A stretch of DNA of 64,000 nucleotides from Arenicellales bacterium (GTDB lineage: Bacteria > Pseudomonadota > Gammaproteobacteria > Arenicellales > JAHEKD01). Below the pieces are notes generated by a model. The model was not told where the DNA came from and ran no database searches. It worked only from the letters and a program-made list of their open reading frames with translations. Below, piece by piece: positions 1 to 64,000 of this stretch (the stretch's first letter is position 1; every line of letters starts with the position of its first letter). The position numbers and the translations under genes are program-made. The stretch lies in the NCBI GenBank assembly GCA_028284225.1, contig JANQSD010000004.1, positions 78,869 to 142,868 of the forward strand, given 5' to 3'.

Positions 1-1936
1 CGTCACCGACTGTCGTCACGGTCACGTTAATCGGATTACCGTTGATATCCGTACCGGTCAAGGTCACATCCACACCAGCAAGCCCTTCACCGGCATCAAA
101 GACACCGTCACCATCCAAATCATTAAAGATCGTATCGCCAATCGAACCGGTATTTTGGGCCACTGAGTCAATAGCCGTATCAGTAACCGGTGTTGTAATT
201 TCTGTTGAAGTCACCGACGCGGTGTTTGTCAACTGAGTGATTGCTGGATTAAGCGGATTGTCAACCGTTACGTCAAATGTGATTGTTACAGTTTCACCAG
301 GTTGTATGCTGATGTTTTCAGCTGCTGTTATTAAATTCGGTGGTGCCCCTGCAGCATCTGTTACTGATACACGTGCCGTTGCATAATCAATTGTAAAAAC
401 TGCGGTCGCGACTGAATTATCGTCACCGCCTGTACCATCGAATCCATCACCCCAAACAAATGTATATGTCCCCTCTGCTGGACCACCGAAAGGATCCGGG
501 CCAAGCGTTTTAGTGAATGATCCCGGGCCATTACCTCCAAAACTTCCAACTTGTGCTGTTGTATAGGCTGTACCCCCCGGATAGGTTGTCGTCAAACTTA
601 TATCAGACAACCAGTCGATGGATGCACCGGTCGCAGTAAAACCATAGTTAGTGAGTGTGGCTCCTGATGGCACATCAGCAGCAGTTACAGTATAAGATTG
701 CGTCAATCCAGGCGTATCAAATGTGCCAGCACCTAAGTCTTGTGAGAATGAGCCACTGCCTCCTGCAAAGTAGGTTTTCTGGGCACTACTGGCAACATAG
801 GTTACGCCGGTTGGAAGCGTATCATTAACAACAACATCAGTAGCAGTGCCTAATCCGGTGTTTTCAATTTCGATGGTATAGGTGATAGGATCACCAGGAC
901 TAACCGGGCCGCCATTGGCACTGGATGTTTTAGTAAGTGTTAGTTCCGGCGGTGGCTCATCGACGCAAAAGGAAAAACCGCCTATAGTGATCGTTTGACT
1001 GTCACTAACACCATTGGTCGGGCCATTTGCAGTTGACCAATAAGTATAATCATTGGGGTTCGCCTGCTCATCTGCAGCATCGCCAGGCCCGTTAGAATAA
1101 TGCAAATTGAAGCTTGTAAATGTGCCTGCTGAGGAGACTGTAATGAATCCAGCCGGGTCAGTGGGCCCCAAATTACCGTTCAAATTGGTATTGTAAGCTG
1201 CCCGACCAGTTTGACCGGCCACAGTAATATTACTTCCACCCACCAAGGTCAAAGGAACATTAGCACCGCCTGCATCTGTAGCGCTATATCGAACTTCGTC
1301 CTGAAAAGAATCGCCCGGTATTTCGTATATAGTTACCGCACCGCCAACAACACTCTGGTAACCCACGTAATCGACATCAGCCGTTACCATTGAATCCATG
1401 GCAACTGCTTTATCGAATACAAATTGGAAAGTGACCTCTTCAAGATGATCGATGGTCTTAATCGAATAACTAACTGTTCCTCCACCGAATATTCCATTTG
1501 TTTGAGTAAAGTTGTTGGTAAGGATACAATCTGAATCCCACGGATCTTGAATCAAACCTGTCGCCGGAAACTGGTCAGGTGAAGGTGTATAAAGCGGGCC
1601 CCCACAACTACCCGCCGTATCACCAAACGGGTGGGGATTAGCCAAATCAGAATCGTAATTTCGATTATTTGGATCAATCAGATTAACAGTCATACCCACT
1701 GTATTTGGCAAACCAAATTCATCGGTATAATTAATAGTATAAGAATTACTTGTGCTATTTGCCGGCCACAGATTGCCTGTACCGCTTCCGCTGTCCCAGG
1801 CAAACGTGGCTGGAGCTGTCCCTACAGGACAAGTTTGCGCAAATAAATTCTGAATCGGTAAAAGGAAAGCTAATACTAGTATTAGTAGGCGAATCGTAAT
1901 AGTTCTAGGCGACTTATAAGGCAAGATAAAGTCCAT
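1..1936 (-). CDS. Secreted DUF11 / SdrD B-like repeat surface protein (partial, C-terminus beyond window edge)
   Basis: An uninterrupted reading frame runs from an ATG at 1936 to the left edge of the window, about 645 codons, so the C-terminus is missing. The N-terminus is a clear signal peptide: a hydrophobic stretch ending LPIQNLFA, then a Cys-containing mature start. About 300 residues of beta-rich sequence without a family I can name follow. Next come DUF11-type modules (LTLTKTSS, PGDPITYTIEIENTG, DTLPTGVTYV) and, at the cut end, an SdrD B-like module (GSIGDTIFNDLDGDGVFDAG). Such proteins are exported and act as adhesins or surface-layer components in many Bacteroidota and Proteobacteria. 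The seen part supports a large multi-domain extracellular protein; its ligand is unknown. No partner gene is visible on this side of it. Confidence 0.8.
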   Translation of the reverse strand, partial: MDFILPYKSPRTITIRLLILVLAFLLPIQNLFAQTCPVGTAPATFAWDSGSGTGNLWPANSTSNSYTINYTDEFGLPNTVGMTVNLIDPNNRNYDSDLANPHPFGDTAGSCGGPLYTPSPDQFPATGLIQDPWDSDCILTNNFTQTNGIFGGGTVSYSIKTIDHLEEVTFQFVFDKAVAMDSMVTADVDYVGYQSVVGGAVTIYEIPGDSFQDEVRYSATDAGGANVPLTLVGGSNITVAGQTGRAAYNTNLNGNLGPTDPAGFITVSSAGTFTSFNLHYSNGPGDAADEQANPNDYTYWSTANGPTNGVSDSQTITIGGFSFCVDEPPPELTLTKTSSANGGPVSPGDPITYTIEIENTGLGTATDVVVNDTLPTGVTYVASSAQKTYFAGGSGSFSQDLGAGTFDTPGLTQSYTVTAADVPSGATLTNYGFTATGASIDWLSDISLTTTYPGGTAYTTAQVGSFGGNGPGSFTKTLGPDPFGGPAEGTYTFVWGDGFDGTGGDDNSVATAVFTIDYATARVSVTDAAGAPPNLITAAENISIQPGETVTITFDVTVDNPLNPAITQLTNTASVTSTEITTPVTDTAIDSVAQNTGSIGDTIFNDLDGDGVFDAGEGLAGVDVTLTGTDINGNPINVTVTTVGD

Positions 1937-2381
1937 AACCAAACCTCTCCAAAGGTAAACTTACAATTAAGTTACCCCTTGCCCTACTTGTCGCTGCAAT
2001 CAGACAGGCGGTTTAAAAAATAAGAAAAAAACGACAAACAATTCCCACGCCGGATAGCATACAATAATTCAGATTAATTTTCCAGAGATACTAAATAAAT
2101 TTATACCTTATACTTTATCGACTAAACCACTTGACTTTATTGAAAAAATTCAAAACACGCATTTCAAACTGAATCGGGTTTATAATATTAAAATTATTAT
2201 TAAAGATAATTAATGTTTTCAAAAGTCATCTATACATTACAACAAAACAGAAATTATTAGTGAGGAGATAGAGTATCAAACATAAATACACAGATTATTC
2301 ACTAATGAACCGTTGATTTCAGGCTCTTGAAAAGTTTGACAGTAGTTAGTTTTTTAAGAAACATTCACCTCACCGTGATCG
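1937..2381. other. A+T-rich intergenic stretch
   Basis: About 445 bases between the divergent surface-protein gene and the eutA remnant. It is A+T-rich and presumably holds the promoter for the minus-strand surface-protein gene. I see no convincing gene, RNA or repeat in it. Confidence 0.5.
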
Positions 2382-2573
2382 GACCTGCTGATCAACGGCA
2401 ATAACAAAAAGGCAATTTTTTCTGCATTGCCTATGGCGCTTATTTTGCAGCAGATCGAATCACCCACCAATCGTATCGCCTTAAGCAATAATCAGATCAT
2501 GTTCTAGCAAGCAGTTCGTGAGGCGGGTTATCATCACTCCATACAAGGTTTTGGACAATTACTTGAGATATAA
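2382..2573 (+). pseudogene. Remnant of eutA-like Asp/Glu racemase-family gene (C-terminal end only)
   Basis: In one frame the translation gives a C-terminal stretch resembling EutA / arylmalonate-decarboxylase-type proteins: residues ALPMALILQQIE, then RIALSNNQIMF, an in-frame TAG at 2505-2507, then QAVREAGYHHSIQGFGQLLE and a stop at 2571-2573. In relatives the pattern is SSNQ..(L/M)(L/W).H.LR.AG....GFG.LL, with Trp where the TAG falls, so a TGG to TAG change is likely. No intact N-terminal part is visible upstream. In ectoine utilisation clusters eutA lies directly before eutB/eutC, which fits its position 12 bases before eutC. The family call rests on remembered motif patterns, not a search. 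Confidence 0.5.
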
Positions 2574-2584
2574 GGAACACAGTT

Positions 2585-3577
2585 ATGCCCAATATTACTA
2601 TAGTTACCGAGAACGAATTAAAGCAATGTGTTGCACTCGACAAAGCAGTTGTCGATGTGGTTGATCAGGCTTTTGCCATTTTGGCCGGTGGTGAAGTTGT
2701 AATGCCGCCAATACTGAATTTAGCCATTGAGGAATATTATGGCGAAGTCGATGTCAAAACGGCTTATGTACCCGGTTTAGATGGATTTGCCGTTAAAATC
2801 AGCCCAGGTTATTTTAACAACCCTAAAATCGGCCTGCCTAGCGTTAACGGGTTAATGATAGTATTCGACAGCAAAACCGGCCTGGTAAAATCGGTATTAC
2901 TCGACAATGGATTATTGACCGATATCCGTACAGCAGCGGCTGGGGCTGTTGCCGCTCGTCATCTTGCTCCACAGAATATCACCACCGCTGGTGTGATTGG
3001 CGCCGGTATTCAAGCAGAGTTACAAATCAAGGCACTTAAACTGGTACGGAATTTTAAACGTTTGCTTGTCTGGGCTCGTGATAAGGTTAAAGCCCAGGCT
3101 TATGCTGAAAAGATGAGCACCGAACTGGGCTGCTCAGTAAACGTGACTGAGAGCGCACAGCAATGTGTGGCAGACTCTCAGTTTATCGTCACTACCACAC
3201 CTTCTGAACATGCCTTAATCCAAGCCGATTGGTTGCATCCAAATTTGCATATTACCGCTATGGGATCAGATGCGCCTAACAAACAAGAATTAGATCCACA
3301 TATTGTATCCAGAGTTGATCGATTTATTGTCGACCGACTCTTACAATGTATCAAGCAAGGTGAGCTTCGCCCGGCTGTTGCTACAGGCTTGATAACAGAA
3401 AACGATATATTTGATGAACTGGGGGAACTTTGTGCACAGGAGAAACCTGGTCGCCAATCAGAAAATGAAATTACCGTCTGCGACTTAACCGGGACAGGAC
3501 TACAGGACACTGCTATTGCCGATTACGCTTGCAAATTGATTCAAGCAAAAGGTCTGGGGACAGTAATTTCAAACTAG
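2585..3577 (+). CDS. eutC: EutC-like ornithine cyclodeaminase / iminosuccinate reductase
   Basis: A 330-residue member of the ornithine cyclodeaminase / mu-crystallin family. The NAD(P) Rossmann fingerprint GVIGAGIQAELQ lies near residues 139-150. Family blocks LTDIRTAAAGAVAARHLAP (about 115-133), ITAMGSD and DLTGTGLQDTAIA are present. The N-terminal block VVMPPILNL...GEVDVKTAYVPGLDGFAVKISPG is typical of the EutC subgroup, which acts with EutB in hydroxyectoine degradation: EutB dehydrates 3-hydroxyaspartate to iminosuccinate and EutC reduces that to L-aspartate. A strong ribosome binding site (AAGGA) sits nine bases before the ATG. It is separated from eutB by about 4.4 kb, which is unusual. 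The alternative is a DauB-like amino-acid dehydrogenase, given the DauA-like gene nearby. Confidence 0.8.
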   Translation: MPNITIVTENELKQCVALDKAVVDVVDQAFAILAGGEVVMPPILNLAIEEYYGEVDVKTAYVPGLDGFAVKISPGYFNNPKIGLPSVNGLMIVFDSKTGLVKSVLLDNGLLTDIRTAAAGAVAARHLAPQNITTAGVIGAGIQAELQIKALKLVRNFKRLLVWARDKVKAQAYAEKMSTELGCSVNVTESAQQCVADSQFIVTTTPSEHALIQADWLHPNLHITAMGSDAPNKQELDPHIVSRVDRFIVDRLLQCIKQGELRPAVATGLITENDIFDELGELCAQEKPGRQSENEITVCDLTGTGLQDTAIADYACKLIQAKGLGTVISN

Positions 3578-3589
3578 CGACTTACCTGC

Positions 3590-3745
3590 ATGTCCAACAG
3601 AGCGCTTGACACAGTCGACATAAGAATACTGTCTATACTGCAGCATCATGGGCGCATCGCCAAAACCGCCATAGTTGAAAAAGTTAAGACACTACCCAGG
3701 CATTTACCACTTGACGATACACAAAGATCTATTTCTGTCTGGTAG
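3590..3745 (+). pseudogene. Truncated AsnC/Lrp-family regulator (DoeX-like remnant)
   Basis: A 51-codon frame starts 12 bases after eutC. Its first 35 residues look like the start of an AsnC/Lrp regulator: LDTVDIRILSILQHHGRIAK followed by a degenerate first helix of the HTH. The sequence then loses similarity and stops at 3743, so the DNA-binding unit is incomplete and the ligand-binding RAM domain is absent. DoeX, the regulator of ectoine catabolism, belongs to this family and is encoded in such clusters, so this is probably its relic. Calling it a working small protein is unlikely because half the HTH is gone. Confidence 0.5.
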
Positions 3746-3794
3746 TATTCTGTTTTATAGTACAAGCCAGAAAAGTTGTTGGTAAAACGCAAAA

Positions 3795-4202
3795 ATGACA
3801 GAACGAACGACAGAAGGCGGATGCATGTGTGGAGCAATCCGCTATAAGGCATTCGGAGAACCACTAGGGTCTGGCTATTGTCACTGTAAAAGCTGTCGAC
3901 ATCATACTGGAGCACCTTTAGTTGCATATATGGTATTTACTGCAAAACAAGTAGAGTGGATACCCAAGGCCCCAGCAAGCTATGAATCGTCACCAGGAAA
4001 ATTTCGTGGTTTTTGTCGTAACTGCGGCACTTCGCTCACTTGGGAAGGCACTCATAAAGGAGAAAAACTGGTTGAACTTCATGTCGGTACTTTAGATAAC
4101 CCTGAAGAATTCTCACCGAATGAGCATACGCACTTTGGTGAACGAATTGATTGGCTCGAATTAAAGGACAATCTACCCAAGTTTCATGCTTCGATTGAAT
4201 GA
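3795..4202 (+). CDS. GFA-domain protein (glutathione-dependent formaldehyde-activating family)
   Basis: A 135-residue GFA/Mss4-like zinc protein. The metal-binding cysteines are all in place: CMCG near residues 11-14, CHCKSC near 30-35 and CRNCGT near 75-80. The family includes Gfa, proposed to promote S-hydroxymethylglutathione formation, but most members have no proven reaction, so the substrate is unknown. It lies between the eutC region and a DMT exporter on the same strand, 25 bases before the latter, and the two are probably co-transcribed. Confidence 0.85.
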   Translation: MTERTTEGGCMCGAIRYKAFGEPLGSGYCHCKSCRHHTGAPLVAYMVFTAKQVEWIPKAPASYESSPGKFRGFCRNCGTSLTWEGTHKGEKLVELHVGTLDNPEEFSPNEHTHFGERIDWLELKDNLPKFHASIE

Positions 4203-4227
4203 GGTTTTGATCAACTAAATTTTATGC

Positions 4228-5145
4228 ATGCCGAATGTAGAATCGAAAATAAACAGTTTACGCCAATCAATTTTCTTAGTTAGTGTGCCGATTGCTTTTG
4301 TATTACTATGGTCTGCCGGTTATAGTGTCGCAAAACTAGGACTGCAATACGCCGAGCCAATGACATTATTAGTCTGGCGATATTTCTGGGTAATAATTTT
4401 ACTAATACCTTTTTATTTATTCTTAAGACCGCCCTTACCCAATCGGATTATAGATTGGATACATGTGGCTATAGTCGGAATTCTGGTGCAGGCTGTTTAT
4501 TTTGGTATGTGCTGGTTTGCATTTTCAAAAGGTGTTTCAGCCGGTGTTCTTGCTATCCTTATGTCACTACAGCCGATATTAGTTGCAATATTAGCCCCTA
4601 AATTAGCTAACGAGCATGTCAGTTGGCTTCGTTGGACAGGTCTGATTTTAGGCCTAACTGGTGTAATTATTGTAATACTGGGGCGATCCAGTATAGAACC
4701 ACCGACCTTAGTTGGAATTGGCTTCAGTTTAATTGGTTTATTCGGAATCACAGCAGGTGTTTTATATGAAAAACGCTTTGGAGTGGATTATCACCCCGTG
4801 GTTTCAAACTTAATTCAATTTACTACGGGATTGTGTGTCGTATTTCCTATTGCCTACTGTCTGGAAACTATGCAGGTACACTGGCAAGGCGAGCTCATAG
4901 CAGCGCTGGCTTATCTTGTGATTGGCAATTCGATTTTAGCAATGAGTCTGTTACTGGCAATGATTCGTCTAGGTGAAGTGTCAAGAGTTTCAGCATTAAT
5001 GTTTTTGGTCCCGCCGTTTGCCGCGATTTTCGGGTGGCTGCTTTTAAACGAAGAAATGCCACCCATAGCCTGGTTAGGAATGGTCATTGCAGCAGCGGGT
5101 GTAATTCTTGCTACAAAAACAATTCGTGTCCGGCATATTAAATAA
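4228..5145 (+). CDS. EamA/DMT-family permease
   Basis: A 305-residue membrane protein with about ten hydrophobic segments and two EamA repeats (roughly residues 15-145 and 160-295). The family-typical ending AWLGMVIAAAGVILA is present. DMT-family proteins of this kind export amino acids or metabolites, but the substrate cannot be read from sequence. The position in the eutC/eutB locus suggests an amino-acid-like compound, which is inference. The gene ends 22 bases before the stop codon of the convergent DauA-like gene. Confidence 0.85.
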   Translation: MPNVESKINSLRQSIFLVSVPIAFVLLWSAGYSVAKLGLQYAEPMTLLVWRYFWVIILLIPFYLFLRPPLPNRIIDWIHVAIVGILVQAVYFGMCWFAFSKGVSAGVLAILMSLQPILVAILAPKLANEHVSWLRWTGLILGLTGVIIVILGRSSIEPPTLVGIGFSLIGLFGITAGVLYEKRFGVDYHPVVSNLIQFTTGLCVVFPIAYCLETMQVHWQGELIAALAYLVIGNSILAMSLLLAMIRLGEVSRVSALMFLVPPFAAIFGWLLLNEEMPPIAWLGMVIAAAGVILATKTIRVRHIK

Positions 5146-5167
5146 TTATCAGATTTTAAGGAGGATT

Positions 5168-6286
5168 TTATCCAGTGGCGCCCTGGTTAATAAATCTATC
5201 CGGTGATAACGCTCGAATCAATATATCTGAAATTTTCGGTGCATGATTGAGAATCAAATCCGCACTAAATTGGGCCAGTACCGGTGCGGTCTGAATACCG
5301 TAACCCCCCTGCCCGGCCAGCCAGAAAAAACCTTGTGCCTGTGAACTGAACCCCACTACCGGGTTTTTGTCAGGCGCGAAAGTTCGCAGGCCGGCCCATG
5401 AATTTTCGATGCGGTTTACTTCGATGTTCATGAACTGTTGAAAACGATCTATGCCTTCTGCCAGCACTAAGTCCTCCGGCCAAGCATCATGTGGTTGAAC
5501 CGGGTCTTCATCTGCTGGTGAAACTATAAGTAGTCCACTTTGTGGTTTGGCATACCAGGACTCTGAGGCACTAAGTACTAATGGCCAGTTATCAATACTT
5601 TCATGCTCTGAAACTTTGATTAATGCTGCTGAACGCCGTTTGGGAATCAACCCTACCGGATCAAGCCCCGCCAGAGCACCGACCTGGTCTGCCCAAGCAC
5701 CTGCTGCATTGACAACAGTTGAAGCCGAATACAATCCACTAGATGTTGTAATCAGCCAACGATTATTTTTATACGTTAACGATTTGATTCTGCAGTTATA
5801 TTCAATCTGTCCATTATTTTCTTTAAAGCTGCGAATGTAATGTTGAAGCAACGTGTCTACATCAATATCTGCTGCGCCTCGTTCAATAGCCGCTTTATGA
5901 ACTTTATCTTTGCGTAAGGCCGGACATAGCTGTAGCGCTTCATCTATATTGATAACATCCAGTCCAGTGCTATTAGCGAGATAGTGATTGAATTGTTCAA
6001 TTTCATCGGCACCGGCAACCATCAAGTCACCTCTGACGTTCAAGAGCGAACCCTTGCCTAAATCTTGCTCAAGTTCATCATAGAGGCACTTGCTGTGTTG
6101 ATTCAATTCCCGTAATACTTGATTACCGTAATTAAGAATAAACATAGCTGCCGAACGTGACGTCGAGTGATAACCAGGTTGCGATTCGGCTTCCAGCACC
6201 ATGACTTCAGCCTGCTCGGCCAGCCTTGAGGCGGTCGAAATACCGGCCATTCCAGCGCCGATTACAATTATGTCAGCAGCTTTCAT
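5168..6286 (-). CDS. FAD-dependent D-amino-acid dehydrogenase, DauA-like
   Basis: A 372-residue DAO-family flavoprotein. The FAD-binding fingerprint VIGAGMAGIS lies at residues 8-17. Blocks such as QPGYHSTSRSAAMF (about 41-54), GAADIDVDTLLQHY, PKRRSA, WAGLRTFAPD and FWLAGQGGYGIQTAP closely follow those remembered from Pseudomonas D-arginine dehydrogenase DauA. Family members oxidise D-amino acids to imino acids and pass electrons to the respiratory chain. In Pseudomonas, dauA is paired with dauB, an ornithine-cyclodeaminase-family gene, and here a gene of that family (eutC) lies nearby. The gene runs opposite to its neighbours. The substrate is uncertain and could be D-arginine-like or another D-amino acid of the hydroxyaspartate type. 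Confidence 0.8.
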   Translation of the reverse strand: MKAADIIVIGAGMAGISTASRLAEQAEVMVLEAESQPGYHSTSRSAAMFILNYGNQVLRELNQHSKCLYDELEQDLGKGSLLNVRGDLMVAGADEIEQFNHYLANSTGLDVINIDEALQLCPALRKDKVHKAAIERGAADIDVDTLLQHYIRSFKENNGQIEYNCRIKSLTYKNNRWLITTSSGLYSASTVVNAAGAWADQVGALAGLDPVGLIPKRRSAALIKVSEHESIDNWPLVLSASESWYAKPQSGLLIVSPADEDPVQPHDAWPEDLVLAEGIDRFQQFMNIEVNRIENSWAGLRTFAPDKNPVVGFSSQAQGFFWLAGQGGYGIQTAPVLAQFSADLILNHAPKISDILIRALSPDRFINQGATG

Positions 6287-6605
6287 TTATTTCTCCAGGA
6301 TTCACCATGCACCTAATTATCATTGCAGAACTAATTGCTGCTCCAGAAGTAACTACCCTATATGGTATGCGCTTAAAACTTAAAAGAAATGTCTTCTTAA
6401 ATTAGGATAAAAAAGAAACTTTTTCTCTTCGGCATTGAGTTTATCATTGCTTGAAATGCACATCGATAAAACTGTGTTGACGGATGCCAACGATAATATG
6501 CTGATCAGTCGTGAAGGGGCCAGATATAGCCTGGAAGCTTTTACCGAATTAAAGTACATTTGCATGAACATCGAGCAAGCAGCTTGATTGCTATAGGACA
6601 TAATT
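6287..6605. other. Divergent promoter region between DauA-like and aminotransferase genes
   Basis: A 319-base gap between divergent genes that should carry promoters for both. The only coding-looking element is a 43-codon frame on the plus strand, listed separately. No hairpin terminator or repeat is obvious. Confidence 0.4.
6456..6587 (+). CDS. Possible 43-residue small protein or gene remnant, unknown
   Basis: ATG at 6456 opens a 43-codon frame ending TGA at 6587, 18 bases before the aminotransferase start. The translation (starts MHIDKTVLTDANDNML) has a balanced, soluble composition and the frame stays open back to 6411. This could mean the C-terminal end of a lost gene. I do not recognise it and see no good ribosome binding site, so it may be chance. 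Confidence 0.25.
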   Translation: MHIDKTVLTDANDNMLISREGARYSLEAFTELKYICMNIEQAA

Positions 6606-7985
6606 ATGACTGACAATACTAATCTTAAAGATCTTGAAACCAGTGATCGTGAGCACTTTTTTCACCCCTCTACACATATAGGCACTCATGCCCGTGGTGA
6701 AAGCCCTAATCGTATGATTGACAACGGCTCGGGCGTTTATATTACCGATACCCAGGGTAATCAATCTCTGGACGGATTTGCCGGGCTGTATTGTGTCAAT
6801 ATCGGCTATGGGAGATCAGAAGTTGCTGATGCCATCAGCGAGCAGGCACATAAGCTGGCGTATTATCACGCTTATGCCGGACATACCAGCGAACCTTCCA
6901 CACAACTGGCTGAAATGATTATAGAGCGTGCACCGGACAACATGTCCCGGGTGTATTTCGGCCTATCAGGATCAGATGCTAACGAAACTAATATTAAACT
7001 CATCTGGTATTACAACAACATTCTAGGTCGCCCTGAGAAGAAAAAAATCATCTCCCGATGGCGCGGTTATCACGGCTCTGGTGTCATGACTGGTTCGCTA
7101 ACTGGCCTAGAACTATTTCACAAGGCGTTTGATTTACCACGTGATCCGATTTTGCATACAGAAGCGCCCTATTATTTTCGTCGACAGAACCTGGATCAAA
7201 GCGAGCAGCAATTTTCACAATATTGTGCGGATAAGCTCGAACAACTCATCTTGGCTGAAGGACCTGAAACTATTGCTGCTTTTATTGGTGAGCCAGTACT
7301 TGGAACCGGTGGCATTGTTCCCCCACCAGCCGGTTATTGGCAAAAAATTCAAGCGGTACTTAATAAGTACGATATATTGCTGATCGCGGATGAAGTCGTA
7401 ACAGCGTTTGGGCGTTTGGGCTCAATGTTTGGCAGTGATCATTTCAATATTGAAGCCGATTTGATTACTATAGCTAAAGGGTTAACCAGCGCCTATGCGC
7501 CCCTATCGGGTGTTATTGTTAGTCACAAAGTCTGGCAAGTGCTTGAGCAAGGCTCTGATCAACATGGTGTTCTGGGTCATGGTTGGACCTATTCGGCTCA
7601 CCCGCTTTGCACAGCAGCTGGAGTTGCTAACCTCAGAGTAATCGATCAAGAAAAACTGGTTGATAATGCCCACCAGACCGGTGCCTATTTGCAACAGACA
7701 TTCAAACAAGCTTTTGCCGATCACCAACATGTGGGCGAAGTCAGAGGCGAAGGCTTGCTAGCAGCTATCGAGTTTGTTAAAGATAAAAACGATCGAGTCT
7801 TTTTTGATGTAACAGACCAGATAGGCATCAGGCTTGCAGCCGCTGCACTGGATAACGGCTTGATTACTCGCGCAATGCCCCAAGGTGATATCCTGGGTTT
7901 TGCACCGCCGCTTTGCATTACACCTGAGGAAGTTGACTTGGTAGTAACCAAAGTTCAAAAAGTAATTAGTCAAATTTTAAACTGA
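6606..7985 (+). CDS. Class III PLP aminotransferase, DoeD-like (diaminobutyrate / omega-amino acid)
   Basis: A 459-residue class III aminotransferase. The N-terminal DREHFFHPSTHIGTHARGE and the FAGLYCVNIGYGR block mark the omega-amino-acid:pyruvate subgroup. GLSGSDANETNIK and SRWRGYHGSG form the phosphate-binding region, LLIADEVVTAFGRLG carries the PLP-ring Asp, and ITIAKGLTSAYAPLSG carries the Schiff-base Lys near residue 290. From memory, the ectoine-catabolic L-2,4-diaminobutyrate transaminase DoeD shows the same N-terminal and central blocks, and eutB follows 14 bases downstream, so a DoeD-type role on diaminobutyrate or its 3-hydroxy form is favoured. A general omega-transaminase is the alternative. 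Confidence 0.85.
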   Translation: MTDNTNLKDLETSDREHFFHPSTHIGTHARGESPNRMIDNGSGVYITDTQGNQSLDGFAGLYCVNIGYGRSEVADAISEQAHKLAYYHAYAGHTSEPSTQLAEMIIERAPDNMSRVYFGLSGSDANETNIKLIWYYNNILGRPEKKKIISRWRGYHGSGVMTGSLTGLELFHKAFDLPRDPILHTEAPYYFRRQNLDQSEQQFSQYCADKLEQLILAEGPETIAAFIGEPVLGTGGIVPPPAGYWQKIQAVLNKYDILLIADEVVTAFGRLGSMFGSDHFNIEADLITIAKGLTSAYAPLSGVIVSHKVWQVLEQGSDQHGVLGHGWTYSAHPLCTAAGVANLRVIDQEKLVDNAHQTGAYLQQTFKQAFADHQHVGEVRGEGLLAAIEFVKDKNDRVFFDVTDQIGIRLAAAALDNGLITRAMPQGDILGFAPPLCITPEEVDLVVTKVQKVISQILN

Positions 7986-7999
7986 TTATCGATCCAGTC

Positions 8000-8992
8000 A
8001 TGAATGCAAATACAATTACAATAGAGGATATTCGGGCGACACAACGGCGTTTAGCTGACTATATTCACTATACACCTGCCACTCAGTCGCCTTGCTTAAC
8101 TGAATTAATGAATCACCCGGTTTATCTAAAGTTGGAACACCAACAAATTACCGGCAGCTTCAAAATCCGTGGGGCCAGCAATGCAATTGGGCAGCTGAAT
8201 GATCAGCAAAAACAGGCAGGTGTTGTCTGTGTATCGACAGGTAATCACGGGCGTGGCATTGCTTTCGCTGCTAAACAGGCTGGAGTCAAGGCACACATTT
8301 ATATGTCTTCCCTAGTACCTGATAATAAAGTTAAAGCCATTGCACAGCTCGGAGCCAAAATAAAGATTATTGGCAACAGTCAGGATGATGCCGAAACCGA
8401 GGCACTGGATTATTGCCACCAAAGTGGCGCGACTTATTTACCACCATTTGATCACAAAGATATTATCTGCGGTCAAGGGACGCTGGGCCTGGAAATCCTG
8501 GAACAAATCCCTGATATAGAATCTGTGCTGGTGCCTTTGTCTGGCGGTGGACTGATCAGCGGTATTGCAATCGCAATCAAGGCTTATAAACCTGATTGCA
8601 AAATTATCGCCATATCAATGGAAAAAGGAGCAGCAATGACCGAAAGCCAAAAAGCAGGCAAGCCTGTCATAGTGGAGGAATTGCCCACCTTTGCCGATTC
8701 ACTAGGAGGCGGTATTGGCTTAAACAATCAATTCACATTTAATATTGTTAAAACTTATATTGATGAGATCGTTCAAGTCTCCGAAGCTGAGATTTCGCAA
8801 GCCATCCGCCATGCTTATTCCGATGAAAAGCAGATCATAGAAGGCGGTGCTTCAGTTGGTATCGCCGGTTTATTGGCCAATAAAATACAACTCTATGGAT
8901 CAACAGTAGTGCTACTCAGCGGTTGTAATATTGACATGAAAACACACAAAGCTATCCTTGATGGTGCAAACAGCCTTGCTCAAATAAACTGA
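8000..8992 (+). CDS. eutB: EutB-like PLP-dependent 3-hydroxyaspartate dehydratase
   Basis: A 330-residue fold type II PLP enzyme of the threonine/serine dehydratase family. The Schiff-base Lys sits in TGSFKIRGASNA (about residues 50-61), the substrate Asn loop is STGNHGRG and the phosphate loop is SGGGLISG. Blocks VPDNKVKAIAQLGA, SMEKGAAMTES and ADSLGGGIGLNN are typical of EutB rather than biosynthetic IlvA, and there is no C-terminal ACT domain. EutB acts in hydroxyectoine breakdown, and the related BhcB acts in the beta-hydroxyaspartate cycle; both dehydrate 3-hydroxyaspartate to iminosuccinate. The EutC-like reductase that would use that product is in the same locus. It follows the aminotransferase by 14 bases, so the two form an operon. 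Confidence 0.85.
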   Translation: MNANTITIEDIRATQRRLADYIHYTPATQSPCLTELMNHPVYLKLEHQQITGSFKIRGASNAIGQLNDQQKQAGVVCVSTGNHGRGIAFAAKQAGVKAHIYMSSLVPDNKVKAIAQLGAKIKIIGNSQDDAETEALDYCHQSGATYLPPFDHKDIICGQGTLGLEILEQIPDIESVLVPLSGGGLISGIAIAIKAYKPDCKIIAISMEKGAAMTESQKAGKPVIVEELPTFADSLGGGIGLNNQFTFNIVKTYIDEIVQVSEAEISQAIRHAYSDEKQIIEGGASVGIAGLLANKIQLYGSTVVLLSGCNIDMKTHKAILDGANSLAQIN

Positions 8993-9092
8993 TATTGCAT
9001 CCGTGCTTAGTCGAACAACCGCTAGACATAACAAATTTTATTACTATTGTGCTCTGATTATTCCCTACCCGCTAAGCTAATTTAACTATTGC

Positions 9093-9455
9093 TCAACTGG
9101 TATTGGCTGAATTTCTTTCTGACGGGAATTTCCAAGCGATGCCATCGAGATCTTTCGGTTCATAATTGGTAATAAAATATTTAATGCGGAAGTAATTTGC
9201 CAGACGATTGAGTATGTCCATACAAACAGCCTTACCGTTTCTGAAATCATACAAAAAAGATTTTGAACAACCAATCGAGTCAGCCAACACAACAATATTA
9301 ATATCTTTAGCACTCAACTTCTGACGCAATAAAACAACTAAGTCTGGCAAACTGACAACGTCAAAATCTTTAATCAAATCACCTTTTTGGAATTCAGAAC
9401 TAAATAATAATGGATTCTTATCAAATTCTCTGTCTACACTAGTTTGATCTTTCAT
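9093..9455 (-). CDS. XRE-like helix-turn-helix protein
   Basis: A 120-residue protein with an HTH-like core near residues 52-92: VVLADSIGCSKSFLYDFRNGKA followed by MDILNRLANYF, the pattern of XRE/Cro proteins. The N-terminal 50 residues and the short tail match nothing I recognise. It is convergent with eutB and lies upstream, in map order, of the minus-strand graspetide directon, but nothing shows that it controls it. A shorter overlapping frame in the same stretch is a shadow. Confidence 0.6.
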   Translation of the reverse strand: MKDQTSVDREFDKNPLLFSSEFQKGDLIKDFDVVSLPDLVVLLRQKLSAKDINIVVLADSIGCSKSFLYDFRNGKAVCMDILNRLANYFRIKYFITNYEPKDLDGIAWKFPSERNSANTS

Positions 9456-9657
9456 GATTACTACTGAGCCTTTGTTATTTATTGTGTAGGTTTATATTAA
9501 CTTAGCTCAAGATTAATTTTTCCACGAAAATGGAAAAATCAACAATCTCTTAGAAAATGTTTTCTTTGAGTGCTACCAACATGGTTGCAAAGCATGGTAC
9601 CCACAGTCACCAGTTTTACACTCGGCTTATAAAATCAAAGCAAAGACAACTAAAATT

Positions 9658-9715
9658 AGCGGCAGGCAGAGGGTCAATTTGTTGGAATCTGTCGTATTGA
9701 TTTCGGCCTGCCGCT
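9658..9715 (-). terminator. Long-loop hairpin after the DUF6438 gene, possible terminator
   Basis: A perfect 10-bp inverted repeat AGCGGCAGGC (9658-9667) / GCCTGCCGCT (9706-9715) with a 38-base loop, 13 bases beyond the stop codon of the DUF6438 gene. The following T-tract on the minus strand is weak, so it may be a terminator or an RNA-stabilising hairpin at the end of the graspetide directon. Confidence 0.4.
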
Positions 9716-9728
9716 GTATGTTGACACC

Positions 9729-10970
9729 TTAGGGCGTAACTAGCATCTCAACCTTAAACGCAGCTCGTAGTTCAGCAACAAGTTGATCCAGTGCCGGTTT
9801 ATCTACCGCCGCGAAGCAACCCGGATAGTAAACCACAGTCCGTGTTCCAGCAATCGTCGTTTCAGAAATGGTCGCTGTCGGCAAGTCAGTCGCAATTTGA
9901 TTACCGCAGGCAGCACTTCCTTGAGTGATATCAGTCGGTAAACTGTTGAAATTTGCAGATTGTAATGCCGAATTTGCCGCCGCGAATGAACCAGACGGTA
10001 ATACGCCGGTGCTCAGCCCTGGATTGGTTGTGAACTGACCTGCGTTTAACTCGTAAAACTCATTCGGATAAACTGTAATTGTGTATTCAGGACAAGTTCC
10101 AAAACAAACGGTCTGGCCAAGACTGATGCCGGTATCGGGAATAGGCCCTGTGGGCGAAGGAGTGATTGGATAGGTACAAATTCCAGGACAATCGGCACCG
10201 CCACTTGTCGGATCACAACTATCTGAAGGATCATCGACGCAAATCTGGCCATCCGGACATGGAAATGCCGCAATACCACCACACATTTGACCCTCATATT
10301 CAGCTTTGCCATCCTCAGGATAGCGAACACGGTCCTCATCGCCTTTCACTTCATCAGGAGTAGAAACATCAACTGTAGAGGAAATCTTCCGTCCCTGGAC
10401 CGCTTCAATATCAATTGTCTCTACATCTCCGTCAGTATGACGTGCTGTATAAACACCGACCACATCCAGTTCGACAGGGCTCTTAACTACGAAGAAACCA
10501 TCAAGAAAGGCAAAATCTACACAGACACCATCGATAGGACAAAAATATCCTGCAATATCAAAACAACTGACTTGCACTGCACCATCAGGTTGCAGCACTG
10601 TTTTTTTAAACGGTGTAACGCTAAATGGTCCTGCAGGCGTGCCAAACTGGTCTGCAAGTGCAACCTTGCCAACGATGGTAATCTCTTCATCAAAGGGATT
10701 GTGGATGTTAACAACCGTTCGATACGTGCCCCTGGCCAGGTTACCATCCTGATGCGGTAACAACAGCGAACAAAGAACCTTGGTGGAGTATTGAAATTCT
10801 GTTTTGACAACATCACCAGCCGCAATTGCCTGGGCGGAATGTGTAGCACCAATCATTAACAACAGCAGCAAATAATATATTCTTGCTAGGCATTGACCTA
10901 TTAATCGCACAGAATTACCTATTGCTAACAAGATTTTTCGAAAAAATAAAAAACGGCTTGATAAAAACAT
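9729..10970 (-). CDS. Exported protein with Cys-rich insert and DUF6438-like C-terminal domain
   Basis: A 413-residue protein. Residues 30-50 form a hydrophobic export signal ending SAQA. Residues 55-185 look like a beta-rich domain with the phrase RTVVNIHNPFDEEI. Residues 229-265 are a cysteine-rich insert (CGG.....CPDGQICVDD..DSCDP..GGADCPGIC). Residues 285-407 match the DUF6438 pattern: CFGTCPEYTITVYPN, then TDLPT and VVYYPGCF. A good ribosome binding site (AAGGAG) precedes the ATG. It is the last gene of the minus-strand graspetide directon, 201 bases after mdnC. Its role is unknown; processing or surface display of the peptide would be a guess. Confidence 0.75.
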   Translation of the reverse strand: MFLSSRFLFFRKILLAIGNSVRLIGQCLARIYYLLLLLMIGATHSAQAIAAGDVVKTEFQYSTKVLCSLLLPHQDGNLARGTYRTVVNIHNPFDEEITIVGKVALADQFGTPAGPFSVTPFKKTVLQPDGAVQVSCFDIAGYFCPIDGVCVDFAFLDGFFVVKSPVELDVVGVYTARHTDGDVETIDIEAVQGRKISSTVDVSTPDEVKGDEDRVRYPEDGKAEYEGQMCGGIAAFPCPDGQICVDDPSDSCDPTSGGADCPGICTYPITPSPTGPIPDTGISLGQTVCFGTCPEYTITVYPNEFYELNAGQFTTNPGLSTGVLPSGSFAAANSALQSANFNSLPTDITQGSAACGNQIATDLPTATISETTIAGTRTVVYYPGCFAAVDKPALDQLVAELRAAFKVEMLVTP

Positions 10971-11171
10971 AATTAGTCTCCTTTTGTATATTTCTTTTTG
11001 TATTTTTTTCTATAAATTTCTTTTTTATCAGCTTCCCTTTCTCTCCAAAATACGCAGGAAGCTTCACCCTATCTTATAAGATGTGCATTTAATAATCAAG
11101 CAACGAATTATTTTATGAAAAAATTGTTACAACAATAAATATTCATAAAATAACAAAATTTTGAATCTGTT

Positions 11172-12182
11172 TTAGATATGATTTTCCCAGGCGGTAAAAT
11201 CAATATTTTGTCTTTGTTCAACGCCTAGTAATACACCAGCAATAGCTGCCGATATAGTCAGACCCGGTGATTTTTCTAGCCAAAAGAATTCTCCTACCGC
11301 ATTCACTTCAAGGAAAACAAGACGATCCTCAGGAGTAACGATAAAATCGCATGCGGCATAGTTTAGCCCCAGTTTGGCAGTTAACCGCAATAATTTTTGT
11401 TCCACCTCGACAGGCAGTTGATAGTTGGTCCAGCAGTCGATCAGTCCAACACCATCGCGCCTCCAGTCTACGGCGGTATTGTCTTGACGTTGTGAATCAA
11501 TAGCGGCGGTCATTACTTTCTGCCCCACCACAGTAACACGAAGTTCCAGTTTCTTCTCGATATGTTCCTGAAAAGTCATCGGACAAAAACGTAACCCTGA
11601 AAGATCATCCAGGTCTTTACGATTTATCACATTGGTAAATACCACGTTTTCAATACCCTCACGGTAGATGGCAAACGAGTGCTGCATTTTTGTAACCATT
11701 TTGCCATTTACTGATTCAAAAAATTCCAGCACCTCAACAGGATCATTGGAAACAAGCGTTTTCGGTATATCCAACCCCAGCTTAAGAGCGTAATCTAGTT
11801 GCAACTCTTTATGATCCGTGCGGCGGACACTTTCGAGAGGATCTAAATGAAAACAAGGAAGCGCAGCAATTGCCCCAAATAATGTCCGCCGGGTTTCCTG
11901 TAACGAAGCAGCATGGGTATCCCCTAATTGCACTGGCAGCGATGCTCCGGCATTGAACCTGCGATACCATACGGCTGTAATTTCATCGAGATGGTATTGC
12001 CCCTTATCCGTTTTCAATATTCGGCGGTTACCTTTATGATCATATTCACAACTTAACTGAACTAAATCAGGATACCGATCTGTATTTAGCCGAATGGTAT
12101 TAGCGCCACGATGATGCAGTTCAGACGATACGGTTTCAATACAAGCATTGTCATCGCTACGAGTGATAATGAGCACATTCAC
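11172..12182 (-). CDS. mdnC: Graspetide ATP-grasp ligase, MdnC/MvdD-like (ester-forming)
   Basis: A 336-residue ATP-grasp protein. Blocks VWYRR, FHLDP, TKMQHSFAIY, FCPMTFQE, LELRVTVVGQKV, DWRRDG, LGLNYAACDFIVTPE and FLEVNAVGEFFWLE correspond to microviridin ligase MdnC (MvdD), which makes the Thr-Asp and Ser-Glu side-chain esters in the core TxKxPSDxEE. The acidic and Asn residues of FLEVNAVGEF are the usual metal-ATP ligands. It starts with GTG at 12182, and this overlaps the stop of mdnB by four bases (GTGA), so translation is coupled. The assignment to the ester-forming member rests on the SQFAIY/FCPMTFQE-type blocks and is firm; activity on this unusual precursor is inferred. Confidence 0.93.
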   Translation of the reverse strand: MNVLIITRSDDNACIETVSSELHHRGANTIRLNTDRYPDLVQLSCEYDHKGNRRILKTDKGQYHLDEITAVWYRRFNAGASLPVQLGDTHAASLQETRRTLFGAIAALPCFHLDPLESVRRTDHKELQLDYALKLGLDIPKTLVSNDPVEVLEFFESVNGKMVTKMQHSFAIYREGIENVVFTNVINRKDLDDLSGLRFCPMTFQEHIEKKLELRVTVVGQKVMTAAIDSQRQDNTAVDWRRDGVGLIDCWTNYQLPVEVEQKLLRLTAKLGLNYAACDFIVTPEDRLVFLEVNAVGEFFWLEKSPGLTISAAIAGVLLGVEQRQNIDFTAWENHI

Positions 12183-13165
12183 GACCTAACTTCCTCCGCT
12201 AACAGGGTTTGTGCAATGGCCTGGGCAATATTAAAGCCCAGATCGCGTTGTAACCATCCCCACTCTCCAGCCTGATTGAGTTCGAGAAAGATGTAACGAC
12301 CTTCTGTGTCGATAATAAAGTCGACCGCACTATACAACAAACCCATACGCTTCATTAAACATTGAACTTGTTGCTCTACTTTTTCAGGTAATTCTTCTTC
12401 CGTCCAGTGCACATCATCCGCCGTAGTCAGGCGCCGCCAATCTATTGCTCCATAGCCTGTTTTACCGGCTCGAATAGCCCCTACAAAAGTTTTATCACCG
12501 ACAAAGATAGCTCGTAACTCACGTTGTTTGGGAATAAGAGATTGAAAAATCTGCGGGGCATAACGTACATCGTCAATAGATTGCATATCTTCGTCGGTAA
12601 CCTGGCTGGTATAGACAAAATCTCCAGATGCATCCATTGTTTGAGAAAGCGGCCCCAACAACTTGGTTACCATCTTGCCACCGACTTGAGCGAATAACTG
12701 GCGAACGCATTCGGGATCATTGGCAACAATAGTAACCGGTGTGGTTAATCCGATTTCTGTTGCTAATTTCAATTGCAACAACTTGGACTCAGCTTGACGC
12801 CCAGCTCGCAGCGGATTTACCCAACGACAGTGATCCAGCAAATCCATAGCATCGAAGAAAGCAGTTTTCGATTCTTGATAACAATGGTCGGCAAAGGACG
12901 CATCTAAATCCATAGGTAATTTGCCTGGCCATAATCTTCTCGCCCATACTCCCCGCAATGACTGCAGATCAATCACCTGCCCGGACAGTTTCAGGCTTAG
13001 TCCAGACAATTTACCATCAAATGAAACACTCAAAGTTGCATCGGTGGGAAAACGATCGGTATCAAATCGTACAGCGGGAACACCCGCCCTATCCAATGCG
13101 TCTTGCACCAAATCGATAGTGTAGTAATCACCACTATGGGTCAGTAATAAGATGAGGTCACGCAT
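12179..13165 (-). CDS. mdnB: Graspetide ATP-grasp ligase, MdnB/MvdC-like (amide-forming)
   Basis: A 328-residue ATP-grasp protein. The N-terminus LILLLTHSGDYYTIDLV, then VWARRLWP, KLLQLKLATEIGL, GKMVTKLLGPLSQTM, FQSLIPKQRELRAIFV, AIDWRR, VDFIIDTEGRYIFLELNQAGEWGWLQ follow MdnB (MvdC), the enzyme that closes the Lys-Glu/Asp lactam after the esters are formed. The GEWGWL ending of the ATP-binding site, as against GEFFWL in MdnC, separates the two. It lies 202 bases after the precursor gene and overlaps mdnC by four bases. Having both ligases predicts bicyclic or tricyclic ester/amide products from each core. Confidence 0.93.
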   Translation of the reverse strand: MRDLILLLTHSGDYYTIDLVQDALDRAGVPAVRFDTDRFPTDATLSVSFDGKLSGLSLKLSGQVIDLQSLRGVWARRLWPGKLPMDLDASFADHCYQESKTAFFDAMDLLDHCRWVNPLRAGRQAESKLLQLKLATEIGLTTPVTIVANDPECVRQLFAQVGGKMVTKLLGPLSQTMDASGDFVYTSQVTDEDMQSIDDVRYAPQIFQSLIPKQRELRAIFVGDKTFVGAIRAGKTGYGAIDWRRLTTADDVHWTEEELPEKVEQQVQCLMKRMGLLYSAVDFIIDTEGRYIFLELNQAGEWGWLQRDLGFNIAQAIAQTLLAEEVRS

Positions 13166-13367
13166 AGATTGATCCGTTAGCTTTGAATTTCAATGCTCGA
13201 AACATGAATTCAACAATGAATATGCTTTTGAGTCAGCACTTTCATAATCAACAAAGCAGGTTAACGCAGATTGATTCATGAATACGACTTTTTTATACGC
13301 AAGCTGAATCAGATCTTGATTTAATACTGCTGGTTCCGCTTCAAAATAACTTAAATCGTATATTTAT

Positions 13368-14750
13368 CTAAGCAACCTCATCATTATCTGAGGGGAACTT
13401 GGCCGTAGCGATGTTAGATTCACAGCCGCCTTCATCACCTTCATCATTATCCGAAGGGAACTTCAGGGTTACCGCCATCAATGTTTTTAAGTCTTGCCCA
13501 TTGTCTTCCTCATCCGAAGGGAACTTGGCCGTAATGATCTCACCAGGATCAATTGAACCACCATCTTCACGATCAGAAGGAAACTTCAGCGTTACTGGAG
13601 GCAGATAATCATCGGGAAGACCTTCATCAGAATCTGATGGGAATTTCAATGTTACAGGATTCTTTGGTAAATCGCATGGACCCATGCAGCCACCATCCTC
13701 GCTGTCTGATGGGAATTTCAGCGTCACAGCTAAGTCCGTCCCGGGGCCTGAATCTTCAGCATCTGAGGGGAATTTTCTCGTCTGTACCGGCTCAGCAAAA
13801 TTATCTTCATGATCAGACGGCGCTTTAAGCGTTACCGGAACACTATTATCTCCCCCGTCTTCATGGTCTGAGGGTGCTTTGAGCGTCACGGCTGTAACAG
13901 CCAAGGTATTGACTCCGGTATCCTCCTGATCTGACGGAAACTTTCTTGTTTCTACCGGCGTGTCCCCTTCATCGTGGTCCGATGGATACTTCAGGGTAAC
14001 AAAGACGACATCAGTTAAATCTGTCCCGCTATCTTCATGATCTGAAGGAGACTTCATGGTTACGAAAACTCCATCACTGCCTAAGTCCTCTTCATCCGAC
14101 GGGAATTTTTCGGTCACTGCTCCACCATCTTCCTGGTCTGAAGGGAACTTTAATGTGACTAATACTTCTTTTCCCGCATCAGTACCAAAATCGTCTTCGT
14201 GGTCGGATGGGCTTTTCATTGTCACCGCTATTTCGGCCCCTGACGCTTGAGAAGAAGCGGCTTGTTGTCGGTTCTGGTTTTCCAAAAAGCGTGCAAAAAA
14301 CGGACGTACTGGTTTATTCGAATAACTTTTGCTTTTAAATTTAGCAAATTTCTTTTTTAATGTAGCCAGTACTGATCCTTTGGTTCCCACTAGACTATGC
14401 ACATCCAATGCTGCCTTAGTTGCCTGGGCCAATGGCTGTACTACGCCGTTTTGTTCAAAGGTTCTTTCTGCCAATTCCAGAGTACGATCTACTACTTGTA
14501 CCAACATTCTGCCCCTGGATTCGGCTAAATCTTCGAAAATTTCAATCTGATTACTATCCGCCTTTTCACGTTTGAGTGCAGCCACAGCACTACTTAATGA
14601 TTGATATATCTGAATTTGGGAGTCTACTGATGAATTCGCAACCGCTAGCGCATTGCGCGCACCTTGGATCGCCTGTTCTGATGTCAGTGCCGGGGGAGAT
14701 TTTACTTTCCTGACACTTTTTCTCTTTGAAGCTTTAGATACTCTCGCCAT
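13368..14750 (-). CDS. Multi-core graspetide (microviridin-type) precursor with 15 cores
   Basis: A 460-residue precursor. Residues 150-159 read PFFARFLENQ, the helix that microviridin leaders use to bind their ligases. Residues 177-458 hold 15 copies of T-x-K-x-P-S-D-x-(E/D)-(D/E), the microviridin core, with Thr at 177, 199, 213, 231, 252, 268, 289, 307, 324, 343, 367, 387, 407, 428 and 449. All seven ring-related positions are kept in all 15. Spacers of 4-14 residues are Gly/Asp-rich; three Cys occur (355, 359, 443). Residues 1-149 are a basic then helical extension absent from known short leaders. AGGAGG stands six bases before the ATG. MdnB and MdnC genes follow directly. Classical MdnA is about 50 residues with one core. 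No protease, transporter or acetyltransferase gene is near. Confidence 0.93.
   Translation of the reverse strand: MARVSKASKRKSVRKVKSPPALTSEQAIQGARNALAVANSSVDSQIQIYQSLSSAVAALKREKADSNQIEIFEDLAESRGRMLVQVVDRTLELAERTFEQNGVVQPLAQATKAALDVHSLVGTKGSVLATLKKKFAKFKSKSYSNKPVRPFFARFLENQNRQQAASSQASGAEIAVTMKSPSDHEDDFGTDAGKEVLVTLKFPSDQEDGGAVTEKFPSDEEDLGSDGVFVTMKSPSDHEDSGTDLTDVVFVTLKYPSDHDEGDTPVETRKFPSDQEDTGVNTLAVTAVTLKAPSDHEDGGDNSVPVTLKAPSDHEDNFAEPVQTRKFPSDAEDSGPGTDLAVTLKFPSDSEDGGCMGPCDLPKNPVTLKFPSDSDEGLPDDYLPPVTLKFPSDREDGGSIDPGEIITAKFPSDEEDNGQDLKTLMAVTLKFPSDNDEGDEGGCESNIATAKFPSDNDEVA
13377..14222 (-). repeat. Tandem array of 15 graspetide core units
   Basis: Degenerate coding repeat inside the precursor gene. 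The unit is about 54-75 bases: a conserved segment for TxKxPSDx(E/D)(D/E) and a variable spacer. After the Asp the variable residue is H (five times), Q, E, S or N (twice each), A or R (once each), never Trp. The acidic pair is ED in 11 units and DE in four (5, 11, 14, 15). The codons differ between units, which argues for selection on the protein rather than recent DNA duplication. Confidence 0.9.
14274..14303 (-). other. Graspetide leader recognition motif within precursor
   Basis: Codes residues 150-159, PFFARFLENQ. In microviridin precursors this PFFARFL segment is the helix bound by both ATP-grasp ligases. Here it lies 17 residues before the first core and after a 149-residue extension. 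Confidence 0.85.
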
Positions 14751-14789
14751 GATCGTCCTCCTGATTTATTATAATTAACTTGAAAATTT

Positions 14790-14795
14790 ATTATA
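14790..14795 (-). promoter_or_regulatory. Possible -10 element before the graspetide precursor gene
   Basis: A consensus TATAAT on the minus strand, 39 bases before the precursor ATG. No good -35 box is seen at the usual distance, so the precursor may have its own weak promoter within the directon, or this may be chance in A+T-rich DNA. Confidence 0.3.
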
Positions 14796-14895
14796 ACGCC
14801 ATTATTTCTCAAAAGCTAATTTATAGCAATGAGAATCACTCCAAAAAGCCACAGTCTGTGTTTTTAGTAGATTATTGGTTATTAGAGAAGATATT

Positions 14896-15777
14896 TTAAA
14901 GCGCATTATAAGCATACGCTGTTTTAGTAGTACCTTTTAAATCAAACCATCCCGGTTGTTTTTGAAGAGTCCTGAAGAGATTATTAGCACCTGATACAAC
15001 ACTGGTTTGAAAATGCTCTAATTTATCCTGATCATCTTCTTTTAGCTTTGGTGTTAGATCATAATCAAATGAAAACTCCCCAACCAACGGGAATCCATTT
15101 TTCTGTAAATACCAAAAACTTAGACAGGCTTTTACAACGGTCATCTCATTTTCGTCTCGGTTATCATCATCAAAAATAAATTGCCCTATTTTGCGACGTA
15201 CTTCATAGGCATCAAATGTATTAACCACACTCATCCGGGTTTTCCTTGGGATATCAAGTCTCTTCAATCCTGGGAATAATTTAGTCACATTTTGAATCTT
15301 TTTGAGATCAAGCATGTCTTCACTAATGATCGAACTTGAATGAGAAAACTTGCTGGTAAATACAGGAGTAATATCTTCCTCAAACTTGTAACCGCCTTCT
15401 TTTACATCAGGGTTGCTCACATCTTGAACCGCGGAGATATAGCGATCTGCAGCGCGATATTTAAGTGTAGTCTTGTATTGTATTTCATCTTCACCTTCCT
15501 TTCTGACACGCAAAATAAAACCTTTACGACGAAGTTCAAGCCCGGCTGTATCGCGATAATGAGTTTGCCGAATATCTTCTCCATCTTGTTTCTTAATGAT
15601 TTTTCCATCAAGCTTTTCTTCCACCAAAAATTTAATCAAACGCCAGAATGATGTAGCACCTTCAGCTCTATTTTGAAACCGATCAACATTTAGCATTAGC
15701 TTATATTCTCGTGAAGTGACTGGTTTATTTAACTGTTTCATATCGCTTATCAACCATCGGCTTGAACACTTGACCAT
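14896..15777 (-). CDS. CYTH-like (triphosphate tunnel-type) protein, unknown role
   Basis: A 293-residue soluble protein. The pattern REYKLML near the N-terminus, YRDTAGLELRRKGFILRVRK (about 74-93), IQYKTTLKYR and, near the C-terminus, GEFSFDYDL resembles the alternating charged strands of CYTH/TTM proteins (ExExK, then YFDT..L....LRxR, then TxK, then ExE). This fold binds triphosphates or long acidic or basic ligands. The assignment is by pattern only and the first strand is not perfect. An alternative ATG at 15741 lies 12 codons in. It is 30 bases after the BTRD1 gene and 145 bases before the graspetide precursor, on the same strand. Confidence 0.55.
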   Translation of the reverse strand: MVKCSSRWLISDMKQLNKPVTSREYKLMLNVDRFQNRAEGATSFWRLIKFLVEEKLDGKIIKKQDGEDIRQTHYRDTAGLELRRKGFILRVRKEGEDEIQYKTTLKYRAADRYISAVQDVSNPDVKEGGYKFEEDITPVFTSKFSHSSSIISEDMLDLKKIQNVTKLFPGLKRLDIPRKTRMSVVNTFDAYEVRRKIGQFIFDDDNRDENEMTVVKACLSFWYLQKNGFPLVGEFSFDYDLTPKLKEDDQDKLEHFQTSVVSGANNLFRTLQKQPGWFDLKGTTKTAYAYNAL

Positions 15778-15807
15778 TAAAAATAAAATCAGAATTAAGT
15801 TCGATTA

Positions 15808-17463
15808 CTAACATGGGTCGAAGTCCTCTCCAACCAGGCACTTGGGATGATTCTGCCCTTCTTCTTCGCAAATTTTCTTTAGATACCTATCGATACCGCA
15901 ATATCCATTGTCGATAGTTGTGTTCAGTTGAAATTTCAATAACATCTCTTCCATATGATGAAAAACTTCGTCACTGAAAAGTTCGTGTGCATCAATGACT
16001 TCACCTTCGGGTGGTTGATGTTCAATGAATTGAATCCGTGAGTTAGACGTCAACTCAAGTATTAATTTCATATTAGGCAATGGTTCAAACGGACCCGTTT
16101 GTGTAATAGGATGCGGAAAATCCCAACCGTGATTACTACCTTCACATCCTCCAATCGGTCCTGAAAATTCAATGCCATTCAACAGAAAATTCTGATTACC
16201 AAAGTCAGGATGCAAGTTAATATCTTCGACATCCGGCACGTGGTTAAACGGATCTGTATCGATAATCTCTTCACCCACCTGCCAACTGAAGCCACCAAGA
16301 TTTATAATTCTCATACCGCAAAATGTATCAGGTAAAACAATGTCCTGCTGATCATTCTTTGTAGGTAAAAAGTCCGGTAACGCACTGGATGGTTTTGTAG
16401 GTATCGTTAATAGAGGTACCTCGTGACCGCTTTCGGTTTCCGTCATCACTCCAAAATCGATGACTATTTGCGGATTACCACTAAGCTGAATCCAGACTGG
16501 TAAATCAGGCAAGCCCGCGTCTGTGGCGCCACTGCCCGTAGGGTTCTGAGGATCATCGGGATTATCGTCGTCTGGAGTCTCAACAACGAACATTTCTATA
16601 TCGCGGGTACGTAGACCATCCTGTGCCTGCTCTAATCCAAAAGCCAAAAAATCATCTAGATTACGTGGTCGTGATAACCGGCTTTCTCCATCTCCTGATG
16701 AAAATACGCCGACAAAGCGATGGTTCCCAGGTTGTCCGATGCGTTCTACATCAACCAATTCTAAACCATCGGCAATCATTTGATTTCTAAGTTGGCGAAA
16801 AGCTACTGGGCGCCTCGGCGTTGTGAAAAAATTTGAGCCCGAACCATCGCGCCATAATCCGGTGTAAAGCAGCTCTCCTTGGATACGCTCAACTTCGACA
16901 TCAATCAGGCGCAATCCCTGCTGTGTCAGAGTGTTGCCACGTGAGAGAAAAGCCGCCTCTGACATAGGACGAGTAACCAAGTCTTGACCTGTACCTGGCC
17001 GCCAAACACCCACATAGCGTCGACCACCATTGGAGGTACGGAAGATTTCTATATCAATAAGACGAAGCCCTTGTGCGTTACGTGCTTCTCGTTCCTCACG
17101 AAGCTGGATGGGAGAAAGCGGCCCGGCAAATATATTGCCACCGCTTCCACCGACCCAAACTCCGGAGTACAAACGTTGATTTTCTATCACAGTTGTTTCG
17201 ACATCGATCAATCGTAGTCCCTGATCAATCATATCAGAGCCACGGTCTATAAAATCGTTGCGGGACTCGGGTGCGGTAAAAATGTTAGTTCCGGACCCTG
17301 AATGCCATACAGCTTGAAAACGCAACTCATCCGCGAATATGGTCGTCGTAAACAAAAAAGCACAGATGCATCTGGCAGTAATATAAATGGCTGATCTAAC
17401 ATTGCAAAATGCAGTCAGAATCGTAAAATACGCATCAGCAAGGGTAATATTTATTATTTTCAT
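15808..17463 (-). CDS. Exported protein with five BTRD1-type repeats
   Basis: A 551-residue protein. A hydrophobic segment ending near residue 44 (TTTIFA, then DELRF) is a likely signal peptide. Residues 48-292 hold five repeats of about 48 residues of the pattern (Y/F)xGVWxxGxG....... GLRLIDVE, the bacterial tandem repeat domain found for example beside the peptidase-like domain of polyglycine hydrolases. The C-terminal 250 residues (starting DLPVWIQLSGNPQIV) are unknown and contain several Cys. It is the first gene of the graspetide directon. No ribosome binding site is clear before the ATG. A carbohydrate or peptide binding role is a guess. Confidence 0.7.
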   Translation of the reverse strand: MKIINITLADAYFTILTAFCNVRSAIYITARCICAFLFTTTIFADELRFQAVWHSGSGTNIFTAPESRNDFIDRGSDMIDQGLRLIDVETTVIENQRLYSGVWVGGSGGNIFAGPLSPIQLREEREARNAQGLRLIDIEIFRTSNGGRRYVGVWRPGTGQDLVTRPMSEAAFLSRGNTLTQQGLRLIDVEVERIQGELLYTGLWRDGSGSNFFTTPRRPVAFRQLRNQMIADGLELVDVERIGQPGNHRFVGVFSSGDGESRLSRPRNLDDFLAFGLEQAQDGLRTRDIEMFVVETPDDDNPDDPQNPTGSGATDAGLPDLPVWIQLSGNPQIVIDFGVMTETESGHEVPLLTIPTKPSSALPDFLPTKNDQQDIVLPDTFCGMRIINLGGFSWQVGEEIIDTDPFNHVPDVEDINLHPDFGNQNFLLNGIEFSGPIGGCEGSNHGWDFPHPITQTGPFEPLPNMKLILELTSNSRIQFIEHQPPEGEVIDAHELFSDEVFHHMEEMLLKFQLNTTIDNGYCGIDRYLKKICEEEGQNHPKCLVGEDFDPC

Positions 17464-17867
17464 TTTTTATTATTTTTTTATTGATATGTTTACATCATAA
17501 ACTGTAATAGAATTTAATTATATGAAATATTTCACAAAACCTGGTATTTCTTAGAACCCATCTAAAATATCAGGCAATATTCAGACGAGACAAAAACGAA
17601 CCCAAAAGTACAGTTTATATACTCGTAACTGAGCATTTTGAGCGAGTGTTTAATGATGTGTCAACAGGCATAGGAATTTTGAGATAGGCTCTAATAATAA
17701 ATATAATCTCTTATAATCTCGGAACGATTAATCACCTACCACTGAAAAAGATAGGCCGGCAGAAGGTAGGCTAAATGATTACCAGGGGATATAATTTAAT
17801 ATTCATATTGAAACTTCGTTTAACCAGGATCATGGTTAATTTGTATTAATCGGCAACTTAAACATTA
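17464..17867. other. Divergent intergenic region before the graspetide directon
   Basis: About 400 bases, A+T-rich, between the minus-strand directon and the plus-strand GlxA/AraC regulator. It should contain the promoters of both. I see no RNA gene, repeat or coding remnant. Confidence 0.4.
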
Positions 17868-18824
17868 ATGGAAAATTCAATCACCACAAAAGTCGGTCTT
17901 CTTCTGTTACCACAATTTTCTATGATTTCTTATGCTTCGACGGTCGAAACTTTTTTGCTGGCGAATAAACTGGCTGAAGAAGAGCTCTACAATTGTGTGG
18001 TATTTACTCAAGACAATGATTCGGTTAAATCTACAATTGGTTCTTTGACTCATCCTGATAATACAATTGATGAGGCCATGAAGATGGATTGCTTTTTTGT
18101 CTGCGGTAGTGATAACCCAATAGATGAGGTTAATGACAAGACAAAAGCCATGCTAATAAATTTACCCAAGAAAAATATTCCTCTCGGTGCGATTTCCTCA
18201 GGAATATATGTTTTAGCCAAGTTGGGATTGTTCGACAGATATCGATGTAGTGTTCATTGGCACCATTTTAATTTCATGCAACATGCATTCCCTGATGTAA
18301 TTTTTACTAAATGTCTATATGAAATAGATATAAATCGATTTAGCTGTCCGGGTGGCGCTTCAGCAGTGCACTTGATAGTCACGTTAATCAAGCATCGGCA
18401 TGGTACTGAGCTTGCGGCAGATATTTCTGAAACACTGATGTTAGAAAGAATTCGAAGCACTGAAGATAAACAACGAATTCCCCTAAAACATATTATAGGC
18501 ACTAATCATCCAAAATTAATTGAGGCAGTTACTTTAATGGAGTCAAACATTGAAGAGCCGATCAGCCTTAAAGAACTGTCTCATTATGTTGGGATATCCA
18601 CTCGACAACTTGAACGATTGTTTCGAGAAAATTTAGACTCTACACCGACTAAATATTACATGGATTTGAGACTTCAAATAGCCAGAAATTTGCTCGTCAA
18701 TACAAGTAAATCAATCACGAAGATAGCGCAAGCAACTGGGTTTATATCACAATCCCATTTTAGTCAATGTTATCGAAGTATTTATGGCATTTCACCAACG
18801 AAACAACGTCAACAGTCTACATAA
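17868..18824 (+). CDS. GlxA-family AraC-type regulator (DJ-1/PfpI domain plus HTH)
   Basis: A 318-residue regulator. The N-terminal half (about 8-185) has a class I glutamine-amidotransferase/DJ-1 fold pattern (VGLLLLPQFSMISYASTVETF; CGSDNP; GAISSGIYVLAKLGL). The C-terminal 100 residues are an AraC double HTH (ISLKELSHYVGISTRQLERLFRE and IAQATGFISQSHFSQCYR). The architecture is that of CdhR, GbdR and ArgR-type activators, which in Pseudomonas control carnitine, glycine betaine or arginine use. A BCCT carrier and a GcvT-like gene occur within 14 kb, so a role in methylated-amine metabolism is plausible but unproven. It is also divergent from the graspetide directon. Confidence 0.85.
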   Translation: MENSITTKVGLLLLPQFSMISYASTVETFLLANKLAEEELYNCVVFTQDNDSVKSTIGSLTHPDNTIDEAMKMDCFFVCGSDNPIDEVNDKTKAMLINLPKKNIPLGAISSGIYVLAKLGLFDRYRCSVHWHHFNFMQHAFPDVIFTKCLYEIDINRFSCPGGASAVHLIVTLIKHRHGTELAADISETLMLERIRSTEDKQRIPLKHIIGTNHPKLIEAVTLMESNIEEPISLKELSHYVGISTRQLERLFRENLDSTPTKYYMDLRLQIARNLLVNTSKSITKIAQATGFISQSHFSQCYRSIYGISPTKQRQQST

Positions 18825-18927
18825 CCTTACCTACGCAAAAAATTGGATGATAATCTAGCGAAAATAAATAAGGTACGCAGAGGCTGATTAGCTATGGATT
18901 CGTCAGCCAAGAAACTAGATTATTAAT

Positions 18928-19274
18928 GTAAGCGGGCAATTCTGGACGCACTACTAATTTAAGCGCTAATCTGTCACGCTTGCATTTTTTCAAACGGAGA
19001 CAATTATGCTATTGAGAATGCGATCAGACCCTTTGTGTTTGGCCGCAAAAATAGTTTATTCTCCGACACGGTATCGGGGGCAAAAGCCAGTGCCAATTTA
19101 TATTCGTTGATTGAGACGGCGAAAGTCAATGATCTTGAACCATTTGCCTATTTAAAACATGTCTTTGCTGAATTACCCAATGTCACGTGTATTGAAGACA
19201 TTGAAGCCTTGCTGCCATTCGAACCCAAGGCCAAATTGGAACAAGCGGCGTAGCAGCGTGAATGCAACGGTTAC
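18928..19274 (+). mobile_element. IS66-family remnant with imperfect terminal inverted repeats
   Basis: Left end GTAAGCGGGCAATTCTGGACGC (18928-18949) resembles an IS66 terminus starting GTAAGCG. The reverse complement of the right end begins GTAACCGTTGCATTC (19274 inwards). Between them only the transposase C-terminus survives, so this is an internal-deletion relic. The 8-bp flanks do not match, so no target duplication is kept. Confidence 0.55.
18963..19253 (+). pseudogene. IS66-family transposase, C-terminal fragment
   Basis: Translation gives IENAIRPFVFGRKNSLFSDT, then GAKASANLYSLIETAKVN and a C-terminal PFAYLKHVF.ELP segment with DIEALLPF, the well-known end of IS66 TnpC. The frame is open only from 18963, so the DDE catalytic part is lost and no start codon is meaningful. 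Confidence 0.85.
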
Positions 19275-19981
19275 CGTCGAACTTCAACTTGATCAAGTAG
19301 AATTTGGCAATAACCTGTTCCGCCAGATTTGTAACCAGTAATAGTAAACCCTCTCCCATTTGAATAGTTTAGTGATTCGTAGTAAGAAATATACTGATAG
19401 CGTGGGTTATTTATTTCTACAACTTGATCGGTCCAGTTAGTTGTTGCTTGCACGTTAGTAGCCGTAGGTATATTCAATTCTAATGTCATATATCGTCCTG
19501 TATACAGGTTATTTCTATCGCGTTCAGAATAACCATCATGCAATGATACTCTAGGGTCGATAACTGTGTCGGGATTATTTGCATACATGTAGTGTCCATG
19601 CGAATTCTTATTCGCATCAAAATAAATATTATTAAGGACTCTTACTTGACGTCCATTTAGTTTCAGTCCGTGATAATAAACATAAAACCATGTTTGGGTA
19701 TCGTCTTGCGCACACCCTGGAGCCATCCAAAGTCGAACTTTGATTCCTTTAATAATATGGTTAAGAGGGCGAGAGGTTAGATGCGCCGTTCCATTTCTAT
19801 CAAGATTCATATTCAAAACACCATATCTTTCTGTGCTTCTTGAAGAATAATTTGAGACACCCCATTTTGACGATTCTAATCGCTCATTATTAAAGTCATC
19901 ATAAACTTCCCATTGTGCGAATGCTGTTAAAGATAAAAGCATTAATATTGCTGACCCTACAAATTTCAATAAGATTTTCAT
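19271..19981 (-). CDS. Exported protein of unknown function, lectin-like beta-sandwich suspected
   Basis: A 236-residue protein with a clear signal peptide (LLSLTAFA, then QWEVYDDF). The mature start WEVYDDFNNERLESSKW is the usual opening of concanavalin/LamG-type modules that bind or cleave sugars. I see no catalytic E..E pair, so hydrolase activity is not claimed. Its last codons overlap the right end of the IS66 relic, so the original C-terminus may have been changed by that insertion. A terminator-like gap follows towards 19270 and the promoter must lie before 19982. Confidence 0.6.
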   Translation of the reverse strand: MKILLKFVGSAILMLLSLTAFAQWEVYDDFNNERLESSKWGVSNYSSRSTERYGVLNMNLDRNGTAHLTSRPLNHIIKGIKVRLWMAPGCAQDDTQTWFYVYYHGLKLNGRQVRVLNNIYFDANKNSHGHYMYANNPDTVIDPRVSLHDGYSERDRNNLYTGRYMTLELNIPTATNVQATTNWTDQVVEINNPRYQYISYYESLNYSNGRGFTITGYKSGGTGYCQILLDQVEVRR

Positions 19982-20363
19982 GTTATTCGCCTTGTTATTT
20001 ATAGTAGAGATAGCTTACTTGTAGGAAAAATATTTATCGTTTAACTATTACGCAAAAATTCTATGAATTACTTCACAAAAACAACTGATTTGACTAAAAA
20101 AGATAGAAATTATTCATAAAACTGTGATTCAAGCTCCTTTTAAGCTTATTCTTGAGTAGATAATACTACTATTGACCAGCGTGGCTTAACTAAGCGTGTA
20201 TTTATTAATGTGATTAGCGCTGCTTGTGATATGGAAAAAGCAAGGCCGGCATAAAAGCCGGCCAAGCTAACACACAGAAAAGAAAAGGAGTACCCTCAAT
20301 GTATGCAAATTTTTCAGTAACTTAAATACCCGTTCGTCATCAAAACCCAGTCAACTGATACAA
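19982..20363. other. Intergenic region with BCCT terminator
   Basis: A 382-base gap between the BCCT gene and the exported protein gene, both on the minus strand. It holds the hairpin terminator listed at 20234-20263. No gene is seen in the remainder. Confidence 0.4.
20234..20263 (-). terminator. Rho-independent terminator of the SBP-BCCT operon
   Basis: Perfect G+C-rich 7-bp stem GGCCGGC (20244-20250) / GCCGGCC (20257-20263), loop ATAAAA, followed on the minus strand by TTGCTTTTTCC. It lies about 100 bases after the BCCT stop codon. Confidence 0.8.
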
Positions 20364-21965
20364 CTAACGCTTGAGGAATTCCATTTCACGTTTGTCTTCA
20401 ACTTCAGGAATCGGAAAGTCTTCATGTAATGACTTCGCAATACCGTAGCACATCAAAATCAGCATGCCCGCTATTGGTAGTCCGGCGACGATAGAAGCTG
20501 TCTGAAGTGGTCCAAGGCCGCCAGCCAGCATTAGCACTCCAGCAACTATGCCTGAAGTTAGCCCCCAGAAAATCCTGAATTTAACCGGTGGATGCTCGGA
20601 CCCCATGGACATCATCGTCGCCATGACAAGTGTTCCAGAGTCTGAAGAGGTGACAAACCACGAGATAAGTAAAATCGTGGTTAACACGGTAATTGGATAC
20701 AGAAGTGAGTCATAACCAAATCCAGCCAGCGTTGTAAACACGCCGTCTGCATAATTATTATTGACTGCATCGACTACGCCTCCGACACCAAAAAGTTCTG
20801 TAAAAGTGGCAGCACCACCAAAAGCGGACATCCACAGTACAACAACGCTGGTCGGGATTAACAGCACTGCAATGCTGAATTCACGAATAGTACGTCCCTT
20901 TGAAACACGAGCAATAAAGAGACCAACAAACGGGCACCATGAAATCCACCAGCCCCAATAAAAGATCGTCCAACCGCTTTGCCACGTATTCTCTGGATTA
21001 GTATTCATCCAAAAACCCATTGGAATCACATTCCAAATATAGTCCCCGAACCCGGTGAGCACCATGGCCAACATAAAAGTTGTTGGACCTAGAATGAAAA
21101 ACAGCAACAACAAGAATATACTTGCCCAGATATTACACTCACTAAGAATACGCACACCTTTACCTACACCAGTTGCTGCTGATGTTGTACCGAGCAAGGT
21201 GATGACACCAACAAGAATCAATTGATTGGTTTGCGTATCTTCCATAAAACCGAGGTTTGCCAAGCCTGCTGATATAGGCTTTACGCCGAGGCCTAGTGAT
21301 GTTGCTAAACCGAATATCGTCCCGAATACACAGAGGAGATCAACAAGATGCCCCCAAAATCCATAGATTTTATCCCCCAAGATTGGGTATAAAGTTGTAC
21401 GCATTGAAAGCGGCAAGTCTTTGCGGTACGAAAAATACGCCAGAGCAAGACCAACAACTACAAATACCCCCCAGCCATGCAGTCCCCAATGAAAATTAGT
21501 TACCAAATTGGCTGATGCGCCAGCCGCTGTTGTAAGAGGCTCAGTTCCATTCATTTCCATAAATGGATTCCCCTGGATATGATACATAGGCTCGGCAATA
21601 CCCCAGTAGATCAAACCTGAACCCAGTCCAGCACTGAAAAGCATACATATCCAAGAAAAGGTTGAAAAATCCGGTTCTTCATCGTCATGACCAAGTTTTA
21701 CATCACCAAACCGGCAAAATAGTAACCAAAAGGTGAAAAAAAGCGTAACGTTAACCACCAGCACGTAAAACCAACCCATTGCACCAATCGCAACTTTCTT
21801 ACCTGCTGCGAAAATTTCATTAGAAGCATCAACATCCCAGATGGTAAAGACGACGAATACAATAATCATAATCATAGATGCAATTGCCATCCCAGGATTC
21901 GCACCTTCAAAAATCCCGGACTTCGCTATATGACTGTCAGGCTTAGTAATTGTTTCTTCACTCAT
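20364..21965 (-). CDS. BCCT-family betaine/choline/carnitine-type transporter
   Basis: A 533-residue carrier when started at the ATG at 21965, which has AGAGGAG eight bases upstream. The longer frame to 22028 would run into the preceding gene. Twelve hydrophobic segments and BCCT landmarks are present: GLGSGLIYWGIAEPMYH in TM4, HWGLHGWG, FGLATSLGLGVKPISAGL, FYWGWWISWCPFVGLFIARVSKGRTIREF in the TM8 aromatic box region, and SSDSGTL. BCCT carriers use Na+ or H+ to take up quaternary ammonium compounds or DMSP. The residue after MGMG-type motifs cannot be used to fix the ion. It is co-transcribed with an ABC-type binding protein gene 34 bases upstream. Confidence 0.93.
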   Translation of the reverse strand: MSEETITKPDSHIAKSGIFEGANPGMAIASMIMIIVFVVFTIWDVDASNEIFAAGKKVAIGAMGWFYVLVVNVTLFFTFWLLFCRFGDVKLGHDDEEPDFSTFSWICMLFSAGLGSGLIYWGIAEPMYHIQGNPFMEMNGTEPLTTAAGASANLVTNFHWGLHGWGVFVVVGLALAYFSYRKDLPLSMRTTLYPILGDKIYGFWGHLVDLLCVFGTIFGLATSLGLGVKPISAGLANLGFMEDTQTNQLILVGVITLLGTTSAATGVGKGVRILSECNIWASIFLLLLFFILGPTTFMLAMVLTGFGDYIWNVIPMGFWMNTNPENTWQSGWTIFYWGWWISWCPFVGLFIARVSKGRTIREFSIAVLLIPTSVVVLWMSAFGGAATFTELFGVGGVVDAVNNNYADGVFTTLAGFGYDSLLYPITVLTTILLISWFVTSSDSGTLVMATMMSMGSEHPPVKFRIFWGLTSGIVAGVLMLAGGLGPLQTASIVAGLPIAGMLILMCYGIAKSLHEDFPIPEVEDKREMEFLKR

Positions 21966-21999
21966 AGTTTGACTCCTCTGAAAATTAGATATAGCGATT

Positions 22000-23136
22000 T
22001 CAACGTACTGTGCCAGCCGGGCCGTCAAGGCCGGACTCCGCTAACCAATTATTAAAAACTTCTTCCAGCTTGGCGTGGTTTGCCGACCACCATGTCGCAT
22101 CAGATTTAATCGTTAATAAATCATCAGCTGCGGGATTGTTTGGCAATCTCGACAGGACATCTTCAGATAACAGCTTTAGTGACGAATTACGCGCAGGCCC
22201 ATTAGGGTGCAGACTGGCCATATTCGCTAACGATTCTGTACTGCTGCTAAATTTAATAAATTCCATTGCTGCCGCTTTATTGCGACTACCTTTAGGAACA
22301 CCGAATAACTCGATCTCAATTACCCTTCCATCCCAGTTAATCGTAAAGTTAGATTCGGATTCATCCGCTGCAACTTCACCGGTCGTTGCCCAGACAGATG
22401 ACATAACAACCTCATTATTTTGTAACATCCGCACTGGATCTCTACCATTGCTCCATAATTGAAGCCCCGGTTTAATCCTATCCATTACTGCTAATGCACG
22501 AGTTACTCCATCCTCAGTCTCGAGTGTGGAATAGACGTCCTCCGGCAAGATGCCATCAGCAATCAATGCCCATTCCATGATTACGGTCGGGTCTTTTCGA
22601 ATTGCACGAGGACCAGGGAATCTCTCAGTATCAAAAAAATCAGAGATATTACCCGGCGTCTGATCACCAAATGCATCGTTATCATAAGCAAAGGCTGTCG
22701 CCCAGATAATCATACCTACACCGCACTTATGTAATGCACCCTCGACAAAATCCACTTTCGCCGGTGTCCCGTCTTTACCGGGTGGCAATCCTATATTATC
22801 AAGGTTTTCTAGTAGCCCCTCATTACACGCACGAAGCATATCTGATTCAATAAGATCAACAACATCCCAAACAACGTTTGCTGATTCGACTTGATTTCGG
22901 ATTTCATTAATACCGCCGGAATAATGCTCTACAAACACCCTAGAGCCCGTTTCTTCCTCATAAGGTCTAACGAAACCAAGCATCTGACTGCGCATATACG
23001 GCCCTGTAAAAGATACAAAAGTAATATCAGCATGTTTAGCAACTTGCTGTGCAAAAACACTACTTGGTATAGACACCGCACCTAGAAAAGCTGTAACTAA
23101 TGTCGCTGTAAGGATTATGTTTAGTTTCGATTTCAC
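22000..23136 (-). CDS. PotD-like extracellular solute-binding protein
   Basis: A 378-residue periplasmic binding protein with a signal peptide ending near residue 29 (SSVFAQQ). The mature part starts ADITFVSFTGPYMRSQM and contains the family-1/PotD-like pattern (YEEETGSRVFVEHYSGG, WDVVDLIESDMLRACNEGLL, NNEVVMSSVWATTGE, KGSRNKAAAMEFIKF). Such proteins deliver polyamines or similar cations to ABC permeases, but no ABC permease or ATPase gene is present. Instead the BCCT carrier follows directly. It may feed a permease elsewhere or sense or scavenge the BCCT substrate. Divergent from the LysR gene across 208 bases. Confidence 0.85.
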   Translation of the reverse strand: MKSKLNIILTATLVTAFLGAVSIPSSVFAQQVAKHADITFVSFTGPYMRSQMLGFVRPYEEETGSRVFVEHYSGGINEIRNQVESANVVWDVVDLIESDMLRACNEGLLENLDNIGLPPGKDGTPAKVDFVEGALHKCGVGMIIWATAFAYDNDAFGDQTPGNISDFFDTERFPGPRAIRKDPTVIMEWALIADGILPEDVYSTLETEDGVTRALAVMDRIKPGLQLWSNGRDPVRMLQNNEVVMSSVWATTGEVAADESESNFTINWDGRVIEIELFGVPKGSRNKAAAMEFIKFSSSTESLANMASLHPNGPARNSSLKLLSEDVLSRLPNNPAADDLLTIKSDATWWSANHAKLEEVFNNWLAESGLDGPAGTVR

Positions 23137-23344
23137 ACGATTCTCCTCTTCACATTACATATTGTTAGTGGCCTGAAGTGAACTAATGTGAACCTCAAAC
23201 TTCACGCCGCTCGGATTGAATGAATGCTTAACTCGTTCTCACTATATTCAGTATAGAAATTTATCAATGTTTTAAAAATATTTATTTTTTCTCTTAATGT
23301 TTTATAATTATGAAACTTTTAAAAATTAAATTCCCTTTTAAATA

Positions 23345-24280
23345 ATGACTAAACGCCTACTAAATCGCCGACCTGGAAATGTCGATATTCGACAGTTACA
23401 GATCTTTATGACAGTTAGTGAGTGTCAAGGTCTAGCCGCCTCAGAACTCGAACTGAATATTGGTCGATCGACAATTTCAAAATATATATCCGACCTGGAA
23501 ACAAGGTTGGGACTTAGGTTGTGTTACCGAGGGCCAAGTGGATTTAAATTGACTGACGCAGGGGATCGCGTACTAGAGGCAGCAAAGAAATTATTTGCAG
23601 CACTTGATAGCTACAGTGATCAAATAGATGAAATCCATAATAAACTAAGAGGTACACTTAGCTTAGGACTATTTGATCAATCTACTACCAATCCTCAGGC
23701 ACACCTTGATCAAGCCTTAAGACACTTTGATCATTTAGCACCCCATGTTGATTTACTGATTTCGATTGAACCGCCTAATGTTGTTGAAGCACGTGTCATT
23801 GAAGGCACCATCGATATCGGTATCGTCCCCTTTCATCGAAAATCTAATTCTCTCAATTACCTGCCTCTTTATAAGGAATGTATGACGCTTTACTGTGGAC
23901 GCCGTCATCCACTGTATAAAAATTGTAACTTGGAGAATCTAAAGCTTACTGAAATTAGAAAACACAAATATGCAGGTTTCGGATTTAACTCACCAAATAT
24001 GGCTGCTGGCAAACGGCTTGGGCTAAGGCGTGCTGCTCAAGTTCAAGATGAGGAAGCGTTAATACTACTGATTCAATCCGGGGCATATCTAGGTTTTCTT
24101 GCTGACCATGTTGCCAAAACTTTTCAAAAGAAAAATATGGTTCTGCCAGTTTCCCCAAAGAAAACCAAGTATGTAAGTCAATTCACTGCAATCACACGAA
24201 AAACTTCAAAACACAGCCGCAAGATCCAACTAATGCTTGAGCAACTAAAGGTTAGTTCAAAAAAAGCCTCAAAGATATGA
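23345..24280 (+). CDS. LysR-family transcriptional regulator
   Basis: A 311-residue LTTR. The winged HTH is at residues 15-75 (DIRQLQIFMTVSECQGLAAS..L.IGRSTISKYISDLETRLG, then RGPSGFKLTDAG), and the effector domain follows (IEGTIDIGIVPFHRK; LIQSGAYLGFLADHVA). It is divergent from the solute-binding-protein/BCCT operon, the classic arrangement for a LysR regulator and its target. The residue pattern does not reveal the ligand. Confidence 0.9.
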   Translation: MTKRLLNRRPGNVDIRQLQIFMTVSECQGLAASELELNIGRSTISKYISDLETRLGLRLCYRGPSGFKLTDAGDRVLEAAKKLFAALDSYSDQIDEIHNKLRGTLSLGLFDQSTTNPQAHLDQALRHFDHLAPHVDLLISIEPPNVVEARVIEGTIDIGIVPFHRKSNSLNYLPLYKECMTLYCGRRHPLYKNCNLENLKLTEIRKHKYAGFGFNSPNMAAGKRLGLRRAAQVQDEEALILLIQSGAYLGFLADHVAKTFQKKNMVLPVSPKKTKYVSQFTAITRKTSKHSRKIQLMLEQLKVSSKKASKI

Positions 24281-24370
24281 GACTAATTTTTAAATCTTAC
24301 AGAACAGTTATGATAAATCTTTATTGTCTGAAGGAATAAAACATTTGTTGTTGCCCAACAAAAATATTAG

Positions 24371-24418
24371 AGATTGAAGCCGGTCAAGCAATTGGCTGGT
24401 CTAGCCAGTCTTCAATCT
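24371..24418. terminator. Bidirectional hairpin between convergent lysR and mocR genes
   Basis: Outer arms AGATTGAAG (24371-24379) and CTTCAATCT (24410-24418), with an inner TGGCT/AGCCA stem (24393-24397 / 24403-24407). The element lies between the ends of two convergent genes, so it probably ends transcription from both sides. Poly-T tracts are short. Confidence 0.5.
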
Positions 24419-24430
24419 GGGCGATACTCT

Positions 24431-25915
24431 TTATACAATGTTAATTGAAAAGTCTCTCAGACAAGTCCTCTCAAGCATCTCAATTGAATGTTTGATTGAT
24501 TCATCCGGAAGCCCTGAATAACCGATCACCAAGCACCGATCTAAAGCAGGCTTACGTTTAGACCGTGAACTAAAGAAGAATTCATTTTGTAAAGACCAAT
24601 AAAATATATTGTATTCTCTGGCTGAGGTCACAAGTTCACTTGCGTCTGGAAATTCACTTGGAAAATGCCAGACCAAATGTTGACCACCTTTGTAACCAGT
24701 CAACTTTTGTTCTCCGAAACATCGGGTAATTGCTTGTGTTATTGCCGATTGGCGATCTATCATAGTTTGATGTATCCGCCTCAGATGCCCAAAAAGACTT
24801 TGACTTGAAATAAAATCTGCTGCGGTCCGTTGATCAATCCAGGCCGGTCCGGGGTTTAGATAAGAAATCGCACCTTGAAATTTATGCTTGATTTCGTACG
24901 GCACAGCAAGAAATCCCATTTTTGCAGCTGAACCTATCCATTTCGAGAACGAATTCACATAAACAACGCGATTGCTTGTATCTAGTGCTTTTAAGGGTTT
25001 AACTAAATTTCCAGAGTAACAAAATTCTCCAAATGTATCGTTTTCAACGATATATGCATCAACTTTATCTGCCCATTCTAGTAAACGATATCGACGCTTC
25101 AGAGACAATTTAGTACCCATTGGAATTTGATGTGACGGCGATACATAGATCAGAGACACCGGCTTATCTGGAATTTTATCCACAACTATCCCATTTTTAT
25201 CCACCGGAATCGGCAATATATTGACGCCAAGCCTCTCCAAATCAAAAACCACACCTCGATCACATGGATTTTCAACGGCCACATAATCACCAGGTTTCAG
25301 TATGGCATGATTGACCAAATTGAAAGCCCTGTATTCATCATTGACAATAATTATGTTATCCGGTTGTAATGACATGGCACGCAATGGTGCCAGATCAGAA
25401 GCAATAACTTCACGAAGGATATCCAATCCAAATTCATCAACATATCTCGCATGCCTGGATCGGTAAGGAAGGTGTTTCAATAAAAGTTTTCGCCATATCC
25501 GCTCTGGTACAATAGATTCATCAATACCTGATAATCCGAATGTATATGATTTCTTCTGACTATCTCCCATCCCGGGTAAAAGCGAAGGCCTGAGAGAATG
25601 AGATTCATCCTCGATTACTTCACACGACAATTTAGAATCACTTTTTAGATTCATGTATTTTGCATCTGGTAACTGTGTACAAACAAATGTTCCACTAGTA
25701 CTTTTCGTAACCAGGTATCCTTGGCTAATCAAATTCATATAAGCCGTTTTTACTGTATTTCGTGATACCTGCAGTTGTTTTTTGAGTGCCCTGGTTGCAG
25801 GCATTTTAATATCAGAAGGAATATCCCCTCGCACAATTAATTCACGGATATTTGTTTCAAGTTGTTCATGAATAGGTACATCAGTATTTCTGCTAATGCT
25901 TACCGGAATTTGCAT
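24431..25915 (-). CDS. MocR-type GntR regulator with aminotransferase-like domain
   Basis: About 494 residues from the ATG at 25915; a TTG at 25930 with AAGG upstream is an alternative start. Residues 1-75 form a GntR winged HTH (PIHEQLETNIRELIVRGDI, MPATRALKKQLQVSRNTVKTAYMNL). The rest is a fold-type I PLP domain (DNIIIVNDEYRAFNLV, VAVENPCDRGV, VENDTFGEF, VYVNSFSKWIGSAAKMGFLAVP, with the likely PLP Lys). MocR proteins sense PLP or amino-compound aldimines and control genes such as pdxST, gabT or taurine catabolism. It follows tenA by 73-88 bases on the same strand, so a link to vitamin B1/B6 or amine metabolism is possible. Confidence 0.85.
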   Translation of the reverse strand: MQIPVSISRNTDVPIHEQLETNIRELIVRGDIPSDIKMPATRALKKQLQVSRNTVKTAYMNLISQGYLVTKSTSGTFVCTQLPDAKYMNLKSDSKLSCEVIEDESHSLRPSLLPGMGDSQKKSYTFGLSGIDESIVPERIWRKLLLKHLPYRSRHARYVDEFGLDILREVIASDLAPLRAMSLQPDNIIIVNDEYRAFNLVNHAILKPGDYVAVENPCDRGVVFDLERLGVNILPIPVDKNGIVVDKIPDKPVSLIYVSPSHQIPMGTKLSLKRRYRLLEWADKVDAYIVENDTFGEFCYSGNLVKPLKALDTSNRVVYVNSFSKWIGSAAKMGFLAVPYEIKHKFQGAISYLNPGPAWIDQRTAADFISSQSLFGHLRRIHQTMIDRQSAITQAITRCFGEQKLTGYKGGQHLVWHFPSEFPDASELVTSAREYNIFYWSLQNEFFFSSRSKRKPALDRCLVIGYSGLPDESIKHSIEMLERTCLRDFSINIV

Positions 25916-26003
25916 TACAAATTTAGTCAATGGTAAACCTTACCTGGAGCAAGTTCATGTTCACGATCTGTTATATGCAAACTCCGAGATATATCCACTT
26001 AAA

Positions 26004-26738
26004 TTAGAGAGTGGGTGGATGCAGCCCCATTTCCCAAAAACGACTTTCCATTTGTGTGGCTGTTCGAAAATTTTCCTTCAGCGAACGCCAACGTTTATTT
26101 GTGCTATCGTTAATGGATATACCACGCCTTTCTGCAACACGGTCAACAAACTGAGACATCGTTTGAGCGCCTTCTTGGAATTCGTGGCCACCATGCAGTT
26201 CAATCCATGCTCTATACGGATTTCCCGTAATCTTCGTGGCAGGATCTGACAATAACTCAGATCCAATTTCGGCGTACCCTAACGAACAGGGTGTCAATGC
26301 AATTAATAAGTCCAGCAAGTCTCCCGTCATACCCTGGTCAAGAACATATCTGGTATATAGCCTATTAGCATCACTTTCTTGCCAGCTATCCAATTGATCC
26401 ATGTCGATACCCCATTGTGCACAATAATCCACATGCAAAGCCATTTCGTAGTTGAGCTGCAAGTCGACATGTGAGGCCGCCTCTCTAAGGTCGTCTAAAT
26501 GCTCAGATTTAAAAACTGCTAATGCATAAGCCCGACTATAGTGTTTTGAAAAAAGATAAAGCTGAATCAAGTAATGTTGAAAACATTTTTTGGGCAAACT
26601 GCCATCGCCAAGTTGTTGTACAAATTTGTGATTAATGTAAGCCGCCCAATCTTCGCTACATGCGTCACGCAAAGTTGAAAAAACAGTCACCTTTTTTGAT
26701 GCAGGATGATTAATTTTGTTTTGAATTTGAATATTCAT
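26004..26738 (-). CDS. tenA: TenA-family protein (aminopyrimidine aminohydrolase / thiaminase II)
   Basis: A 244-residue all-helical TenA/PqqC-fold protein: W..YI.HKFVQQLGDGSLPKKCFQHYLIQLYLFSKHYSRAYALAVFKS, then LHVDYCAQWGI, and the PCSLGYAEIG segment with the conserved Tyr, Glu and Gly. The Cys nucleophile of thiaminase II normally lies in the second helix region (YC.QWGI has a Cys). TenA salvages base-degraded thiamine by hydrolysing aminopyrimidine. No other thiamine gene is nearby. Confidence 0.85.
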   Translation of the reverse strand: MNIQIQNKINHPASKKVTVFSTLRDACSEDWAAYINHKFVQQLGDGSLPKKCFQHYLIQLYLFSKHYSRAYALAVFKSEHLDDLREAASHVDLQLNYEMALHVDYCAQWGIDMDQLDSWQESDANRLYTRYVLDQGMTGDLLDLLIALTPCSLGYAEIGSELLSDPATKITGNPYRAWIELHGGHEFQEGAQTMSQFVDRVAERRGISINDSTNKRWRSLKENFRTATQMESRFWEMGLHPPTL

Positions 26739-26884
26739 TTCTTTATATTATTTGAACTAGAGTAATTTGAGGTTTCATGAATTTGTTAGAGATAAAGCTG
26801 TAAAACTCCATAAAACACCTCATCACTTACAAAGTCAAATATTCTGCAGCTATTTAAATGAAAAAGTAGCATATAAGAGGATTT

Positions 26885-28753
26885 TCAATTCCCAAATAAC
26901 TGTACTGCTTTTTCAAATGCATTTATTCCCACACGTTCACCAATCATTCGACCTGGAATATCATCCGCCCGTGGGTGTATGCCGCCATAAATTCGAGAGA
27001 TTGCCGATTCGTCCGCAGCGTCTCGATATGTTGCCCATTGAAGCTTAATGGTCTTGCTTGGTCCTTTTTCAAAAACAAGAAATTGATCTTTGTAAGCGAT
27101 ATATTCTCCCAAGCCACCTGGAAAATAAGGATCACCCGTAAATGCTGTCAACAATTCAGCCGCTGCTCGGCTAAATGTACTATGTCCAGAAATATAGCCG
27201 GCAAAAGGTGGTGTCACAAAGTTGGGTCTTTGATAAGGCCACCAATTTTGCAAAAGAATCCAGCCCACACCAGCAGTGTCCTGAACGGGGTCGGAAATAG
27301 CATCTGGGCCAAGCCATGTATAAGCTGCAATTTTACCTACATTACTATTTCCCGGGCCTGCCAAATGCGCATGCCGTGCTCCGCTGACAATAGATTCAGG
27401 AGTAATTAACTCAATCAACCCTGGAACAAGAGACACACCTTCAGGATGGTAACTCTCATTATTGTCAACATCTCTTTGTCCCCAACCCGCCATATACCGA
27501 ATTGCTGAGATTGGACGTACATAGTCATACCAACCCTTTATACCCCAAGCGGCAATTGCAGCATCATGAACCGCCCCGCCCAGTGCAAGATAAAGTTTTA
27601 CATCCCATTCTAGATCATCGACGAGACTACCCTTGTTTTCAATGCGCTTCAGGAGTTTGGGGTGCTCAGAAATCGAATTCGCAATTCCAAACCAATGCCC
27701 CGGAGGCGTTTCAGAATCAGGACCATCTGCCCAAAATTCGGCTATTACACGATAGTAATCGCCAGCTAGCACAATATTTGGTGCGTAAGGCTGCCCAGAT
27801 TTTGGATTCAGAGTATAGCCAGCCCCATTATTAGTGCCCAGATCATTATTGCCACGGCTATTAGGGCTTATATCAATCAATTTTCCATTGGTCGGATCCA
27901 ATTGGCTACTGTATTCAACCACTTGCATAAATCCATCATGATATTCCTTGTCACCCACATCCCCTAATAATGGTGGTGCACCAGGATCATAGAATACCTT
28001 GTATTCAACACCGTCACGCTGGAATCGTTCTGCGTCACGCTCGTGCAACGCAAAAGGGGATACCGAACCCCAATGCGGACCCAAAAAAGGAGGCGGGCCA
28101 ACAAGCTGATTTCCCGCTTGATCAACAAATAGATCAAACGCGAGCGGCTGCCACCGATTAGGCTCATAGAGTCCTGTATTTCCCTCCAGTTCGGGAATTA
28201 ATGGATGAAAACGATTAGCTGATTTATAGTCTTGTCCAATAAAATCGTTTAGTTCATTAGATCCGTCCTTGTAACCATAGCTCAGCACTTGTGCAGCGAT
28301 TCGATTCCCCAGGGCTGCCGGTGATTTTCCATCAAGGTCGCTGAACTGAATATCGTAACCAAGATCAATCATCAAATCATCGAAACGTTGTAACGAATCC
28401 TCCGCACCGGGTGATGTTTGAAATCGTACTTTCAGTACCCTGTAGGCTGCATAACTGATTGCCTCATGCCGAGCCTGCTCTATATCGGATGCCGAGAGCT
28501 TTTCATTGTTAAGAAACCCATAGGCATCATTGTCATAAGCCGCCCATGCGTCCCACATTGCAACTGAACAATGAAATAAATTTCTTGCGTGAACAGTAGG
28601 CCTTGCGTAATCGTTGCGTATCGCTTGCAGCAACAGTTCATTCCATTGTCGCGCGATACTATCCGCGTTTGCCGAAAATGATCCTAATAAAACCGTGACT
28701 AAAAACCCTATGATAAATGGGAATCGACCTCGGCATACAAGATGTTTAAACAT
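26885..28753 (-). CDS. Vanadium-dependent haloperoxidase-like exported PAP2-superfamily protein
   Basis: A 622-residue protein with a signal peptide (VTVLLGSFSANA at about 19-30). The vanadate/phosphate pocket is recognisable: R509 in YQRPNF, S522-G523-H524-S525 in YISGHSTFSRA, R587 and H593 in SRIYGGIHPRADD. These match the Arg, Ser-Gly-His, Arg and His of the vanadium chloroperoxidase and acid phosphatase site. Bacterial homologues of this length occur widely and are annotated vanadium-dependent haloperoxidases; many are untested, so phosphatase activity is possible. The gene lies 120 bases after an unknown exported protein gene on the same strand, and both would act in the periplasm. Confidence 0.85.
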   Translation of the reverse strand: MFKHLVCRGRFPFIIGFLVTVLLGSFSANADSIARQWNELLLQAIRNDYARPTVHARNLFHCSVAMWDAWAAYDNDAYGFLNNEKLSASDIEQARHEAISYAAYRVLKVRFQTSPGAEDSLQRFDDLMIDLGYDIQFSDLDGKSPAALGNRIAAQVLSYGYKDGSNELNDFIGQDYKSANRFHPLIPELEGNTGLYEPNRWQPLAFDLFVDQAGNQLVGPPPFLGPHWGSVSPFALHERDAERFQRDGVEYKVFYDPGAPPLLGDVGDKEYHDGFMQVVEYSSQLDPTNGKLIDISPNSRGNNDLGTNNGAGYTLNPKSGQPYAPNIVLAGDYYRVIAEFWADGPDSETPPGHWFGIANSISEHPKLLKRIENKGSLVDDLEWDVKLYLALGGAVHDAAIAAWGIKGWYDYVRPISAIRYMAGWGQRDVDNNESYHPEGVSLVPGLIELITPESIVSGARHAHLAGPGNSNVGKIAAYTWLGPDAISDPVQDTAGVGWILLQNWWPYQRPNFVTPPFAGYISGHSTFSRAAAELLTAFTGDPYFPGGLGEYIAYKDQFLVFEKGPSKTIKLQWATYRDAADESAISRIYGGIHPRADDIPGRMIGERVGINAFEKAVQLFGN

Positions 28754-28873
28754 TAAAAATGGACATTGTAACTGTCGCCCATGTATGTCATTTTATTAGG
28801 CTGACAAGATAAAGATGTTTCATTCAAGACTATCATCCGAACAAAACACCTTTATATCAAATATTTTGCTGAA

Positions 28874-30355
28874 TTATTTTACTTCTGTGTAATTTACCGC
28901 TGGGCGAACAGCAGGATACTTGATCTCTATGGTCTTTGGCGCTTTCATTTCATAGGGGTTTTTGATGCCATTTTCAACATTATAAGCATCTGTGAACGTT
29001 CCATACTGGCCTGGACGCATTTCATAGGTAACGGTGTCTTTGCCAACCCCCGCATTTGCCAAGTACTTATCTGGTTGATTCCAACTTTCCTTATCTAAAT
29101 TGGCGTAAAACTTAATGTCAAGTACAACCGCATCACAATATGGCGTCACTTCTTCATAATTGGTTGGCCACATAGCGCCTGAATTATCTTGTGGGTACCG
29201 TCCCCAGTCACCACCTTTCGAAGGGCAGGCACCACCACTGCCATATGCATTTCGGTTAGGGTGATGCAATCCATAAACAGGTAACCGTTTCCCTTTAACG
29301 GTGCCACCTTCTTCAAGATGAAAGGTTTGAGCGAAGTCCACTTTGGTCTTAACAGCCGCTTTTTGCTCGGCGGTGAGTGACTCATAATAAGGTCCATCGG
29401 GGCGAACATAATCAAATTCGCCATGCTCTTTATCGTCGTACACCGCAATAATGAACAGGTAAGGTACATTAAAAAATGGACGCTCCACCAGATAATATTC
29501 AGCTGCTGTTTTGTTAGTATCCAGCGCCTTGTATTCGAAGTGAGTATCATCTTTACCGTCTACCCCAACGTTGATCCAGGTTCGGGCATCAGGAAAATGA
29601 TCTAATTGCAGTATTTTTGTATAGTTTTCTGATATGTCTAGACCTGCACGTTTACCTAATGGTCCTACTTTTCCGGCAGCAGGTTGTGAGAATGCAAAGT
29701 CTATCACTTCTTTTGAATAAGGATACTCAGGAGCAGACATCGTGCAGTTGTAGCTTGCTAGGTCAATTGGAACATGTCCATCGTATTTGCCACCGTATTT
29801 GGCATGTGAGATAGGAAGATCAATATAGTTCAATGTTCCGCTTTCATTGGTGTGCTGATCAGGATATTTATAACCATCCCAACTTTCTTCTGGAATGAAG
29901 CTACTATAGTTATCAGTAATGGTAGCCAAATTGGCTGCATCATTAATATCTGCACCAGAGTCAAGACCGGTTTTTCCTGCTTTCAAATACTCTCGAATCA
30001 TCCCGTTTTCGCCAACTCTCCACAAGCCATGTTTTCCTTCTCCAATCATTGTAAAAACTTGTTCTGCCACATTTACAAACCGATAGGTCGAGTTTGTACT
30101 CATATACCCATGAGAAACGGGCAAATGTGGCACCTTCGAATGAGTGGAGTTAGGCCGGCCAACACCCGTAGAAAGGCTCTGACCGTCGTCTTCTTTAATG
30201 TCTACATCACTGGTATAGTAAAATGAATCATCGCCATTAAGATCCTTGATGTTAATCTCCGTAGCTACTGAATTAGTGGACATACAAGTAAGCATGATTG
30301 TTACTATTGGAACTGTGAAAATGATTTTGTAAATATTTGCCGTCATATTAGTCAC
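28874..30355 (-). CDS. Exported protein of unknown function
   Basis: A 493-residue protein with a signal peptide (IFTVPIVTIMLTCMSTNSVA). The mature part is rich in Tyr, Asp and Gly and has no motif I can name; phrases include GEGKHGLWRVGENG, YNCTMSAPEYPYSKEV and GGACPSKGGDWGRYPQDNSG. Three or four Cys suggest disulfides. It follows the GcvT-like gene by 30 bases and precedes the haloperoxidase-like gene, so the three are probably one operon. It could be a substrate-specific oxidase or hydrolase partner, but there is no evidence for a function. Confidence 0.7.
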   Translation of the reverse strand: MTNMTANIYKIIFTVPIVTIMLTCMSTNSVATEINIKDLNGDDSFYYTSDVDIKEDDGQSLSTGVGRPNSTHSKVPHLPVSHGYMSTNSTYRFVNVAEQVFTMIGEGKHGLWRVGENGMIREYLKAGKTGLDSGADINDAANLATITDNYSSFIPEESWDGYKYPDQHTNESGTLNYIDLPISHAKYGGKYDGHVPIDLASYNCTMSAPEYPYSKEVIDFAFSQPAAGKVGPLGKRAGLDISENYTKILQLDHFPDARTWINVGVDGKDDTHFEYKALDTNKTAAEYYLVERPFFNVPYLFIIAVYDDKEHGEFDYVRPDGPYYESLTAEQKAAVKTKVDFAQTFHLEEGGTVKGKRLPVYGLHHPNRNAYGSGGACPSKGGDWGRYPQDNSGAMWPTNYEEVTPYCDAVVLDIKFYANLDKESWNQPDKYLANAGVGKDTVTYEMRPGQYGTFTDAYNVENGIKNPYEMKAPKTIEIKYPAVRPAVNYTEVK

Positions 30356-30385
30356 TCCTCTATGAATTTGATTGATAAGATTTGG

Positions 30386-31504
30386 TTACGCTAATCCTCG
30401 GGGTCTGAGTTTCTTTGGATCATAAAATGGCAATGCTGAAATTTTACCGGTCACTGTTTTGTCTGCACCTTTCACTTGAACATCAGTGCCAACCGGCGCA
30501 CAGGACGGTTCAATTTGGGCAAGTGCCATAGATTTATTTAAACGATTTGAAAACAAACTGGCGGTGACCACACCGACGCTTTTGTCATTACATAGTACCA
30601 CTTCCCCGCCGGCAATCGGTTCACCAATAGCCGCATCGTGATTGGCGATGATGCCGACAAAATTGGTATTTTCTTTACCTCTCCTGTCCAACACTTCGGC
30701 TTTGCCAATGTAGTCAGCCGACTTATCAATTGCTACAGACCATCCCAACCCAGCTTCCCAGGGGGTATGTTCAGTGTTCATGTCAAAAGGGTAAAACAAA
30801 AGACCCGCTTCGATTCGAACGGTATTCAAGCAAACGAATGAAAACGGTTTAATACCGAGAGAAGTACCTTTGTCGAGAATCTGGTCCCATATGTCGCCTG
30901 CAACATCGGCAGAAGCAAATATGTCATATCCACGCTCACCTGTATAACCGGTTCGAGCCAGCAGACAATTCATCCCAAAAAGTTTCGTTTCCGCCTGCCC
31001 GAAGTACTTAAGTGCATGAACATCTAGCTCCGAATATTGATTAAGAAAATCCACTGCAACCGGGCCCTGCAATGAAAGGCAATGCATATCATCGTCAAGA
31101 TTCCAGTTTGCATTTCTTCCGGCAACGGCTTTATTCATTGCCGCCTCACATTCTCCAGTCCCATAGACGATAAGAAAATGATCTTGACCTAATCGATAAA
31201 CGATTGCATCGTCATCAATTCCCCCTTTCTCATTTAAAATCGTACTATAAACCGCTCTGCCAGGTTCAAGCTTAGTCATATCCCTCGGTAATAGATAGTC
31301 AACAGCTGCCTCAGCATCAGGACCTTTGACGTGCGCTTTTTTTAGTGCAGATAAATCTAGTAGTCCTGCTTTCTCTCGAACTGCAGCATGTTCCTCATCA
31401 TTTGATGTCGCATAAGTCCAAGCGACCGACATATCATTCCAGTCTGCCATTGTGGCGCCTAACTCAATATGCCTGTCTTCTAAAACTGATACTCTTGCGC
31501 CCAT
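30386..31504 (-). CDS. GcvT-family aminomethyltransferase-like protein
   Basis: About 372 residues from the ATG at 31504, which lies seven bases after AGAGGA; an ATG two codons earlier is too close to it. GcvT-fold landmarks: LLDLSALKKAHVKGPDA, GRAVYSTILNEKGGIDDDAIVYRLG (folate side), CLSLQGP, ARTGYTGERGYDIF, LNTVRIEAGLLFYPFDMN with the Arg-Glu pair, and a C-terminal barrel ending in FYDPKKLRPRG. Stand-alone GcvT relatives move one-carbon units from glycine, sarcosine, dimethylglycine or DMSP to tetrahydrofolate. There is no GcvP or GcvH nearby, so a demethylase on a methylated amine or sulfonium compound fits best, in line with the BCCT carrier. Confidence 0.85.
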   Translation of the reverse strand: MGARVSVLEDRHIELGATMADWNDMSVAWTYATSNDEEHAAVREKAGLLDLSALKKAHVKGPDAEAAVDYLLPRDMTKLEPGRAVYSTILNEKGGIDDDAIVYRLGQDHFLIVYGTGECEAAMNKAVAGRNANWNLDDDMHCLSLQGPVAVDFLNQYSELDVHALKYFGQAETKLFGMNCLLARTGYTGERGYDIFASADVAGDIWDQILDKGTSLGIKPFSFVCLNTVRIEAGLLFYPFDMNTEHTPWEAGLGWSVAIDKSADYIGKAEVLDRRGKENTNFVGIIANHDAAIGEPIAGGEVVLCNDKSVGVVTASLFSNRLNKSMALAQIEPSCAPVGTDVQVKGADKTVTGKISALPFYDPKKLRPRGLA

Positions 31505-31539
31505 TAGCATTTCCTCTTTTGGATTAATTCGGTAATATG

Positions 31540-32106
31540 TTACACAGCTGGGATAAATACTTTGGACCCAACACAGAATTTAATAGAGGACCCAATTTTT
31601 CCAAAAGAGTTCGTAACGATCTCACCTGCACATTCAAAATTTATCTTAAATACGTGGGCACTTGTATCGACAGCAAAATTGGAAAGTTTTGCATCTCCAA
31701 TGTACAAGCCTTTACTATGGATTTTCTTGATAATTGCCAGGCATGATTCTAATTAGCGAATGTTAAGCTGACCCCTCTCACGAATGTTTAGCAAATTATC
31801 ACCATCTACGTGAAACATGGCCAACACATTGTGTTTACCAAATTCAGCGAAAGCTTTAAGATTTGGTACGCACTCGGATATTCCTCGTTCATAGAGCAAA
31901 TAAAAAAAGATGCTCCCACAACTTGTCAAAATTTTTGATCTTTTTGTTAACTCATGATGGCGGTGGGAGGAATTTTCTAACCATTCAAACAGTTCCGATG
32001 CGGCTCGCGTCGGATCATCGTCAATTGTTCGGCCATGAATATTAATTTTATCGCCCCCATTAGCTACTATAGGATAGTAAAAATACCCGATAAAAGTCAT
32101 CGACAT
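31540..32106 (-). pseudogene. Small kinase-like protein gene with one in-frame stop
   Basis: From ATG 32106 a frame runs 117 codons to TAA at 31753-31755, then continues in the same frame for 70 codons to TAA at 31540. The second part reads IIKKIHSKGLYIGDAKLSNFAVD, then a VFKINFECAGE segment. This is the catalytic-loop pattern (H...G..xGDxKLSN) and DFG-like strand of InaA/RIO-like or aminoglycoside-type kinases. The first part has LFEWLENSSHRHHELTKRSKIL and VLAMFHVDG, as in the linker region of such kinases. Continuity across the stop suggests a single nonsense mutation, or an unusual recoding. The ATP-binding Lys is not evident. Confidence 0.5.
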
Positions 32107-32450
32107 CGCAGAATAATTCCTCTAAATTCATAATGGCGCCTGCGGGTTAAGTCAACTCATGAGGTAAATTATCTCATTTAACTCACAGGTATTTGATTTA
32201 TTTATATATTTTCCCGAATTCAGGTTAACTATTGATTGACGTAATTTGCAGACTTGCTAATGCTCATTAATCCGAACGCACCACCATGAGTTGCTTATTG
32301 CCTTGGACTTTGCATTGCAGGCCAGTCGGCACGCTCCACTCGCCGTTCTACTGGACAATGCGTTTCATTCCTAATCTTCGGGAAAGTCGTCACTAACAAG
32401 CGTAGCTGTCCAAACGAACTAAAATAGCGCCAGGAAGTCCTATACTCCGT
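32107..32450. other. Intergenic region before the glucan genes
   Basis: About 340 bases between the kinase-like pseudogene and the sulfatase-fold gene, which are divergent. The left part is A+T-rich with the short repeat TTAA-CTCA-rich region; the right part is more G+C-rich and has an open minus-strand frame without a start or recognisable product. Promoters for both sides are expected here. Confidence 0.35.
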
Positions 32451-34109
32451 ATGCCTTTAACTAAATCAACACCTTCATCTACCCCGTCACAATTTGCAAC
32501 GGTTGGGTTTGTCACATCCCTCTTGCTGCTCACTGTGCTGATTCGGTTCCCAGGCAAGCCCTCACAGCTCATTGCTGATCATTGGCTGTACCTACCTCTG
32601 GAAGTACCAGTAGCCGTGTTGATATTGCTGATTTTACAGGGCAAAGCGTTCGCTGCAGCACGATTTCTCATCATTGGATTTTTATCCCTATTGCTGCTTC
32701 TGCGAGTAGGCGATCTGATATCTCGAACTGCTTTTGGAAGAGCATTTAACCCGATAGCAGAATGGCATTTGGTCACTCATGGATGGTCGTTGACCGCAAA
32801 GACACTGGGCAAAACCGAAGCTCTGGCACTGGTGGCAGGAAGTGTGACTTTGCTCATACTCATCGCTGTATTTTTGTACTGCGGATTGGGGTACCTTGCT
32901 CACTTATCCAAACAGTCACGCAAACGGGCGTTAGTAACCTCTGCTATAGTAGCGATAGTCGGAGCAGGCGTTATGGGAATGGAGGTCCTTCAAAACAAGA
33001 ATTATCGAGTTGGGATGGTTAGCTTTGACGAACTAAGTTCTCGTATCAAATACGCTCACAAGAAGATAAAAGACCAAACAGAATTCACGCAACTTCTGGC
33101 GACTGACCACATCGCAGAATCTGCACCCCAATTTGACGCTTTGCAGGGGCGTGATGTCATCATTCTATTTATCGAATCTTACGGTAGAACTTTCATCGAC
33201 AGCGAACAATTTGCAGATAAGGCCGATGCTAGATTGAAGTCAGTAGAGTCAGAGCTCCTCGATGCTGGTTTGTCGGTAAAAAGCGCATGGATTGATTCCC
33301 CTATTCGCGGCGGGCGAAGTTGGCTTGCCCATGCCACCTTGTCATCAGGCCTACCACTAACCGACCATGCAAGATTTGATCGATTGATCACATCTGATCG
33401 AAAGTCATTACCGGTGTTGTTTAGTGAAGCGGGCTGGGAAACTTCTGTAGTTCTGCCAGTCGTCAAGGGGGTTAAGTGGGTTGAAGGTGAATGGTATAAG
33501 GTGGACCGGTTTTATGATCGTGACGCATTGGAATACCAAGGCAAAGGTTTTGGGTATGTCACCATGCCTGACCAATACACGTTAACCGCGTTTGAGAATA
33601 AAATTCGCGCCACAGCTTCTCGCCCATTAATGGCGCATATTGGCTTAATGGATTCGCACGCGCCTTGGGGGCCGTTACCCATTCATCAACCTTGGGATAT
33701 TATAAATGATGGCAGTGTTTTCGATGGCACGCAGCGACACGGAGAGACATACAGCTGGGCAAAACCTGCACCCGTACGCATCGCTTACGGTAAATCACTT
33801 GATCAAACCCTTAAACTCGTGGGGGAATATCTTGCCCGATACGCCGACGATGGGCTATTTATCGTGGTAGGTGATCACCAACCTGCCAGTGTTATTGATG
33901 GTTGGGCACCGTCATCTGAGGTGCCCATGCATATAGTCTCGGCCGACCCGGATTTATTGGAAAGACTACCTGCGCTGAATTTTAATGATGGGATGCGCCC
34001 CAAGGCAAATGCAGTAGCTCTTCCTATGCATTCGGTGCGTGACATGCTATCAACCGTCTATGAAGAGCCATCGATTTCGTTTGAAACTTCTCTTCGAGAA
34101 TCGAATTGA
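32451..34109 (+). CDS. Membrane-anchored sulfatase-fold protein, LtaS/OpgB-like phosphoglycerol transferase
   Basis: A 552-residue protein with four to five N-terminal transmembrane segments (within residues 15-165) and a C-terminal alkaline-phosphatase-superfamily domain. That domain contains VIILFIESYGRTFID with the nucleophile region, RGGRSWLAHATLSSGLP, HIGLMDSHAPWGP and FIVVGDHQPASV, the metal-site blocks. OpgB and LtaS use this layout to move phosphoglycerol from phosphatidylglycerol outside the inner membrane. The next gene, 74 bases downstream, encodes a GH17-GT2 beta-1,3-glucan synthase-like protein, so phosphoglycerol substitution of a periplasmic glucan is the favoured role. Sulfatase or phosphoethanolamine transferase activity is not excluded. 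Confidence 0.8.
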   Translation: MPLTKSTPSSTPSQFATVGFVTSLLLLTVLIRFPGKPSQLIADHWLYLPLEVPVAVLILLILQGKAFAAARFLIIGFLSLLLLLRVGDLISRTAFGRAFNPIAEWHLVTHGWSLTAKTLGKTEALALVAGSVTLLILIAVFLYCGLGYLAHLSKQSRKRALVTSAIVAIVGAGVMGMEVLQNKNYRVGMVSFDELSSRIKYAHKKIKDQTEFTQLLATDHIAESAPQFDALQGRDVIILFIESYGRTFIDSEQFADKADARLKSVESELLDAGLSVKSAWIDSPIRGGRSWLAHATLSSGLPLTDHARFDRLITSDRKSLPVLFSEAGWETSVVLPVVKGVKWVEGEWYKVDRFYDRDALEYQGKGFGYVTMPDQYTLTAFENKIRATASRPLMAHIGLMDSHAPWGPLPIHQPWDIINDGSVFDGTQRHGETYSWAKPAPVRIAYGKSLDQTLKLVGEYLARYADDGLFIVVGDHQPASVIDGWAPSSEVPMHIVSADPDLLERLPALNFNDGMRPKANAVALPMHSVRDMLSTVYEEPSISFETSLRESN

Positions 34110-34183
34110 ACATATCAATTAGGTGATGGTTATTGCTGAAACGACAAACCATATGATTTCAATACTAAATTACGTTTAAAACA

Positions 34184-36982
34184 GTGCCCAAACCCGACAA
34201 AACATCTACCATAGTATTCACCATAGCCGGTGTTATGACGGTGTTGCTCGCCATTTTTTTTAACCGACCAGTCGCCGTGCCTTTATGGCCTGATAGTTTA
34301 GATGGGGTATCCTTCTCGCCTTTCAGAATCAATCAGTCACCACTGAACATCGCAAGTTTCCCGACCGAGGAACAAGTGCTTGAAGACTTAACACTCATCG
34401 ATGAGCGAGCAAATGCAGTACGCACCTATTCGGTTGAAGGGGTTTTAGGAGAAATACCACGACTAGCCACTCAAACAGAACTTGAAGTTGCTGTGGGCGT
34501 TTGGTTAAGCGCAGACGCAACACGCAATCAACAAGAGTTAAAACGCCTTGCTCAAATTGCCCCCACATTTAGTTCTCAAGTGAAAAGCATTGTAGTTGGT
34601 AATGAGGTGCTGCTTCGACAGGAACTCACAACCTTTGAAATAATCAATCATATACAACAAGCACGACGTATTGTGAAGAACATACCCATTACGGTAGCCG
34701 AAACCTGGGACATCTGGTTAGAGAATCCAGAGCTGGCACAACACGTAGACTTTATAACCGCTCATGTGTTGCCTTACTGGGAAGGCATACCGGTTCACGC
34801 TGCGTCAGACTATGTGATCAGCCGCTACCAACAATTACAGCAAGCCTTCCCCAAAAAGCCAATAGTTTTAGGAGAGGTCGGATGGCCAAGTGCTGGGCGA
34901 CAGTTTCTCGGTGCGGTGCCGTCGCAATTAAATCAAACTCGTTTCCTGCGCAACTTTCTTGAATTAGCGCACGCACAACAAGTCCAATATTTTGCCTTGG
35001 AAGCCTTTGATCAAACTTGGAAAACTCAAGAAGGCGAAGTAGGTCGTTATTGGGGAATTTACGACGCCTCGCGTCAACCCAAGCAGGTTTTTGAAAGCCA
35101 TTCCATACGTCCGGTAAATGACTGGCTACTCATCGTCATCACTACCCTATTCACAGCAGGCATTTTAACGATAGTTTTACTTCGTGATAGCAGTGCTCTT
35201 CGTATACGCGGTAAAGCCTTTCTAGTAGTGGTTTCCTATTTATTATCAGGTTTCCTTATCTGGCATTTGCACAGTTACTTCAGTCGATATTTAATGGATT
35301 CGGAGATATTAATAGCCTTATTCTTATTGATATGTGTGTGTGCAATTGCAACAGCGCTTTCTACTGAAGCACACGAATGGGCCGAAACTTTATGGCGCAA
35401 AAAGCGCGCCTCAACTTCGTTCATGCCTTCTGATTTAACCTATTCACTAGCGACAGAAGCAGCGAAAGAGTCAAAACTTGGGCACACACCAAAAGTTTCT
35501 ATCCATGTCCCTATTCACAATGAACCTCCCTCATTAGTGATTAATACGTTACAAGCCTTGCAACGATTAGACTATCCAAACTATGAAGTGGTGGTCATTG
35601 ATAACAACACCGAGAGTGAAGACACCTGGATGCCGGTGTACCTATGGTGCGAGGAACAAGGCTCCCCGTTTCATTTCCATCACGTCGAATCATTGGAAGG
35701 CTTTAAGGCTGGTGCTCTGAATTATGCCCTTTCACACACGTCAAAGGATACGGAAGTGATCGCCGTCATAGATAGTGACTACGTGGTTAAATCTGACTGG
35801 TTGTCTGATTGTATACCGTTGTTCGACGACACAAACATAGCCGTTGTACAAGCGCCGCAAGATTATCGCGATGCGAATGAAAACCTGTTCAAGTCGATGC
35901 TCTACTGTGAGTACGCTGGTTTTTTCGGTATTGGCATGATTAATCGTAATGTACGCAATGCCATCATTCAACACGGCACAATGACATTGATACGTCGCAG
36001 CGTCTTACAAAATGTCGGCGGCTGGTCGCAATGGTGTATTACAGAAGATGCAGAACTGGGCTTGAGGATTCTAGAAGCTGGTTATCAAGCGATTTACGTC
36101 CCAACGTCCTATGGTCGGGGACTGATGCCTGATACGTTTCATGACTATCGAATGCAACGCTTTCGCTGGGCGTACGGCGCAATGCGAATATTACGCAAGC
36201 ATGCGAGCCAGCTGGGTTTATTCACTCGATCGAATCTTACTGCAGGTCAGCGCTATCATTTTTTGGCGGGGTGGCTACCGTGGCTCTCTGATGGACTGTG
36301 CTTGTTGTTCAACTTATTTGCCATTGGTTTTTCTATTGTACTCATCTTGGCGCCCCATCTTATAACGCCACCCGCAGCACTACTCAGCGCACTGCCACTT
36401 GCATTTTTTGGCTTCAAACAGTGCAAAATGCTAATGTTATACCGCTACCGATTAAAAGCTGGGGTGAGGCAAAGTCTTGCGGCCGCAATATCCGGGTTGG
36501 CTGTTTCACACACAATTGCTCGAGCCATGTTAGCAGGAATGTTTGCTAATAATATAGGTTTTTATCGCACGCCGAAAAAAGCAGAAGCGCACTCTATGTT
36601 TAGATCGTTTCAGATGGTAAGAGAAGAAAGTCTGCTTGCCTTGGCACTTATACTCTGTGCAATCTTCATTAGCCTTCGTGACGACACCTACTTGGCTGAT
36701 ACACGTCTTTGGATTATGCTTCTATGCGTGCAAAGCCTGCCGTATGTGTCATCTGTGCTGTTATCCCTAGTGAGTTCAATGAAAAACACATCAGCATCTT
36801 TGATATCAACTAGTAGCCAACCTTTGGCGGAGAAAGGTCAAGCGTTTCAGATGGGGCTTAATACTGGTCAAAGTGCTCACCCAAGCAGTGCATCTGTGGC
36901 GACACCTGTTGTAGGGCCTGAGCAAAGCACAATTCTAGTGGATCAGAAACAAGTGATTCGCCCAAGGGCTGTCGGAGACTAA
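34184..36982 (+). CDS. GH17-GT2 fusion, NdvB-like beta-1,3-glucan synthase
   Basis: A 932-residue membrane enzyme that starts with GTG. Residues 40-305 match GH17 glucanase/transglycosylase sequence (VRTYSVEG, VVGNEVLLR with a catalytic Glu, VLGEVGWPSAGR with the second Glu, YFALEAFDQTWK). Residues 310-400 hold transmembrane helices. Residues 425-690 are a family 2 glycosyltransferase: VSIHVPIHNEPP, VIDNNTES, AVIDSDYVV (DxD), GTMTLIRRS, WCITEDAELG (TED) and QRFRWAYGA (Q..RW). Several TM segments follow. P. aeruginosa NdvB has this arrangement and makes cyclic beta-1,3-glucans in the periplasm. The upstream phosphoglycerol-transferase-like gene fits an osmoregulated, anionic glucan. The Ser/Gln-rich tail is not conserved. 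Confidence 0.88.
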   Translation: MPKPDKTSTIVFTIAGVMTVLLAIFFNRPVAVPLWPDSLDGVSFSPFRINQSPLNIASFPTEEQVLEDLTLIDERANAVRTYSVEGVLGEIPRLATQTELEVAVGVWLSADATRNQQELKRLAQIAPTFSSQVKSIVVGNEVLLRQELTTFEIINHIQQARRIVKNIPITVAETWDIWLENPELAQHVDFITAHVLPYWEGIPVHAASDYVISRYQQLQQAFPKKPIVLGEVGWPSAGRQFLGAVPSQLNQTRFLRNFLELAHAQQVQYFALEAFDQTWKTQEGEVGRYWGIYDASRQPKQVFESHSIRPVNDWLLIVITTLFTAGILTIVLLRDSSALRIRGKAFLVVVSYLLSGFLIWHLHSYFSRYLMDSEILIALFLLICVCAIATALSTEAHEWAETLWRKKRASTSFMPSDLTYSLATEAAKESKLGHTPKVSIHVPIHNEPPSLVINTLQALQRLDYPNYEVVVIDNNTESEDTWMPVYLWCEEQGSPFHFHHVESLEGFKAGALNYALSHTSKDTEVIAVIDSDYVVKSDWLSDCIPLFDDTNIAVVQAPQDYRDANENLFKSMLYCEYAGFFGIGMINRNVRNAIIQHGTMTLIRRSVLQNVGGWSQWCITEDAELGLRILEAGYQAIYVPTSYGRGLMPDTFHDYRMQRFRWAYGAMRILRKHASQLGLFTRSNLTAGQRYHFLAGWLPWLSDGLCLLFNLFAIGFSIVLILAPHLITPPAALLSALPLAFFGFKQCKMLMLYRYRLKAGVRQSLAAAISGLAVSHTIARAMLAGMFANNIGFYRTPKKAEAHSMFRSFQMVREESLLALALILCAIFISLRDDTYLADTRLWIMLLCVQSLPYVSSVLLSLVSSMKNTSASLISTSSQPLAEKGQAFQMGLNTGQSAHPSSASVATPVVGPEQSTILVDQKQVIRPRAVGD

Positions 36983-37003
36983 AAGCTTTAAGAGGATTAG
37001 TCT

Positions 37004-37087
37004 ATGAGCATACAACCTAGTTATTTACCTGAAGTGCGGGAACGCGCCATTCGGTTAGTGTCAATCTCATCAATGCCATGGCTATAA
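37004..37087 (+). pseudogene. IS3-family OrfA, N-terminal fragment
   Basis: ATG 37004 with AGAGGA upstream opens 27 codons whose start SYLPEVRERAIRLV matches the OrfA opening of many IS3 elements (sPEvReRAvrLV). The frame then breaks and stops at 37085. It lies just outside the tRNA-bounded island. Confidence 0.6.
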
Positions 37088-37229
37088 TTACTGGGAAGGG
37101 TCAACTACTGCATAATTTCACGTGAATGTTTCTTTATCGGGCAAGCTGATAATCTGCTCTGCTGAAATCGGATTCCCAGACCTCGGTGAGCATCATTGGA
37201 TACTGCGCTACTGTGCTGATCTTAAACGC

Positions 37230-37290
37230 AGTTGGTGCCGATGGCCGGACTCGAACCGGCACGAGCTAGGCTCACTACCCCCTCAAGATA
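37230..37290. repeat. Island end repeat (att), copy of tRNA-Leu 3' part
   Basis: 61 bases identical to 44939-44999; bases 37229 and 37291 no longer match. It carries T arm, variable arm and anticodon loop of the tRNA but not the 5' half, so it is not a functional tRNA. Confidence 0.92.
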
Positions 37291-37344
37291 TGGGTGTAAT
37301 TAATAATTTATTTTTCTTCTTTATCAATGAATTATAGAAACCTC

Positions 37345-38517
37345 TTAATCTCTATCTTTCACTTTTACCTGACTTTCTAAATGATTCAAAACGACATTCA
37401 AAGGAACTTGTCTATGAAGTTTACAATAAAGTGTTTCATCACAATTAAATGTCTTTTTTTCGTAATACTTATTTGAAGGTGACCCTCCACCACAAAATTG
37501 AAAATACTTACAATTTTGCCGACATTTTTTAATACCCGCCTTAATATTTTTATATGTAGATTTAAACTTTGATGTGTTAAATGATTTTTTAAAATCCTGT
37601 CGGTAGACATTGCCAAAAACAAACAAGCGTTCGTTATCTATTGTTTCATCAATTAACTCAGGAGAAAATGTTGAAAAATTCCCTAAATAATCTACCGTTA
37701 TGATTTTCCCAGGAACCAACTCTTGGCTTTTTGTCAACCAGTCAGGATCAGTTCTATCCCAGGCTTTGATAATCGAAAAAGCATTGCTTAATTCACGTAT
37801 TTCGATTGGATAATTTTTGTTTGCGTTTAATGTGAGTAGTTGTGAAAAAAATGAAATTAACTCTTCTTTGACTCCAACATAATCTAAAGTAGAGCTATTA
37901 TTTAGACTTTCAACCTCATCAACATTAAAACCACATCTCAATATCTTGTTTTGATAAAAGTAATCAAACATTTCTTCAGCATAATGCAATGAGTAATCAG
38001 TCAGAACGGAAATTGTATAAAATGGTATTTCTTTTGAATTTAATAGCTCTATTGCTTGTTGCACCTTGTCATGACTACCTTTACCCTTTCTAGTTAGTCG
38101 GTGACGATCATGAATGAATTTGGGCCCATCAACGCTTAAACCTAATTTAATCGAATACTTGTTAAATAATTCACACCAATCATCATTGATCAGTGTTCCA
38201 TTAGTTTGAAAAGAATATTCAACTGTAGTTTGTACGGGTCTAATTTTTTCGATCAGGTCTATAGCGAGCTGATAATATTCAGTACCATTAACTAACGGCT
38301 CTCCAGCATGCCAGACAATCGTGAGTTTGTTCGCTAATAAGCCAGTCTCAGATAAACGCTCAAAAATCTTCTCAACCACGTCTAATGACATAGTCTGTGT
38401 GTTAGAACGGTTAGGCAAGTAACAATAGCTGCAATCGAGATTGCAAAAAGGAGTAGATTGAAGAACTAGAAGATCTAGCGGACCAAAGTTGTCAAAATTA
38501 TCGAAATACCACAACAA
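37345..38517 (-). CDS. grrM: Radical SAM/SPASM cyclophane maturase, GrrM-type
   Basis: A 390-residue radical SAM enzyme. The [4Fe-4S]-SAM motif is C25-NLD-C29-SY-C32 and a SPASM-type auxiliary cluster region has Cys at 332, 336, 342, 359 and 365. The opening LWYFDNFDNFGPLDLLVLQSTP, then WHAGEPL, SFQTNGTLI, LGLSVDGP and IHDRHRLTRKGKGSHDKV are diagnostic of the GrrM (GRRM) family, three-residue cyclophane formers that join an aromatic ring to the beta carbon of the residue two further on. The adjacent upstream gene encodes a short secreted peptide with a W-x-N/D-rich tail, a fitting substrate. It is the last gene of the four-gene island operon. Confidence 0.9.
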   Translation of the reverse strand: MLWYFDNFDNFGPLDLLVLQSTPFCNLDCSYCYLPNRSNTQTMSLDVVEKIFERLSETGLLANKLTIVWHAGEPLVNGTEYYQLAIDLIEKIRPVQTTVEYSFQTNGTLINDDWCELFNKYSIKLGLSVDGPKFIHDRHRLTRKGKGSHDKVQQAIELLNSKEIPFYTISVLTDYSLHYAEEMFDYFYQNKILRCGFNVDEVESLNNSSTLDYVGVKEELISFFSQLLTLNANKNYPIEIRELSNAFSIIKAWDRTDPDWLTKSQELVPGKIITVDYLGNFSTFSPELIDETIDNERLFVFGNVYRQDFKKSFNTSKFKSTYKNIKAGIKKCRQNCKYFQFCGGGSPSNKYYEKKTFNCDETLYCKLHRQVPLNVVLNHLESQVKVKDRD

Positions 38518-38585
38518 AGATATGGTAGTTTACCTCCCATTGCGAAAGTTAAGTCTTTCTACTTTAACTGGGCCAGCGGATAAAA

Positions 38586-38798
38586 TTACCAGCTATTATT
38601 CCAATCATTCCAGTTATTCCAGAAATTATCCCAATTTTGACTGATTTGTACATTTTCATCTTTATTTATATTATCAATGTCTAGGCTATCTTTAACGGTT
38701 TGCACCCGCTTTGTAAGATCATTATCCAGGGTTGCCGACACAGGCAGAGCAAACATACTGACCAAACTAGTGAAAATAACTATAATTTTACTTTTCAT
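38586..38798 (-). CDS. Triceptide-like precursor peptide with Trp/Asn-rich tail
   Basis: A 70-residue peptide. Residues 1-22 form a Sec signal peptide ending LPVSA. Residues 23-54 are a charged leader (TLDNDLTKRVQTVKD...). Residues 55-70 read NWDNFWNNWNDWNNSW: Trp at 56, 60, 63, 66 and 70 with W-D-N, W-N-N, W-N-D and W-N-N units, the aromatic-x-(N/D) pattern that cyclophane-forming radical SAM enzymes crosslink. The peptide stands 68 bases before grrM, and the previous gene (nSTAND) ends 56 bases before it. Known GrrA substrates are glycine-rich, so this Trp/Asn tail is a different substrate class. Start at 38798 has GAGGA close before it. Confidence 0.8.
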   Translation of the reverse strand: MKSKIIVIFTSLVSMFALPVSATLDNDLTKRVQTVKDSLDIDNINKDENVQISQNWDNFWNNWNDWNNSW

Positions 38799-38854
38799 TC
38801 CTCAATCCTAAGCTATTGTTTATCTAACAACAGTACACTTAGCTGTGTAAAAAG

Positions 38855-41800
38855 TCAATTTTTGTAACATTCATTTCCCCCTAGTTCATTACAGAGTTGC
38901 TGAGTATTATTATGTATTAAGTGATACCCAATCGGTCTTATCCTTTCTGGTCGTACGGTTTCAGAATCATCATTGCCTGCACCAAACCATCTAACTACAT
39001 CTTGTTTTTCATCTATATCTTGTTTACCTATATAAAAAGCATCGTAATCAGAGACTGGAAAATCTGACAAAGTGACAAATGAAGATCCGTTTGCTTTTAT
39101 TGAATCATTATTGTAGACAACTATTGTCCATTTAGGCTTTGAGTTAACAAGGTTTTTGCTAACACTAACACAAAACTCTTCATTCATGCTCCCATAAATT
39201 TTGACGGGATCACTCTTACTGCTGTAATCTTCCATATCTTTTTCAATAGTATGATTCCATTCGTGACACGACTTAAACTTGGAAAGTTCAGTTTTATTGA
39301 TTTCTTGTAATTTTATCCAGTCTGGAGAGTTTTTCATGTCGGCAGAACGATCACCCGGAAAGAAGTTATTAAATTTTGGTAAGCGTGTAGTAAAGTTAGT
39401 GTGCCTAACGACATGATTACCAATTTCGATTAATTTTCCTAGTTCATCATTTTTACTTTTAGAAATAAATGATTCACTCAGAACATCATTCAAATCATCA
39501 TAATCTATTTTTAGATTAAACTTCTTTACAGAAGATTCATTGTCAATTGTATAGATAGTGACTTTTTTAGTTTCTGCTGAATCAGGTAATACGATTGAGC
39601 TTTCTTTTCTGTCAATCCGGTACTCTCTAATTTCGCTGATAGTTTTATTTTCCTCATCTCTGCCACCCGGAAGAATCAAATAAAAAGAAGAAAATAAAGA
39701 ATCTATTAAAAAAGTGATATCACTTTTAAGTACATAGGCAATGTATGAGTTTATAGGGGATAATTCTTCTTCTATGAAATAGCATTGACCATCATCTACT
39801 ATGGCGGAGAACAATTCATATTTTATAAGTCCATCCTCTAGAGGTCCATTTCGGAAATTCTTTTTAAAGGACTTTTCCATCTTATTGCTGAAGTCATTTA
39901 AAAGAACTTCATGCTCACCGAAAAAAAAATCAAATTGATCAACATCTTGCGCGGTTCTACTTTTATCAATAGATTTTTGGTATTCTGATGACTTCCGTAT
40001 AAAAAATGCCGGTAACATATTATTATTCATACCAGATACACTATCAGAAGTAGTTTCTTTGTATACAATAGTGCCAGCTAATAATTCTGAATCGTTATAT
40101 TCTTTTAATAAAGGCTGGCAATTTGCGTCCTTAATGCTAACTATATCCTTGCCAGCATTCAATTTCCGTTTAACAATTTCATTTGGTTCAGCAATTACAA
40201 AGTTTGTATTATTAATATGCTCAGATAAAAAATCCCGTAACTTACTTTCGGTTCTAAATTTAATAATATCGATTTTATCGTCAAGAAAACCAGTAATATT
40301 TAGTTTATCAACCACAAAGTTCCATGTTGAATCAATCCTCTCCTGTTCTGACTGAAGAAATGAATTTGATATGCGTAGAAAATCATAAACAAACTGATCG
40401 GAATAAACATATCCTTGCGGTTTCGAAATTGAAGTAGCCACATAGGCTAGATCGTCTACTTTTTTAAAATAGTCCTCATGCATCTTGCTTTCCTGTACAT
40501 AATTCCAAAAAGCAGCAATGACAAATGGAATTGGGACCATTAAGATAATCAGCGCCCAAAACAGGCGCCTTTGAACTGTAGCTTTACTATTCGATTTCGA
40601 GATAAATGGATTTACGGATATCCGATTTTGTTTCATCAAATCGAAAATTTTGTTATTTTTTTCTCCAGACTGAAGTATTTTTTGTTGGATCTGCTCCTCT
40701 TGAAAGGGGTCACGAATACGTTTTTGCAGGGATTTTGTGGTCTCGGATTTAATGTCACTTTGGGGTAGAAGTTTTTCTCTTTTGGCTTGCCAGTTTTTGA
40801 ATTTTTTAAATAAAAGTTTTGGACCACTAAATTTTTTAAGATCATCGGCACCTTCGGTAGACCACCTAACAAACTTCTCCCATAAGTATTTATATTGCTT
40901 TATATCTACAGAATCTTCGTCTATCCAAGCTTTGAATGTTTCCCATTCTCTAATAAATGATTCATGTGATACCTTGATATCCGGTTCATCAATATAAAGA
41001 TAACTATGAGGTTTAGTAAAAACGTCAACAACTTCTTTATATAGAGTTACCCCTAATGTTTTTTTGGCATCTTCAATCTTTACTCTGCGTTGACTATATT
41101 TCCCATTATGATCAACATAGCCTAAACTCTTAAAAAATCTCTCTATCGGTAATTGATTAATAGGATTGTTTTGGAGTTTATTGTGACAGTCGTTTGCCCA
41201 ATAATCTAAGCAGGTTTCTAAGATGTCTTGGAAATTTTCACCTTCCTGAATTCCTATTGCAGCTCTCAAATCAGTTTCAATTATTTTCTCGGGTACTAAA
41301 TATTGACTCTGCTCAGCTTTCACTCTCTGCATAGCCACTTGCCACATCCGATATAACAAGTGCTGCATAAGTGGCAGATGATCAGCTTTGTTGCTTAGTT
41401 TGGCAACTTCATTGATAATTATTCTTAACATCCCCTCATCAATTTCTATATCAACTGGATAGCGTTCATCAAATTCAAAGTTTGCTCGAGTCAGAATCCG
41501 TAAATATTTTTTAAGCGGCATGACAATTGCTTCTTTAATTTCGTGAGGCGTTAATCGCCCTATCAAATAGCCAGAATTGTTGATAACATTTGGCAACTCA
41601 AGAAATTGTGCACAATCATTCAAATGCTCGCTACGCATGGTCAAAACTACAAATGCTCTCTCATGATGATTCTTACAATGACCAATTAGTAATTTTTCAA
41701 CAAAGCTTTTAATGTCTGGATGAGCTGCATTGGAGGTATGAAATACTTCCTCAAATTGATCAAAAACAAATAAGAAGTTAACATTTTCCTTATTGATACC

Positions 41801-42268
41801 AGGCTCTACTTTTAAGAATTGTGCATATTCATCAATAAAATCACTCAATCCGTCGACAGAATGCAATAAATCAATGATTTCCCGAGTTATTTCTTTTTCC
41901 GTAGCCTGTTCAATTTGACTTAAATCGAGATGTGAAAGAAGCTGGCGAACGAGTCTATGATAAGGGCCATCCTCAAAACTATTTTCAAAATTGGAGCCCG
42001 GAGTAAATACAATTGGTAACCATGATTGTCCGGCCTCTAAAATTCCGTATTGCCGAAGTCTTGGTATTACGCCGGCTCTGACCAGAGATGATTTACCGGA
42101 TCCTGATCCACCTAGCACTGCAACAGAATGACTTTTTTCCAAGCGCCTCGTAATTTCACGAATTTGTCGGTCTCTACCGAAGAAAAGTTTGGATTCAGTA
42201 TCTACAAAGGGCCTTAAACCAGGAAATGGCGATTGAGGAATATGCTGATCATCACGGTCATCTATCAT
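38855..42268 (-). CDS. Membrane-anchored nSTAND NTPase (novel STAND 1 type)
   Basis: A 1137-residue protein. It opens with the nSTAND1 hallmark SPFPGLRPF (13-21) and FFGRDRQI, then Walker A GGSGSGKSS (53-61) and Walker B FLFVFDQFEEVF (about 167-178). A winged-helix-type region follows to about residue 450. One transmembrane segment (LFWALIILMVPIPFVIAAFWNY, around 567-590) has Arg/Lys before it and acidic residues after it, so the ATPase is predicted cytoplasmic and the last 545 residues periplasmic. That part matches nothing I know and may be the sensor. The gene lies 29 bases after the TIR-protein gene. STAND proteins oligomerise on ligand sensing and activate effectors such as TIR NADases in defence. 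Confidence 0.88.
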   Translation of the reverse strand: MIDDRDDQHIPQSPFPGLRPFVDTESKLFFGRDRQIREITRRLEKSHSVAVLGGSGSGKSSLVRAGVIPRLRQYGILEAGQSWLPIVFTPGSNFENSFEDGPYHRLVRQLLSHLDLSQIEQATEKEITREIIDLLHSVDGLSDFIDEYAQFLKVEPGINKENVNFLFVFDQFEEVFHTSNAAHPDIKSFVEKLLIGHCKNHHERAFVVLTMRSEHLNDCAQFLELPNVINNSGYLIGRLTPHEIKEAIVMPLKKYLRILTRANFEFDERYPVDIEIDEGMLRIIINEVAKLSNKADHLPLMQHLLYRMWQVAMQRVKAEQSQYLVPEKIIETDLRAAIGIQEGENFQDILETCLDYWANDCHNKLQNNPINQLPIERFFKSLGYVDHNGKYSQRRVKIEDAKKTLGVTLYKEVVDVFTKPHSYLYIDEPDIKVSHESFIREWETFKAWIDEDSVDIKQYKYLWEKFVRWSTEGADDLKKFSGPKLLFKKFKNWQAKREKLLPQSDIKSETTKSLQKRIRDPFQEEQIQQKILQSGEKNNKIFDLMKQNRISVNPFISKSNSKATVQRRLFWALIILMVPIPFVIAAFWNYVQESKMHEDYFKKVDDLAYVATSISKPQGYVYSDQFVYDFLRISNSFLQSEQERIDSTWNFVVDKLNITGFLDDKIDIIKFRTESKLRDFLSEHINNTNFVIAEPNEIVKRKLNAGKDIVSIKDANCQPLLKEYNDSELLAGTIVYKETTSDSVSGMNNNMLPAFFIRKSSEYQKSIDKSRTAQDVDQFDFFFGEHEVLLNDFSNKMEKSFKKNFRNGPLEDGLIKYELFSAIVDDGQCYFIEEELSPINSYIAYVLKSDITFLIDSLFSSFYLILPGGRDEENKTISEIREYRIDRKESSIVLPDSAETKKVTIYTIDNESSVKKFNLKIDYDDLNDVLSESFISKSKNDELGKLIEIGNHVVRHTNFTTRLPKFNNFFPGDRSADMKNSPDWIKLQEINKTELSKFKSCHEWNHTIEKDMEDYSSKSDPVKIYGSMNEEFCVSVSKNLVNSKPKWTIVVYNNDSIKANGSSFVTLSDFPVSDYDAFYIGKQDIDEKQDVVRWFGAGNDDSETVRPERIRPIGYHLIHNNTQQLCNELGGNECYKN

Positions 42269-42297
42269 AACTATCTCCAGGTTATAACGACTTGTAA

Positions 42298-43869
42298 TTA
42301 TGCGTTCATTTTTGCCAGTCGCCTTTTTCTTACTTGCCTTAAAAATTGCTCAACGCTTAAGTTTGTATTGTTCCCAGTTAGCGGCCTAATCTTGCCTAGT
42401 TTAGGATCCTCATTGGAAAAACTGGCAATTCGCCACAGGTATGCCGCTGGTACGTTTTCTTTATCCTTGGGTGGAACTAAGTAAGCAATCATACCCGGTG
42501 GAGTTTTTGGGAGGTTTGGGGGCAGTTTTACTTTTGATCTGAGGGTTTCGTTGTCAATAAACTCTATCTGATCTTCAAGAGCTTTAGGGTTTTTTTCTTC
42601 GCCCCACAAAACCACAAACCCATCAGCTTTTGACAAATCTAATCTTTCATTATCTGTTATGTTAGACTTATTACACATTGTTGGTATATCAATGCATTTA
42701 GCGGCTATAGTTAGTGACTGCGCATCTTTTTCTTCATTTAACTCGCTCCAAATTTCTTGCATGATCTCTTCAAGAGACTCCCAGTGATTTCGTTCGATTT
42801 TATTAGATTCAATATAGACTCGGGCGACATCTCCATCATCTGTATTCGCAGTAATATCCTCATCTGCTTTTTGAGCTAGTAATTTGATTACATCAGATGT
42901 GGGCTTCGCTTTTTCTTTCAAACAATCCAAAGGCAGATAATGCTCACTCTGTTCTTTGAGTGAATCCAGTTCATTTAGGTGCCACAAAATCAGGCCCTTA
43001 TCCTGTTTATCATTGGGAACAATATACTCTTTCAGCTTGTCAGCGATTTTCACAACCAAGCCGCCCCCACACAGCTCATCACCAAGAGGGTGCTCTAGGC
43101 AATAGGGTTGTAAAAGAAAATCAAATTCATCAAAGTAATTTTCTAATTCTTGAGGCTTCAGAATAATAGTTTGAGCAATCGCTTCTTCTGATAGTTTTTC
43201 TACTTTAATCCCTCCTTGAATCATTTCTTTAACTTCATCAAAGAGTTCGTCTATTTGAGTCGTGATACTGCGTGTTACGGGTAAAACACCAACTTTTAGT
43301 ATATTCCTTTCTGTAAAGATAGTCTGCCCGGTGGGAATGGAGTTGTTGTTTACAGCTTCTTCAACACTCCTTCGTATATCTTTAACTATACTCCTTGATA
43401 ACTGTTTGGCATCTTTACTGTTTACATCCCAAAGTTCATCTCTTTTGAAATCATAAGCGGGATTTATCGTATAACCATCCAACTTCTTCTCAATCTCTGT
43501 GTAAGCTTTTTTTGATAGTGCAATAATAAAAACTCGCCCATCTGATTCTTCGCTATCAAAATATTGCTTCATGTGACGAAATTCTAAATCACAGGCCTCT
43601 GATTGAAGATAATTTTCATCAATGACAGCTACATATGCAAAAGCCGCATTCAATTTTTTGTTCAGTTTTTTTTCTGTATTACCGGATACGATAGGATCCT
43701 GTTTGTACATGTACGACGGTTTATACTCTTTGACATCTGGCGAAATGGCTCCATCAAGTGTTTTCTCAAATGCCTTGTGAAAGCTTGTTATCCATTCTTG
43801 ATTTTTATCATCGTCTTTAGAGCTAAAGCTATAAAAAAAAGAATAATTACACTCCTCATAACTCTTCAT
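42298..43869 (-). CDS. TIR-domain protein with C-terminal Rossmann-like domain
   Basis: About 523 residues from the ATG at 43869, chosen because GAGGGA stands seven bases before it; the frame is open back to 43902. Residues 1-150 show a TIR pattern: YSFFYSFSSKDD, then FAYVAVIDENYLQSEACDLEF, where the last Glu takes the place of the NADase Glu of WCxxE, then VFIIALSK. The middle region is unknown (starting KVGVLPVTRSI). Near the C-terminus ADGFVVLWGEEKNP and PGMIAYLVPPKD form a second Rossmann-like unit often seen in TIR proteins that accompany STAND NTPases. It is the first gene of the island operon and probably its effector, cleaving NAD+ when the nSTAND partner fires. Confidence 0.75.
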   Translation of the reverse strand: MKSYEECNYSFFYSFSSKDDDKNQEWITSFHKAFEKTLDGAISPDVKEYKPSYMYKQDPIVSGNTEKKLNKKLNAAFAYVAVIDENYLQSEACDLEFRHMKQYFDSEESDGRVFIIALSKKAYTEIEKKLDGYTINPAYDFKRDELWDVNSKDAKQLSRSIVKDIRRSVEEAVNNNSIPTGQTIFTERNILKVGVLPVTRSITTQIDELFDEVKEMIQGGIKVEKLSEEAIAQTIILKPQELENYFDEFDFLLQPYCLEHPLGDELCGGGLVVKIADKLKEYIVPNDKQDKGLILWHLNELDSLKEQSEHYLPLDCLKEKAKPTSDVIKLLAQKADEDITANTDDGDVARVYIESNKIERNHWESLEEIMQEIWSELNEEKDAQSLTIAAKCIDIPTMCNKSNITDNERLDLSKADGFVVLWGEEKNPKALEDQIEFIDNETLRSKVKLPPNLPKTPPGMIAYLVPPKDKENVPAAYLWRIASFSNEDPKLGKIRPLTGNNTNLSVEQFLRQVRKRRLAKMNA

Positions 43870-44206
43870 TTTACTTCCCTCAAAAAAAGTCCAACTAATC
43901 ATTTTAATTCTTAAAAATAAGTTTCTTTTAATAATCTTACATTTTATTCATCTTAAAGTCTACGCACTAATTTTCCAATTGCTTTGTTGTAAAAAGACAG
44001 TAGCCATATTTTACAAGAGCTATCAGGGCACCAAAGTAATAACGCTTTGAAAACTTCTAAGAGGTTCACAACCATGAATACCTAAATCTGTAAGTTTTCA
44101 AAGGATTTGGAACCAGTGGGTCATAAACTGAAAAGAGACTATTTGATAACGTTGATAGCACTGATAAAAACTCGTCTAGCTGATCCCTAAGATATGTCGA
44201 CAGCTC
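43870..44206. other. Promoter-side region of the island operon
   Basis: About 340 A+T-rich bases before the TIR gene and before the IS3 remnant. The operon promoter is expected close to 43900-43960. No gene or structured RNA is recognised. Confidence 0.4.
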
Positions 44207-44431
44207 CTAGTCCCTAACAATCCGAATCACCTCTACTTTTTCTTCGAAACCGATAAACTCATTAGTTGTCCCACGTCGAGTCAAAACCAAGCACTCTTTT
44301 TTAGCATCATTGTTCTTCAGCACTAAATCCGCCAACGCACGTTTTAATTGTTTGTTCTCTTTGCGAAGTCCTGTCACTTTATCTGCGTTGGCCTCGCGTT
44401 TAATATACCCCGCTAAACATTGCTTACTGGC
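44207..44431 (-). pseudogene. IS3-family orfA/orfB junction fragment
   Basis: A minus-strand frame translates to QCLAGYIKREAN, LRKENKQLKRALADLVLKN and FEEKVEVIRIVRD, then stop. The first two are the leucine-zipper end of an IS3 OrfA; the last resembles the start of OrfB (EEKxEIIRLVE). Both ends are missing, so this is debris inside the island, in the place where an integrase gene would be expected next to the tRNA. Confidence 0.65.
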
Positions 44432-44938
44432 TTACCGAAAGTCCTGACTCCAACATAATACTTATTTTGATTAATCCCTTCACGCCAACATAACTAAAGA
44501 TAATTATCAAACAACCATAATTACAGAACAGGATGGTTAGATAAATTACATCGGTCATATAACGAGATCTAATTTTTTAGTACTTGTTTTCGTATTAATT
44601 GCTAACCTGGAGTCTCGTAAAGACCAGAAGCAGCAGAAAAACAGTTTTCCTTTTCCACTCTGATCCTCGGTTTGTATCCTGCAACAGAGAGTTTAAAGGT
44701 CTTGACTCAAGCAAAGTCACTTTTTCCTAACCATCCTGAAGACAAACACATCACCAGAACAAACAGCATCAAAGTCAAACACTTTATGTTCTTCTTCAAA
44801 CGATCAATGAAAGCGATGTTCTCTGAATAAAATTAGAGTTTTAGTATGCTATATATGTGCCAAAGCAGTATTTTGTTATGATGAAAATTTGGATTGTTAG
44901 TAAATTAATATATAACTAATTGTTTTTATTATATATTT
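44432..44938. other. Non-coding tail of the island next to tRNA-Leu
   Basis: About 500 A+T-rich bases. I find no integrase, no intact gene and no clear repeat. This may be deleted or decayed integration-module DNA. Confidence 0.4.
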
Positions 44939-44999
44939 AGTTGGTGCCGATGGCCGGACTCGAACCGGCACGAGCTAGGCTCACTACCCCCTCAAGATA
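44939..44999. repeat. Island end repeat (att) inside tRNA-Leu
   Basis: 61 bases identical to 37230-37290. It starts three bases beyond the CCA end of the tRNA and ends in the anticodon stem. Confidence 0.92.
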
Positions 45000-45027
45000 G
45001 CGTGTCTACCAGTTCCACCACATCGGC
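44942..45027 (-). tRNA. leuU: tRNA-Leu (GAG)
   Basis: 86 bases including encoded CCA. The acceptor stem GCCGATG pairs with CATCGGC. The anticodon arm is CTATC-TTGAGGG-GGTAG with anticodon GAG, and a long variable arm and the T arm GCCGGTTCGAGTCCGGC follow. Its place next to secG matches leuU of other gammaproteobacteria. It serves as the integration site of the island. Confidence 0.95.
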
Positions 45028-45041
45028 ATAAATAATAGTTA

Positions 45042-45422
45042 TTACTCCGGAACCGCAGGAACATCTGTTTGTGTTTCTGCTTCAGTCTCTGCTTCGACTG
45101 CAGGGATTTCGGTTTCTGTGGACGTTTCTTCTGTTGTTACTGAACTCTCGCTGGTTTCGGTTGCCTGTATAACGCTGTCTGATGACTGTCTGCCCTGGTT
45201 TGCATAAATGTAGGCCAGAGCAAGTGCTGACAAAAAGAAGATTGTCGCAGTAATTGAAGTCGCGCGGCTTAAAAAATCCGCTGAACCACGCGCACCAAAC
45301 AAGGTATTTGAGCCACCGCCAAAAGCCGAGCCCATATCGCCACCTTTGTTTTGTAATAACACCAGTATTGAAATGACGATGGCTGATATAAATAAAACTA
45401 CTAGTAAAATATTAACAGTCAT
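45042..45422 (-). CDS. secG: SecG, protein translocase subunit
   Basis: A 126-residue SecG: two TM segments (about 3-20 and 55-73) flank the conserved cytoplasmic loop LQNKGGDMGSAFGGGSNTLFGARGS. SecG assists SecYE during protein export. The C-terminal 45 residues are an unusually long, Thr/Glu-rich acidic tail. The ATG overlaps the tpiA stop by one base (TAATG), so translation is coupled. Confidence 0.95.
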   Translation of the reverse strand: MTVNILLVVLFISAIVISILVLLQNKGGDMGSAFGGGSNTLFGARGSADFLSRATSITATIFFLSALALAYIYANQGRQSSDSVIQATETSESSVTTEETSTETEIPAVEAETEAETQTDVPAVPE

Positions 45423-46189
45423 TAAATTTGTTCCGCTGCTTGTATTATTGCTAAAAAATCATTTGCCTTCAGTGCCGCACCGCCGATCAGTCCCCCATCA
45501 ATATCTTCCTGGCTCAACAATGCCTGAGCATTGTCAGGCTTCATGCTACCACCATAGAGAATTTGGGTTTTTACTGCCACCTGCTGATTTTCTTTGGCAA
45601 GTATCGAACGTATAAATGCATGCACAGCTTGCGCCTGCTGTGGTGTTGCTGTCACACCGGTGCCTATAGCCCAAACCGGCTCATAGGCAATTACTGTTTT
45701 TTCAAATGCGTCGATACCCAGCTTTGATAATGCTGCCACGACTTGCTGCTCAATAACAGCTTCGGTTTCACCTGCCTCTCTTTGTTCCAATGTTTCTCCA
45801 ACACAAACGATTGGAATCAAGCCGGCGCTCAGTGCTTTTTGAGCCTTGTCTGCAACCAATTCATTGGACTCAAGATGATATTGTCGACGTTCTGAATGTC
45901 CGACTATTGCATAATTGCAGCCCGCATCCAGCAACATTGAACTCGACACTTCCCCGGTAAACGCCCCATCATCGTTCAAACTTATATCCTGGGAGCCAAC
46001 TTGAACAGAATCATTATCTGCAACATCGGCACTGACTTGACTGACGTGGATATAAGCCGGACACAGCAGCACATCTGTGTTGGTTAAAGACTGTGCACCA
46101 TTAGCAACCTCACTGGCGAGGGCTTTTGCACTTGCCAACGAGCCGTTCATTTTCCAGTTTCCAGCTACCAGTTTTCTGCGATTTGACAT
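45422..46189 (-). CDS. tpiA: Triosephosphate isomerase
   Basis: 255 residues from the ATG at 46189; a longer frame to 46219 adds ten residues unlike the family. AGNWKMNGS carries the catalytic Lys, IVGHSERR the catalytic His, VIAYEPVWAIGTG the Glu base and LYGGSMKPDN and GGLIGGAAL the phosphate loop. It interconverts dihydroxyacetone phosphate and glyceraldehyde 3-phosphate in glycolysis. Position between glmM and secG is the Pseudomonas-like arrangement. Confidence 0.97.
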   Translation of the reverse strand: MSNRRKLVAGNWKMNGSLASAKALASEVANGAQSLTNTDVLLCPAYIHVSQVSADVADNDSVQVGSQDISLNDDGAFTGEVSSSMLLDAGCNYAIVGHSERRQYHLESNELVADKAQKALSAGLIPIVCVGETLEQREAGETEAVIEQQVVAALSKLGIDAFEKTVIAYEPVWAIGTGVTATPQQAQAVHAFIRSILAKENQQVAVKTQILYGGSMKPDNAQALLSQEDIDGGLIGGAALKANDFLAIIQAAEQI

Positions 46190-46261
46190 AATCATCTGAT
46201 TTTTTTGAAAAGACGGCAAATGTTACTCACACATGCCGGGAAAAGCAATGTCCAAGCGTCG

Positions 46262-47620
46262 TTAAACGTGTGATTTTGCTGTTTTTTCGACAGTTTCAGC
46301 TAAAGATTGGCTGACCTGCAAAGCCATATCTGAATCATAGGCCTCAACCATAACCCGGATCAACGGTTCAGTACCCGAAGCTCGCAATACAACGCGACCT
46401 TTATCACCTAAATAATCTTCAGCACTGTCGACTGCTGCCATAATTTCCTTAGACGTGGATGGGTCAAACTTTATGCCGTCAGCCAGCCTCACGTTTATCA
46501 TATTTTGCGGATACAGGGTAAGTTGCTCAACTAAATCATCCAAAGCTTTGCCCTGACTGACCATAACCCGCAAAACTTCCAGTGCAGCGATGATACCGTC
46601 CCCGGTCGTATTTTTATCCAGGCAAATGATATGCCCGGAGGTTTCTCCACCTATTTGCCAGTTACGTTGTTGCAAGCCGGCTAATACATAACGATCACCA
46701 ACCTGGCTGCGTGCAAATTCGATATTTTTTTCTTTAAGCGCATGCTCAACGGAAAGATTAGTCATCACCGTACCCATGATGCCGCCCTGTAATTCACTTT
46801 TTGCCTGTCGATGCAGGGCAATCAAATAAAGCATCTGATCACCATTTATTTCATTACCATGAGCATCTACCAACATTAGTCGATCACCGTCACCATCAAG
46901 CGCTATACCTAAGTCAGCTTTATGGGTGATGACTTGTTCTTTAAGTAACGACAGGTCTGTAGAGCCACAACCGTCATTTATATTAAAACCGTTTGGCTCA
47001 GTACCGATTGTATGCACATTTGCGCCTAATTCTTCGAAAACACTGGGCGCAACATGGTAGCCGGCTCCATTTGCACAATCGACAACCAGATTCAGGCCTT
47101 GCAACGAATGACGTTGGGGAAAGGTGCTTTTGCAATATTCAATGTAGCGTCCTGCTGCATCTTCAAAGCGCACTGCTTTGCCTAACTGTTGTGAATCTAC
47201 TGTTGCGAGTTGCTGATCCATTTTATCCTCAATAGCCAGCTCAAGCCCATCATCAAGCTTAAATCCATCCGGGGAAAAAAACTTAATACCGTTATCGTAA
47301 AACGGGTTATGCGATGCACTGATAACTATTCCGGCCGCAGCACGTGATGTCCGGGTTAAATATGCGATACCGGGTGTCGGCAATGGACCTATCAAACTAA
47401 TATCCACACCGGCGGCAGAAAGGCCAGCCTCTAGTGCGGACTCAAGCAAATAGCCCGAAACACGGGTATCTTTGCCGATAACAACCTTTGCACGACCTGC
47501 TGCATTTTGGGATAACACTGAACCCGCAGCCCAACCAAGTTTAACAACCTTTTCGGGAGTTACAGGTTCAATACCGACCCTGCTGCGAATACCGTCTGTA
47601 CCAAAAAACCGTTTATTCAT
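46262..47620 (-). CDS. glmM: Phosphoglucosamine mutase
   Basis: A 452-residue alpha-D-phosphohexomutase: FGTDGIRSRVG at the N-terminus, the phosphoserine loop GIVISASHNPFYDNGIKFF (about 98-116), metal site DGDGDRL and sugar-binding GGETSGHI, and RASGTEPLIRVMVEA near the end. It converts glucosamine-6-phosphate to glucosamine-1-phosphate for UDP-GlcNAc, peptidoglycan and LPS. It lies between folP and tpiA, all on the minus strand. Confidence 0.97.
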   Translation of the reverse strand: MNKRFFGTDGIRSRVGIEPVTPEKVVKLGWAAGSVLSQNAAGRAKVVIGKDTRVSGYLLESALEAGLSAAGVDISLIGPLPTPGIAYLTRTSRAAAGIVISASHNPFYDNGIKFFSPDGFKLDDGLELAIEDKMDQQLATVDSQQLGKAVRFEDAAGRYIEYCKSTFPQRHSLQGLNLVVDCANGAGYHVAPSVFEELGANVHTIGTEPNGFNINDGCGSTDLSLLKEQVITHKADLGIALDGDGDRLMLVDAHGNEINGDQMLYLIALHRQAKSELQGGIMGTVMTNLSVEHALKEKNIEFARSQVGDRYVLAGLQQRNWQIGGETSGHIICLDKNTTGDGIIAALEVLRVMVSQGKALDDLVEQLTLYPQNMINVRLADGIKFDPSTSKEIMAAVDSAEDYLGDKGRVVLRASGTEPLIRVMVEAYDSDMALQVSQSLAETVEKTAKSHV

Positions 47621-47660
47621 TGTTTTACCCGAGTTCAGATCATAAAACTGCTAACGCAGA

Positions 47661-47679
47661 TGCCGTAACAGATACGGCA
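47661..47679 (-). terminator. Small hairpin between folP and glmM
   Basis: Perfect 7-bp stem TGCCGTA (47661-47667) / TACGGCA (47673-47679), loop ACAGA, in the 117-base gap. No adjoining T-tract, so attenuation rather than full termination is possible. Confidence 0.3.
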
Positions 47680-47737
47680 AACGCCCTTCGAGACAAACTA
47701 AGTATTTTAAATACTTCATCCTCTATGTTAAGCCGTA

Positions 47738-48574
47738 TCATTGTTCAAGTGCTTCAATCATCCTGATTGCATCGTGTGTCTCTTTAACATCATGTGCACG
47801 AATAATTTTTGCACCATTTTGCATGGCCTTGATAGCCAAAGCAATACTGGGCGCCATGCGTTCTTCAACGGGCAAACCCAATAAATGACCAATCATTGAC
47901 TTACGTGAAAGCCCTGCCAGAACCGGATAACCTGCATCACACAATACATCCAGATGATTTAATAAACTTAGGTTGTGATCCACGGTTTTACCAAAGCCAA
48001 AACCAGGATCAATAATAATCCGGGCTTTGTCTATGCCGTTACGCTGACATTCTTGTGCCTTGTCGACCAAAAAGGATTTTACCTCTTGGACGACATCATC
48101 ATAAACAGGCGATTGTTGCATAGTGCGAGGAGTACCCTGCATATGCATAATACAAACCGGCACCGCAGCGGCGGCCGCTGCTTGCATTGACTGGGTTGTT
48201 TTTAAACCGCAGACGTCATTGATTAACCCTGCACCTGCATTCACCGCTTCAGTCATCACGTCAGGCTTAGAGGTGTCGATCGAAACTACACAATCAAATT
48301 CCCGTGTTAACTTTTCAATAACCGGAATAACACGGTTTAGTTCCTCCTCAATAGACACCTCCTCAGCGCCTGGCCGAGTAGACTCACCACCGATGTCAAT
48401 AATTTCTGCACCTGAACGCAGCATATATTCTGCCTGATGGCAGGCCTGATCTAACTCGAGAAACAAACCACCATCAGAAAAAGAATCAGGGGTGACATTT
48501 AGCACTCCCATAATAACAGCACGGGACAAATCCAATGACTTGCCCCCGCAATCAAGATTCATATTGGAATTCAA
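47738..48574 (-). CDS. folP: Dihydropteroate synthase
   Basis: A 278-residue TIM-barrel enzyme. GVLNVTPDSFSDGG (about 19-32) binds pterin and pyrophosphate, IDIGGESTRPGA (about 60-71) binds pyrophosphate, VSIDTSKPDV and INDVCG follow, and IIDPGFGFGKT and GLSRKSMIG complete the pterin site. It joins p-aminobenzoate to the pterin in folate synthesis and is the sulfonamide target. It starts nine bases after ftsH stops, as in the enteric ftsH-folP-glmM operon. Confidence 0.97.
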   Translation of the reverse strand: MNSNMNLDCGGKSLDLSRAVIMGVLNVTPDSFSDGGLFLELDQACHQAEYMLRSGAEIIDIGGESTRPGAEEVSIEEELNRVIPVIEKLTREFDCVVSIDTSKPDVMTEAVNAGAGLINDVCGLKTTQSMQAAAAAAVPVCIMHMQGTPRTMQQSPVYDDVVQEVKSFLVDKAQECQRNGIDKARIIIDPGFGFGKTVDHNLSLLNHLDVLCDAGYPVLAGLSRKSMIGHLLGLPVEERMAPSIALAIKAMQNGAKIIRAHDVKETHDAIRMIEALEQ

Positions 48575-48583
48575 CGAAGAAAT

Positions 48584-50542
48584 TTACTGAGCTTCGCCGC
48601 CAGCAGGTTTATCAACTCTGGGAGGAGGCCCTTTTTTATCTTCAGTAGGTTTCTCTTCATTTGCATCATTAACAACCACGTCATCGTCGGTTTTAGCCGT
48701 AGGTGTTGAATCATCACCATCTTCATCCCAGTCAGCCGGTGGTTGGGGTTCCTTGCCTGCCATGATGTCATTGATTTGATCTGCATTAATGGTTTCCCAT
48801 TCCATTAAGGCTTTGGTCATTCGCTCCATTTTTGCGCGATTTTCCTCAATGATATTTTTTGCCCTGGTATATTGCTCACTAATGATACGTGTTACTTCCG
48901 CATCGACTTTTTCAGCCGTGGACGGACTTAAATTTTTGTGAGTGCTGACATCACGACCCAAAAAAACTTCGGACTCGTTCTCACCGTAAACCCTTGGACC
49001 CAAAGCGTCGCTCATACCCCAGCGAGAAACCATCTTGGTAGCAAGATCAGTGGCACGCTCGAAATCATTTGAGGCACCTGTGGTCATTTGCCCCATAAAC
49101 AGCTCTTCTGCAATACGCCCGCCCATCAGAATCGCAATCTGTGTCAACAGATATTCACGATTATGGCTGTAACGATCTTCCTCAGGCAGTTGCATCGTCA
49201 CACCCAGTGCTCGACCACGTGGAATAATAGTGACTTTATGCACGGGATCGGCGTTATCCAAACATTTGGCAACCACCGCATGACCTGACTCATGGTAGGC
49301 TGTATTTAAGCGTTCTTCCTCCGGCATCACCACGGAGCGGCGCTCAGCACCCATTATCACTTTATCTTTAGCGTCCTCAAAATCTTCCATTGAAACGATC
49401 TTTTTACCTGCTCTGGCAGCTAGTAACGCCGCTTCGTTTACCAGGTTAGCTAAATCAGCACCTGAAAAACCGGGTGTGCCCCGGGCTATAACAGAAGCCT
49501 TAACGTCGTCTTCGATTGGAACTTTGCGCATATGGACTTTAAGAATCAATTCACGACCACGAATATCCGGTAAAGGCACATTAACCTGGCGGTCGAATCG
49601 ACCCGGGCGTAATAAAGCCGGATCCAGTACATCTGGACGGTTAGTCGCCGCAATAACAATTACACCTTCATTACCTTCAAAACCATCCATTTCTACCAGC
49701 AGTTGGTTCAAGGTTTGCTCGCGTTCATCATGACCGCCGCCCAAACCGGCACCACGATGTCGCCCCACCGCATCAATCTCATCGATAAAGATAATACAAG
49801 GTGCATGTTTTTTAGCCTGATCAAACATATCACGCACACGTGAGGCACCTACACCAACAAACATCTCGACAAAATCAGAACCGGATATTGTGAAAAATGG
49901 CACTTTGGCCTCGCCGGCAATAGCCTTGGCAAGCAAAGTCTTACCGGTACCCGGACTGCCGGTCATTAATACGCCTTTGGGAATATGACCACCCAGTTTT
50001 TGAAATTTTGATGGATCTTTTAGGAAATCAACAATTTCGCCTACCTCTTCCTTGGCTTCTTCTATACCTGCAACGTCAGCAAAGGTGACCTTATTTTTAT
50101 CCTCGGTCAACATTCGTGCCTTGCTTTTTCCGAAACTTAACGCACCACCACGGCCACCGCCCTGCATTTGCCGCATGAAGAAAATCCACACGCCAATCAA
50201 CAATAATAACGGAAACCAGCTTATAAAAATCTGCATCAGCAAAGACGTTTCTTCCTCGGCTTCAGCTTCTATTTTGACGTTATTCTTGAGCAAGTCCGAA
50301 ACCAGCTCCGGATCACCCGGTGAGTAAGTCACAAACCGCTCACCGGTGGACAACTGACCCTGAATAGTACGATCATCAATTTTAACTTTATCGACCTGGC
50401 CGGAATGAACCTGCTGGATAAAGGTTGAGTAATCAACGCGGTTGCCTGAGGCAGGACCGTCAAGGCTGAAATTATTGAACACCGCCATTAACACCATGGC
50501 GATGACCACCCACATAATCAGATTTTTGGTTAGATTATTCAA
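48584..50542 (-). CDS. ftsH: ATP-dependent zinc metalloprotease FtsH
   Basis: A 652-residue membrane AAA protease: two TM segments (about 5-23 and 102-121) around a small periplasmic domain, Walker [14 protein letters not shown] (about 196-208), Walker [34 protein letters not shown] and the zinc site HESGH (about 418-422). The C-terminal tail is Asp/Pro-rich. It degrades misfolded membrane proteins and regulators such as LpxC. The gene follows rlmE on the same strand. Confidence 0.98.
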
Positions 50543-50638
50543 GCTAATACTCGTATACGGTTGTGTGTTAACTAATATATAAGGTCAATATTAGATTTTC
50601 CTACGATTAGACAGCGAATACAACTTTATAGTTGCGAT

Positions 50639-51274
50639 TCAAGCCGCTTTAAAGTCCCGTGCCAGCAGATAAAATTCCCGCGACTGCTTGCGAGAAGCGT
50701 CAGGTTTAATGTTAATTACCTTTTTAAACAATGAGTTAAGCGATTTTCTTAAATCAGCCAGTAACTGCCCTTCAAAGACCTTGATTAATAGATCCCCGTT
50801 GGGATTTAATAAGTTTTCCAGGGAATTGAACACACTTTGGAGCAAATTCTCCATATTAGCCTGATCGGTGATTCGAATACCGGTCAAATCGGGCGACATA
50901 TCACAAATAATAAGATCAGCGGCTTTATTCCCAAGCTGGACGATAATTTGTGCTTGTATGTCAGTATTACAAAAGTCTCCCTGGATAAATTGAACATTTT
51001 TTATGGGTTGGATCGGCAACAGATCAACAGCCACTACAAGTCCGTGAGTGCCCGTTATTTGTGAACTCAGTTGACTCCAGCTTCCCGGAGCGGCACCTAA
51101 ATCAAGAATCCGCATACCGGGCTTAATTAGTTTGTGCCTGGTGTTAATTTCCTCAAGTTTAAATGCCGCCCGGGCGCGATAACCGGATTGATTAGCTTTC
51201 TTAACATAGGTATCGTTTAGATGACGCTGAGCCCAGTGTTTAGATTTTTTTCGCTTTTGTGTTTGTCTTGGCAT
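50639..51274 (-). CDS. rlmE: 23S rRNA 2'-O-methyltransferase RlmE (FtsJ)
   Basis: 211 residues when started at the ATG at 51274; the frame is open to 51358 but the extra 28 residues are not like the family. The N-terminus KHWAQRHLNDTYVKKANQSGYRARAAFKLEEI, SAM-binding LDLGAAPGSWSQ, DMSPDLTG and KVFEG give the K-D-K-E catalytic set. It methylates U2552 of 23S rRNA. It is divergent from yhbY, with which it shares a 101-base promoter region. Confidence 0.95.
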   Translation of the reverse strand: MPRQTQKRKKSKHWAQRHLNDTYVKKANQSGYRARAAFKLEEINTRHKLIKPGMRILDLGAAPGSWSQLSSQITGTHGLVVAVDLLPIQPIKNVQFIQGDFCNTDIQAQIIVQLGNKAADLIICDMSPDLTGIRITDQANMENLLQSVFNSLENLLNPNGDLLIKVFEGQLLADLRKSLNSLFKKVINIKPDASRKQSREFYLLARDFKAA

Positions 51275-51282
51275 TTGTGGAT

Positions 51283-51306
51283 TGCTTCGCAAAGCTCGCA
51301 ATGACA
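51283..51306. repeat. Short palindromic unit of a common dispersed type
   Basis: The imperfect palindrome ATTGCTTCGCAAAGCTCGCAAT lies before rlmE. It has the form of the widespread attgcgagc...gaagcaat elements of proteobacterial genomes. Only one copy is seen in this window. Confidence 0.35.
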
Positions 51307-51375
51307 ACTTTAGATTTGGATTGGATAATTTAAAGGAATCGTTATAATTCAGCAACATTCAATCGTATCGATGTT

Positions 51376-51666
51376 ATGTCTCTGACCGGTAAACAAAAAA
51401 ATTATCTGCGTGGCCTCGCTCACCACAAATCCACCGTTGTATCAATTGGTAACGCCGGCCTGACAGAGGCCGTTATTAACGAAATCAGTACCTCCTTAGA
51501 CGCCCATGAATTACTAAAAATGAAACTACCCGGGCTAAACAGTGCCGATAAAAAGTTGTTACTTAATGAAATCTGTAAACAAACCGAATCTGAGTTTGTG
51601 CAGCTTATTGGCAGAGTCGGGGTGATTTACAGAAAAAGTGATTCACCCAAGATTGAGTTGCCTTAA
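51376..51666 (+). CDS. yhbY: YhbY, CRM-domain RNA-binding protein
   Basis: A 96-residue single CRM (CRS1-YhbY) domain protein: LTGKQKNYLRGLAHHKSTVVSIGNAGLTEAV with the GxxG-type loop, and HELLKMKLPG. It binds pre-50S ribosome particles and takes part in assembly. Divergent from rlmE, which also acts on the 50S subunit, as in E. coli. Confidence 0.95.
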   Translation: MSLTGKQKNYLRGLAHHKSTVVSIGNAGLTEAVINEISTSLDAHELLKMKLPGLNSADKKLLLNEICKQTESEFVQLIGRVGVIYRKSDSPKIELP

Positions 51667-51769
51667 ACGAAGAACCAAATGATTTACTCGACCCCACCTG
51701 CACGGGGGTGACGAATTTCTAGAAACCGAATCTTGAATATCCATGTGCGAGCTTTCTATGCACTTCTGT

Positions 51770-51786
51770 CCCGTGCTTGTCACGGG
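51770..51786. terminator. Hairpin between convergent yhbY and greA
   Basis: 6-bp stem CCCGTG (51770-51775) / CACGGG (51781-51786), loop CTTGT, about 100 bases after yhbY and 40 before the greA stop. A second weak CACC/GGGTG hairpin precedes it near 51690. T-tracts are poor. Confidence 0.35.
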
Positions 51787-51825
51787 GTCTGCTTGCTAAG
51801 TTAGTAGCTTCTCTGAAAGCCGCTA

Positions 51826-52302
51826 TTAGATATAACTGACCTTTAAAATTTCGTAGTGTTTTTCACCGCCTGGGGCCAGTACAGTGATCTCTTCACCTTC
51901 TTCTTTACCAATTAAGGCACGGGCGATAGGCGATCCAAGTGAGATCTGTCCATGTTCAAGGTCAGCCTCCTGATCACCGACGATTTGATAGGTCACTTCA
52001 GCATCGGTTTCTTCATCGAACAGCTCAACGGTTGAACCAAAAACAACGCGACCCTGGGCATCCAGGGTTGAAGGATCAATAATTTCAGCACTGGGCAGCA
52101 TGGCTTCCAGTTCACGTATTCGGCCCTCAATAAAACCCTGCTGCTCTTTCGCTGCACTGTATTCAGCATTTTCCGATAAATCACCATGGGCACGCGCTTC
52201 GGCAATCGCCTCAATAACCGCCGGGCGATCTTCAGATTTTAGTTTTTTTAACTCCGCACGAAGTTTTTCAGCACCCTTGGTTGTTAATAAAATTCTGTTC
52301 AT
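51826..52302 (-). CDS. greA: Transcription elongation factor GreA
   Basis: A 158-residue protein. N-terminal coiled coil with the [22 protein letters not shown] tip (about 42-63) holds the acidic residues that reach into the RNA polymerase channel and stimulate transcript cleavage. The C-terminal FKBP-like domain contains [14 protein letters not shown] and [11 protein letters not shown]. It starts nine bases after the carB stop, so it belongs to the carA-carB-greA operon. Confidence 0.97.
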
Positions 52303-52311
52303 TACTCTATC

Positions 52312-55300
52312 TTAGTTTGCTCTATGTAGTTCTTGTAAGCAGTTAACCCGTGTCTCGCTGTTTTTCTTGTGAGCCTCACAGGCGGCCTTAGCACCAGCCA
52401 TAGTCGTGTAATAGGTCATCTTATGATTAAGTGCTTCCCGCCTTATGGTATACGAGTCAGCCAGACTTTGTTTACCCGCTGTAGTGTTAACGATTAAGTT
52501 TACTTCGTTATTCTTGATTAAATCTACCACATGTGGGCGACCATCGGCCACTTTATTAACCGCTTTTACAGGTATGCCGGCATTCTCCAGCACTGCAGCC
52601 GTACCCGGTGTGGCGTAGAGCTGAAATCCATTTTCCGAGAAATAGCGGCTGACGTCGATCGCTTCTTGCTTATCCTGATCACGAACACTAATCAGCGCTT
52701 TACCCGATTGCGGCAGACCCCAGCCAGCTGCCAATACAGCTTTACCAAAGGCTTCTCCAAAACTCCTGCCGATACCCATCACTTCGCCGGTGCTTTTCAT
52801 TTCCGGACCAAGCACTGTATCAACGCCCGGAAACTTGATAAAAGGAAAAACAGCTTCTTTAACGCTGTAATAGTCTGGAACAATTTCTTCAGTGACATTT
52901 TGCTGTGACAGTGTCTTGCCAACCATGCATAGCGCACCGATTTTGGCTAATGGCCTGGACGTTGCCTTGGATACAAATGGTGCCGTCCGGGATGCCCTGG
53001 GATTGACTTCCAGCACATAAATATCCTCGCCCTTGATAGCGAACTGGATATTCATCAAGCCACAAACTCCAATCGACAACGCCAGTTTTTCAGTTTGCCG
53101 ACGCAGTTCATCCTGTAATTCCTTAGACAAACTATATGGCGGCAATGAACAGGCTGAGTCTCCGGAATGTACACCGGCTTCTTCAATATGCTGCATTATG
53201 CCGCCGATGATTACTTTCTCACCGTCAGCTAATGCATCAACATCTACTTCTATCGCATCATTAAGAAAACGATCTAATAATACGGGAGACTCATTAGAAA
53301 CATGGATAGCGCGGCTCATGTAATCATGTAAATCATGACGATTGTGCACAATTTCCATTGCCCGCCCACCCAGCACATAAGAAGGTCGCACGACTAATGG
53401 ATAACCGATCTCATCAGCTAATGTAATTGCTTCATCGACATTAGTTGCTGTTCGATTTGGCGGTTGTAGTAAATCCAGATCATTTAAAAGTTTCTGAAAA
53501 TACTCTCTATCTTCAGCTTGATGAATTGATTCTGGCGATGTTCCAACAATTGGCGCACCTTCGGCCTCTAATGGTCTGGCAAGTTTTAAAGGTGTTTGCC
53601 CACCATACTGCACAATAATCCCAGACGGGTTTTCCTTGTGCACGATTTCAAGCACATCCTCCAAGGTCAGAGGTTCAAAATACAGTCTGTCAGAGGTATC
53701 GTAATCAGTAGACACTGTTTCTGGATTGCAATTTACCATAATGGTCTGATAACCATTGTCCTTGAGCGCCAAGGCTGCATGCACGCAGCAATAATCAAAC
53801 TCAATGCCCTGGCCGATTCGATTAGGTCCACCTCCGAGTACAATGATTTTGTTAACGTCACCGGGTTCGGATTCACATTCGTCCTGATAAGTGGAATACA
53901 TATAAGCTGTCGGAGTCGCAAATTCTGCCGCACAGGAATCAACCCGTTTGTAAACCGGCCTAATATTATTCTGATGTCTCAAATCACGAATTTGCTTTTC
54001 TGTAACGTCTAGCAATTCAGCTAAACGCACATCAGCGAAACCTTTACGCTTCAAATCATAAAGTAATTTATCTGATATGTCATCTAAACCTATGTTTTTA
54101 ATATTTTTTTCTTCTTCAATTAAATCCTCGATCTGAGCCAGAAACCAGGGGTCAATTCCACTTATTGAGTAAATTTGTTCAATACTCATGCCTGCTCTGA
54201 TCGCATCAGCAAGGTACCAGAGGCGCTTCGCTCCGGGGATTTTTAGCTTACGTCTTAATTCCGGATGGGATTCAGCATCAACAATCTGCATTTGCGATTC
54301 AAAACCATGACTACCGATTTCAAGGCTACGCATGGCTTTTTGCAAAGATTCCTGAAAAGTACTTCCAATTGCCATCACCTCGCCGACAGATTTCATCTGG
54401 CTGGTTAGTGTCGCGTCGGCATTAGGAAATTTTTCGAAATCAAAACGTGGAATTTTAGTCACTACATAATCGATTGAAGGCTCAAAAGATGCCGGTGTAG
54501 CACCACCGGTAATATCATTGCTGAGTTCATCCAGGGTATAACCTACTGCCAGCTTTGCCGCCACCTTGGCAATAGGAAAACCGGTCGCCTTGGATGCCAA
54601 TGCAGACGAGCGTGAAACCCGTGGATTCATCTCAATGACAATCATACGACCATCTTCCGGGTTGATGGCAAACTGCACATTAGAACCACCAGTATCAACA
54701 CCAATCTCACGCAACACGGCAATGCTGGCGTTACGCATCAGCTGGTATTCTTTGTCGGTCAATGTTTGTGCCGGTGCGACTGTTATGGAGTCACCCGTAT
54801 GCACCCCCATCGCGTCAAAGTTTTCAATTGAACAGATAATAATGCAATTATCTTCACAATCTCTGACCACCTCCATCTCAAACTCTTTCCAGCCGGTAAT
54901 GGATTCTTCAATCAACAATTCATTGGTCGGAGATGCATCCAGCCCGCGCTCGCAAATTGTGGTGAATTCGCTGCGATTATAGGCCATTCCACCGCCTGTA
55001 CCGCCTAAGGTAAACGACGGCCTGATAATGACCGGAAATCCTAATTTTTCGAGAATTTCATAGGCTTGTTCCATCGAATGCGCGACTTCACCCCTGGCAA
55101 TATCCAGTCCAATGTTACGCATGGCCACCTGAAACTTTTCCCGATCCTCGGCTTTGTCGATAGCTTCTTTGGTCGCACCAATCATTTCTACATTGTATTT
55201 TTCCAGCACACCGTTGAAGGCCAGATCCAAAGCGCAGTTCAGTCCTGTTTGTCCACCCATTGTCGGTAAGATGGCATCCGGACGTTCTTTTTTGATAATT

Positions 55301-55527
55301 TTAGCAACAGTCTGCCATTCTATCGGTTCAATATAAGTGGCATCAGCAAAATCAGGATCGGTCATGATGGTCGCCGGGTTTGAGTTGACCAGAATGACCC
55401 GATAGCCCTCCGCTTTTAGTGCTTTACAGGCCTGCACCCCAGAATAATCGAATTCGCAAGCCTGGCCGATAATAATCGGACCAGCACCGATGATCATGAT
55501 ACTTTTTAAATCTTCTCTTTTCGGCAT
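52312..55527 (-). CDS. carB: Carbamoyl-phosphate synthase large chain
   Basis: A 1071-residue enzyme with the full tandem organisation: two ATP-grasp halves ([19 protein letters not shown] near residue 12 and [19 protein letters not shown] near 560; [12 protein letters not shown] and [12 protein letters not shown]), an oligomerisation region between them, and an MGS-like allosteric domain at the end ([16 protein letters not shown]). It makes carbamoyl phosphate for pyrimidines and arginine. It begins one base after the carA stop. Confidence 0.98.
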
Positions 55528-55528
55528 A

Positions 55529-56668
55529 CTATACCTTCTTATGATCCAGCATCATCTGGCTAAACCGTTCGAACAAATATTGAATATCCTGTGGCCCCGG
55601 GCTTGCTTCAGGGTGACCCTGGAATGAAAAGGCCGGCTTGTCGATACGCTCTAGGCCCTGATTGGTACCATCGAATAATGAGCGATGGGTAACACGTAAG
55701 CAATCAGGCAGATCTTGTTCGCTGACCGCAAAGCCGTGATTCTGGCTGGTTATGACGACCTGCCCGTTTTTGAGGTCTTTGACTGGATGATTGGCACCAT
55801 GATGACCAAACTTCATTTTCATGGTTTTAGCGCCTGACGCTAACGCTAACAACTGATGGCCTAGACAAATACCGAATATAGGCATATCCGCTGCAATTAA
55901 TTCTGCTATAGCTTGGATCGCATAATCACACGGTTCAGGATCACCCGGCCCATTAGATAGAAATACGCCATCGTAGTTTTGCTTTAGAATTTCACTGGCA
56001 GGTGTTTGCGCCGGGTACACCGTAATTGCGCACCCTTGTTCAACCAATAATCTTAAAATATTGTGTTTTATACCGTAGTCATAGGCTGCAATGCTAAAAC
56101 GTGGCTGATCGGTTGATTGGCGATATCCTTCTGCAAGCGTCCAACAGCCATCAGACCACTTGTAACGTTCCTCAATGGATACTTCTTTAGCCAGGTCCAG
56201 TCCTTTCATACCGGGAAAAGCACGTGCTTGTTTTAATGCCTGCTGTTCATCAGCTTGCTCTCCGGTCATCAGGCATCCGGCTTGTGCCCCCTTTTCCCTG
56301 ATTAATCGGGTTAATTTGCGTGTATCGATATCACAAATCCCGGGAATTCCTTTTTCAATTAAGTAACCGGAAATATCTTGTTGCTTACGCCAGCTGCTCG
56401 CTCGATACGGCACATCTCGAACAATCAGCCCGCATGCAAAAATTTGTCTGGATTCAACGTCTTCTGAGTTTATCCCGGTATTGCCAATATGTGGATATGT
56501 GAGCGTCACAAACTGTTTGGCATAAGAAGGATCAGTTAGGATTTCCTGGTAACCAGTGATGGAAGTATTAAAAACAACCTCACCTACTGTAGTGGATTGC
56601 GCTCCAAATGACTTGCCTTTAAAGATAGTTCCATCGGCTAAAGCAATAATGGCCTGCTGGCTCAACAT
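55529..56668 (-). CDS. carA: Carbamoyl-phosphate synthase small chain
   Basis: About 379 residues from the ATG at 56668, which has TTGGAGAA just upstream; a TTG at 56677 is less likely. The N-terminal CPSase small-chain domain ([29 protein letters not shown]) is followed by a class I glutaminase with [12 protein letters not shown], the nucleophile in [12 protein letters not shown], and [11 protein letters not shown]. It supplies ammonia to CarB. Confidence 0.97.
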
Positions 56669-56796
56669 GTTCTCCAATGAATTAATAAATTCTGATGCTT
56701 ATAAAAAAGGAGAAGCCTGTTGGCTTCTCCATGTGATTTTTGCGTTTTCAGCGTGTTCATGCTGAGGGCTGATTCTAGTGTTAAACGCTCATCTAT

Positions 56797-57597
56797 TCAA
56801 GCGAGTCCAAGCACATTTTGCATATTATACAAACCAGGTTGCTTTTGTTGGACCAGCCAACGCGCTGCACGTAAGGCACCACTGGAATAAATATTTCGAT
56901 CCGAGGCTTTATGAGTGACTTCGACTCGCTCACCGTCCAGAGCAAACATAGCCGTGTGTTCACCAACAATATCACCAGCTCGAATCACCGAAAAACCTAT
57001 TTGCTCAGCCTGCCTTTCCCCTGTATGACCATGGCGACTAAACACACCGTATTGGTCCAGGTTACGATCCAGTTCATGCGCTATAACATTACCCATAGCC
57101 AAGGCTGTACCTGAAGGTGCATCAACTTTATATCTATGATGAGCTTCGATGATCTCAATATCAGCGTCCTGCCCTATTGCCCGGGCTGCCATTTGAATTA
57201 ATTTAAATGTCAAATTGACACCGATGCTCATATTAGCGGCCAATATAATTTTTGTTGATTCAGCCGCTTTTTTGAACTGATCATGCTGTGCCTTGTCGAA
57301 GCCCGTTGTCCCCACAACCAACGCTTTATTGTTTGCCAAGCAATACTCAAGATAAGCCATTGTGGCTTGCGGACGGGTAAAATCAATCAGCACATCAAAA
57401 TCGCAATGCGAAATATCCGATGTCACACCTACTCCACACTCTTTCTGACCCAACATTCGAGCAGCATCCTGGCCCAACACATCACTTTCAGGATGATCAA
57501 TAGCGGCTGACAATTTCAAATCATTATGGTTAAGAACCGCCTGAATTAACGTATTTCCCATTCGACCCGAGGCGCCACTAATTGCAATATTGATCAT
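56797..57597 (-). CDS. dapB: 4-hydroxy-tetrahydrodipicolinate reductase
   Basis: A 266-residue reductase: NAD(P) fingerprint ISGASGRMGNTLI at the N-terminus, DFTRPQA, VVGTTGFD, ANMSIGVN, EAHHRYKVDAPSGTA with the catalytic His and Lys, and FALDGERVEVTHKASDR near the end. It makes tetrahydrodipicolinate for lysine and peptidoglycan. Located before carA as in Pseudomonas. Confidence 0.97.
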   Translation of the reverse strand: MINIAISGASGRMGNTLIQAVLNHNDLKLSAAIDHPESDVLGQDAARMLGQKECGVGVTSDISHCDFDVLIDFTRPQATMAYLEYCLANNKALVVGTTGFDKAQHDQFKKAAESTKIILAANMSIGVNLTFKLIQMAARAIGQDADIEIIEAHHRYKVDAPSGTALAMGNVIAHELDRNLDQYGVFSRHGHTGERQAEQIGFSVIRAGDIVGEHTAMFALDGERVEVTHKASDRNIYSSGALRAARWLVQQKQPGLYNMQNVLGLA

Positions 57598-57639
57598 ATG
57601 TTATTCTCCGAACTTGACTAGTCGATTATAAATCCAAGC

Positions 57640-58305
57640 ATGAAACTTGATGAACAAATTTCACTGATTGAGTCCACTTCAATTGGGCAAGCAAAATTCA
57701 TTCAAAATGAACTTGCGCAAAAAGTTCGTTTGATTGACCAATTTGGTGAAATAAAAACAGTAGCTGGCCTTGATGTGGGTTTTAAAGAAAATAATCACAT
57801 TGCACTAGGTGGAATTGTGGTGCTGAGTTTCCCGGATTTTGAAGTTATAGAGCAGCAAACCAGCCAGCGTGAAGTAGTATTTCCATATGTCCCTGGTTTT
57901 TTATCTTTTCGAGAAGTTCCAGTTTTACTGGATGCAGTCAATAAATTGCGCCACAAACCTGATTTGTTGATTTGTGATGGTCAGGGTATTGCCCATCCAC
58001 GTCGATTCGGGCTCGCCTGTCATTTGGGAATTGCACTTGATATGCCTGCAATCGGGGCTGCTAAATCAAGATTGATCGGACAATTTAGGGAGCCTGCGGT
58101 GAGTAAAGGCTCATCGTCCCATCTAGTTGATAAAGGCGAACGTATCGGTACAGTCATGCGTTCGCGGCAAAACACCAAGCCTTTATTTGTTTCGCCCGGT
58201 CATAAAATTTCTTTTGAATCAGCAAATAAATGGGTACTGAACTGCTGCCCAAAATTTAGAATCCCGGAGACCACCCGACATGCACATAAGTTAGTATCAA
58301 CTTGA
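57640..58305 (+). CDS. nfi: Endonuclease V (deoxyinosine 3'-endonuclease)
   Basis: A 221-residue Nfi: VAGLDVGF (about 43-50) with the first metal Asp, YVPGFLSFREVP (about 87-98) with the PYVP wedge and Glu, LLICDGQGIAHPRRFGLACHLG (about 109-130), and GAAKSRLIG. It nicks DNA beside deaminated adenine. It is divergent from dapB with only 42 bases between them. Confidence 0.95.
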   Translation: MKLDEQISLIESTSIGQAKFIQNELAQKVRLIDQFGEIKTVAGLDVGFKENNHIALGGIVVLSFPDFEVIEQQTSQREVVFPYVPGFLSFREVPVLLDAVNKLRHKPDLLICDGQGIAHPRRFGLACHLGIALDMPAIGAAKSRLIGQFREPAVSKGSSSHLVDKGERIGTVMRSRQNTKPLFVSPGHKISFESANKWVLNCCPKFRIPETTRHAHKLVST

Positions 58306-58415
58306 GAAATTGAAATTAAATCTTGTTAATGAATAAATTATTTGCAATTCACGCATTTAACTATCAGTTTCAATATATATAATAAGTGCGTAGGGTTTAT
58401 ACTTTTTTGTAAAAA

Positions 58416-59078
58416 ATGTCGAAAAAATTAATTTTTGGTGCAGTCGGAGTTCTGATTTTTTCAGCAGCAGCTGTTTTTGGCGGTATTAAATTTCAACAAC
58501 GGCTATTGCAACAAGAACTTACCGAAAATGTTATACAGGTGCAGAAAGATCTCCATGCCAAATGGGCTCAAATCGAGATTGTCAAGAATGATATTTTAAT
58601 CACTGGCCAAACTGTTGATAATGAAACCCATAAACAGCTGATTAGTCAACTTACTAAAGTTAAAGGCATCAACACGGTCACCAGTAAAGTCAATATCAGT
58701 CGTCCCCTGACCATGGAACAATGTCAGCAACAAGTTGATTTACTATTGGCTGATAATCAAGTCGAATTTTCCAATCGTAATTCAAAAGTGGATGCTACAA
58801 GCCATGAATTGCTCCGAGAAATCGCCAATTCTCTATGGCTTTGTCCTGATGCCCGCTTGCTGATCGTCTCACATACCAGTAACCAAGATGACACCCATAA
58901 TAATATCCAAACAAGTGAATTACGTTCTACCGCCCTGCTGAACTACTTCAACAATAATCTTGGTTTCGATAATCGCCAGATTGCGGCTATCGGTATGGGC
59001 GCGGCCTTCCCGATCGCGCTTAATGATAGTGATGAAAATCGCGCTCTAAATGATCGCATTGAAATCAAAATCCGATAG
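58416..59078 (+). CDS. Membrane-anchored BON/OmpA-like protein
   Basis: A 220-residue protein: TM anchor at about 5-24, a BON-like domain (WAQIEIVKNDILITGQTVDNE... VKGINTVTSKVNIS, about 45-95) and an OmpA-like C-terminal domain (ELLREIANSLWLCPDARLLIVSHTS, then SELRSTALLNYF, then NRALNDRIEIKI). The latter usually binds peptidoglycan, but the usual Asp of the TDxxG pattern is replaced (HTSNQDD), so binding may be altered. Related proteins stabilise the envelope. 58 bases before ccmC. Confidence 0.75.
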   Translation: MSKKLIFGAVGVLIFSAAAVFGGIKFQQRLLQQELTENVIQVQKDLHAKWAQIEIVKNDILITGQTVDNETHKQLISQLTKVKGINTVTSKVNISRPLTMEQCQQQVDLLLADNQVEFSNRNSKVDATSHELLREIANSLWLCPDARLLIVSHTSNQDDTHNNIQTSELRSTALLNYFNNNLGFDNRQIAAIGMGAAFPIALNDSDENRALNDRIEIKIR

Positions 59079-59136
59079 TTTTTACCTTCAAATTTCATAG
59101 CACAAAACTTAATTTAGGTTAAAATTTAGCGCTCTG

Positions 59137-59865
59137 ATGAGCGTTTATCAAGCAATCAAACACTGGTGGCATAAACTTGGTTCGCCGGTGCATTTTTACC
59201 ATTTCGCAGGTCGTCACCTTAAGTGGACGAGTCTGCTGGCGTTATTATGCTACTTTACAGGTTTAACCTGGGGTTTAGCGTTCGCACCGGCAGATTATCA
59301 ACAAGGTAATAGTTTTAGAATCATCTACCTGCATGTTCCAGCTGCCGCACTTTCAATGGGTGTGTACGTGAGTATGGCTATTTGCTGCGCAATCGGCTTA
59401 ATCTGGAAGATGAAACTCACATTCATGGTGGCACGCAGTCTGGCCGTCATTGGAGCGGTATTCACGGCTTTAGCTCTTTTCACGGGTTCAGTCTGGGGTA
59501 AACCCACCTGGGGGACATGGTGGGTCTGGGATGCTCGCTTAACTTCAGAATTGATTTTATTGTTTCTCTATTTGGGCTTCATAAGCTTATCTGAGGCATT
59601 ACCCGACCGAGATACCGCTAACAAAGCAAGTGGAATCTTAGCGATTGTAGGCGTGGTCAATATCCCGATTATCCATTATTCAGTGGTTTGGTGGCAAAGC
59701 CTGCACCAAGGCTCCACAATTTTTAAGTTCGCCAAACCATCTATAGCCACAGAAATGTTATGGCCGCTATTAATCATGATGTTAGCATTTAGCTTACTGG
59801 CGGTTAGTTATGTATTTTTGAATACACGTACTCAAATTCTCAAACAACGCATAAAACGTCTATAA
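59137..59865 (+). CDS. ccmC: Heme exporter CcmC
   Basis: A 242-residue membrane protein of the heme-handling family with the WWD motif GKPTWGTWWVWDARLTSELILL (about 128-148, heme-binding) and the flanking His residues YLHVPAA (about 65) and IIHYSVVWW. CcmC attaches heme to CcmE in the periplasm. First gene of a ccmC-D-E-A-B run. Confidence 0.96.
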   Translation: MSVYQAIKHWWHKLGSPVHFYHFAGRHLKWTSLLALLCYFTGLTWGLAFAPADYQQGNSFRIIYLHVPAAALSMGVYVSMAICCAIGLIWKMKLTFMVARSLAVIGAVFTALALFTGSVWGKPTWGTWWVWDARLTSELILLFLYLGFISLSEALPDRDTANKASGILAIVGVVNIPIIHYSVVWWQSLHQGSTIFKFAKPSIATEMLWPLLIMMLAFSLLAVSYVFLNTRTQILKQRIKRL

Positions 59866-59866
59866 A

Positions 59867-60034
59867 ATGTATTTCGAATCTATTAGCGAACTGATTACAA
59901 TGGCTGGCCATGGCAAATATGTCTGGAGCTGTGTAACGATTAGTACATTTGTACTGGCATTAGTATTTATTAATGCAAGCAAACACTTTAACAAACAGTT
60001 AAAACTCAACACTAAACTTAATAATCTACCTTAA
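59867..60034 (+). CDS. ccmD: Heme exporter small subunit CcmD
   Basis: A 55-residue frame one base after ccm[21 protein letters not shown] with one TM segment and a Lys-rich cytoplasmic tail, the typical CcmD layout. It is needed for release of holo-CcmE from the CcmABC complex. Confidence 0.93.
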
Positions 60035-60036
60035 TT

Positions 60037-60498
60037 ATGCATCCCTTACGTCGTAAACGCTTAATGTTGATTATCTATATTATGCTGATCATCGCTATTG
60101 TGGTGGGACTGATTCTGTACGCTTTAAGACAGAACATTAATTTATTTTACACACCTACCCAAATTATTAACAACGAAGCCCCTAAAGGGGTAAATATTCG
60201 AGTAGGTGGGTTGGTTGAAGTAGGCAGTTTTAAGCGTGAATCTGATTCTTTGAAAAGCGAGTTTTCAGTTACTGATACCGAAGAATCAATTGTAATCAGT
60301 TATGAAGGCATCTTGCCCGACTTGTTTCGTGAAGGCCAGGGCATTGTCGCCAAGGGCCAACTGACACCTGAAAATCGCTTTATAGCGGATGAAGTTCTGG
60401 CTAAACACGATGAAAATTATATGCCACCGGAAGTCAAAGAAGCACTTGAGGCTAAAGGCTACTGGCAGCACGACCAGCAATCGCAAAGCACTTATTAG
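60037..60498 (+). CDS. ccmE: Periplasmic heme chaperone CcmE
   Basis: A 153-residue protein: an N-terminal TM anchor preceded by HPLRRKRL, an OB-fold ([42 protein letters not shown]), and the heme-attachment motif H-D-E-N-Y in [14 protein letters not shown] (about 129-142). It carries heme from CcmC to the CcmFH lyase. It starts two bases after ccmD. Confidence 0.96.
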
Positions 60499-60501
60499 TA
60501 A

Positions 60502-61134
60502 ATGGCTAGCCAGCCACATCTTGAAGTCAGGAATTTAAGCTGCGAACGTCAAGATAGATGCTTGTTTGAAAACTTAAGTTTTATAGCAAAACCAGGTGAA
60601 TTAGTCCGTGTACATGGCAAGAATGGATCAGGAAAATCCAGTTTGCTTAAAATCATTACCGGGTTGCTTAAACCGGCCGCTGGATCGATTTACTGGAAGC
60701 GACAAAACATTGCTGAGCTATCTGTTGAGTATAGTCAAGCATTGACCTACCTGGGGCATAAACCTGCGGTTAAGTCTGAGCTTACCGTTTTAGAAAATAT
60801 CAGCCACTTACTTTCATTCAATCAACGCCAAGCTGAACTTATACAAATTGAACAAGTTTTATCGATCTTATCCATAAGCTTGTATGAAGATGTCGAGGCA
60901 GGCTTTCTGTCACAAGGCCAGCAACGCAGAATCGCGCTGGCAAGGCTTTGGCTGGAAGATACCCAGCTATGGGTATTAGATGAACCTTATACAGCGCTGG
61001 ATAATGATGGTATAAAGCTTGTCAATACGATTATTCTTAAATTTCTGCAGGCGGGTAATATTGTTATTCTGACATCTCATCAAGACACCGATGAGCTTGA
61101 AAGCATCAGTCAAAGCATATGGTTGAATAGTTAA
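60502..61134 (+). CDS. ccmA: Heme ABC exporter ATP-binding protein CcmA
   Basis: A 210-residue ATPase: Walker A GKNGSGKSS (about 36-44), signature LSQGQQRRIALARL (about 132-145), Walker B LWVLDEPYTALD (about 153-164), switch His in LTSHQ. It drives release of holo-CcmE with CcmB. It overlaps ccmB by one base. Confidence 0.95.
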   Translation: MASQPHLEVRNLSCERQDRCLFENLSFIAKPGELVRVHGKNGSGKSSLLKIITGLLKPAAGSIYWKRQNIAELSVEYSQALTYLGHKPAVKSELTVLENISHLLSFNQRQAELIQIEQVLSILSISLYEDVEAGFLSQGQQRRIALARLWLEDTQLWVLDEPYTALDNDGIKLVNTIILKFLQAGNIVILTSHQDTDELESISQSIWLNS

Positions 61135-61790
61135 TGCTAAGTGCATTGATTAAAAATGAAACCGCGTTGGTTTTTAAAAAGCCAGCTGAGATCTTCCAAC
61201 CGATTATTTTTGGTTTAATCACAATTACACTTTTTGTACTTGCTATTGGCGTCGATAAAACCATTTTATCTGCTGTTGCCGCAGCAGTTGTATGGGTCAT
61301 TGCCTTGTTGGCAATTTTACTTTCGAGTGACAGATTATTTTATTCAGATTTCGAAGACGGCACACTAGAACAACAACAACTGGCAGCTTGCTCATTCATC
61401 ACAATTATTGGTGTTAAATTATTAGTGCACTGGCTGTTCATCGTATTGCCGCTTATTATTATTTGCCCTATTTATGCGCAACTGCTGTTTTTGCAGGATC
61501 AATCCGTTTTAACCTTAGTCATAACATTATTATTGGGTACACCCTCAGTGGTATTGTTCAGTGCATTAGGAAGCGCTTTGACCTTGAGTCTTAAACGAGG
61601 AAGCTTGTTATTAGGGCTAATTACTACGCCGCTTTACGTACCCGTACTGATTATTTCAATCTCGGCGATACAAGCCGCACAACAGCAATTGAATTACTCC
61701 GGTCAATTAGCGTTGCTATTAGCCATGACCTTGGTGAGTGTTTTAGTTTGTTTGCCTGCGATTACTGCGGCCTTAAGATTGAATAACTAG
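61134..61790 (+). CDS. ccmB: Heme ABC exporter membrane protein CcmB
   Basis: A 218-residue protein with six TM segments and the family pattern SDRLFYSDFEDGTLEQQQL (about 63-81), LLLGTPSVVLFSALGSALTL and LITTPLYVPVLI. It is the permease partner of CcmA. Here ccmAB follow ccmCDE, the reverse of the common order, and ccmFGH are not in the window. Confidence 0.95.
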   Translation: MLSALIKNETALVFKKPAEIFQPIIFGLITITLFVLAIGVDKTILSAVAAAVVWVIALLAILLSSDRLFYSDFEDGTLEQQQLAACSFITIIGVKLLVHWLFIVLPLIIICPIYAQLLFLQDQSVLTLVITLLLGTPSVVLFSALGSALTLSLKRGSLLLGLITTPLYVPVLIISISAIQAAQQQLNYSGQLALLLAMTLVSVLVCLPAITAALRLNN

Positions 61791-61890
61791 GGCCTATCCC
61801 GTACTCGTTATGGGATCTTCCTTAGCTGGCTCCTACTTATCTATATGGAGACCACGGCATAAAACCGGGGAAAGTGCTGTCTGCTGAAGG

Positions 61891-61909
61891 CCCCGGCATG
61901 AAGCTGGGG
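61891..61909. terminator. G+C-rich hairpin between convergent ccmB and rseB
   Basis: 7-bp stem CCCCGGC (61891-61897) / GCTGGGG (61903-61909) with one G-T pair, loop ATGAA. A similar unit (CCACGGCATAAAACCGGGG) lies 45 bases before it, so this may also be a pair of REP-like palindromes. Confidence 0.45.
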
Positions 61910-61914
61910 TAAGC

Positions 61915-62904
61915 TTACTGACAATCCGATACAGCCATAGCGACCGTCTTGGCCGTAATTTGCGGTATTTCTCCCATCATAGTGATGCGATTATCGCCCA
62001 TAACGCGGCTGTAAACGTTGACTATACCAAGTTGATAAGGCCCTTCCATTTTCATATCGTCAGGGTTGTACATGTGTTCCACAAACAGCGAAAAATTAGA
62101 CAAGCCATCACTGAACACATACTGACTCATCATCTGCTGCTTATCTGTCGCAGGTTTGACCATTGAATGTACTAACTCAAATCCAACAGGTAAGTTTTCC
62201 AATTTACAGGTCATTTCAGAATTATCTTTAGGTTCAGGAGATTCAACTTGAATCCAATTCAACCCTGATTTTGCAGCTTCTGATGGTTCCAGTTCAGCAT
62301 CATCAATGGGGACATCTATTTCGACTTTGGTAAACATGTAGCGTTCCAGGGCAGTTCCTGCATGATCAACACAAGCTGACTGCAATAGCAAACCTGTTTC
62401 CTTATCAATCCAGAGCTGATAACCGTAACGAAACTCATCTTTAGGCTGGATCTTAATCATTTGTGCTTCACGATTCACAATACGATCGACCTGGCCTAAT
62501 TCAAAACTGTAATAGTCATCCAGTTTAGCGATCTCTCTGTCGGTAAAAGCCGGAAAAAAACGCTGATCCTGAAATAACTTACCTTGCAAACCCATGCTTT
62601 TATCGGGTAGATAACAGATTAACTCGCCGGACTTTCGAATAATTTCCCTAGGAATACCGTTTAACGAATAAATACGTTCCTGCTCACCGTTAGCATCAAT
62701 TTTATGCACTATACCCATCAATTCAACATTTGAACCGCGTATACCGATCATGTTGCCTTTGTAGTTCAATGACTGACCGGCCTGGAGCATGCGCGTCACC
62801 CACTCACGCGCTTCATCCGGCATCGCTTTAACACTGTTAGCAGTGACTAACAGTAACAGCGTAATTGAAACTTTTATGATTTTATTCAACAGTGCAATGC
62901 TCAA
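61915..62904 (-). CDS. rseB: Sigma-E regulatory protein RseB/MucB
   Basis: A 329-residue periplasmic protein with a signal peptide (LLLLVTANSVKA) and the MucB/RseB two-domain layout (AREWVTRMLQAGQSLNYKGNMIGIRG; YQLWIDKETGLLLQSAC; PVGFELVHS). It binds RseA and shields it from DegS, and responds to lipoprotein or LPS signals. Its ATG overlaps the rseA stop by four bases. Confidence 0.93.
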   Translation of the reverse strand: MSIALLNKIIKVSITLLLLVTANSVKAMPDEAREWVTRMLQAGQSLNYKGNMIGIRGSNVELMGIVHKIDANGEQERIYSLNGIPREIIRKSGELICYLPDKSMGLQGKLFQDQRFFPAFTDREIAKLDDYYSFELGQVDRIVNREAQMIKIQPKDEFRYGYQLWIDKETGLLLQSACVDHAGTALERYMFTKVEIDVPIDDAELEPSEAAKSGLNWIQVESPEPKDNSEMTCKLENLPVGFELVHSMVKPATDKQQMMSQYVFSDGLSNFSLFVEHMYNPDDMKMEGPYQLGIVNVYSRVMGDNRITMMGEIPQITAKTVAMAVSDCQ

Positions 62905-63458
62905 AGTTTTTGATAGGAAACGAATTTAGAGTATGAACCCAAACCGTTCATCCCCGTCACACTGGTAAATTCGCTATGTTCGACTAGAAGAGCATTCAGC
63001 GCATCTTCAATCGCTGCATTATCTGTCTGCCAATGCGGCATTGACATCGGATCTGTTTCTGTCGCCACTTCTGCAATTTGATTTGTGACTTTGGGCTGTT
63101 GCAACGGTTGTTGCACAATAAAATACAACCCCAATAACATACTTGCGGCAATGGCCATCGGCCACCAGGGTTTTTTAGCATGAGCAGTGGTTTTAGCTGG
63201 GAACTCAACAACTTTGCTGGTTGATAAATCCTGCTTAATGACCTCATTAGGATCAGCACTGATTTTCGCCATAACCTTTGCTGCAATATCAAATTGTAAA
63301 TCTCTATCGGAGATTTCATTTTTAATTAAATCCTGAGCTATATGATAACGCTGCCAGCGTTTGGCCAGCTCCGGATCGTCTTTGTAAGCAGCTAAAAAAT
63401 CGTCCAGATCTGCCTGGTCGATTTTTTCATCCATTAAATTTGATAATTTTTCTGTCAT
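62901..63458 (-). CDS. rseA: Anti-sigma-E factor RseA/MucA
   Basis: A 185-residue protein: cytoplasmic anti-sigma domain (KLSNLMDEKIDQADLDDFL, WQRYHIAQDLIKNE, about 5-70), one TM segment (PMAIAASMLLGLYFIV, about 101-117) and a periplasmic tail that binds RseB. It holds RpoE inactive until DegS and RseP cut it. One base after the rpoE stop. Confidence 0.93.
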   Translation of the reverse strand: MTEKLSNLMDEKIDQADLDDFLAAYKDDPELAKRWQRYHIAQDLIKNEISDRDLQFDIAAKVMAKISADPNEVIKQDLSTSKVVEFPAKTTAHAKKPWWPMAIAASMLLGLYFIVQQPLQQPKVTNQIAEVATETDPMSMPHWQTDNAAIEDALNALLVEHSEFTSVTGMNGLGSYSKFVSYQKL

Positions 63459-63459
63459 C

Positions 63460-64000
63460 TCACATACCCGTCGACATGTTTTCTTTGATTACTGCATCCA
63501 GAATTTCCCTTGCTCGAAAAATTCTTGAGCGTACTGTACCTATAGGGCAATCCATTGCTTGAGCGATATCTTCATAACTCAAACCATCAAACTCACGCAA
63601 AATAATCGCTTCCTTTAACTCATCCGGCATATCCTTAATCGCCTCTTTCAATACCAAATACATTTGCTTGCCCGCAAACACAGAATCAGGTGTTTCGGAA
63701 TCCACCATATGTGATAGTTCATACACACTTTCTTCAGCATTTTGCGGATCGAATCCATATTCAGCTTTTCGCCTGCTTTTATATGACAAGTGATTCTTAG
63801 CTGTGTTCACTGCTATCCTATAAAGCCAGGTATAAAATTCACTGTCCCCTCTGAAGTTATTTATCGCCTTGTAGGCCTTGATAAACACTTCCTGACTGAC
63901 ATCCTCGATTTCAGTTTCAATACTAATGTATCTGGATAACAACCTTGCGACCCTGAATTGATATTTCTTTACCAACAATTCATAAGCAGTATGGTCGCCT
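63460..64000 (-). CDS. rpoE: RNA polymerase sigma-E factor (partial, N-terminus beyond window edge)
   Basis: The frame runs off the right edge, where it reads GDHTAYELLVKKYQF, so about 10-15 N-terminal residues are missing. Region 2 is DVSQEVFIKAYKAINNFRG...FYTWLYRIAVNTAKN and region 4 LREFDGLSYEDIAQAMDCPIGTVRSRIFRARE. It is an ECF sigma factor that answers envelope stress and heads the rpoE-rseA-rseB operon. Confidence 0.95.
   Translation of the reverse strand, partial: GDHTAYELLVKKYQFRVARLLSRYISIETEIEDVSQEVFIKAYKAINNFRGDSEFYTWLYRIAVNTAKNHLSYKSRRKAEYGFDPQNAEESVYELSHMVDSETPDSVFAGKQMYLVLKEAIKDMPDELKEAIILREFDGLSYEDIAQAMDCPIGTVRSRIFRAREILDAVIKENMSTGM

Follow-up and report, generated by a model that had tools for sequence, protein, structure and literature searches.

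A microviridin-family precursor with fifteen cores in a family-conserved order, possibly acting as one uncut protease-inhibitor protein

The window examined here is a stretch of 64,000 nucleotides from the genome of an Arenicellales bacterium (contig JANQSD010000004.1). On its minus strand, at 13368..14750, lies a precursor gene for a microviridin-type graspetide with 15 cores. From its ATG start it encodes 460 amino acids (49.4 kDa), and a Shine-Dalgarno-like AGGAGG can be read in the sequence 6 bases upstream of the start codon (14757..14762, minus strand). The protein opens with an N-terminal domain (residues 1–147; 14310..14750, minus strand), followed by a leader helix (residues 148–162; 14265..14309, minus strand) that contains PFFARFLENQNRQ, with the PFFARFL motif at residues 150–156. 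AlphaFold2 predicts the leader to be helical over residues 150–171. The leader is conserved in the 15-core proteins, with at least 13 of its 15 residues in each of the seven others identical to those of the window's own protein, P0001.

Behind the leader stand 15 units of the strict form T.K.PSD.[ED][ED], with the ring positions intact in every one. Given with their first residue and their coordinates on the minus strand, they are core 1, TMKSPSDHED (177; 14193..14222); core 2, TLKFPSDQED (199; 14127..14156); core 3, TEKFPSDEED (213; 14085..14114); core 4, TMKSPSDHED (231; 14031..14060); core 5, TLKYPSDHDE (252; 13968..13997); core 6, TRKFPSDQED (268; 13920..13949); core 7, TLKAPSDHED (289; 13857..13886); core 8, TLKAPSDHED (307; 13803..13832); core 9, TRKFPSDAED (324; 13752..13781); core 10, TLKFPSDSED (343; 13695..13724); core 11, TLKFPSDSDE (367; 13623..13652); core 12, TLKFPSDRED (387; 13563..13592); core 13, TAKFPSDEED (407; 13503..13532); core 14, TLKFPSDNDE (428; 13440..13469); and core 15, TAKFPSDNDE (449; 13377..13406). 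No strict unit arose in 2000 shuffles of the window protein. Linkers of 4–14 residues separate the cores, and from core 1 onwards the remaining 284 residues include 68 Asp/Glu and 21 Lys/Arg. An earlier, sequence-only reading of this DNA had described a PFFARFLE leader with 15 copies of TxKxPSDx(E/D)(D/E), followed by genes for MdnB- and MdnC-like ligases, and all of these are present as described.

Both ligase genes are downstream of the precursor and encode ATP-grasp proteins. The MdnB/MvdC-like ligase (12179..13165, minus strand) is predicted to close the Lys-Glu/Asp amide; it scores 365 bits with TIGR04185, below the curated equivalog cut-off of 425, and its best match among solved structures is 5ig8 (299.5 bits), with AMdnB 7m4s next. 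The MdnC/MvdD-like ligase (11172..12182, minus strand), predicted to close two esters per core, scores 415.8 bits with TIGR04184, below the curated equivalog cut-off of 475, and best matches 5ig9 (281.8 bits). The two ligase genes overlap by 4 bases and the order is precursor, MdnB-like, MdnC-like. A ligase search of the host genome found matches at these two places and no others. The precursor itself scores 188.9 bits with the NCBIfam model NF033738 microvirid_RiPP (cut-off 26) and 129.7 bits with Pfam PF12559 (cut-off 21), for which it is the sole match in the host genome. Judged by leader, cores and ligases, the gene belongs to the microviridin family (group 1 graspetides). This membership is not news, since proteins of this kind already receive the label microviridin from the NCBI model.

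The surroundings of the cluster were scanned for protein families. On the precursor's strand are a DUF6438 protein with a signal-like N-terminus (9729-10970), a CYTH-like protein with a weak match below the cut-off (14896-15777) and a protein with BTRD1 repeats (15808-17463). Additionally, 19035-19253 encodes a 72-residue fragment that matches the C-terminus of IS66 transposases and is a remnant close to the cluster. No exporter or peptidase families were matched in NCBIfam or Pfam by the ten proteins around the window cluster. Four cluster proteins gave no match to a defence system in PADLOC, there were no RNA families within window positions 8000-20000, and promoter and terminator scans were near the shuffled background.

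Ordinary microviridin precursors have about 50 residues and do not have a 147-residue N-terminal domain like the one in the window precursor. This domain, which is conserved in relatives, is predicted by AlphaFold2 to consist of a basic tail and a five-helix bundle (residues 24–139). In the full-length model residues 21–140 fall in blocks of pLDDT 82–94, and the domain modelled alone has a mean pLDDT of 84.2 and a pTM of 0.66. A search for stand-alone relatives with residues 17–140 gave 46 candidates, none with E ≤ 0.001, and a fold search in which TPR-like and 14-3-3-like folds were considered returned a common helical arrangement and nothing more. The full-length model has a mean pLDDT of 49.6, with the cores below 50; it is uninformative on the modified protein because AlphaFold2 ignores cross-links.

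How far is the number of 15 cores shared? A protein database search, in which the 7988 candidates sharing most words were scored, gave 43 relatives including the window's protein; more may exist, and proteins much longer than its length range of 0.55–1.75 times the query would escape it. A second search, run with a query of 671 residues, covered lengths up to about 1170, found no higher strict core count within that reach and brought the total to 58 proteins. Among these, 15 strict cores are present in 8 proteins, 14 in 1, 13 in 3, 10 in 1, 8 in 2, 7 in 7, 6 in 6, 5 in 7, 4 in 12, 3 in 4, 2 in 6 and 1 in 1. The copy-number comparison that the sequence-only reading had proposed thus has 15 as its highest strict count; when Arg is accepted in place of Lys, P0044 has 16 units and P0045 has 15. 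There are therefore at least eight proteins with exactly 15 strict cores, P0001-P0008. The seven others are 52–79% identical to the window's, come solely from the protein database and are encoded on contigs of 2.2–7.1 kb. The eight represent about four lineages, since P0004-P0006 and P0007-P0008 are close kin. Core number is not absolute, because P0009 has 13 strict cores and, as aligned, is without cores 10 and 11.

That reading had also held that free loss of the T, K, S and D positions in homologues would speak against it. Such loss is not seen: the ring positions are intact in all 120 units of P0001-P0008, and in P0009, P0010, P0011, P0044 and P0045 the Lys is kept in 63 of 68 units, the other five having Arg. 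Among the 225 core-like units of the other 45 proteins, 16 carry a change, where a unit is anything with at least three of five features. Architecture varies more widely. In a group that includes P0017, P0020 and P0034 the cores are flanked by two other regions, and most of this group are without the PFFxRFL motif by pattern. A domain of the form PLGQRF...PVGALTP is placed after the cores in P0017, P0020, P0034 and others, and before the leader and cores in L003, L005, L006, P0023 and P0031. P0016 has four cores and then an Arg-rich stretch resembling the same repeats in another frame, possibly a frameshift or an assembly error.

The units of the window array are old. Over its 105 core pairs synonymous sites are saturated (pS 0.86) and there are zero replacements at T, K, P, S and D; the acid pair has a pN/pS of 0.20, through exchange of E and D, and the three variable positions 0.59. 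This saturation with invariant T, K, P, S and D points to old units with ring residues under purifying selection, and bears out the suggestion that the intact ring positions of all 15 units argue for selection. The 30-nt cores have DNA identities of 50–83% (mean 67%), and Tandem Repeats Finder reported nothing for the array, the repeats being too diverged in DNA; recent expansion of one core is ruled out on both counts. There is a signal of likeness between cores three apart, reached by 6 of 5000 shuffles (at offset 4 by 361 of 5000; seven offsets tested), which suggests an old triplet duplication, a hint on which nothing further is based here.

The cores of P0001-P0008 also pair one to one in order. 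Identity was calculated core by core from the flanks and the variable positions, with T, K, P, S and D left out, and in all 28 pairs of proteins it is higher on the diagonal (0.42–0.87) than off it (0.23–0.27). The best match of a core is on the diagonal for 5 to 15 of the 15 cores, and the optimal assignment agrees for 3 to 15; the most distant pairs are unresolved core by core because these counts fall as low as 5/15 and 3/15. An alignment-free order score, compared with 1000 shuffles per pair, gives z of 6.9–10.5 for the window protein against P0002-P0008 (0/1000 shuffles each) and 4.2 against P0009, again with no shuffle reaching it. Outside this set z is -0.5 to 1.9 against P0010, P0011, P0044, P0045, P0014, L003, L005 and L006, and 2.3 against P0046 (12/1000 shuffles). 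Therefore the order is a property of the window's own family. A sister family, P0011, P0044 and P0045, has a different frozen order, with z of 6.7–8.8 among themselves.

In microviridin J the residue between T and K (position 5) enters the S1 pocket of the protease (PMC7823629), and this intermediate residue is described as setting specificity, with Leu for elastase, Arg or Lys for trypsin and Met for subtilisin (PMC7823629). In the window protein ten cores carry Leu or Met here, cores 3, 6 and 9 carry Arg or Glu, and cores 13 and 15 carry Ala. When the eight proteins are compared, cores 2, 5, 8, 10, 11 and 12 always have Leu at this place and cores 7 and 14 have either Leu or Met; cores 3, 6 and 9 have Arg, Lys or Glu, cores 13 and 15 have Ala, and cores 1 and 4 are mixed. 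The class is thus retained at 13 of 15 positions, and the entropy of 1.30 bits overall falls to 0.10 within a position. The exchange of Arg, Lys and Glu at cores 3, 6 and 9 would be odd if each head had one target protease.

The ligases place the window among other long precursors. In the MdnB-like tree (53 rows) window, L004, L005 and L006 form one clade with support of 100/98, and in the MdnC-like tree (53 rows) window, L004, L005, L006 and L069 form one with support of 100/99; several branches in the region of the window and L004-L006 are long and flagged as unsure in placement, and the ligase of L003, cut by a contig end, was excluded. The precursors of window, L004, L005 and L006 have 10–15 cores, and the other loci of the genome-contig scan have 1–4 strict cores. 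Among the 65 loci of that scan the highest count is 13 strict cores and 61 have 1–4. Nine proteins near L004, L005 and L006 contain no exporter families and one Peptidase_M24, about 1.4 kb past the ligase in L006.

No 15-core system was found in 59 other genomes near the host, none of which has a match (one is of the same genus, 75% complete), and in its class 2 of 368 other genomes have any match, neither of them 15-core. One genome of that class, G091, shares an identical stretch of 3144 bases with a Thiotrichaceae MAG, in keeping with Gammaproteobacteria as the probable class. Matches were found in 23 of the 195 genomes from the phylum of L004; 20 loci, out of 34 match rows, were opened and none has more than 13 cores. 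Myxobacterial MAGs repeatedly hold long multi-core systems, whose horizontal spread is plausible. Also in the phylum of L004, locus L079 (G540, C64) has a 471-residue ORF with 13 strict cores and, by pattern, no PFF.[RK]F[LM]. Elsewhere, on contig C254 of genome G119, which holds L069 and L073, a graspetide-like precursor (L073:9231-10079, minus strand) has six TxxYPSD units, with Ala in place of the ring Lys in five of the six, and carries EPLFVDFLKGQ, a helix resembling a leader, at the C-terminus; a full-length relative of the MdnC-like ligases adjoins it. By its sequence this helix seems to be a leader placed naturally as a 'follower', a repositioning that has been achieved by engineering (PMC13003496).

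What would such a precursor become? Microviridins have two esters and one amide in each core. By analogy with AMdnA and this ring pattern, the T1-D7 and S6-E/D9 esters and the K3-E/D10 amide would be assigned to each core here. The PFFARFL helix would dock onto the MdnC-like ligase, which would close T1-D7 and then S6-E/D9, moving from core to core, and the MdnB-like ligase would afterwards close K3-E/D10. At most this would be 45 ring closures, the loss of 45 waters or 810.5 Da. The result would be a helical N-terminal domain with 15 small cages strung on acidic linkers 4–14 residues long. As the S1-pocket residues differ from core to core, the heads, each at its set place in the chain, would meet different serine proteases. 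We put the chances at about even that this family-conserved precursor and its two ligases, with up to three rings per core, make one uncut 15-headed protease-inhibitor protein, which might leave the cell by some route or stay within it. The more specific proposal of a never-cut 49-kDa multi-protease trap, with 15 ordered cages each having its own S1 residue, up to 45 cross-links and a wider ligase clade that acts on large proteins of at least ten cores in place of peptide precursors, is more tentative and falls somewhat short of even.

Is the chain cut or uncut? The sequence-only reading had allowed for both, and cutting of the modified chain between cores would release up to 15 small microviridins, a one-gene inhibitor library. 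Class II microviridin precursors carry several cores (PMC7823629, PMC13039773), and the linkers here are short, acidic and Gly-rich. Of the 112 inter-core linkers of the eight proteins, 49 contain GG, 67 contain G[GAS] and 24 contain K or R, and Gly is at +2 past the core in 73 of 120 cases. GG is found in 8/8 proteins at linker 10 and in 7/8 at linkers 2 and 12; together with the frequent +2 Gly, this means that glycine-directed cutting may occur at some linkers. Host proteases from outside the cluster might also cut the chain, leader proteases being frequently encoded there (PMC13039773). However, there is no uniform cleavage motif across the 112 linkers, and 3 of the 14 linkers (3, 5 and 6) are without GG in any of the eight proteins. 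A search for Peptidase_C39 (PF03412) in the window's genome, which is 96% complete, gave no match, and the same search was positive in 8 of 14 control genomes; among four genomes with 10–13-core relatives a single genome has a C39 match, on a contig other than the precursor's. Linker length and sequence are also conserved, with length invariant after cores 3, 4, 6, 9, 12 and 13 in the eight proteins and, in the 15-core proteins, identity to the window's linkers of 0.34–0.63 against 0.33–0.69 for the N-terminal domain. Some relatives have large post-core regions; in P0046-P0048 the cores are mid-protein and are followed by 430–550 residues that look helical by sequence. Cutting is not required for function, because the modified microviridin B precursor inhibits elastase with its leader attached, at a low nanomolar IC50 (PMC11672978). 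The fixed order alone fits a cut polyprotein too, as inheritance without reshuffling retains order. Taken together, the data on linkers, motif, C39 and relatives favour the uncut chain, although they fall short of proof. Given the lack of a uniform motif and of C39 and the long post-core regions in relatives, we therefore rank the beads-on-a-string product above the library, which we consider rather unlikely.

The cross-linked chain could instead have no role as a protease inhibitor; it might be an acidic scaffold that proteases cannot degrade, bind metals or surfaces, or serve for storage or as matrix. The excess of acidic residues from core 1 onwards would suit such a role, as would the interchange of opposite charges, in cores 3, 6 and 9, at the residue presumed to enter the S1 pocket, and the family matches of the neighbouring genes give no function. 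Yet the tricyclic microviridin consensus is fully retained, and at six positions all eight proteins have the S1-pocket Leu of elastase-inhibiting microviridins (PMC7823629), so that we regard a non-inhibitor role as improbable. Less probable by far is an array of 15 copies without use, made by passive repeat slippage or in decay. Near-identical Gly-rich relatives with many cores do exist, the unit similarity within L003, L005 and L006 being 0.58–0.62, but in the window it is 0.25, the units are old and diverse with all ring positions kept, and core number and order recur in seven relatives. We reject slippage or decay on the grounds of the synonymous saturation, with T, K, P, S and D unchanged, and of the 120 intact units.

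Precursors of RiPPs are usually seen as disposable carriers. Here selection appears to keep the carrier itself: the number and order of the 15 cores, their linker lengths and their head-specific residues. If the chain stays whole, it would offer a genetically encoded array of tricyclic inhibitors of chosen specificity in one protein. It also makes it testable how as many as 45 rings could be closed on a single substrate with one leader and a pair of ligases. New here are the set order of the 15 cores, the N-terminal domain and the ligase clade, all of them outside the sequence-only reading. In the literature consulted, which leaves the main genome-mining surveys uncovered, no microviridin precursor with more than five cores was recognised; the 15-core family may be in print or in supplements.

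Among known systems, class II microviridin precursors are the closest in plan, with several cores behind one leader; up to five are reported in the sources consulted (PMC7823629, PMC13039773), against 15 here. Their cores may or may not be separated by double-glycine, which is found in under half of the linkers of the eight 15-core proteins (49/112), and a C39 peptidase is normally in the cluster, whereas the window genome has no PF03412 match. By core number and the missing C39 peptidase the window precursor departs from the published description of class II. AMdnA of Anabaena sp. PCC 7120, a class II precursor, is described with a PFFARFL-type leader, MdnB- and MdnC-like ligases and tandem TxKYPSDx[DE][ED] cores comparable to the window's, but has 3 cores and a short leader in place of 15 cores and a 147-residue helical domain plus leader (PMC5934393). 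AMdnC processes three natural and four engineered cores, and on three cores its most abundant product has 5 of 6 predicted closures (PMC5934393). Plesiocin (4 repeats), thuringinin (3) and corallotide (5) are graspetides that, like the window's, repeat a cross-linked motif along one chain, with different ring patterns and ligases and fewer repeats (PMC12291112, PMC13097080). The potency of plesiocin increases with motif number, and graspetide groups with long repeat precursors are mentioned in the same source (PMC13097080).

Nearer relatives were found among the loci and proteins of this study. L004/P0010 (MAG Co_bin.297) is like the window in its leader, a related N-terminal domain and the MdnB- then MdnC-like gene order, and its ligase is the sister of the window's in the MvdD tree; it differs in having 10 cores in an unrelated order (z -0.5). 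L003, L005 and L006, from myxobacterial MAGs, also have at least ten cores (12, 12 and 13), and L005 and L006 are in the window's ligase clade, but these precursors have another N-terminal domain and near-identical Gly-rich repeats, with an order shared weakly among themselves (z 3.3–3.5) and at about 0–2 with the window. P0011, P0044 and P0045 (14–16 units) have an N-terminal domain and leader related to the window's and differ in an additional region of about 190 residues that separates the leader from the cores, in Lys-to-Arg changes in one or two units of each protein and in an unrelated order. Beyond the graspetides, multi-domain Kazal-type inhibitors carry many heads with differing P1 residues on a single chain. 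If the window's chain is whole it would work in a similar way, as a many-headed inhibitor in which ester and amide cross-links between side chains replace the disulfides that fold the Kazal domains, a likeness for which we claim no kinship.
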